From: Priapulus caudatus
Lineage: Eukaryota; Priapulida; Priapulimorpha; Priapulimorphida; Priapulidae
Assembly: GCF_000485595.1 (NCBI RefSeq)
Contig: NW_014577471.1
Coordinates: 37,423-70,927 of the forward strand
DNA length: 33,505 nucleotides
Direction of reading: 5' to 3'
A model generated the notes under the pieces. It was given only the letters and a program-made list of their open reading frames with translations, had not been told where the DNA came from and made no database searches. Every line of letters starts with the position of its first letter. The first letter of the stretch is position 1. Positions 1 through 33,505 of this stretch are shown one piece after another. The position numbers and the translations under genes are program-made.

Positions 1-1905
1 TGCTAACTAGGGATGCTAACTTATGGGATGCCTACACTAACGTGATGCTTAACTAGGGATGGCTACTAGGGGATTGCTGCCTAACTAACGTGCGTGCTAA
101 CTAGGGATGCTGTAACTAACGTGTGATGCTAACTAACCGTGATGCTAATTAGGGATGCTGCTAACTAATGTGGTGCTAACTAGTCGGATTGCGTGCTACT
201 AAGGGATGCTGCTTAACTAACGTGATGCTAACTAGGGATGCTGCTACTAACGTTTGGTGCTAACTCAGGGCATGCTGCCTAACTAACGTTGGTGCTAACT
301 AGGGAATGCTGCTACTAGGGATGGTTGCTATACTGTACGTGATGCTAACTAGGGGATGCTGCTAACTAACGTTGGTGCTAACTAGCGGATGCTGCTAACT
401 AACGGGATGCTAACTAGGGATGCGATGTAACTTAACGTGGTGCTAATCTAGGGATGACATGCTAATAACGTGGTGCTACTAACGGTGATGCTAACTAGCG
501 GACGCTAACTAGGGATCCGCTAACTAACGTGATGCTAACTAGGGATGCTAACTAGGGATGCTAACTAACGTGATTGCTAAACTAGGGATGCTAACTCAGG
601 GATGCTGCTAACTAAACGTCGGTGCTAACTAGCGATGCTTGCTAACTACGTGATGCTAACTAACGTGATGCTAAATAGGGATGCTGCTAACTACGTGGTG
701 CTAACTTAAGGGTTGCTGTAACTAACGTGATGCTCTTAACTATGGGACTGCTTGATAACTAACGTGATGCTAAACTAGGGATGCTGCTAACTAAACGTGG
801 TGCTACTAGGGATGGCTGCTAACTAAACGTGATGTAACTAGGGATGCTGGCTAACTAACGTGGTGCTTAAACTTAGGGATGGCTTGTCTAACTAACGTGG
901 TGCTAACTAACGCTGATGCTAACTAACGTGATTGGCTAACTAACGTGGAGTGTTAACTAACGTGATGCTTGTTAACTAGCGGATGTGCTAACTAACGTGA
1001 TGCCTAACTAACGTGATGCTAACTAACGTGATGTAACTAGGGATGCTTGCTACACTAAGACGTGGTGCTAACCTAACTTGGTGCTAACTAACGTGGTGCT
1101 AACTAAAGTGATTGCTAACTAACGTTCGGTCTAACTAGGGATGCTGCCCTAACGTAACGTGGTGCTAACTAGGGATGCTGCTAACTAACGTGCGTGCCCT
1201 AATAGGGTGCCTGCTAACTAACGTTTGTGCTAACTAGCGGAGCTGCTAACTAGTTGGCTGCTAACTTAGGATGCCTGCTAACTAAACGGTGGTGTACTAG
1301 GATGCTGCCTATACGTGGGTGCTATTAGGATGCTGCTAACTAACGTTGGTCAATAGGATTGCTGCTAACTAACGTGTGCTAACTAACTGGCTGCTAACTA
1401 GGCGATAGCTGCTAACTAACGTGGTGCTAACTAGCGATGGCTGCTAACTAACGTGGTGTAACTAGGATGCTGCTAACTAAGTGGTGCTAACTAGGGATGC
1501 TGCTAACTAACGTGGGGTTGCTAATAGGGGATGCTGCCTAACTACGTGATGCCTAACTAGGGATGCTTGCCTAACTAAACGTGTGCCCTAACATAACGTT
1601 GAATGTAACTAACGTGGTGCTAACTAGGGAATGCTGCTAACTAACGGTGGTGCCCTAACTAGGGATGCTGCTAAACTACGTTGCAACTAGGGGATGCTGC
1701 TAACTAAGTGGTGTCACTAGGGATCGCTGTAACTCAACGTGCTGCTAACTAGGGATGCTAACTAGGCATTGCTAACTAGGATGCCTGGCTAACTAACGGA
1801 TGCGAACTAACGTGATGCCTACTAGGATGCCTAACGTAAACGTGATGTAACTAGGGATTGCTACTAGGGATGCTTGCTAACTAACGTGATGCTAACTAAC
1901 CGTGC
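1..1905. repeat. Dimeric satellite array (TGCTAACTAGGGA / TGCTAACTAACGTG)
   Basis: The whole stretch is built from two alternating short half-units, TGCTAACTAGGGA and TGCTAACTAACGTG, often joined by an extra TGC so that the composite period is about 30 bp. Some runs use only one half-unit, for example CTAACTAACGTGATG around 990-1035. Units differ mainly by one-base insertions and deletions, such as extra T, C or G in short runs. That pattern is more like unpolished long-read sequence than evolutionary divergence. The array starts before the window and ends near 1905, where unrelated sequence begins. No coding potential. Confidence 0.93.
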
Positions 1906-1989
1906 TGACGGCGTCCGCTGTACGTACACGAGAACATCAACAAATTCTCTTTTATTGGTGGGGGTGGTGACAGATGTGCTGGGTGTTGG

Positions 1990-2190
1990 TGACTGTGTTG
2001 TGTGAGGCGCGCGCGTCGCGCGCTGTTGTGTTTGGTTTGTGTGTGGTGGTTGTGTGTGTGGTGTGTGTGTGTGTGTGTGTGTATGTGCGTGCGTGCGTGC
2101 GGGTGCGTTCGTGCGTGCGTGCGCGTGTGCGTGTGTGGGTGCGTGCGTGCGCGCGCGCGCGTGCGTGTGTGTGCGTGCGTGCGTGCGAGT
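1990..2190. repeat. GT/GC microsatellite, alternating purine-pyrimidine
   Basis: An almost uninterrupted run of GTGTGT, GTGCGTGC and GCGCGCGC steps. The (GCGC)n core lies near 2149-2162. Alternating purine-pyrimidine tracts of this kind are known to adopt left-handed Z-DNA. Long open frames across it on both strands are composition artefacts (Cys/Val/Arg-rich or His/Thr/Arg-rich) and are not genes. Confidence 0.9.
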
Positions 2191-4146
2191 TGGACCAATT
2201 TGCGTTGCAGATATTGTCCTTGCGTGTATGACGTATAAGTGAGTATAAAATGTGGTTCCATCACCAAATAGTTCGACGAATAAAAAATTATATTCACGAA
2301 TCCAAAATCTTGATTAGGGCTTAGATATGGGTTGGAGCTGTGATTAGACTTCGCTGAGGTAGTAATGAGAAATACAACACGCGCAACACACAACGCAACG
2401 TACAAGCGCTGTCAGTCGAAAGTGAAAAGTCAAGGGTTTCGTGATGGCATCGTATGCCCGTGATGGCATCGTATTAATCAACTTGTCTCGTTCTGAATGT
2501 AATAGCTAGCGAAGGTTATATATTATATAAGTTAATGCGATTGACTTTGATTAATTGTTTTGACTTAACTTTACATAATTGACTGCGATAAATAAGTCGT
2601 GCAAATTATAGAAGATAAGAAAAAGGTTATATGTGATTAGATATATTTCATAACTCATGATTGCTCGATGTAAAGTACTGTTTGGTGGAATTTTTTTTCT
2701 GTTCCTCACAGTTATTCTGTTGTAACAGACTCTGCATGTCGCATTCTTGTATCTTTTTGTATCTCGCGTGGGCATATATCTTGTAAGTTGCTGCATTTGC
2801 AATAAGTTGGTGCATCTGCCAGCAGTAAGTTAACAACAGATTCACGTCTGATAATATAAATCTACACTTTGTAACTCCTCAATAGTATATATATATATAT
2901 GTATATATGTACATGTATCTCATTCACTTCTGTTAATCATCGACAGTATAAGGGTCTAACATACGGAGGATAATAAGGGATTAAGATGCATATTATCTTT
3001 ACCCTATGATCCACCCTATATGTTATATCACAACGCAACTGATTCTATCATGGCAGGGGGTGGTGAAGGATGCACATGCAATATATATATATCTTACTAT
3101 AATTTGGCGAATGTTGTATGTATGTATGTTAATGAAAGGCTCCGTCAGTTTGGATCCAAATAGCGCCAAAGTTACAGAAGAGATCGATGAGTACACGGGA
3201 CGGGTTCTAAACTATACTCGGTTGAAAACCGTTTGTTCGGTCTTAAAAAAGACAAAAAAACACAAAAAAGGTAAGCATTTGCCTAAAAATAGGGGGCGCT
3301 GTTTTGTTTTCGTTCTGTTTGTATTCCGTTTTGTTTCAACAGGTTTCAATTTCGTGTTGTTATGTGTATCTCTGTTCTGTGTCTGTGTGTCTGAGATTTG
3401 TGTAAGCCCCATAATGTAAGTAGAAATAACCATGTAATAATGAAGTTAAATATTCAGTAGCTATTTGGCCATAGTTTCCCATATGAGATGTGCAAGTTGA
3501 ATTTCATCAGAGCAGATTTTATTTTGGAAGTCTGCATGCTGTACAGTGTAGCGGTGTCGTGAACAGCCGATCTGTCACAAGCGGTCGATCACAAGCACGT
3601 AATATTACGTCATCCGCACAGCAGTGCAAAACATGCGTAGAAAATAAGCGATCACAACCACGCAATATTCACCTGCGTCCGCACACAGGTGGAAACATGC
3701 GAAGCCACGTAATATTACGTTTACGTTGTACCCATTCACATCTATACTATATCTAACTTTGGAGTCCGTATTATCAACCAGTACATAGCATACATTAAAA
3801 CATTTTGTGTGCGGGTGTGTGTATTTCACTGTGTACTTGCCAAACAAATGGTTAATGTGTTACGTGTAAGCATAATTGCACATGTATTTGTATATTGACT
3901 TCTCAACCATAAAAAAACAAACATGTGCAACAACTAAACTCTCCATATAACACCTTACACATAACACTACTGCACTGCATGGTAACACATGCATCACAGT
4001 CACTAAGCTAGCTAGTATATATAGATCTTCAACTGCAGGTAACAGACGTTCTATGGGAATGCTAGTGATTCATTGTGCAGCGTGCAGAGTGATGACACAG
4101 CGGTAGTCCAAGTGCGATTGACTGTGATTTAGGACAATGTTTACAG
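2191..4146. other. Unassigned stretch upstream of a coiled-coil exon
   Basis: No confident gene. It contains a short direct repeat GTGATGGCATCGTAT (2441-2475), an AT dinucleotide patch near 2886-2905, and one weak exon-like segment on the plus strand (about 3139-3270). That segment is open and Lys-rich at its end and stops at a good donor, AAAAAAG/GTAAGC. I do not recognise its translation, and it could be chance. Confidence 0.4.
3585..3722. repeat. Degenerate 66-bp tandem repeat with ACGTAATATTACGT palindrome
   Basis: Two diverged copies of a unit of about 66 bp start with GCGATCACAA(G/C)CACG. They contain CCGCACA and AAACATGCG. The 14-nt palindrome ACGTAATATTACGT occurs intact near 3598 and again near 3707, and is degraded between them. 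Confidence 0.55.
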
Positions 4147-4281
4147 ACGGTGTTAGAGGACAAGGAGCAGCTGCTGCGGGAGGAGGTGGAGCGCGTGCGG
4201 GGAGAAGCCGAGCGGAGGCATGCGCAGGATCAGGAGGAGATGCGCGCGCTCAGGCGGGAGATGCTCGAGATGACGAAGCAG
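4147..4281 (+). CDS. Lone coiled-coil exon (45 codons)
   Basis: A 135-nt open exon is bounded by TTTACAG (acceptor) and AAGCAG/GTGCGT (donor), phase 0 at both ends. It encodes a highly charged Glu/Arg/Gln-rich helix (TVLEDKEQLLREEV near the start, MRALRREMLEMTKQ at the end) with heptad spacing typical of a coiled coil. It is GC-rich, unlike the AT-rich surroundings, which supports coding. Neighbouring coiled-coil exons of the same phase lie at 10894-11049 on this strand and at 14751-15268 on the other, so it may belong to the same or a related gene. I do not recognise the family, and no initiator or terminal exon is visible nearby. Confidence 0.55.
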
Positions 4282-4379
4282 GTGCGTGCAGCGGTGGCGC
4301 CTCCTGGCGATGAGATATATATATAACTAGAGCACTCGGAGAGCACAGACCTCCGCCAAGGCAGGCTGAATTCTCTTCA

Positions 4380-4445
4380 ATTGTAAATTTTTTATTAATT
4401 AATTAATTAAGTGGAAAAATTAATTAATTAATTAATTAAATAATT
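4380..4445. repeat. (TTAA) microsatellite, palindromic
   Basis: Runs of TTAATTAATTAA flank a short GTGGAAAAA interruption. The tract is self-complementary and AT-only. Confidence 0.85.
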
Positions 4446-4566
4446 AATTGATCCGGATTATGCGAGCGTGCAGGTGGGGGAGGACTGTGGTTGGCCCTTA
4501 GCCTGTGGTTTGCGTGTTTGTAAGTCTACAGCCAGCGCACCTAGGCGGAAGTGAACTGAAACGTGC

Positions 4567-4655
4567 ATGGGTAACACACACACACACACACAAACCAACA
4601 CTCAATGGCACGCCGGTGAAAACATAACCTCCGCCACGCCCCTGGCGGAGGTAAT
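4567..4655. repeat. CA run and GC-rich hairpin
   Basis: A (CA)n run (about 4573-4591) is followed by ACCTCCGCCA-CGCCCC-TGGCGGAGGT (4628-4653), a perfect 10-bp stem with a 6-nt loop. ACCTCCGCCA also occurs near 4350, so the motif belongs to a local repeat that brackets the TTAA tract. Confidence 0.5.
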
Positions 4656-4824
4656 TATATAATAAATATACATATACATAATAAATCTATTTAATCCATC
4701 TGGGCCCATGTACACTTTCCTCCTGCCCCTGGGCTCTGTTGCAAGCTAGAACAGTTTAATGGTACACGTTGTTCATGTTTGTGGGGGAATTGTGTATGGA
4801 AATTGAATAGATTAGGCCCAGAAC

Positions 4825-5695
4825 CTCTCTCTTCCTCCTCTTACTTCCTCCCTCTTTCACTGTCTCCCCTCTCTTACTGTCTTTCACTCTCAGCCTCCCT
4901 GCCTCCTCTTTCACACTATGTCCATCTTCTCTCCCTCCTTATCTTCCTCCATCCCCTCCATCCCTTGTTTCCTTATTTCCTTTATCCCCGATCCCTCCTT
5001 TCACTGTCTCGCACTTATCCCTCTCTTCCTCCTCTACTGTCTCTCACTTCACTCTTCTGCACCACTCTCTTATTGTCTCTCACTTCACCCTCCTGCACCA
5101 CTCTCTTACTGTCTCTCACTTCACGCTCCTGCACCCCTCTCTCACTGTCTCTCACTCTCACCCTCCCTCCCCTACCCCTCTCCCTCTCTTACTGTCTCTC
5201 ACTCTCACCCTCCTGCACCCCTCTCCCTCTTTTACTGTCTCTCACTCTCACCCTCCTGCACCCCTCACTTACTGTCTCTCACTTCACGCTCCTGCACCCC
5301 TCTCTCACTGTCTCTCACTCTCACCCTCCCTCCCCTACCCCTCTCCCTCTCTAAGCGAGGGCGAGAGTGAAGGTGAAAGTGAGAAACGGTGAGACACGGA
5401 GGGTGAGAAGGTGATAGTGAGAGACAGTAAGAGAGGGAGAGGGGTGCAGGAGCGTGAAGTGAGAGACAGTAAGAGAGGGAGAGGGGTAGGGGAGGAGGCG
5501 TGAGAGCTGCAGAGACAGTGAAGAGAGGGGTTTGCAGAGGGTGAAGTGAGAGACAGTGAGAGAGTGGTGCAGAAGAGTGAAGTGAGAGACAATAAGAGAG
5601 GGAGAGGGGTAGGGGAGGGAGAGAGACAGTGAGAGAGGGGTGCAGGAGCGTGAAGTGAGAGACAGTGAGAGAGTGGTGCAGAAGAGTGGCTGGCG
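4825..5695. repeat. Homopyrimidine tandem array fused to its inverted (homopurine) copy
   Basis: From about 4830 to 5350 the plus strand is nearly all pyrimidine, in units of about 36 bp built from ACTGTCTCTCACTTCAC and TCCTGCACCCCTCTC. At about 5353 the same units continue in reverse complement as a purine strand (GTGAGAGACAGTAAGAG, GGTGCAGGAGCGTGAAG) to about 5690. The result is one long inverted repeat with mirror-like homopurine-homopyrimidine composition. Long Ser/Leu/Pro-rich open frames across it on both strands are artefacts. Confidence 0.9.
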
Positions 5696-6160
5696 AATCG
5701 TATGATTGTCCGTGCATGCGTCCGTGCGTCCGTGCGTACGCTCGTCAACAGTTGGGCACAAATCTAAACGGCTCGACGTACGGATTCGAAAGTCGGGACG
5801 TGGGGGGGTAATCCGATAACGAGTTTGGTGATGTCGAAAGCTGGGGGTCAAAGGTCAAGAGGTGTAAAAGAAGGGGGAACATTCCCTCCTTAAACTTCAG
5901 GTTATAGGGAGGGAAATGCAGAATTGCGGGACAAATCTAAACGGCTCGACCTAGGCTCGTGATAGTCGGTGTATAGCATCATGGTAGGAAAAGCCATCAC
6001 TGTGCCGAAATTGGAGGTCACAGGTCAAAGGTCAAGCAGGCAGATTTTAGACATTTTCTGAGGACATGGTCTGACGGAGCGATTGAAAAACTTTTTAGTT
6101 TCAGCGGTGACCTACCATTTTTATGGCTTATATTAAAAGAGACCATAAAATGTACTTTCC
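5696..6160. repeat. Dispersed repeat with nuclear-receptor-like half-sites
   Basis: Several segments recur elsewhere in the window. The CCGTGCGTCCGTGCG and CAACAGTTGGGCACAAATCT part matches 14065-14120 in inverse orientation. The part around 5830-5885 (ATGTCGAAAGCTGGGGGTCA to GGGGGAACATTCCCTCC) matches the reverse complement of about 12970-13050. AAATCTAAACGGCTCGACGT and a near copy occur twice (5760 and 5934), so the repeat is itself partly tandem. Spaced AGGTCA half-sites lie at 5845-5857 and 6015-6034. No coding potential. Confidence 0.6.
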
Positions 6161-6653
6161 GCTGACATGCGAAGAGTTAGTGTCGGATAACCTTTTTGCC
6201 CTCAAGAGGAGGATTAAACATTGATTTGTTGACTGTTAACAAAGGACTGAACTGCTTTGCTATTATTAGAGCCCATACCTGTGTGAATGTGAGGCTACAG
6301 TTGCACAGTTGAATGACAAAGGTAAATGTTTGTTGAACAAGGTTTACACTCCTTAAATCTATATTATGTTCTAAAAGCAGTCTGTCTAATAGCACCCTGA
6401 AGGCTGAATCAGTGAGATGCTCGCTTGGTAAGCAAAAACACCGGCGGCAGCCCATGGCTGGCAGCGCTTCTAATCATAATTGTTGCTTGCCAACCTGCAA
6501 TGCACATGTGTCTGCAATGCCATAGAGATTGGGGGTGCGAAAAGTGTAGCTGATATATTTGTTCGAATTGGCTACGAAAAGTCAAACAGAATAAAGAAGA
6601 CTTATGTATAAGACGTCTTGCTATGCACAAATGAATTTATCAGCAGGGGGCCG
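6161..6653. other. Unassigned stretch
   Basis: No gene could be supported. Short open frames on both strands have no recognisable domain and no splice support. Confidence 0.4.
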
Positions 6654-8537
6654 GATTCATCAACGTTGGCGTAAAGTCTATTGCGTACACGGGAGTTTCT
6701 ACGAAGTACGTACGCAAAGCTCGTAAGTGCGATTCATCAACGCAGCGTAGCACCTGCGTACGCAAATGTTGATGAATTCCATTGTAAACCCACTACGCTA
6801 TCGTAGCTGCTGGCTGTGGAGGGGTGTGCCTAGCATAAACCAATCACACTGTGCGACACTTACCATAGGAACGCGAAGAACAACGACTCTCTTGTATTTA
6901 AACCATATGGCTCGTCTAATCGTCTCGTCTTGTCTACATGAGTGCTGGGGGATGTGATAGTGTCCTCATTTTCGTTTGTATGATTGCGTTTCAACACTCG
7001 TGAAAGCAGCACCACGTACACGTGCGTGCGTGCGTGTGTACGTACCCGTGCGTGCGTGTGTGCGTGTGCACGTACACGTGGGTGCGTGCGTGCGTGCATG
7101 TGCACGTGTGCGTGTGTGTGGTGTGTGCAGGTACACGTGCCGTGAGTGCGTGTGTACGTACACAGGGCGTGCGTGCGTGTGTACGATACACGTGCGTGCG
7201 TGCGGTGTGTAACGTACAATGTGCGTGCGTTCCCCAGTGCGTGTGTAGTACACGTAGGCGTGGCGTGCGTGCGTGTGTGCGGCGGTAACGTACACGTGCG
7301 TGCGTGCGTGGGTGCACAGTACACATGTGCGTGCGTGCGTGGTGCAGCGTACACATGTGCGTGCGCGCTGGCGTTGTGGCACGTAACACGTGCGTAGCCG
7401 TGCGTGGGCATGTAGGCACGTGCCGTGCGAGAATGTGTGTGTGCACGTACCGTTACGTGCGTTGTGCACGGTACACCCGTGCGTGCCTGTGGCAGTACAC
7501 GTGCGTGCGTGCGTGTGTTACGTACACGGGCGTGCGTAACGTGTGCACGTACACGTGGATGCGTGCTTGTGCGTGTACACGTACACCGTGCGTGCTGGCG
7601 TGCGTCGTGTAACGGTACACGTGCGTGCGCTGCGTGTGTGCGTGCGTGTCACGTTACACGTGCGCACGTGCGTGTGTACACATACATCGGCGCTGTCGTG
7701 CGTGTGCACGTACCACGTTGTGCGTGAGTGCATGTGCATCGTCGGGCGGTGGTGTGCACGTATACGTTGCGTGTACCGTGCGTGCGTGTGCACGTACACG
7801 TGCCGTGCGTGCGTGTGTACATACATTGGGCGCGCCGTGCTGTGCCGTGCGTGCGTGCATGTGCACGCTGCGTGCGCGTGGTGTGTGCAACGCTACACGT
7901 AGCGTGCGTGTGCACGTACACGTGCGTGCGTGAGCGTGTGTACGTACACAGGGCTGTGCGCTGCATGTGCACGTACACGCTGCGTGCGTGCTTCGTGCAA
8001 CCGGTTGTGCGAGGTGCGTGCGTAGCACGTACACGGTCGCCTGCGTCGGATGTGCACATAACATGCGTGCCGTGTGCACAGTAACACGTACAGCGTGTAG
8101 CACGTACACGGCTAACTACGAACCGCTTATTAAGAAACAATGCCAGGTGGGGGAGCTATAGACATAAAGAAGCGTCAAAGGCGCCGCCTGGTCTGTGCTA
8201 GTATGTGTAATTATTATTCTATTTTTAGTTTGAGTAGTAATTTTATAATTGTTTTGCTCAAATAAAATAATGATGCTGCGGTATTCTGGAACACACCTGC
8301 GGAAATTTCGAGTGTTACGACACGCTCGTCAGCTCGTGTTAGAAGTTACGCAAGGGTTTACGTAAATTTTAGCTTGATGCAATGCGCACGCTAAACCGGC
8401 CATCGCCTTCGCGTTACGCGAAATCGACGCAAATTTGACTAATAGGCATAGTGTTGATGAATGGCGCACATAAGCAACGTCGAGTCTGCGTACACAAGAT
8501 TTACGCAAAATATTTTGCGTACGCAGCTTGATGAATC
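6654..8537. mobile_element. Probable non-autonomous TIR element (GATTCATCAA ends) enclosing a satellite
   Basis: The left end reads GATTCATCAACGTTGGCGTA and the right end, in reverse complement, GATTCATCAAGCTGCGTACG. Further GATTCATCAACG or ATTCATCAAC boxes with GCGTACGCAAA motifs recur subterminally (6731, 6769, 8455), as in many MITE families. No transposase is encoded. About 1.1 kb of its interior is the tandem array listed separately. I did not find a convincing target-site duplication, so the boundaries are tentative. Confidence 0.5.
7010..8112. repeat. ACGTACACGTGCGTGCGTGC satellite, 1.1 kb, alternating purine-pyrimidine
   Basis: Variable units of roughly 25-45 bp contain ACGTACACGTG followed by (CGTG)n and GTGTGCACGTAC. 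Nearly every step alternates purine and pyrimidine, and ACGTGCAC/GTGCACGT palindromes recur. Copies differ by many single-base indels, probably sequencing noise. Many overlapping Cys/Val/Arg or His/Thr/Ala-rich frames exist on both strands and are not genes. Confidence 0.9.
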
Positions 8538-8584
8538 TACAGAACACCAGACACCAGATGAGCCCTGTCGCACTGCGGCACTTG

Positions 8585-9187
8585 TTCTATCTTCCGGTAG
8601 TATTACAAACCGCGTAGCTTCCTTCGTTTTGACAGAAATCGTACTTTTCCATGACGACGTTAACTCTCGCCTTTGTCACATACAGATGGTCATGATAAGT
8701 AAGGTGTAAACACATGTATGCGTTTGCCTGCAATTGCATAGTAATAGTTGCTATGCAAAACACATGTGCGAAAAGGTACAATCAGCTGGAGCGTCATTTT
8801 ACTCCTAAGATTCATACACATTATTCCTCCGCGGGTGAAGTAGTTCAGATATTTTACCAGCGCAGCGTTTATTTAAAAAAAACTGCGGGATTCAACCATA
8901 AAAACAAGGCATTCTAACTATAGTTTAAATGTAAAATAGTTTTAATTTTTAAACTCAGCATGGGTGCAACGTAACCTAATTTCTAGGCGGTTTTATGCAC
9001 TCGACTAGGCTACGGCCGAAAAGCCCTGACGCGCCTCCTTCAAGTAGCTGTGTACGCGAATTTGGAGCTTGGCATCGCCAGACGACCGTATATGACGTGA
9101 AAAACCATGTCGTGGAAAAGTACGATTTCTGTTAAAACGAAGGAAGCTACGCGGTTTGTAATACTACCGGAAGATAGAATAAGGACC
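8585..9187. mobile_element. MITE with ~70-bp terminal inverted repeats
   Basis: The left arm (about 8588-8658) begins TCTATCTTCCGGTAGTATTA and continues through ACCGCGTAGCTTCCTTCG to TCGTACTTTTCCA. The right arm (about 9110-9180) is its reverse complement with very few changes (TTTTGAC versus TTTTAAC). The interior is AT-rich with no long frame. Flanks on both sides share TTCTAT, so the exact termini are uncertain. Confidence 0.65.
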
Positions 9188-9477
9188 AGTGAATAAAAGA
9201 AGCTCATGTTTGTATACATTTGTATTTTTATTCTCATCAAACTCGTACGACAAAAATGTAGTGAAACCAGTACCAAATCGGTGTCTTACTCCTTTGTCAT
9301 TATTAGCTGCTGGTTCAACGAATTCACATGTATTGACAATCTGTACGGGACTACTGGCTATACTGCCTCAACCTGTTGACTCAATTACTCAATTTTGGTT
9401 TTATATATTTGTGTTATATTCGCAATGACGATGTCATACTCATAGTCATACTCGCATAGTATTAGCAGAGCACTGGT

Positions 9478-9566
9478 ATTAGTAACCCGACCAGGCTGTG
9501 TGACTAACGTCAATATACATCGGTATTCTAACCCTAGCAATACCGTTTCTTGGAGCTACTCGCATA
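9478..9566. repeat. Dispersed repeat, copy 1 (ACCAGGCTGTGTGAC ... TACCGTTTCTTGGAGCTA)
   Basis: A segment of about 80 bp starts CCGACCAGGCTGTGTGAC and ends CAATACCGTTTCTTGGAGCT. It recurs at 15624-15705 in the same orientation and at about 33121-33196 in the opposite one. The three copies differ by small indels near GTCAATATACAT. It is a small dispersed element of unknown class. Confidence 0.7.
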
Positions 9567-9956
9567 GATGATAGAACGAACTGGACGCTGAGTCTGCAAT
9601 AACTAAAGCACCAGATAATCATACAACTGCCTCAACCTGTTGTGTATTTCCTGCTAGTACTAGACGTGATGCGGCCATGATGCCGAGGATTGACACTTTG
9701 TGTCTTCCAATCACAGTCTATGCCGCACCCTCCTATTATAACTTCCAGGTATAATACTATTAGAGCATGGAATCGCCGATCTCAGGAACTAGGGCATTCT
9801 GCTAGGCTAGAACGGTTTCATACGATAGAGTTTGGCACAAATACGAATATAACACACTGTTTTGCGCACAGTGCTAAGTCCTTTTATTGCATTTTCGCAT
9901 ATCTGTAAGCACAATAAGCACGCCTTATACGTTGATGGGCATGAATGGCCGGGGCG

Positions 9957-10735
9957 TCAACGACGTGAGCTGACTCCTGTACCTACTGCGAGCCCGTTGA
10001 CTTTTCGTAAATAATAAAATGCCCGGCCGATGCATTTGGCATCGAAGAGAAAAAATTTCTGCATTTTCACTTGCTGTCGCAAGTCAACGAGTGCGTCATT
10101 CAGTAAACATTTCCGCAAAAAAACTCGCTTCGGGAGCCAATGTTTACATGCCACAGAGCCATCTCTTGGATCATTTTGGATATCCTCCAACATGTTTACT
10201 TCTTCCTTAGTTAAGTTAGTCCATGCTTCACTGTTATTTAGGAAGAAAGGTAAAACTGTGTATTCGCATAATTTCACTCTTGCTTCTATAGTATGATTTC
10301 CACAATTTTGCTCTTTTGCCCATAATAATTATTTCCCTTAATAACCTACATTTTTCAGTTCGGACTTAACATAGCGTTATAACCTCCTATATCATTAATT
10401 AAATCCCCTAGGTATGAATATTTGGTGCATTTTTTTATTACTTGGTTGCCTATTAATCCCCTCGATCCTTTCTTTGTTTGTGAATTTTATATAACCATTA
10501 TATTTGTTTTGTTCATATCAAATTCTAATCTTTTTGATTCAGCTAATCTGGGGCTAAACCGACCAGGCCCTCCGACTGTTACACGTCGTAGGAACAGTAG
10601 TCAATGTAGTGTTAAGCGAGAATGGAACTTGTGGCTAATCTGGAGCATAACTGAGCGATTTTTTACTGTTTTATAATCTCCAATTTCTAGAATATCGTCC
10701 ATATAATCATTGTCATCTTCTAAAACTACAGACGG
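9957..10735 (-). pseudogene. Decayed non-LTR (LINE-type) reverse transcriptase fragment
   Basis: Reading the minus strand downward from 10735, broken frames give a YMDD-like sequence (NDYMDDILEIGDYKTV), then LEFDMNKTNIMV, then KCTKYSYLGDLIND, and a final open frame (10277-9957) with PFFLNNSEAWTNLTKEEVNM. The order 'catalytic YxDD - K-T-x-I-M-V - YLG - SEAW.LTK..' matches the palm-to-thumb part of LINE reverse transcriptases. Several stops and frameshifts and the missing N-terminal half show that it is dead. An 82-bp insertion interrupts it at 10552-10633. Homology is judged by eye, and the class of LINE is not resolved. Confidence 0.6.
10552..10633. mobile_element. 82-bp micro-element with 10-bp target-site duplication
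   Basis: Sequence from GGCTAAACCGACCAGGC to GGAACTTGTG is flanked by perfect copies of GCTAATCTGG (10542-10551 and 10634-10643). It interrupts the LINE fragment. Its core, GACCAGGC(C/T)CTCCGACTGT followed by TACACG, recurs near 12059-12095 and 33248-33290. This shows that the family moves as a unit. It encodes nothing. Confidence 0.65.
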
Positions 10736-10739
10736 GTGA

Positions 10740-11107
10740 GGTGTGTTACGAGAATTCATTGAGAAAACAAGTAATCAAGAAGGCAAAATTGAGAGCAGCA
10801 CTTGCCTCGCCCTACAAAACCATTAAAAATATATTTGTAATTAATCTCGCACCGTGAAACGTCAGTTCACGCCTGGAATTTATGCTCTGTCAGACTAACA
10901 AGAAGTCACACGAGGCGAGAGTTACTGCAGAAAAGAAGGATGAGGCCATTGCAAATTTGAAGTCAATGCTTATTCGTGCGGAGGAGGCTGCGGACAAGCT
11001 CACCACTCAGCTTGCCTCCCTTCGGGAGACCCACCGACGCGAAGCGGAGGTGAGTGCAAGCGACAGAAGCAGGAGTGATGCTGCTGCGCATTCGTAGAGG
11101 TTTGGGT
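10740..11107 (+). repeat. Inverted duplication, copy A (partner 14693-15060)
   Basis: All 368 nt align without a gap to the reverse complement of 14693-15060. The 154 nt before and 58 nt after the coiled-coil exon are identical, while the exon itself differs at 27 of 156 positions. Identity ends at GGTTTGGGT, where a TTAGGG-like tract begins in this copy only. Confidence 0.95.
10894..11049 (+). CDS. Coiled-coil exon, copy A (52 codons)
   Basis: A phase 0-0 exon lies between the acceptor TTTATGCTCTGTCAG and the donor GCGGAG/GTGAGT. It encodes a charged helix (TNKKSHEARVTAEKKDEAIA ... LASLRETHRREAE) with heptads, typical of a coiled-coil segment of a longer structural or tethering protein that I cannot name. 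Its inverted partner at 14751-14906 keeps length, frame and splice sites but replaces 16 of 52 residues. The exon starts at the acceptor, not at the upstream ATG codon (10882), because the partner shares the same intron. Adjacent exons on this strand were not found within several kb, so this may be an isolated duplicated exon rather than part of a working gene. Confidence 0.6.
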
Positions 11108-11168
11108 TAGGGTATAGGCTTAGGATTAGGATTAGGATTACGGTTAGGGTTAGGGTCAGGGTATTAGG
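11107..11168. repeat. Short interstitial telomere-like tract (TTAGGG/TTAGGA variants)
   Basis: GGTTAGGG, TTAGGATTAGGATTA and GGTTAGGGTTAGGGTCAGGG follow the end of the inverted duplication directly. Several units are degenerate, so the tract is not a recent telomere end. Confidence 0.75.
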
Positions 11169-11533
11169 CAGGAATATTTATATTTTTTTTTACATTTGTA
11201 ACTTTTCCACTTTTCCCATTTCTTTGGCCGTCCAGTTTCAAAACGGACCGTGCAAATCACGGCTGCACGTCTCGCTGGCTAATACGCATACACACACGAC
11301 AGACACTCACACAGTCTTGACTATACAAACAGACATGCATATATATACACACACACGCACACACATATGCAGACATATAGATATATTCATGCATTCGACA
11401 AATCCCCCCTAACTTCGCGCTGCCGCTGGCTGGTTAATTGTCACGCGCCTTGCTCTTGCTCGCGTAGACCACAGCAAAGACGCGACTCTACAATGAGTTC
11501 CTTCAGTAACAGTACCGTACAGTTAGATGGGAC

Positions 11534-11632
11534 AGAGGAAGAGATGGCGGAAGGTAGGGACGGAAGAGGAAGAGATGGCGGAAGGTAGGGACGGAAGAGG
11601 AAGAGATGGCGGAAGGTAGGGACGGAAGAGGA
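11534..11632. repeat. 31-bp minisatellite, three copies
   Basis: Three near-perfect copies of GAGGAAGAGATGGCGGAAGG followed by TAGGGACGGAA. Confidence 0.9.
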
Positions 11633-12110
11633 GATTGCAGGAGTGACAGAAACAGAGAAACAGTAGAGAGAACAGAACTAGAGAACTAAGTATAACAGAC
11701 TTACAGATTAAAGTTGAGAGACTAACAGTAAAACTAGAGAGTAGAGAGCTGGAGCGGGAAGGGTACGCACAGAAGCTGTTGTGATGATTACTATATATAA
11801 TCCAGGAAAAGCAACAGAGATGTGAATGTGTTTTAATGTTTCAATATTTTTTTGGTCCATTAACATATCATTTGGATTTTTTACTGGACCGAATGTCCAG
11901 TAAAGGATTTTGTTTTTTGGTGAGGACTGGTATGCAGGAAAAAATAAGGATGAATTTAGATTACTTTTAATTAAATTTACTTAGTTAAAATTTTAAAAGG
12001 AATGTGGCTGCGGCCTCCGCGGGCTATAGTACTAGAGCTAGTACTAGTTAAACCCTAAACCGACCAGGCTCTCCGACTGTTACACGTCGTAGGACTCTAA
12101 GTTCGGCAGC
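11633..12110. other. Unassigned stretch with hairpin and dispersed repeat
   Basis: No gene. A perfect 10-bp stem TTTACTGGAC / GTCCAGTAAA with a 5-nt loop lies at 11880-11904. Around 12015-12095 are GCGGGCTATAGTACTAGAGC and ACCGACCAGGCTCTCCGACT, both members of the small repeat families seen again near 32637 and 33230-33290. Confidence 0.5.
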
Positions 12111-12129
12111 ATGCATATTCATAGGCTTA

Positions 12130-12225
12130 CACATCGAGAATGATTCGATGCATCATTCGATGCGTGAATCGAATGATTCGATGCGCGAATCGAATGATTC
12201 GATGCATCATTCGATTCACGAAGTT
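12130..12225. repeat. GAATGATTCGATGC interspersed tandem repeat
   Basis: Repeated ATTCGATGC(A/G) and (T/C)GAATCGAATGATTCGATG units. The unit is nearly palindromic (CATCGAATCATTCGAT type), so the tract can form alternative hairpins. Confidence 0.75.
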
Positions 12226-12295
12226 TAAGGTGATATGGATAATGGGACAGAATTATTCGGTCTAGGTTTGTACTAGTACTACGTACTATTGTATC

Positions 12296-12412
12296 ATAAC
12301 GTTGTGGCAACGTTCAGGGGAGTCCACAAAATAACGTTGCCACAACGTTGTACCACAACGTTTTCACAACGTAAGTGAAACGTTGTGACAACGTTGCCAC
12401 AACGTTATATTG
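12296..12412. repeat. AACGTTGTGGCAACGTT palindromic cluster
   Basis: At least six AACGTT cores are separated by GTGGC, GCCAC, GTACCAC, TTCAC and GTGAC spacers. Each AACGTTGTGGCAACGTT is an interrupted palindrome. It is non-coding and probably the body of a small DNA element. Confidence 0.75.
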
Positions 12413-13066
12413 TTAGCTGGGACTAGATTAGATAGCCCTGCCATGAGAAACACAACAGCGTTCACAGAATTGAAATTTCCTACCTATTGTAAGGTAGGCC
12501 TATAATGGGCAAAACAGGCCACTATTTTGAGCATTTTCACCCATTTTTGTGGTCAGACTCATACTCATAGCTTCTAAGTTCTACAATATCTTGACCAATT
12601 TATCAAACGTAAGTTGCCATTCAAGTATAAATACCCGGCTAACTTCGCGGGTATTAAACGACATCATTTTGTTTCTGTCCTTTAAAACAAGCCCAAGATC
12701 ATTCTTCTGTGTGCTTGCATATAGCAGGACGAGTAAATCTAAGTTGATTAGTCACAAAAACAGTACACTTTCGAGGTAGTTTCCCATGCGCGGATGTAAA
12801 CATGTTGGGGTTGCACTAGCTTGTCCGCGGCACTTTGCATGATGGAAAATCCGTAAATATAGAAACAAGTGCCGCAGAGCAACAGCGCTCATCTAACGTC
12901 TACTGCGGTGACTCTGTGGTGGAGTGGTGGGATTCTAGTAAACTCTGTTAGTCCCAAATGTCTCTATACCTTAAGTTAAGGAAGAAATGTTCCCCCTCCT
13001 TTTACACCTCTTGACCTTTGACCTTTGACCCCCCAGCTTCGACATTCCAACTATGATCTGGTTGAG
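12413..13066. other. Unassigned stretch; end matches the 5830-5885 repeat
   Basis: No gene found. The last 90 bp (about 12970-13050), read in reverse complement, repeat the segment at 5830-5885 and carry three TGACCT-type half-sites at 13012-13031. Confidence 0.5.
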
Positions 13067-13187
13067 TGCTTCTAAACATGTTTTGCCAACAATACATAAT
13101 AAGACAACAATACATAATACATAATAATACAACAATACATAAATCAAGAGTAGATAATAGGAGATATCTCCTATTATCTACTCTTGA
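13067..13187. repeat. ACAATACATAATA repeat ending in a perfect 44-nt palindrome
   Basis: ACAATACATAA units (13088-13142) run into a perfect inverted repeat at 13144-13187. Each 22-nt arm reads TCAAGAGTAGATAATAGGAG followed by AT, with no loop. Confidence 0.9.
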
Positions 13188-13744
13188 CATAATTCATGCA
13201 GGAACTGGTGACAATCGGCAGGAATAGTGCCATTTATTTACTGACTGGGCAAACATGGTCACTGTGTTTGTGTAGGCCTAAGAACTATGATTGTAATTCA
13301 AGAAACAGGCATATTGATATTTCGGAAAACTTACGTTAAGTGCAGGAGATAAAGAGGTACATTAACTGAGCTACAAAGTTTTCGGCGTCAAACTCAACCG
13401 AACGTGAAGATGTGGTGAGCACATTGTGCCATTTGTGGTGAAGCACAGGCACTTGGAGCGTTTCAATAAAATATAATGGTAAATAAATACGAAATCTATT
13501 TACTACCAAAGTCTTAATGTTTCTATACTGTCTTTCACCTTGCGGAGAATTTCATGCAAATGCCGTCGAAATGGTGATGTGCAACGCTGCAAACGCTCAG
13601 CTGAAACGCTTGCTGCAGCTGCATGCACACTGACACATAAATATATATAGTCTGTCTGTCCGTGTGTGTGGTGCAGAGCGTCATTATGGATTTTGGGATA
13701 TCGCAGGGAATTGCATGAGGGGAATTCCTTAACTGGAAAATAAC

Positions 13745-14400
13745 TTAGCTAATAAAAATTCGCTGTTTCTTTTTTATAGTATAGATTTTAAATTAAATAT
13801 ATTTTAAATATGCAGGATGAAAGAAACAAGTTGTGCACCTGGCGAGAAATATTTTGTTTAAATTTCCGGGGCTGTCGAGTTTCCAAGTGCCGACCCCTAA
13901 CCATAGATATATACATAACATGTATATATATGTGTTGTATATATCTATGCCCTAACGTATTACGCAAGCGTGCTACCACTGCGCCACAGCGCAAGCTGTC
14001 AACAACACGTACTACATCGGTTAAACACGTACTAAATCCGAATATCGTGACCGTACGTCGAGCGGTTAAGATTTGTGCCCAACTGTTGACGGACAGACGC
14101 ACGGACGCACGGACGATTATGCGATTCTACAAGCTGCATCTGACTACGTCAGATGAGCTAAAAATTATATAACACGCTATATAGAGCTTACTTATCATCT
14201 GATGGCGATGGTGGTGGTGACGGTGGCAGTACTTTGAGACTCTACAATATAAAACTCTGATGGAACAACTTATTTATAAACAACACAAATACTGTTAATA
14301 AAACTGACAAAATTTATTACAGTCATGCGCGTATTGTCGCAGGAGCGTAAGTCATGCGTGTATTGTAGCAGGAGCCTAAGTCATGTGTGTATTGTAGCAG
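13745..14400. repeat. Dispersed repeat, clean copy (partner 15987-16745)
   Basis: From TTTTTTATAGTATAGATTTT through an ATAGATATATACA / TGTATATATCTAT hairpin (13905-13948) and CGTACGTCGAGCGGTTAAG to TATTGTAGCAGGAG, this block recurs at 15987-16745. On the minus strand it contains TGGCGCAGTGGTAGCACGC, which resembles a tRNA A box, so part of it may be SINE-derived. No matching B box was found at the expected distance. Its centre also matches the repeat at 5700-5790. Confidence 0.75.
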
Positions 14401-14402
14401 TA
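14328..14402. repeat. ~30-bp minisatellite, about three copies
   Basis: Units read GTCATGCG(C/T)GTATTGT(C/A)GC followed by AGGAGCGTAA. It is also present in the partner copy near 16645-16740, with more variation. Confidence 0.75.
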
Positions 14403-14692
14403 GAGACCAATGAATCCTACTTATATATCCCATCTACATCCCATCCACTGAAACTTCCAAGCTAATCTACGTCTGTCTCACAGCTAATTAACCCATACCC
14501 CATCAAAGAAAAACTCAAGATATAAACACGAGAGAAAGTCTCGTTTTTAACGTCTTGTGAAATAAAGCTGAAAGTTAGAAAGAAGGTTGGAAAGAAGCAC
14601 TATATGTTGCGACGTGGTCAAACCCAGCCGTTTATCGCTAACGAGGAGTGATGAATACTTCTCACTGAAGCCCCTGGCGCTCCCACACCTGC

Positions 14693-15060
14693 ACCCAAAC
14701 CTCTACGAATGCGCAGCAGCATCACTCCTGCTTCTGTCGCTTGCACTCACCTCCGCTTTGCGTCGGTGGGTCTTCCCAAGGGAGGCAAGCTGAGGGGTGA
14801 GCTTGTCCTCAGCATCCTCCGCACGAACAACCTCCGACTTTAAGTCGGCGATATCCTCTTCCATCTTTTCGGCCCCAACGCTCGCCTCGTGGAACTTCTT
14901 GTTAGTCTGACAGAGCATAAATTCCAGGCGTGAACTGACGTTTCACGGTGCGAGATTAATTACAAATATATTTTTAATGGTTTTGTAGGGCGAGGCAAGT
15001 GCTGCTCTCAATTTTGCCTTCTTGATTACTTGTTTTCTCAATGAATTCTCGTAACACACC
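14693..15060 (-). repeat. Inverted duplication, copy B (partner 10740-11107)
   Basis: Reverse complement of copy A with no indels. The 212 flanking bases are identical and all 27 differences fall inside the exon. Beyond GGTTTGGGT this copy continues into GCAGGTGTGGGAGCGCC instead of the telomere-like tract. Confidence 0.95.
14751..14906 (-). CDS. Coiled-coil exon, copy B (52 codons)
   Basis: A phase 0-0 exon has the same acceptor (ATGCTCTGTCAG) and donor (GCGGAG/GTGAGT) as copy A at 10894-11049. It encodes TNKKFHEASVGAEKMEEDIA ... LASLGKTHRRKAE, a charged helical segment. Another coiled-coil exon (15119-15268) lies 212 nt upstream on this strand in a compatible phase, so the two together encode about 102 residues of continuous coiled coil. 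Of 21 changed codons relative to copy A, 16 change the residue. The protein family is not recognised. Confidence 0.65.
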
Positions 15061-15118
15061 CCACTCGTCTCCCCGCAGTTGCGGATGTTGGTGTGATCAC
15101 GGCTATAGACCCACTCAC

Positions 15119-15268
15119 CTCCCCCATCTCGTTGGAATGAGCCCTCTGTTTCTCCGTCGCATTCTCCATCTCGAGCTGTGCCTGTGCGTCAGTGCTGTGC
15201 GTCAATTTTTTTTTTAGTTTTTCTATGATCGTGTCCCGCTCTGCTAGCGCCGCTCGCATAGACTCCAC
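15119..15268 (-). CDS. Coiled-coil exon upstream of copy B (50 codons)
   Basis: A phase 0-0 exon runs from the acceptor TTGATGTGCAG to the donor GGGGGAG/GTGAGT. It encodes VESMRAALAERDTIIEKLKK ... RAHSNEMGE, a strongly heptad-patterned charged helix with a KLKKKL core. It joins in frame to the exon at 14906-14751. No initiator exon is visible further upstream. A single-copy exon adjoining the duplicated block makes the minus-strand locus the better candidate for the parent gene. Confidence 0.6.
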
Positions 15269-15795
15269 CTGCACATCAAGAACATGGACGCATAAACGCA
15301 TGCACGCACGCAATCAACGTCTATATATACAGGGCACGAAATTGAGATTTTTGCACCGGCCCAGACGTCATTATGCCTGCGACATTAATTAATAATCGAT
15401 AATTAATTAATATAGATTATAATTGATGAGTATCGTAGATTTCATTTTCAAGATTGCTCCAATCGCCGCCGAACAACAAGGCCTATAAATAAACACAGGT
15501 TAGGAAGGCGCGCCACCATCGCGCCACCTAGGCGCCATTTTGACTCCAGCATTCGATCTATGCAGCAAAATGGAAACCAAGCAGTTTTATGAGAGGTAAG
15601 TTAATATCAAGCAAGAGCATAACCCAACCAGGCTGTGTGACTAACGTCAATATACATATTCTACGGTATTCTAACCCTAGCAATACCGTTTCTTGGAGCT
15701 AGCATGAGCATAGCTTTAGGGTTGGCGATAGGAGAGCATTTGGTTCTCCGCCACGACCTTCTTTATTCGATCTCCGTCACCTTCTCCCCACATGC
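15269..15795. other. Unassigned stretch with dispersed repeat copy 2
   Basis: 15624-15705 is a copy of the ACCAGGCTGTGTGAC ... TTGGAGCTA repeat. At 15570 a good start context (AGCAAAATGGAAACC) is followed after 26 nt by GAGAG/GTAAGT, which could be a tiny plus-strand first exon (METKQFYER). That is unproven. Confidence 0.4.
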
Positions 15796-15797
15796 AG

Positions 15798-15908
15798 TCA
15801 CAGGTGTTTGAGATATTATGTCGTTTTAATGAGATAATATGTCGTTTTAAAGAGATAATATGTCGTTTTAATGAGATAATTATCTCGTTTTAATGAGATA
15901 AAAATATT
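15798..15908. repeat. ~27-bp minisatellite (GAGATAATATGTCGTTTTAA)
   Basis: Four to five copies of GAGATAATATGTCGTTTTAA(T/A) decay into GAGATAATTATCTCGTTTTA. Confidence 0.85.
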
Positions 15909-15985
15909 TCTCACATGTCCCTTCCCGGGCTCCGTATATATTGCATAAGAAAAGAAAAATGGTAGGAGGCAGGAGGAGGAGGAGG

Positions 15986-16745
15986 NTCTTTTTTATAGTA
16001 TAGATTTTTATAAAAGTTAAATTATATTTTAAAATATGCATGGATGAAAGAAAGACATTTGGCGCACGCTGGCGAGAATATTTTGTTTAAATTCCAGGGC
16101 TGTCGAGTTTCCAAGTGCCGACCCCTTAACCATAGATATATAACAACACATGTATAATATATGTGTTTGTAGTGATATCTATGCCCTAAACGCTATTACG
16201 CAAGCGTGCTACCACTTGCGGCCACCAGCGCAAGCTGTCAACACACGTACTACATCGGTTAAACACGTAAGCTACATCGGTTACACACACACACTCCTAC
16301 ATCGGTTAAACACGTACTAGCACTCGTTAAACACGTACTACCATTCCGAATATCGTCGACGCGTACGTCGAGCGATTAAGATTTGTGGGGCGCAACTGTT
16401 GACGGCACAGACGCACGGACCGCAGACGGACGAGACGATGCATGCGATTCTACAAGCTGCATCTGACTACGTCAGATGAGCTAACAAATTATAATAACAC
16501 GCTGTATAGAGCCTTACTTATCATCTTGATGCGAATGGTGGTGTGACGTGGCAGTACTTTGAGACTCTACAATATAAAACTCTGAGGGAACAACTTATTT
16601 ATAAACCACACAAATACTGTAATAAACTGACAAAATTTATTACAGTCATGCGCCGTAATTGTCGGTCATAGCGTAAGTCATGCGTGTATTGTAGCAGGAA
16701 GCGGACGTCATCGCGTGTATTGTCGCAGAGCTGGCGTTCATCTCA
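15986..16745. repeat. Assembly join (N) followed by an error-rich second copy of 13745-14400
   Basis: A single N at 15986 is followed directly by a copy of the 13745-14400 repeat that differs by very frequent one- or two-base insertions and deletions, for example AAATATGCATGGATG versus AAATATGCAGGATG and CCCCTTAACC versus CCCCTAACC. That error profile, starting exactly at an N, suggests raw-read gap filling. The segment may be a real second copy or a misplaced duplicate. Confidence 0.7.
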
Positions 16746-16808
16746 GCTGTTCCCAGAAGCCGGCTTAATGCGAGAGAAGTTGAGGTGAGCTGTATCTCTG
16801 TGTGAAAA

Positions 16809-17140
16809 TAAATCCAGGGAGTCTGGATATCCCTGGATATCCAGGGATTTTATTATTTACCAAGTCTGGATTATCCTGGATTACCCAGGACTTTAAAGGT
16901 GAAAAAAAATCGAAAAAAAAAAAATCCAGGAAAATCTAGGGATATCCAGACTTGAAAATATCTAGACTGTCTAGATTTTCCTGGACTTTTTCTCTTGAAA
17001 ATCCAGACAGTGTAGATATTTCAGGACTTTTATATTATCAAAATCCAGACTGTCAAGATTTCCCTGGACTTTTTGAAAATGTCAAATTACAGGTCTCAGT
17101 AAAAGTCCAGAGTGTCTGGATTTTCCTGGACTTTTATAAA
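16809..17140. repeat. Left subterminal repeats (TCCAGACTGTCTGGATTT type)
   Basis: About seven spaced motifs combine AATCCAGAC, GTCTGGATT, CCTGGA and palindromic GGATATCC, each followed by CCTGGACTTTT. They lie between the terminal repeat and the transposase 3' end. This is the position where En/Spm elements carry the binding sites for their accessory protein. Confidence 0.85.
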
Positions 17141-17242
17141 TTTGTGAATGACAATGAATTTATCAAAAATTCCAAACATCCTAGACTTTAATAATGCTAT
17201 ATGACCATTTTCTCCACTTCTATAGTACTTTTTGACAAAATA

Positions 17243-17287
17243 CAGTCGAACCTCATTACAACGAATCGTTGTATCAAGATTTGACTG
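17243..17287. mobile_element. 45-bp pogo/Tigger-like palindromic micro-element
   Basis: CAGTCGAACCTCATTACAAC on the left and, in reverse complement, CAGTCAAATCTTGATACAAC on the right meet at an ACGAATCGT centre. TA on both sides (17241-17242 and 17288-17289) fits the target duplication of Tc1/mariner-pogo elements, whose ends typically read CAGT(N)AACCTC. It is nothing but two terminal repeats back to back. Confidence 0.6.
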
Positions 17288-17351
17288 TATCGTCAAAAAC
17301 CTCCAGAGCAATACACAAAAATAAAAAAGTTGTTTTCATGAAATATAATTG

Positions 17352-17357
17352 TTTATT
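17352..17357 (-). terminator. Poly(A) signal AATAAA for the transposase gene
   Basis: TTTATT on the plus strand (AATAAA on the minus strand) lies about 150 nt downstream of the transposase stop codon at 17506-17508. Confidence 0.5.
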
Positions 17358-17505
17358 GTTCAATTTAGAACAGCCCAATAGAGTGAACAAAATTAAGTGT
17401 TAATAAATTATACACACAACTTATTCCATCTGAATCTTGAAATACATTTTACATTTCATACAATTTCCAATTAGCTCCACAGTGCACCCTACTCAATAGA
17501 TGGTC

Positions 17506-20500
17506 TTAATTAGTAAGACGATGTAGATTGGGTAGACGGGCTATGCATGCATATTCTGAATTGCCATCAAGATACATGAGTTTTTCGACAAAATTTTTTA
17601 CCATATGAAATGTTGGTGGCTTATTGAGTTCTGGTTTGTGTACCTTAAGCAAGTGATGAACAGCCTTATGGACAAATAACGAGTCAGAATTCCGATTTAA
17701 TTCATCTACTACTGCAATACATTCTTCTTTTACTTTATGAATAAGAAAGTAACGTACTGCTACAACAATTGACGCCTGTCCATTGTGTACTAATGCAAAA
17801 TTGCAGACACGTTTTTTCATTCTGGAATACTCTTGACCGAAAAAAACCTGATCATCGGCCACTACTCGGAAAACTTTGTAAAAGTCATCAACCCTGACAG
17901 TATCACCTAATAAACACTCAAGTGCCGGTAACATTTTCAAATCTATTTCAGTCACATGCAGTCGACCGACAGCTGAACAATCCTTGAGCTTTGTAAGCTT
18001 AACTGGTAATCTCTGTGAACCTACCATATGGTTGACAAACTTTTGAATTGTGGGGTTGTCAATTTTATCAATTTGTTGCTGTATGATTTTTTGCGATTGA
18101 AGAATTTTGAGTGCCTGTGTGCATACATTGCCCGAACCATGAACATTGTCCAACAGGTTACCGTTCATATCTTCATAAGCAAAACAAGACCATGCCCACA
18201 TGGGTCCCCACAATTCAACATAATCAGCCAAATGGGCACCAACATTGTGGACATTTAAACCACAGTTCTGAAGGCCATACAAGTCTTGAAATTGTTGATA
18301 GAACGATTTCAAGTTTTGTTTTGCCTCTTGAAGTTCATTTGAAGTAATACTGTCACGTAGCAGTATGTAGATAGAAGACACCAGCAGAGCAAGATTATCG
18401 TAGTATTGCTTAGGTAATATGCCATCTAAACAGGGGATAGAATAAAACAGTAACCATACCTCAAACTCATTGGCTTTCCAATGAGTAAGATGATCTTTCA
18501 GCCCACGGGGCATCCGGCTAATACAGTCTAGTGGCTTCATTTTCAGAAGTCGACCATCAATAGTAGATATGAGATGCATAATTGAATATGGCATCTTTTT
18601 GTACTTTTTGTTAAACCATAATGACGCAAGTTTTTTTACTACACCTAAGAGAACACCGTGCATGTAGTCTGGCACTGTACCTTCAATAATATCAAAATAA
18701 CCTATGCCTAATAGAGGCGATACATCTTTTACTCCCAGCACAGCATTACCTGTACGACGTGCTGTGAGGGCAGAATCGAGAAACGACTCTTTAGTGCGCT
18801 TATTTATTTCAGTAGAAAAAGGATATGATCTCACATTGCCCTTTCCACTTTTAACAACCTTTCCAGGCTCCTCACATGTAATGCAACCCCACTGACCATT
18901 GTGATGTGCCATTTCAAGGAGAGGAGCCTTGGCCATGAGATCTGCTGTTCCGAGAAGCAAGACCGCTTTACACAATTTTTCTTCCTCATTTACTACTATA
19001 TCAAAACCAGAATCATACATGGAGTTCATGTCTTTCGCAAATTGTAGAAAGTATTGGCTGAATATTGGCTTTCCTTCACCTTGCCATAAACCCCAAAGCA
19101 ACATATTCTTCCGAGAGAAACGCAGTTTAGGTGGCAACTCATTCACTACCAGAAAAATAGGCCATAGATTAACATGCGATGATTTGAATAGAAGCGCACC
19201 ATCTGTATTATAACAGAGTGTAATGGTAGTATTTGTACCTGATTTGAAATTTGAAGTTGCCTTTTTATAGGCTGAACCATCATAAATATCATGCATTACT
19301 TCTGTGGACTGCTTTCTGGAATGTATGGCTTGCCAAATCGATGGACGGGATAACAATTCACCAATTTGTTTTTCTAGAGGTAAAGTGGCAAAGAAACAAT
19401 TTTTAACACACTTCTTTTGTTCCTCGATTGAACCTTTGTATCTCATCCCTTGACATTTACCTTTGGAACATTGCACTATACTTTTATCATCTGGAAAAAG
19501 AGTTCCACAGATACTACACATGTCATGAAACTGAATCTCTGTCTCAATGTCACCAATTGACTCGTATACTTTTTTCAGACTTGGAATATCTGAGTCTGAT
19601 ACTATACTAAAAAGATCTATCATATCAGAAGCGGCAGCATGATTGAGTTTGTGCCTTAAAACAAATGAAATCACTGCTATGTTTTTCTGAATGTCAAGAT
19701 CAATATAATCCGGTGCTTTATCCTTTTTCACAACATGTAAAAATTCACTAGTATCTATATCTTCTTCAGAATCACAAGGTTCATCTGCTACACAATCAGA
19801 AGGTTCATCTGCCACACAGTCATGATAATTATCAACACCATCAGTGTCTGAAATGTCTGAGGTCGTATCATCCATTTCATAATTTTCATCAATACATGTA
19901 TTTGATGTCAATGTTGTATCAACAGAAATATCAACAGGCTCATCACCTGTCGATAAAGCAGCTATGGGATCAGTTTGCTCAGCTTCGTACAAGTTAAAAA
20001 TGGTTTTATCATTACCTGTACACTCTTGTTTCCTTTTAGGTGTAACAGACATATCTACATTTTCTTCCATACCACTATCAGTATCATCGAAACATGCACT
20101 ACTTTCACCAAACTCCCATCTTCTTTTGGTAGTGTATGGTATGGGAATCTCAGTATCACTAAGATATTCTTTGTATTTTCTCTTCTGAGATAAAACACCT
20201 GAAAAAAATAAAAATTCATTTTTATTAAAATATACATTTTTATTTACAATGATGTAGTACCCCTACAACAAGGACCTATACATTGTAAACCTAAGGCCAA
20301 AAAATACACATTTCAGGCCTTGAAATTCATCAAAATATCCTTGGATAGGGATGAAAAATATGATTAATTCACTATGGATTTGAGAAGATCCAAGGACAAA
20401 ATCCATCAAAATGTCCTAGGAGGGAAAAATTTAATTTCTAGCCCTGACATTTTATATCATTTGGTATCAATCTTTTGAAAATATCTGTATCTTTTGAAAA

Positions 20501-21789
20501 GATTTTATCACACTGAATTACCTTCGATTCTATGGATATCAGTCAGATGAGTCAAAAATCGTTGTTTTCTGCTCAATACTTGCTGGCATAGTGGACATTT
20601 GAATGAACCATTTTCCAACTGGTAAACTGTTATGTCTGAAATGGAAAGATACAGTCATGATTACAACAAAACAATTACAAATCATTCAGGCTGAGGTAAG
20701 TCAAGGGTAGGTATAACGTATCTTGTATTGTATATTCTACCCAAAGACTGTGTAAAGGATAGAGCATTTTCCATGAATTCTCATACCTCATAAGTGTGAT
20801 AAGTATATTCCAATGCAAGTTAATATATATTGATGCGTATCGAAGGTGTACAGAAGTGCTGCGAGTTCATGAATCATGAGTAAAATTGGATTCGTGAAAT
20901 GGTGACTGGCTATGGACGGAGGAATTAAATACAATGAATTCGGTTTTCTATAGTTTAATTCATTTGGAACTAATCCCGCGGAGCGGGTAAAGGCTAGTTT
21001 AATATAAAATAAAAGGTTACCTGATAAGTCAATATCATCTATCCTAAATTCAGTACTTTTCCAAACCATGTTATGTTCAGTCTTGCAATGGCTAATCAAA
21101 CGTTGTTTTCGGGATAACACCTGTTCACAGGCTGGACACTGCCATTTATCACCTTGAAAATAAAAATATTGGTATACATGAATGTATATCGGCTTATAAA
21201 TGACATTTGGTTAATAGCCCTATAAGTATATCTACACTAGTATTTTAGCGACCCGAACCGGTTTAGTCTAGACCGGTACGGCACGCTATTTCATCATCGA
21301 CCGTGTATACTTAACTAGTTTTTAACATTAGCGTTTTGGTCCGGATTGTGGGCCTGCAAATTTGGCGGTCTATTTCGGAACGGAAAAAGGCGAGCCATTT
21401 GAGACCGGTTCGGTATTTTTCCTACTCCTAGTATAGACGGTCACGAAATTTGCAAATTTTCCTAGTGTAAGTAGATGGGGCTAATGTTTGTACTTTTCAG
21501 AAAAGCACTTGTACTTGTAGCCAGGATCACAGAATTTACTTTTACTGAAAAAATGTTTAACAATGTCAGTGAAAATTATACAATAGTCAATATTAATCAA
21601 TAATGAAATCCATTGATTTAAAAGCATAGTGAAAACTTCAGTCTGATTAGGTCTACAGAACGACGCCTGACAGCATACGGTCACGGAACAAAGTGGGCTA
21701 AAAATAAAAACTGCATTGCCACTGTGACCTTCAAAGCAACAGGCTAAATTTTACTTACCAAGTACAACTGATGATATTTTTTCATCCAT
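17506..21789 (-). CDS. Zinc-finger En/Spm (Tnp2-like) transposase, 989 aa, 4 exons
   Basis: Coding exons are 21789-21759, 21152-21021, 20635-20522 and 20198-17506, with GT-AG introns, all phases consistent and no internal stop. The start at 21789 (MDEKISSVVL) is the only ATG in exon 1 that gives the long frame. Residues 16-37 and 68-89 are two C2H2 fingers (C-x2-C-x12-H-x4-H), each in its own exon and sharing QVLSRKQR. An acidic linker follows (about 170-245), then a Cys-rich probable zinc site (C320, C323, C336, C341, C356, C360), then the catalytic part. Candidate acidic residues are D425 in YNTDGALLF, D512 in LGTADLMAKA, D603 in VPDYMHGVLLG and E768 in FAYEDMNG. The H-x-C-x2-C patch HHNGQWGCITCEEPG follows D512. 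These match the Tnp2/En-Spm pattern of sponge, cnidarian and plant CACTA transposases. Which acids form the true DDE triad is inferred. The product should bind the ends and catalyse cut-and-paste transposition in the nucleus. Confidence 0.9.
20300..20455. repeat. Intronic repeat shared with the BEN gene intron (24090-24165)
   Basis: ATCAAAATGTCCTAGGAG with the following AAATTTAAT and TCTAGCCCTGACATT recurs at about 24105-24163 with small changes (ATCAAAATGTCCTTAGGATA ... TAAGCCCTGATATT). It sits in the transposase intron between the second finger exon and the catalytic exon. It is a small AT-rich element present in both genes of the transposon. Confidence 0.55.
21229..21436. mobile_element. 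Diverged MITE-like insertion in transposase intron 1
   Basis: TCTACACTAGTATTTTAGCG followed by ACCCGAACCGGT faces, in inverse orientation, TCTATACTAGGAGTAGGAAA followed by AATACCGAACCGGT. The body is unusually GC-rich for the region (GACCGGTACGGCACG). The arms match imperfectly, so it is an old copy. Confidence 0.45.
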
Positions 21790-22200
21790 TTTCAGTTAAG
21801 TCAGTGTAGCAGTGTCAGCAGACAGCAGTAGCCTGGGTTTGTCTATATTCAGGCCGGTACAGGAGATAATTTGCATATTTTGTCACGTGGCTTGTGTTAT
21901 AACCAATCGGATGTAATCGCGTGTTCGTGACGTCACTTCCAGCTGTATCGCAAGCGATCTGGGTTTGTACAGTACCCAAGTACAGTACAGTATTCAGGCC
22001 GGTACAGGAGATAATTTGCATATTTTGTCACGTGGTTTGTGTTATAACCAATCAGATGTAATCGCGTGTTCGTGACGTCACTTCCAGCTGTCTGCATCGC
22101 AAGCGATCTCATGTGTAGACAAACCACTGAGACAAACCTGTTCGCTTTTCACTTTGTTGTCTATTATATCCGATTTATACATCTCTATTCATCTTTCAAA
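21790..22200. promoter_or_regulatory. Shared bidirectional promoter with a duplicated ~115-bp block
   Basis: The 411 bp between the divergent start codons contain two direct copies of one block (21846-21960 and 21991-22109). Each has, in the same order, an octamer ATTTGCAT (21869, 22014), an E-box CACGTG (21884, 22029), CCAAT (21903, 22048) and a full CRE TGACGTCA (21928, 22073), followed by CTTCCAGCTGT and CGCAAGCGATCT. The copies differ at few positions and by one CTGC insertion. The CRE and E-box are palindromic, which suits firing in both directions. The motifs are seen; that they are used is inferred. Confidence 0.75.
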
Positions 22201-25200
22201 ATGAAACAAATTATTGTGTTTTTCGAAGCGGATTCAACTGTGTCTAGACTCACGCCTAATGCGTGTTTTAGGCACGAAGAAAGCAGCAAGAAAGAAGAAA
22301 AAGAATTTCAAGCTGGGGAAAGAATTTTTGTAAAATGGCGCGTCGGGCATAAAATTGAAAACTTTGACGCCGTTATTTTAGGCGTGTTTGGTAAGTTTAC
22401 ATTGACTCACTTCTCGAAATATCTAGATTTATTATGTGAAAAATCAAAAGATTCTCCCCATCATCATCAATCATAACAATAATGATATTGATAAGGCCAA
22501 AAATTAAAAAGAAATATATATGTGGTTCCGATTTCCTTAATTTTTTTTCATGGGTAGGGTAGGTAGGAAAAAGTTAAAAAATTTTATTGGACAATCTGAA
22601 TTTTGAAAACCACAACCAAAAACTTCACGGCGACAACCTTCTTCGCCGTGGTCGCCATTTTGCACCAGCGACTGATTTACGTCATTACGACACTCGGCAG
22701 CGAACGATTTCCGGTTATTCACAGTTAAAAACGTTTTGAACTGTATACGTACGGTATTTTTTATTTCTAATTCTATACTTATTAACAACATTTTTATTCC
22801 TACATGAATGACGATGTTTATGAATGTGTAAAGGTGATACATTAGAAAAATTGAAGTCACATGATTTATATGTTCAAAATGACGGCGGCTGTATAAAACA
22901 TGAAAAAACAATTTTCAGTCGCAAGGAAAATTAACGAGTTGGTCGGGAAATCGAACCACACATATTTTTTTTTGGCCTACTAGGCATTTGAATTGAATTG
23001 TTTGAATCTACTACGGCTAGCGCTTTTTCCAACCGATTTCAAGGCGACGTCCTTAAAATTAAGTACGATATATTGAAAACAAATTTTTAAACTTACAAAT
23101 AAATCCTTATTGACCTTAACCCTTACTCTAAATCAAACACCAACCCTTACCCAAAACCTAATCGTGACTACTTATCCTCGCTGGTGTGGTGTAGTGTACT
23201 GTACTGTAGGTAGACGGACAACAGTGAAAGTATCGGGAAATTAACAGACAATCGCAGTGAATCGGAAAAGTACCGAGATTTTACAGCTCTAAGTGTAGAT
23301 AGGGCTAAAGCTAATATTTTGTATGGCCTACTAAATTAATAAATAAAATAATAAAGGCCATTATTGATCATGATGATGTAAATTTGTTTTCAGATACTGT
23401 TGCAGTGGCCGAAAAATTCCTCAGTAAAGTCAGAAAACCGGTACAAGATTATTTAAGCAGATACGAGCCGATTGATGGACTGTATAGTTATATAAAATCC
23501 CTATCACCGAGTAAAACAGCACCATCAAAGGACAGTAATGATGTGGAGGATATTAACCCTTTACAAAAACAACCAAGGAAAAGAAAAGTAAAGGCGCCGG
23601 AAATTGAAGGTAAAGTTTTAATGAACATTTTTTAGATATACATAAAAATAGATTGTGACTTTTAATGGCCAGGAAATCCAGCTGTTTGCACGTAAAAATT
23701 TCATGCAACAAAAAATTATCGGACAAAAGACACTTTACTTCTACGCGTCGTTGTAATTATTTTGAAATGTTCTGCGAATGACTACTGATTTTGATAATTA
23801 GACTCGGACATAATGGGACATCTTAAACCACGTAGCAATTTATGACGCATTATCCAACTGACCGAGTCAAATTTCAGTTTATGTCGACGTATCCTCTGTC
23901 GCATTAAATAATTTTTTTTAAATACATGTAAAAATTAAAAATGGAGAATAAAATAAGTTTTTGCGCTATGTTAGTACCCTAAACCTTCTCATTTCATACT
24001 TTCTTTATCATTTGATACATCATTTTCTTCTAGTATAAAAAAACAAAATACAAAAAACAAACGATCAGAAACTACGAATTAATTTTAAATGGCCTAATGT
24101 ATATCAAAATGTCCTTAGGATATAAAATTTAATAAAATATTCTAGCCTAAGCCCTGATATTGAAGATATTGCTATTTCAAGAATTTTCATTTTAATAAAT
24201 AATTTGACATTTGATTTGTGAAAAAAATTTATGAACTAAATATTCTTGTCATTCATTATTCAAAAAATAATTAAATACCTCACACAACGTTGTGCACAAA
24301 TCCATTTCGATGTCCAATTAAGGATGACGTCAGGAAAGTTGTATGCTTTACAATTTATGTGATTGACGATTTATATGACGTCAAAAATATTACTCATTAC
24401 TATTCCTGTCACATATAATACAGTAAACTTCACTTATAATGTATCAGTCGGGACCAGAACAAATATATGTTATATCCGATGAAAAACATAAGGGTTATAG
24501 TAAATTGGGACCAAATAATTTCTATGTTATAAGTGATTATATGTTATATCTGACTATGTTATAAGCGAAGTTTACTGTATTTAATTTTTTCTTTTTTAAA
24601 TTATTAAATAAACTTGTAATTGATTTGTATTATAGATACTGATAGTGATGACTATGTAGATAGTATCCTGGCCATGAGACGGCAGTCATCGTTTATAGTC
24701 GATGAAACACCAGCATCAGCTGCAGCCAACGAAAAACCATCAGCTGCAGCCAACGAAAATCCATCAGCTGCAGCCAACGATAGATCAGTCAATAATATAA
24801 ACATTCCGTCAACAAATCGTTTCATCGCGACATCACCCATCCATCATCAAAGTCCCAATACGTTCAGCCATTCTTCATCACCAGTAGCATCATCCTCGTA
24901 TAACCACAACAATGATTACAGTAACTATGACGGCAGTTTTTGTCAGCTGCTTAATAGCACTGCCAACACACTCTATGGTGATACGACATATCAACCAACA
25001 CAAGATGACAGAATAAGACAGCTAGAGGAATCTGTCCGATTATTAACAGAAAGAGTAGTGTACCTGGTTAGTATTATTTACATGTATTATGCTATTAAGG
25101 CTTCACAAAACATAATCACAGTCTCAACTGTTAGTATTTCGACATTGGATTGATAAGGTTTCTACGACCATATAAATTAAATTTTCTAACTTCTGGGTAA

Positions 25201-26501
25201 CTTCAAATATCATGCCGAATAATTGGCAACGACGACATAATGCCACTTATAACCCAGGCCTATAATCCTAATGGATAGAATGATAAATAGAAACAGATAT
25301 TTAATCTGTCAAAAATCTAGTTTCATGCCACCCTTTAACTAGCATTAAAGATATACTCGAGATACTCAAGATTGATCATCTTTGTCAATCCAAGAATTTT
25401 CTAATGTTCATCTTAATAATTTTCAGGAGTCCAGAAATGATTTTGGTGACATTTCGACAGCAGGAGCTAAAACATTTTCGAAAGGACCAGATCCACTCTT
25501 TAATGGCAAAACAAAGGTACGTTTTTTTTAAACCAAGTCCGGCTTGAATAGCATAAGTGGTTTTCAGTATAACGAATAACGATAATAATAGAAATGAACT
25601 ATAAGAACCACGGTCTGAATTTATGGCTCCCATTTACAGCATTATAATGATATTATCCAATGTTTGCTGCAGTGCATTGAATTATCAGTCCATGGTTTTT
25701 ACATTTAAAAATGGCAGACTTTTTTCAATATGCCCTAAAATGTTTTGTACTATTACAATATGCAATATGCCCAATATATTACAATATTTTTTACAATATG
25801 CCCTACATGTATGCCAACAACAAACAACCGTGATACCCCTATACCATGCTACGGGTTAGACGGACTTGAACATATATTTTTGTTAATACAAGCATCGTTT
25901 TTTTCACAGGAAGAGTTGAAAGATATGATTAGGGATCTACCTATGACGAAAGGTGTTAAAGTCCTGTTTGAAACGGTTCTCACTAAGGAGGATGTCTTGA
26001 ATTGCAGCCTTGGTGGAGGTGGTGGCGCGAAAAATGAAAAGAGACCCCCAATCAGCAAAGAAAAGAAAATTGTTTTAGATGGTATGTATATCAGCTTTCT
26101 GAACATAATGCAACTCATAGTTTTTACAGAACCTGACTTGGCCATTTCAGATGACATTGAGATAAAGTATAAACTATCGTATCAAAGTCCCTTGCTTGAG
26201 ACAAAGATAGAAATTGGGAGAAAGCAGACAGTATTTAAAGTTTGCTCTATTTTCAGTTTAATTGGGATCCTTAATCATTAATGTGTGAACAAAATCCATC
26301 AAATGGCCTGATTTTCGGGTTCCTAACTTCCTATAGCTTGTATTATTAATGGTGTTTATTGATATTGATAATGTTTGTACATGTATTTTTTAAATATGTT
26401 TTTTAGAAGTATTATCGACTGTCTACAGCAGCGCCAAAACCGGGGAACTGGGAACAAAGATGAGAGATAGACTGAAGCTGTTACGTCTCATGTATAAATA
26501 G
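22201..26501 (+). CDS. BEN-domain DNA-binding protein of the transposon, 397 aa, 6 exons
   Basis: Coding exons are 22201-22390, 23394-23609, 24636-25066, 25427-25516, 25910-26081 and 26407-26501. All introns are GT-AG, phases match at every junction, and the stop is TAG. N-terminal residues 37-63 (FQAGERIFVKWRVGHKIENF then DAVILGV) resemble the Tudor/SH3-like module often found before BEN domains. A basic QPRKRKVK near 125 is a probable nuclear signal. Three 8-residue repeats SAAANExP lie at 163-186, followed by a Ser/Asn/His-rich linker. DDRIRQLEESVRLLTERVVY (about 258-277) is a coiled coil. Residues 310-395 (MTKGVKVLFETVLTKEDVLN ... EKKIVLDEVLSTVYSS) have the BEN pattern. BEN domains bind short palindromic DNA. 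Its position in the element suggests an accessory role like plant TnpA. Domain assignment is by pattern and not by search. Confidence 0.78.
22495..22977. mobile_element. Harbinger-like MITE in BEN gene intron 1
   Basis: The left end GGCCAAAAATTAAAAAG with ATATGTGGTTCCGATTTCC is mirrored at the right end by GGCCAAAAAAAAATATG with TGTGGTTCGATTTCC in reverse complement. Flanks are TAA (left) and TAC (right), a near match to the 3-bp TWA duplication of PIF/Harbinger elements. The interior is non-coding. Confidence 0.55.
24421..24577. mobile_element. 157-bp Tc1/mariner-pogo-type MITE in BEN gene intron 2
   Basis: The ends read CAGTAAACTTC(A/G)CTTATAA in both orientations, flanked by TA on both sides (24419-24420 and 24578-24579). 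Internal TATGTTATA(T/A)(C/G) motifs repeat. It lies just upstream of exon 3 and leaves the splice acceptor intact. Confidence 0.8.
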
Positions 26502-26505
26502 GAAG

Positions 26506-26511
26506 AATAAA
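26506..26511 (+). terminator. Poly(A) signal AATAAA for the BEN gene
   Basis: AATAAA begins 5 nt after the stop codon, giving a very short 3' UTR if used. Confidence 0.6.
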
Positions 26512-26649
26512 AACTTTTCAAGTAAAATTTAGTTTTTTGAATGTACATAATTATCTGATCAACAATGCAAAAAAGACTTTTATTAGAACTTCAGTAAGAT
26601 TTTGTTTGTTGGGGGATTACATGATAAGGTTAGTACTGTTTAATTTGTT

Positions 26650-26940
26650 TTCATGGAATTTACCAAATTTTTTTGAAAATTTAGGTAAATTTTATCATGA
26701 TACGGTGTTTTGATGGAATTTACCAAAATTTTTGGAAAATTTAGGTAAATTTGATCATGATAGTCTTTTTATTGGACGCTGCGCTTCTGTTATTTGTTTT
26801 GATGGAATTTACCAAAATGTTTGGAAAATGTAGGTAAATTTGATCATGATAGTCTTTTTATTGGACGGTGTTTTGATGGAATTTACCAAAATTTTTGGAA
26901 AATTTAGGTAAATTTGATCATGATACAGTCTTTTTATTGG
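26650..26940. repeat. ~70-bp tandem repeat with internal palindrome, four copies
   Basis: Four copies of TGGAATTTACCAAAATTTTT followed by GGAAAATTTAGGTAAATTTGATCATGATA. Three copies also carry AGTCTTTTTATTGGA. Each unit holds the inverted repeat TTTACC(T)AAA / TTTAGGTAAA. The array sits between the BEN gene's poly(A) signal and the right subterminal repeats. Confidence 0.85.
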
Positions 26941-27272
26941 AAGTCTGGATAACCCTGGATATCCAGACTCCTTGACAGTAATCCAGACAGTCTGGATTTC
27001 CCTAGATTTATTTAAATGAAAAATCCAGACAGTCTGGATTTCCCTGGATTTATTTAAATGAAAAATCCAGACAGTCTAGATAACCCTGGATATCCATACT
27101 GCTAACTACTACCCTGGATATCCCTGGATATCCCTGGATATCCCTGGATTTCCTGATTAACCAATACCACAATTTACCACAGAATCCAGACTTTTGAGAA
27201 GTCTGGATTTCCCTGGCTATCCAGACTTCAGCAGAAGTCCTGAGAGTCTGGATATCCAGGGATATCCAGACT
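26936..27272. repeat. Right subterminal repeats (ATCCAGACAGTCTGGAT, GGATATCC)
   Basis: Repeated AATCCAGACAGTCTGGATTT palindromes alternate with CCCTGGATATCC, including a run of four CCTGGATATC units near 27112-27147. This mirrors the left end of the element. Confidence 0.87.
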
Positions 27273-27285
27273 TATTTTCACACAG

Positions 27286-28341
27286 TTGTCTGTATTTGAT
27301 TTTCTCATCATTCTTTTTCATTTCCTGCTCGTTCTCCAATTTACCATCCTCTGTGCTGTTGGTTCTCTTCCGTAGCAATTATGTGTGCGTGCGGACGTGC
27401 GTGTCTCTGTGTTATATATACATTTACATATAGACATAAAAATTACAAATAATTATGCGTAATATGCGTTTTATTAGATCAGTGTTCAAAACACATGATT
27501 AATTCACAATGCTATTAAATTTCAGCGATTGTATGACAGTCACACGTTGGAAAGAGTAATACTCATCAAAAAACACAAACATTCACCATCAGGTTGTATG
27601 ACGTAAGAAGGTTTCATGGCTTTCACAAGCAATTCCTAGTTCAGCTTCAATCTGGAAAGAAGCTGTAACAGTTGAGTTGCATTCGTTGGCATTCCAGCTC
27701 CATGTTCACATGTGTACTGTGTGCTCGCGTTTGACAGAGCAAGCTGCTATACATGTGAGTCTGACAGTCGAGATATACTTTCTGCTTACATCTGTACGAC
27801 ATCTCTCTAATTATTATACATGTTGTTGTGTTATAGAGCTAGTGTCTTCAGAGCGTAAGCTTCACTCACTTCAAATGTTACATTTGAATGATTTTTTTTC
27901 GTGTGATATTCATGTGTGTCTTCAAAGTACGCGAATGCGAGAAGGTAGCATCACAAGATGCGNGTCTCGAACAGCTTTATTTGTGAGACAAACGAAACAC
28001 AGTGAAGACTGAAACATAACAGAAGTCAACAGTATAAGTAACCTGGTTAGAACCAGAAACTTTACACTAAGACTGTAATATATAAATTGAAAAAGGAGGA
28101 AAAAGTGCAAAGTTATAGTGGTTTAGTAGAGTGTTTGAATCTGAGCAAAAAACCTGCATATAAGGAAATATGCAGTCATACCTGCATATAACTCAAGGAA
28201 AATGGCAAAAGTGTGAACAGATGTCTGTTATCACGAACATGTATCATTATCATGTATAAAGGGTTCATGGCATTACTTAGAGATCTGTCAAAAACTAGCA
28301 AAGAATCTGTCTGTACGTAATTAACATTTCAATATTTCAAG
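27286..28341. other. Unassigned stretch between the transposon and a TTAGGG array
   Basis: No gene could be supported. Short frames lack splice support or recognisable domains. One N lies at 27963. Confidence 0.4.
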
Positions 28342-28342
28342 N

Positions 28343-28459
28343 TTAGGGGTAGGGTCAGGGTTAGGGTTAGGGTTAGGGTTAGGGTTAGGGTTAGGATTAG
28401 GGTTAGGGTTAGGATTAAGGTTAGGGTTAGGGTTAGGATTAGGGTTAGGGTTAGGGTTT
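28343..28459. repeat. Interstitial TTAGGG array (~19 units)
   Basis: Starts directly after an N at 28342. Most units are perfect TTAGGG, with occasional TTAGGA or TCAGGG. It is oriented with the G-rich strand on plus and then passes into unique sequence, so it is internal and not a chromosome end. Confidence 0.9.
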
Positions 28460-28792
28460 TTGCATCATGATATCTGTCCCCACACCATAGATTAATTTTT
28501 GTGGATCACAATGCCTATAGGCTATATATAGCGCGGCGACACATATATATTTAGTGTGGGTGTTAGTGTTGGCGGTGTTGGAGTGAGGGTTACCTTTATG
28601 GTTAACGTTTTGAACGTCATCGTCAACGTTATCACGTGACCTCCCTCCACGCCCGTGGGATAGCAACACCCTAGTCAGTAACACTAACAGTGCCCGATTT
28701 TAGACTTGTAATATAGTGTTTGCTTACTTTATTTTAGGTTAGCTCACGCAGCGAACATCTACAGCTCTACTATAAGATGTATAACGTAAACC

Positions 28793-28820
28793 AGAGCACG
28801 TATATCAATATACGTGCTCT
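28793..28820. repeat. Perfect 13-bp-arm palindrome (AGAGCACGTATAT)
   Basis: AGAGCACGTATAT, then CA, then its exact reverse complement, about 150 bp upstream of the start codon at 28971. It may be a binding site or a cruciform. Confidence 0.6.
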
Positions 28821-28970
28821 CAAATGAACACAAACTTATCAACATGTTTTTTATGATTTTTTACAATTATTTACGATTATTTACACCGTCATCTATAATA
28901 TTAATAATCACCAAATACAATCAGCAGATGGCACCACCTGCTTAATTGTTCATTAGCCACGTCTGGAAAA

Positions 28971-29300
28971 ATGGCGGGGACCATTGGAAAGTTTGAGTTG
29001 TTGTTTAAAAAGAAATCGACGTTATTTCTCTTTATTACCACGATCGCTATTCTGTCTACCGTACACAGCGTTATTGCTCAAGGTCACAGTGACGAGTACG
29101 ATGAGGGAGACTTGGAAAATCCTTCATACAAATGGTCTAAGGAGGCTAACGTAGAGCATGATCACGAACCGGTACCTCACCGCCATGGTCACGATATCAC
29201 GTCATCAAAAGATATCAGAATACATCTCACACCAACAATCAAATTCCCATCGCAGCGGGTGCCAGCTGGGATCAGGTGGAGATCGGTCTCTACATTATAG
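28971..29300 (+). CDS. Likely first exon of a secreted or ER-membrane His-rich protein
   Basis: The start codon has a strong context (GGAAAAATGGCGGGG). After a KKKS stretch there is one hydrophobic segment (residues 18-36, LFLFITTIAILSTVHSVIA) suitable as signal peptide or anchor, with likely cleavage after VIA. Then comes an acidic patch (SDEYDEGDLENP), SYKWSKEAN and a His-rich stretch (EHDHEPVPHRHGHD, 62-75). This order (signal, acidic patch, short basic motif, His-rich loop) recalls the luminal N-terminus of ZIP7-type (SLC39A7) zinc transporters. That match is from general pattern memory and is unverified. No transporter membrane helices follow here. The coding part probably ends at an unseen donor between about 29170 and 29280, since residues after 80 look unlike protein. 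Confidence 0.5.
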   Translation: MAGTIGKFELLFKKKSTLFLFITTIAILSTVHSVIAQGHSDEYDEGDLENPSYKWSKEANVEHDHEPVPHRHGHDITSSKDIRIHLTPTIKFPSQRVPAGIRWRSVSTL

Positions 29301-30242
29301 GCTGAACGTCAACTTTGTTATCGTAGACCGTTGATGGAAACGTGGTGAAGTTATGGAGTTTCTTGTACGTGGCGTGTAAAAATTTCTCATACTGCATCAC
29401 CCGATTTAACCCCATGCACTTCCCATGCATTCAGTGTCGTATATGCGCACCGGCCCGTCTTATGTAAAAAAATCTCAATTAGAACTAATTTGCCTCGATG
29501 ACAACGATGCCCTCGTCCGAAGGAGATCTTTGCTGCGGTGAAGCTCTGACCTGCTGCGGTGCCCTAGAAAGTTTCAACTAAACCTGAGGGCAACGCTCGC
29601 CTTACCCCCCTCGATTAAAAACTAAAACTGGACCGCCCCCCACACCTCCCGGCGACAATCGCTGCGTCTGCACCGTTGGCACGTGCTCGCGCTGCACTCA
29701 CGTACGTTACCGTCGTAGATCCGTGTCACGGCGTTGACTCCCATCTTCGCGGGGATGAACAACGGGGAGGCGGGTCGGTCTGGCACTGCGCGTTCGCCTC
29801 CTCCACCCTGTCCCCCGAGTTCCTCCAAGTAGAGCTCCATCTACACATCCTAGAGGCGCGAGCAAACACAGTGCATTAGAAACTAACTGTTTCACGCAAG
29901 CAATTGCTACCAGAGATGGCATTTCCAATTGAGGAAAAGGAAAAAGGTGGCCCTTATAAAAAAATATTGTAACTGTGTAAAGGCTCCTCGAAAGAAACAT
30001 CAAGTGTTCTTCATGCACAGGTAACCCATTCTACGTAGGTGGTTTAATTGTATAACTGTTTGCGTGCGCTGAGTGGGCCGAGTGTTAACCGACCACCAGT
30101 AGCAGTATTAAAATGATTGATAGTACACACATAACTACCTGCAAAGAACCTCCTGGTCGTTACCTGTCGTGCAGCGCCGCCTGGTGATACCTGGTGCTTT
30201 CGACCCTCGACAGCCTCCACATTAAACCTGTGTTAGAGACCA
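29301..30242. other. Stretch without a confident gene (contains the weak 29687-29840 exon)
   Basis: Apart from the tentative minus-strand exon, nothing is supported. CTGCGGTG..GCTCTGACCTGCTGCGGTG near 29533-29561 is a short direct repeat. Confidence 0.4.
29687..29840 (-). CDS. Weak candidate exon, possibly frameshifted
   Basis: On the minus strand, MELYLEELGGQ is followed in a second frame by RVEEANAQCQTDP, which reads like a charged helix. A homopolymer GGGGG lies exactly where the two frames would join. GTACGTGAGT at the far end could be a donor. The region is GC-rich, unlike its surroundings. Either frame alone looks unnatural (Gly/Arg/Pro-rich), so this is a tentative exon with a possible one-base error or a decayed copy. 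Family unknown. Confidence 0.25.
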
Positions 30243-30459
30243 GGAGCCCGTTGTCAGAAACAAAATTAGTCTTAACATTAGTCTTAACAATAACATTTTC
30301 TCGTAGACCGTCGACAGCGCTTTGTTTCGTATTGTTATCAGGAAATCTGCTGCGATTTTTAATTCAGGTAACTTCGCAGCGTTTCTGTCGACGGTCTAAG
30401 AGAAAAAGTTAATGTTAAGACTAATGTTAAGACCAATTTTGTTTCTGACAACAGGCCCC
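30243..30459. mobile_element. 217-bp MITE with ~75-bp inverted arms
   Basis: The left arm (30243-30318) contains CCGTTGTCAGAAACAAAATT, GTCTTAACATTAGTCTTAAC and TAGACCGTCGACAG. The right arm (30386-30459) is the reverse complement with a few changes and ends CTGACAACAGGCCCC. The arms flank about 70 bp of unrelated sequence. No coding capacity. Confidence 0.8.
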
Positions 30460-30687
30460 AGGCAGCTTTATAGAATGCGCGTCTTTATATAGAGAATGCT
30501 TGAGAGTTGTGAATACAGCAGTTATATAGTGAAACCACTCACACAGAATAAATGCTTCACATAAAGCAGTATTTTTACGTTTCTCCTCATTGAGTTTATT
30601 CTTCCATTTTATAGATGCTAGATCATCTAAATAGTGGGAGTAGGTGGTGTGTCAACAAAATTTTGTGTGTAATGCCTGTATAATGCA

Positions 30688-30851
30688 CAGGGACCTGAGG
30701 AATAGTTTGTAAAACGTTAAGAGCAGTTTAGCCACCCATCGAGTTATGTTATATAAAAAGAGAAGCTCGACCTTTTCTCTTTTTATATAACATAACTCGA
30801 TGGGTGGCTAAACTGTTCTTAACGTTTTACAAACTATGCCTCAGGTCCTTG
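30688..30851. repeat. Near-perfect 77-bp hairpin with a 10-nt loop
   Basis: Arm 30688-30764 (CAGGGACCTGAGGAATAGTT ... TATATAAAAAGAGAA) pairs with 30775-30851 with only three mismatches around the loop GCTCGACCTT. It could be a fold-back element or, if transcribed, a long hairpin RNA precursor. Confidence 0.9.
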
Positions 30852-30859
30852 TGGTGTAA

Positions 30860-31662
30860 TATTGTTGCAGAAGGAAAACTTAATATAACAATAAAGTGTG
30901 AAATTAGGGGTGAGAACTAGGTTGGAGAACATGTGATAGGATGTGCACGAAAGTGAGAAAAAAAGTGCAGGTAAGAATACCCCTCACAAGCGATGTGCGA
31001 CATTCGAGACGCTCTATTCAAGCTACACTGCTATGCTTAGTTGACCATAGCAATACTAAATGCTCAATATATCCTCCAATAAATGGTTTCAGCCACTTAA
31101 ACTGTTCACACTTACCTAACATAATAGACCCGGTCATTGTGCAAACGAAAGCAGCAATTACCCTCCGTCCTATCAATGAGCAACTTTATTTTCTCCGATG
31201 CTGAGAAATAAATAAAAAGTATATTAATTTTAATTTATACTTTCTTCACAAACAGAAGGCTACAATCTAATGTCATTTTCTGATGCGATGTGTGGGAGGA
31301 TAAAACATTTAAGAGTATTTTTCTGTGTGCACATCACACCAATGAATGCAGACCAAAAATTACTGGTAGTAACTAGTGGTAAAATGGTCTTATCGAGACT
31401 AAAGTAAAGTGTCACCATTTTTAAGTATAAAACCAAACCTGCCACATTTGTAAGCACTTGAGCTGTTTAAAAAATAAAATGATTGTAAATAAACACGAAT
31501 TGCACTTACTACCAAAGTCTTGATGTTTGACTCTATTGTTGTATTGTCTGTTAGACTAATAATTCCACGCAAATTTCGTTCAAATATATAAAAGTAAATA
31601 CCTCTGCAACACACACTCAGACACTGTGTCTGTGACACAGTCGTACTGCATCATGATCTAGA
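30860..31662. other. Unassigned stretch
   Basis: No gene could be supported. TACTACCAAAGTCTTGATGT near 31507 and its context match about 13500-13525 (TACTACCAAAGTCTTAATGT), which marks another dispersed repeat shared between the two ends of the window. Confidence 0.4.
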
Positions 31663-32648
31663 ACTATAGCCCGCGTACAGTTGCCGCAGGGCTATAGAAC
31701 ATTCTATTACAAATGCTCGGAACCAACTTATTCACGGTTACTCGCGGCTATAAAACGTCTGTGGAAGGCAATTAATGCCTCTTATCCGAAGTGAGTATGT
31801 CTTAAGTTATATCAGTTACTATAAAGTTTAACCTCTAACTATCGTTGAAATGGTCTACTTGTGGTATTTCTTGTGAACGAACATTATTTACGAACTTCAA
31901 ATGGCCATTTTTGGTGGCGCTGCAGCAGCACCAGACTCCAGTCAGCAGGGATATGTATTTCCACACGTGGAGGAGTGGGCGGGTTGTGTTGGTTGTGGAC
32001 AAAAACATTGTTTTCTACTTCTACTTCTACTCTATATTGGCCACCATCAACATACTGATGATTATGCCAACGGCTATAGCTAGCCATGGGGTGTGACCTA
32101 TAGCTTGGGTAAAGCCAGGTAGTTAGGGTTTTAGCCGAATGGCACTGAGGGTGGTCACAGCCAGAGTTTTTTTGCGCCCTCAGTGGTTCTTTTACGTCCC
32201 CATTGGCCTTAGTATTACTGGAGAAGGGACCGTCATTTTACGTGGTCATCCGAGCCATGGGAGATTCACAGTCTCCAATGTTGAGAGCCAGGTTTTACAC
32301 CTTGAGAAAATTCACTGCCCCGGCAAAGGTTTGAACTAACATCCTTCAGTGGACAGTATACGTGGCCTAACCACTGGGCCACGAAGGCGCGCTTTGTAGT
32401 TGTCAAGTAACAAATTAAGCGATAAAAAAAGATTGTAATATTAGTTTTGTCATGAAAGAAGAACAAATTACTAATACTATTATTAATTTGTTACTTGACA
32501 ACAACCTTTTGTCCACAACCAACACAATCCGCCCACCACTCCACGTGTGGAAATACATAGTTCCCGCTGACTGGCTGGAGTAAGTTGGTCCCTAGCATTC
32601 GTAATAGAATGTTCTATAGCCCTGTGGCAACTGTACGCGGGCTATAGT
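31663..32648. mobile_element. Nested fold-back element with two layers of inverted repeats
   Basis: Outer arms of 68 bp (31663-31730 and 32581-32648) share ACTATAGCCCGCGTACAGTT and GGGCTATAGAACATTCTATT. A second pair (about 31934-32004 and 32510-32577) shares TATTTCCACACGTGGAG and TGTGTTGGTTGTGGACAAAA. In the right half the two arms are adjacent, while in the left half about 200 bp separate them, so one side gained or lost sequence. A third, inner pair (GTTGTCAAGTAACAAATTAA, 32398-32417 and 32484-32503) marks a small insertion. A SINE lies inside. Confidence 0.75.
32130..32392 (-). mobile_element. tRNA-derived SINE
   Basis: Read on the minus strand, GCGCCTTCGTGGCCCAGTGG begins the tRNA-like head. 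It has a perfect pol III A box TGGCCCAGTGG (32381-32371) and, 34 nt on, a B box GTTCAAACC (32337-32329). The body then extends without tRNA similarity to about 32130. The anticodon arm is not tRNA-like, so it is a SINE and not a functional tRNA gene. Confidence 0.75.
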
Positions 32649-32671
32649 ACTACTAGTACTACTAGAGCTAA

Positions 32672-33112
32672 GGCCATGAGAATTGAGGTATGAGTTTACC
32701 GTCCGAGATATTTTGAAAAGTGAGGAGGCTTTTTTTCATTTTTCATTATTCATTTAATATTTGTAGTTAACCCATTGTTCATTATGCGACATCCGCATAC
32801 ATGTGTGTAATAATTGGGCTTGCAAAACTTGGCTCGGAGAAAGAAACGGAACAAAACCAAAACCAAAACCAAACCCAATGTCTCAAAGAGCCAGAGGGGG
32901 ATCAGGACCCCAATGAAGGATGTAAATAGGACCTATGGCGTTTTTGTATTGGTAATGTATGTTTTAATCGCTCTGAATGGACAACTTGAGTTTTAATGAT
33001 TTAAAAATGAAAATAATGAAATACTTTTGAAATAATGAATATTTTCGGCGGTGGCTCTGACAGCATGTGGGCGGTGGGCGGTTCGTAAACTCATACCTCA
33101 ATTCTCATGGCC
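32672..33112. mobile_element. 441-bp PIF/Harbinger-type MITE, TAA target duplication
   Basis: Both ends begin GGCCATGAGAATTGAGGTAT followed by GAGTTTAC, in inverse orientation, and TAA flanks each side (32669-32671 and 33113-33115). GGCC-type tips with a 3-bp TAA duplication are the signature of PIF/Harbinger elements. No transposase frame. Confidence 0.85.
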
Positions 33113-33115
33113 TAA

Positions 33116-33360
33116 TCATGATCTAGCTCCAAGAAACGGTATCGCTAGGGTTAGGATACCTGTATAGACAATCCGTCGCACAGCCTGGTCGGGCTAAATC
33201 ATGATCATGCATGCACGGTAGTAGCTCTAGGACTATAGCCCGCGTAAACCGACCAGGCTCTCCGACTGTTACACGACGGAGGACGCAGTGTTACACGACG
33301 GCTACGCCTGTTCCAGGCTTTCCGACTGTTACACGACGGCCACGCAGTGTTAAAGGCATA
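33116..33360. repeat. Cluster of dispersed repeat copies
   Basis: 33121-33196 is an inverse copy of the repeat at 9478-9566. 33230-33245 carries ACTATAGCCCGCG, as at 31663. 33245-33350 has the ACCGACCAGGCTCTCCGACT core of the 82-bp micro-element, locally tandem: (TTCCAGGCT)TTCCGACTGTTACACGACGG occurs again around 33310-33340. Confidence 0.7.
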
Positions 33361-33505
33361 ATTCGACCATCGATTATGCAATTTTAACGAATGCTACAGT
33401 AACTGGCACCATGTGTAGTTAATAAGTACATTACCTTATAGCCAAACGCGTATTAGTTTGTCCAATATCACTGCTGGTTACTAAGAAATGTCTAATTGAA
33501 ATCCG
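33361..33505. other. Unassigned end of window
   Basis: Nothing recognised. Confidence 0.4.

Follow-up and report, generated by a model that had tools for sequence, protein, structure and literature searches.

V(D)J recombination derives from a two-gene transposon in which the cutter, RAG1, was joined by a chromatin reader, RAG2. The RAG1L and RAG2L genes of TransibSU/ProtoRAG are called head to head in the available sections of PMC4411706. The CMC/CMCT clade, which includes EnSpm, Mirage, Chapaev and Transib, is described as having a D-D-E site with C(2)C and H(3-4)H and termini that in most cases read 5'-CA..TG-3' (PMC12730594, in part), and fungal EnSpm elements carrying TET/JBP exemplify CMC transposons with a chromatin-acting passenger (same sections). 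Animal CACTA-like elements are already published: these are the TRC elements, such as SmTRC1 of Schistosoma, whose ends are CCC (PMC1636069, in part). PIF/Harbinger elements encode a transposase and a separate protein (PMC2836001, in part).

The locus described here lies in the genome of Priapulus caudatus (385 Mb in 2952 contigs, cited below by C numbers). Within the window, by which we mean the whole stretch of 33,505 nucleotides analysed (C411:37423-70927), is a DNA transposon of 10.49 kb, at 16798..27285, with two divergent genes inside (Table 1). We consider it likely that this is a CMC-clade transposon whose genes encode a transposase predicted to combine a RAG1-like core with a BAH domain, and an orphan partner that would bind DNA or chromatin.

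Table 1. Features of the element and its right flank (window positions)
Feature	Position	Strand	Basis or remark
Left terminal inverted repeat CTGTGTGAAAATAA	16798..16811	+	Exact inverted match to right end
Left subterminal array, GTCTGGAT / ATCCAGAC repeats	16812..17132		Motif positions and direct repeats D19
Transposase exon 4: acidic linker, RAG1-like core, BAH-like C-terminal domain	20198-17506	-	Pfam, model matches, splice model
Transposase exon 3, second C2H2 zinc finger	20635-20522	-	Splice model
Transposase exon 2, first C2H2 zinc finger	21152-21021	-	Splice model
Transposase exon 1, start codon	21789-21759	-	Splice model
Spacer between divergent start codons, 411 bp	21790..22200		Duplicated module inside
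Second gene exon 1	22201-22390	+	Splice model; identical to LOC106810099
Second gene exon 2	23394-23609	+	Splice model
Palindromic MITE-like repeat	24417..24581		Within intron 2 of second gene
Second gene exon 3, low complexity, likely coiled coil (by eye) at end	24636-25066	+	Splice model
Second gene exon 4	25427-25516	+	Splice model
Second gene exon 5, BEN-like by eye only	25910-26081	+	Phase 0 in, phase 1 out
Second gene exon 6 and stop	26407-26501	+	Splice model
Right subterminal array, GTCTGGAT / ATCCAGAC repeats	26943..27271		Motif positions
Right terminal inverted repeat	27272..27285	-	CTGTGTGAAAATAA inverted, single occurrence
Host interspersed repeat from element's right end onward	27286..27897		Other copies continue upstream, different sequence

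The two ends resemble each other beyond their terminal 14-mer, which occurs once in each orientation. All 18 TCTGGAT/ATCCAGA words in the window fall within the ends (16798-17200 and 26900-27285), the subterminal motif repeats are present in both orientations, as in canonical CACTA/EnSpm elements, and a local alignment of end against end scores 55, against 30 for the best of 200 shuffles. Because the window is rich in repeats and two random 500-bp zones 10 kb apart share an inverted 14-mer in 92 of 3000 pairs, we place the weight on the 14-mer and the shared motifs jointly. The matching inverted ends and mirrored subterminal repeats that had been predicted are thereby borne out; of the small intronic MITEs, also predicted, one palindromic repeat is present. 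The combination of subterminal repeats and inverted ends is that of CACTA/EnSpm elements (PMC1636069, in part), but the termini here read CTG..CAG (CTGTG..CACAG) instead of CACTA or CCC. By its ends, neither 5'-CACTA nor 5'-CA..TG-3', the element is not canonical CACTA, and no target-site duplication is seen directly at the 14-bp ends, whereas canonical elements have one of 2 to 3 bp.

Both gene models of the original prediction were reproduced exactly: four exons on the minus strand encode a transposase of 989 amino acids and six on the plus strand a protein of 397, all introns being GT-AG. The transposase had been called an En/Spm-type zinc-finger enzyme, and its two C2H2 fingers and match to Pfam Transposase_21 (PF02992; 32.5 bits, E 6.5e-08, cut-off 28.6) agree; DUF1258 reaches 20.5 bits, under that family's cut-off of 33.1. 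It has a D-D-E site with C(2)C and H(3-4)H between the second D and the E, the CMC/CMCT pattern, which it shares, together with Transposase_21, with the plant En/Spm and animal TRC elements (PMC1636069, in part). Judged by the sequence of its enzyme, then, the element belongs to the CMC clade. The transposase differs from that of PIF/Harbinger, with no Harbinger match among its Pfam rows. Matches to its predicted model give a RAG1-type catalytic core, with catalytic and zinc residue spacing equal to that in TransibSU/ProtoRAG (PMC4411706, in part), and residues 738-888 of the model adopt a BAH domain fold, so that the predicted fold joins a RAG1-like core to a BAH domain. The resemblance to ProtoRAG has limits: its ends and duplication are unlike those here, and the present transposase is of the Transposase_21 type with a BAH-like tail. 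The fungal TET/JBP-carrying EnSpm elements differ in cargo and kingdom.

In a further departure from CACTA/EnSpm, the second product has its own divergent gene, and the spacer that separates it from the transposase contains two nearly identical modules in tandem, 115 and 119 bp long (21846-21960 and 21991-22109). Each module has ATTTGCAT, CACGTG, CCAAT and GTGACGTCAC, the last of which occurs twice in the window, both times in this spacer, which is likely a bidirectional promoter. At a second locus considered below, C1061, the spacer between a BEN gene and an opposite-strand exon lacks TGACGTCA, CACGTG and CCAAT.

The 397-residue product is 100% identical to the NCBI model LOC106810099 of P. 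caudatus and otherwise stands alone. Neither the whole protein (E up to 1) nor its residues 262-397 (E up to 10) found any other relative among 5.77 billion proteins, in a search that reaches only relatives sharing five-residue words; in its own genome, matches at E up to 1 are its own six exons only. Unlike the ProtoRAG partner, it matches neither kelch nor PHD in Pfam at E values up to 10, within HMMER's filters.

The original prediction assigned this protein to the BEN type, an assignment that the profile and alignment tests do not uphold. With the transposase above the Transposase_21 cut-off, the profile check came out as expected for the first protein only: Pfam BEN (PF10523) does not match the second at E values up to 10, again within HMMER's filters. 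Nor does the protein show a significant sequence match to known BEN proteins (BANP, NACC1, BEND3, insensitive). A profile of three solved BEN pieces reports no domain in it, a profile built from 15 BEN pieces does not report it, and when our own probe is added to the solved pieces, 414 of 5000 shuffles score as well. Aligned to a BEN profile, it is equalled by 55 of 400 shuffles (91 of 400 if the end is fixed). Among 12 pairwise BEN tests, the best is equalled by 51 of 2000 shuffles, uncorrected, and the comparison with the BEN exon of C352 by 177 of 2000. With hhalign, which gave 88.9 to 96.9% probability for all six true BEN pieces tested (of 15), nine of 150 shuffles do as well, although the best stretch coincides with the BEN start motif. 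We discarded a score that one of 5000 shuffles reached with our own BEN probe as biased, the probe having been written after the protein was seen, and likewise dropped a single-sequence model of the protein (pLDDT 37.4) as evidence of fold. A BEN identity is thus a guess that the unbiased alignment tests do not support.

BEN genes do occur beside a transposase elsewhere in this genome. Pfam BEN has 16 genomic matches with E values of 1 or less, of which 13 exceed the cut-off; the strongest (37.6 bits) is on the minus strand at C352:128461-128610, in an exon that on its own scores 1.8e-9. A CMC transposase lies on the plus strand at C352:131986-133323, and the pair is therefore divergent. The 4.0-kb stretch with this BEN gene has a 93% identical counterpart on C1061, which also carries a second, partial copy. 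There, 363 bp from BEN exon 1 (as read here), an opposite-strand exon resembles transposase N-termini by eye and gives no tblastn match; farther on come an acidic exon, 74 bp of which are identical to sequence adjoining the C352 transposase, and then the contig end. Compared with C1061, C352 has this 74-bp piece in the inverse orientation and lacks roughly 2 kb, and the C352 locus is therefore rearranged or misassembled. By comparison of coordinates, none of the remaining 13 BEN matches is less than 5 kb from a listed transposase match. Within 20 kb around each of six transposase relatives (of 43 other matches), a BEN exon is found at one, C352, with a profile that contains the C352 exon itself; the next best match, among those listed, has an E of 1.5. 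In a tree of the transposases, C352, C896 and C266 form a clade separate from that of the window (support 0.996); the transposase of the window is closest to C1221 and P0002. Taken at face value, these sequences would make the pairing of transposase and BEN gene either ancient or one that arose twice; at C352 it could also be chance.

Several further candidates around these relatives were rejected. The N-terminal exon likeness seen by eye at C266 and C678 did not survive shuffling (98 of 300) and has no Pfam match above cut-off, and a C266 exon of BEN-like appearance has no BEN match and is equalled by 75 of 150 shuffles. Inverted matches of 13 or 14 bases around C678 (three), C266 (two) and C349 (two) were taken as chance; no inverted ends were found around C1221, C896 or C352, the last of which is cut off by a gap on its right side. 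A palindromic repeat array of CCCATGGG (L044:4821-5109) lies close to the C352 BEN gene, next to a retroelement-like frame. At C181:313390-325531, about 12 kb with long open frames hold three BEN matches, perhaps a BEND3-like host cluster.

The element appears to be solitary, and its right edge can be read from the host repeat it abuts. Searches for further copies returned only the locus itself for the right 701 bp and the second gene, and the 44 genomic transposase matches include no other copy above 46% identity. That level is reached by the closest relative (C1221:64574-66805, L042/L043), which has seven in-frame stops; the 20 kb read around it, some 8.5 kb of this being upstream sequence, contains no match to the second protein. 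In viral contigs, none of 69 pattern matches was confirmed as a relative. The high-copy host repeat on the right has at least 42 matches elsewhere (40 of 68 candidates were scored), ten of which begin exactly at 27286 and eight of which begin five to seven bases inside the element. Ten copies align together upstream of 27286 in sequence that is absent from the element end, and this shared upstream sequence bears out the right edge. Two of the ten (C1312 and C1313), however, read CACACAG there, so that the final seven bases assigned to the right end may be of host origin. Placing the right end at 27288 (..TG-3') would give a TCT target-site duplication; this reading was rejected, as most of the ten other copies have TTG there.

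On the left, positions 16309-16728, part of a repetitive stretch (16200-16728), form a repeat unit with further copies, 88% identical, at C411:51426-51822 and C2522:8439-8843. The left flank, which none of the ten host-repeat copies matches, is not the other half of the right-flank site. This is compatible with an insertion that was rearranged or aberrant, or with a join made in assembly; hence the target-site duplication is missing and recent activity is without support. The intact insertion and recent activity originally proposed are thus not sustained, there being no duplication and no further copy of the second gene, the right end or the transposase above 46% identity. Given that no second copy turned up and that the two flanks do not correspond, the insertion is likely old or rearranged.

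Elsewhere in the window are a degenerate minisatellite built on CTAACTAGGGATGCTGCTAACTAACGTG (84-1905), about 1 kb of GC-rich ACGTACACGTGCGTGCGTG-like repeats that are open in several reading frames (7004-7987) and interstitial telomere-like arrays of TTAGGG type (11086-11172 and 28321-28461). A 389-bp inverted repeat, 91% complementary and 3.6 kb apart (10730-11118 and 14682-15070), possibly marks the ends of another mobile element.

What the second protein is admits several readings. That it is a true, very diverged BEN accessory protein, homologous to the BEN gene of C352 and C1061, is a close call that we put slightly on the doubtful side. Place and orientation are shared, with start codons 411 bp apart here and 363 bp apart on C1061; the exons run in the same order of N-terminal, coil, linker and BEN or BEN-like module (the last exon of C1061 was not found); exon 1 ends in phase 1 in both, by our own reading of the C1061 donor; the BEN or BEN-like exon is entered in phase 0 and left in phase 1 in both; and the best hhalign stretch sits on the BEN start motif. 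Set against this are the silence of Pfam and the shuffle results given above, to which exon 1 (4943 of 5000 shuffles globally, 1617 of 5000 locally) and the coil (1142 of 2000) add nothing in favour; the remaining inner exon phases differ, and the two transposases lie in distant clades. The second gene might instead be an unrelated passenger, a captured or newly formed gene with no part in transposition, as its lack of any other homologue or genomic copy would suggest. We think this rather improbable: the gene lies wholly between the ends and shares its spacer with the transposase, and divergent BEN genes face a transposase at C352 and transposase-like exons at C1061.

Two other readings concern the insertion. 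An error in the left flank through an assembly join, behind which a normal insertion with a target-site duplication might lie, would explain why the upstream sequence of the host-repeat copies is absent from that flank (0 of 10 match). It seems unlikely, as 16690-16812, across the left junction, matches the genome only at itself and unread bases are confined to 15986, 27963 and 28342. Less plausible still is that the pair was domesticated, with host genes retained in a dead transposon. Both frames are open, no second copy was found and no target-site duplication is seen, but recognisable inverted ends and two subterminal arrays are not expected of sequence kept for a host function.

We return to a two-gene CMC transposon, which we infer works like other two-component transposons, with a cutter and an end- or chromatin-binding helper. 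The single spacer, with its duplicated CRE/CCAAT/E-box module, would drive both genes. The N-terminal zinc fingers, the partner protein or both would bind the GTCTGGAT repeats and so bring the ends together; the D-D-E site, zinc-clamped in the manner of RAG1, would cleave the DNA at the CTGTG ends and insert the released element at another position, and the BAH-like domain would tether the complex to certain nucleosomes.

The accessible literature on BEN domains and transposons (including PMC5704228, in part), with Repbase and subscription papers outside its scope, does not describe such a pairing. A more ambitious proposal, which we advance tentatively and with more doubt than belief, is that there is a second, RAG-independent lineage of two-component RAG1-fold animal transposons. 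In it, a transposase that itself carries a nucleosome-reading BAH domain would share a promoter with a BEN-type partner binding chromatin, an arrangement that CMC clades separated by a deep split would both have retained in a single animal, and the pairing of cutter and chromatin reader would have arisen more than once. If animal CMC transposons do couple a cutter of the RAG1 type, with a BAH-like tail of its own, to a partner that is of BEN type or otherwise acts on chromatin, the reason for which such enzymes recruit chromatin readers would become testable outside the immune system, and these elements would offer BEN and BAH genes a route into or out of host genomes.
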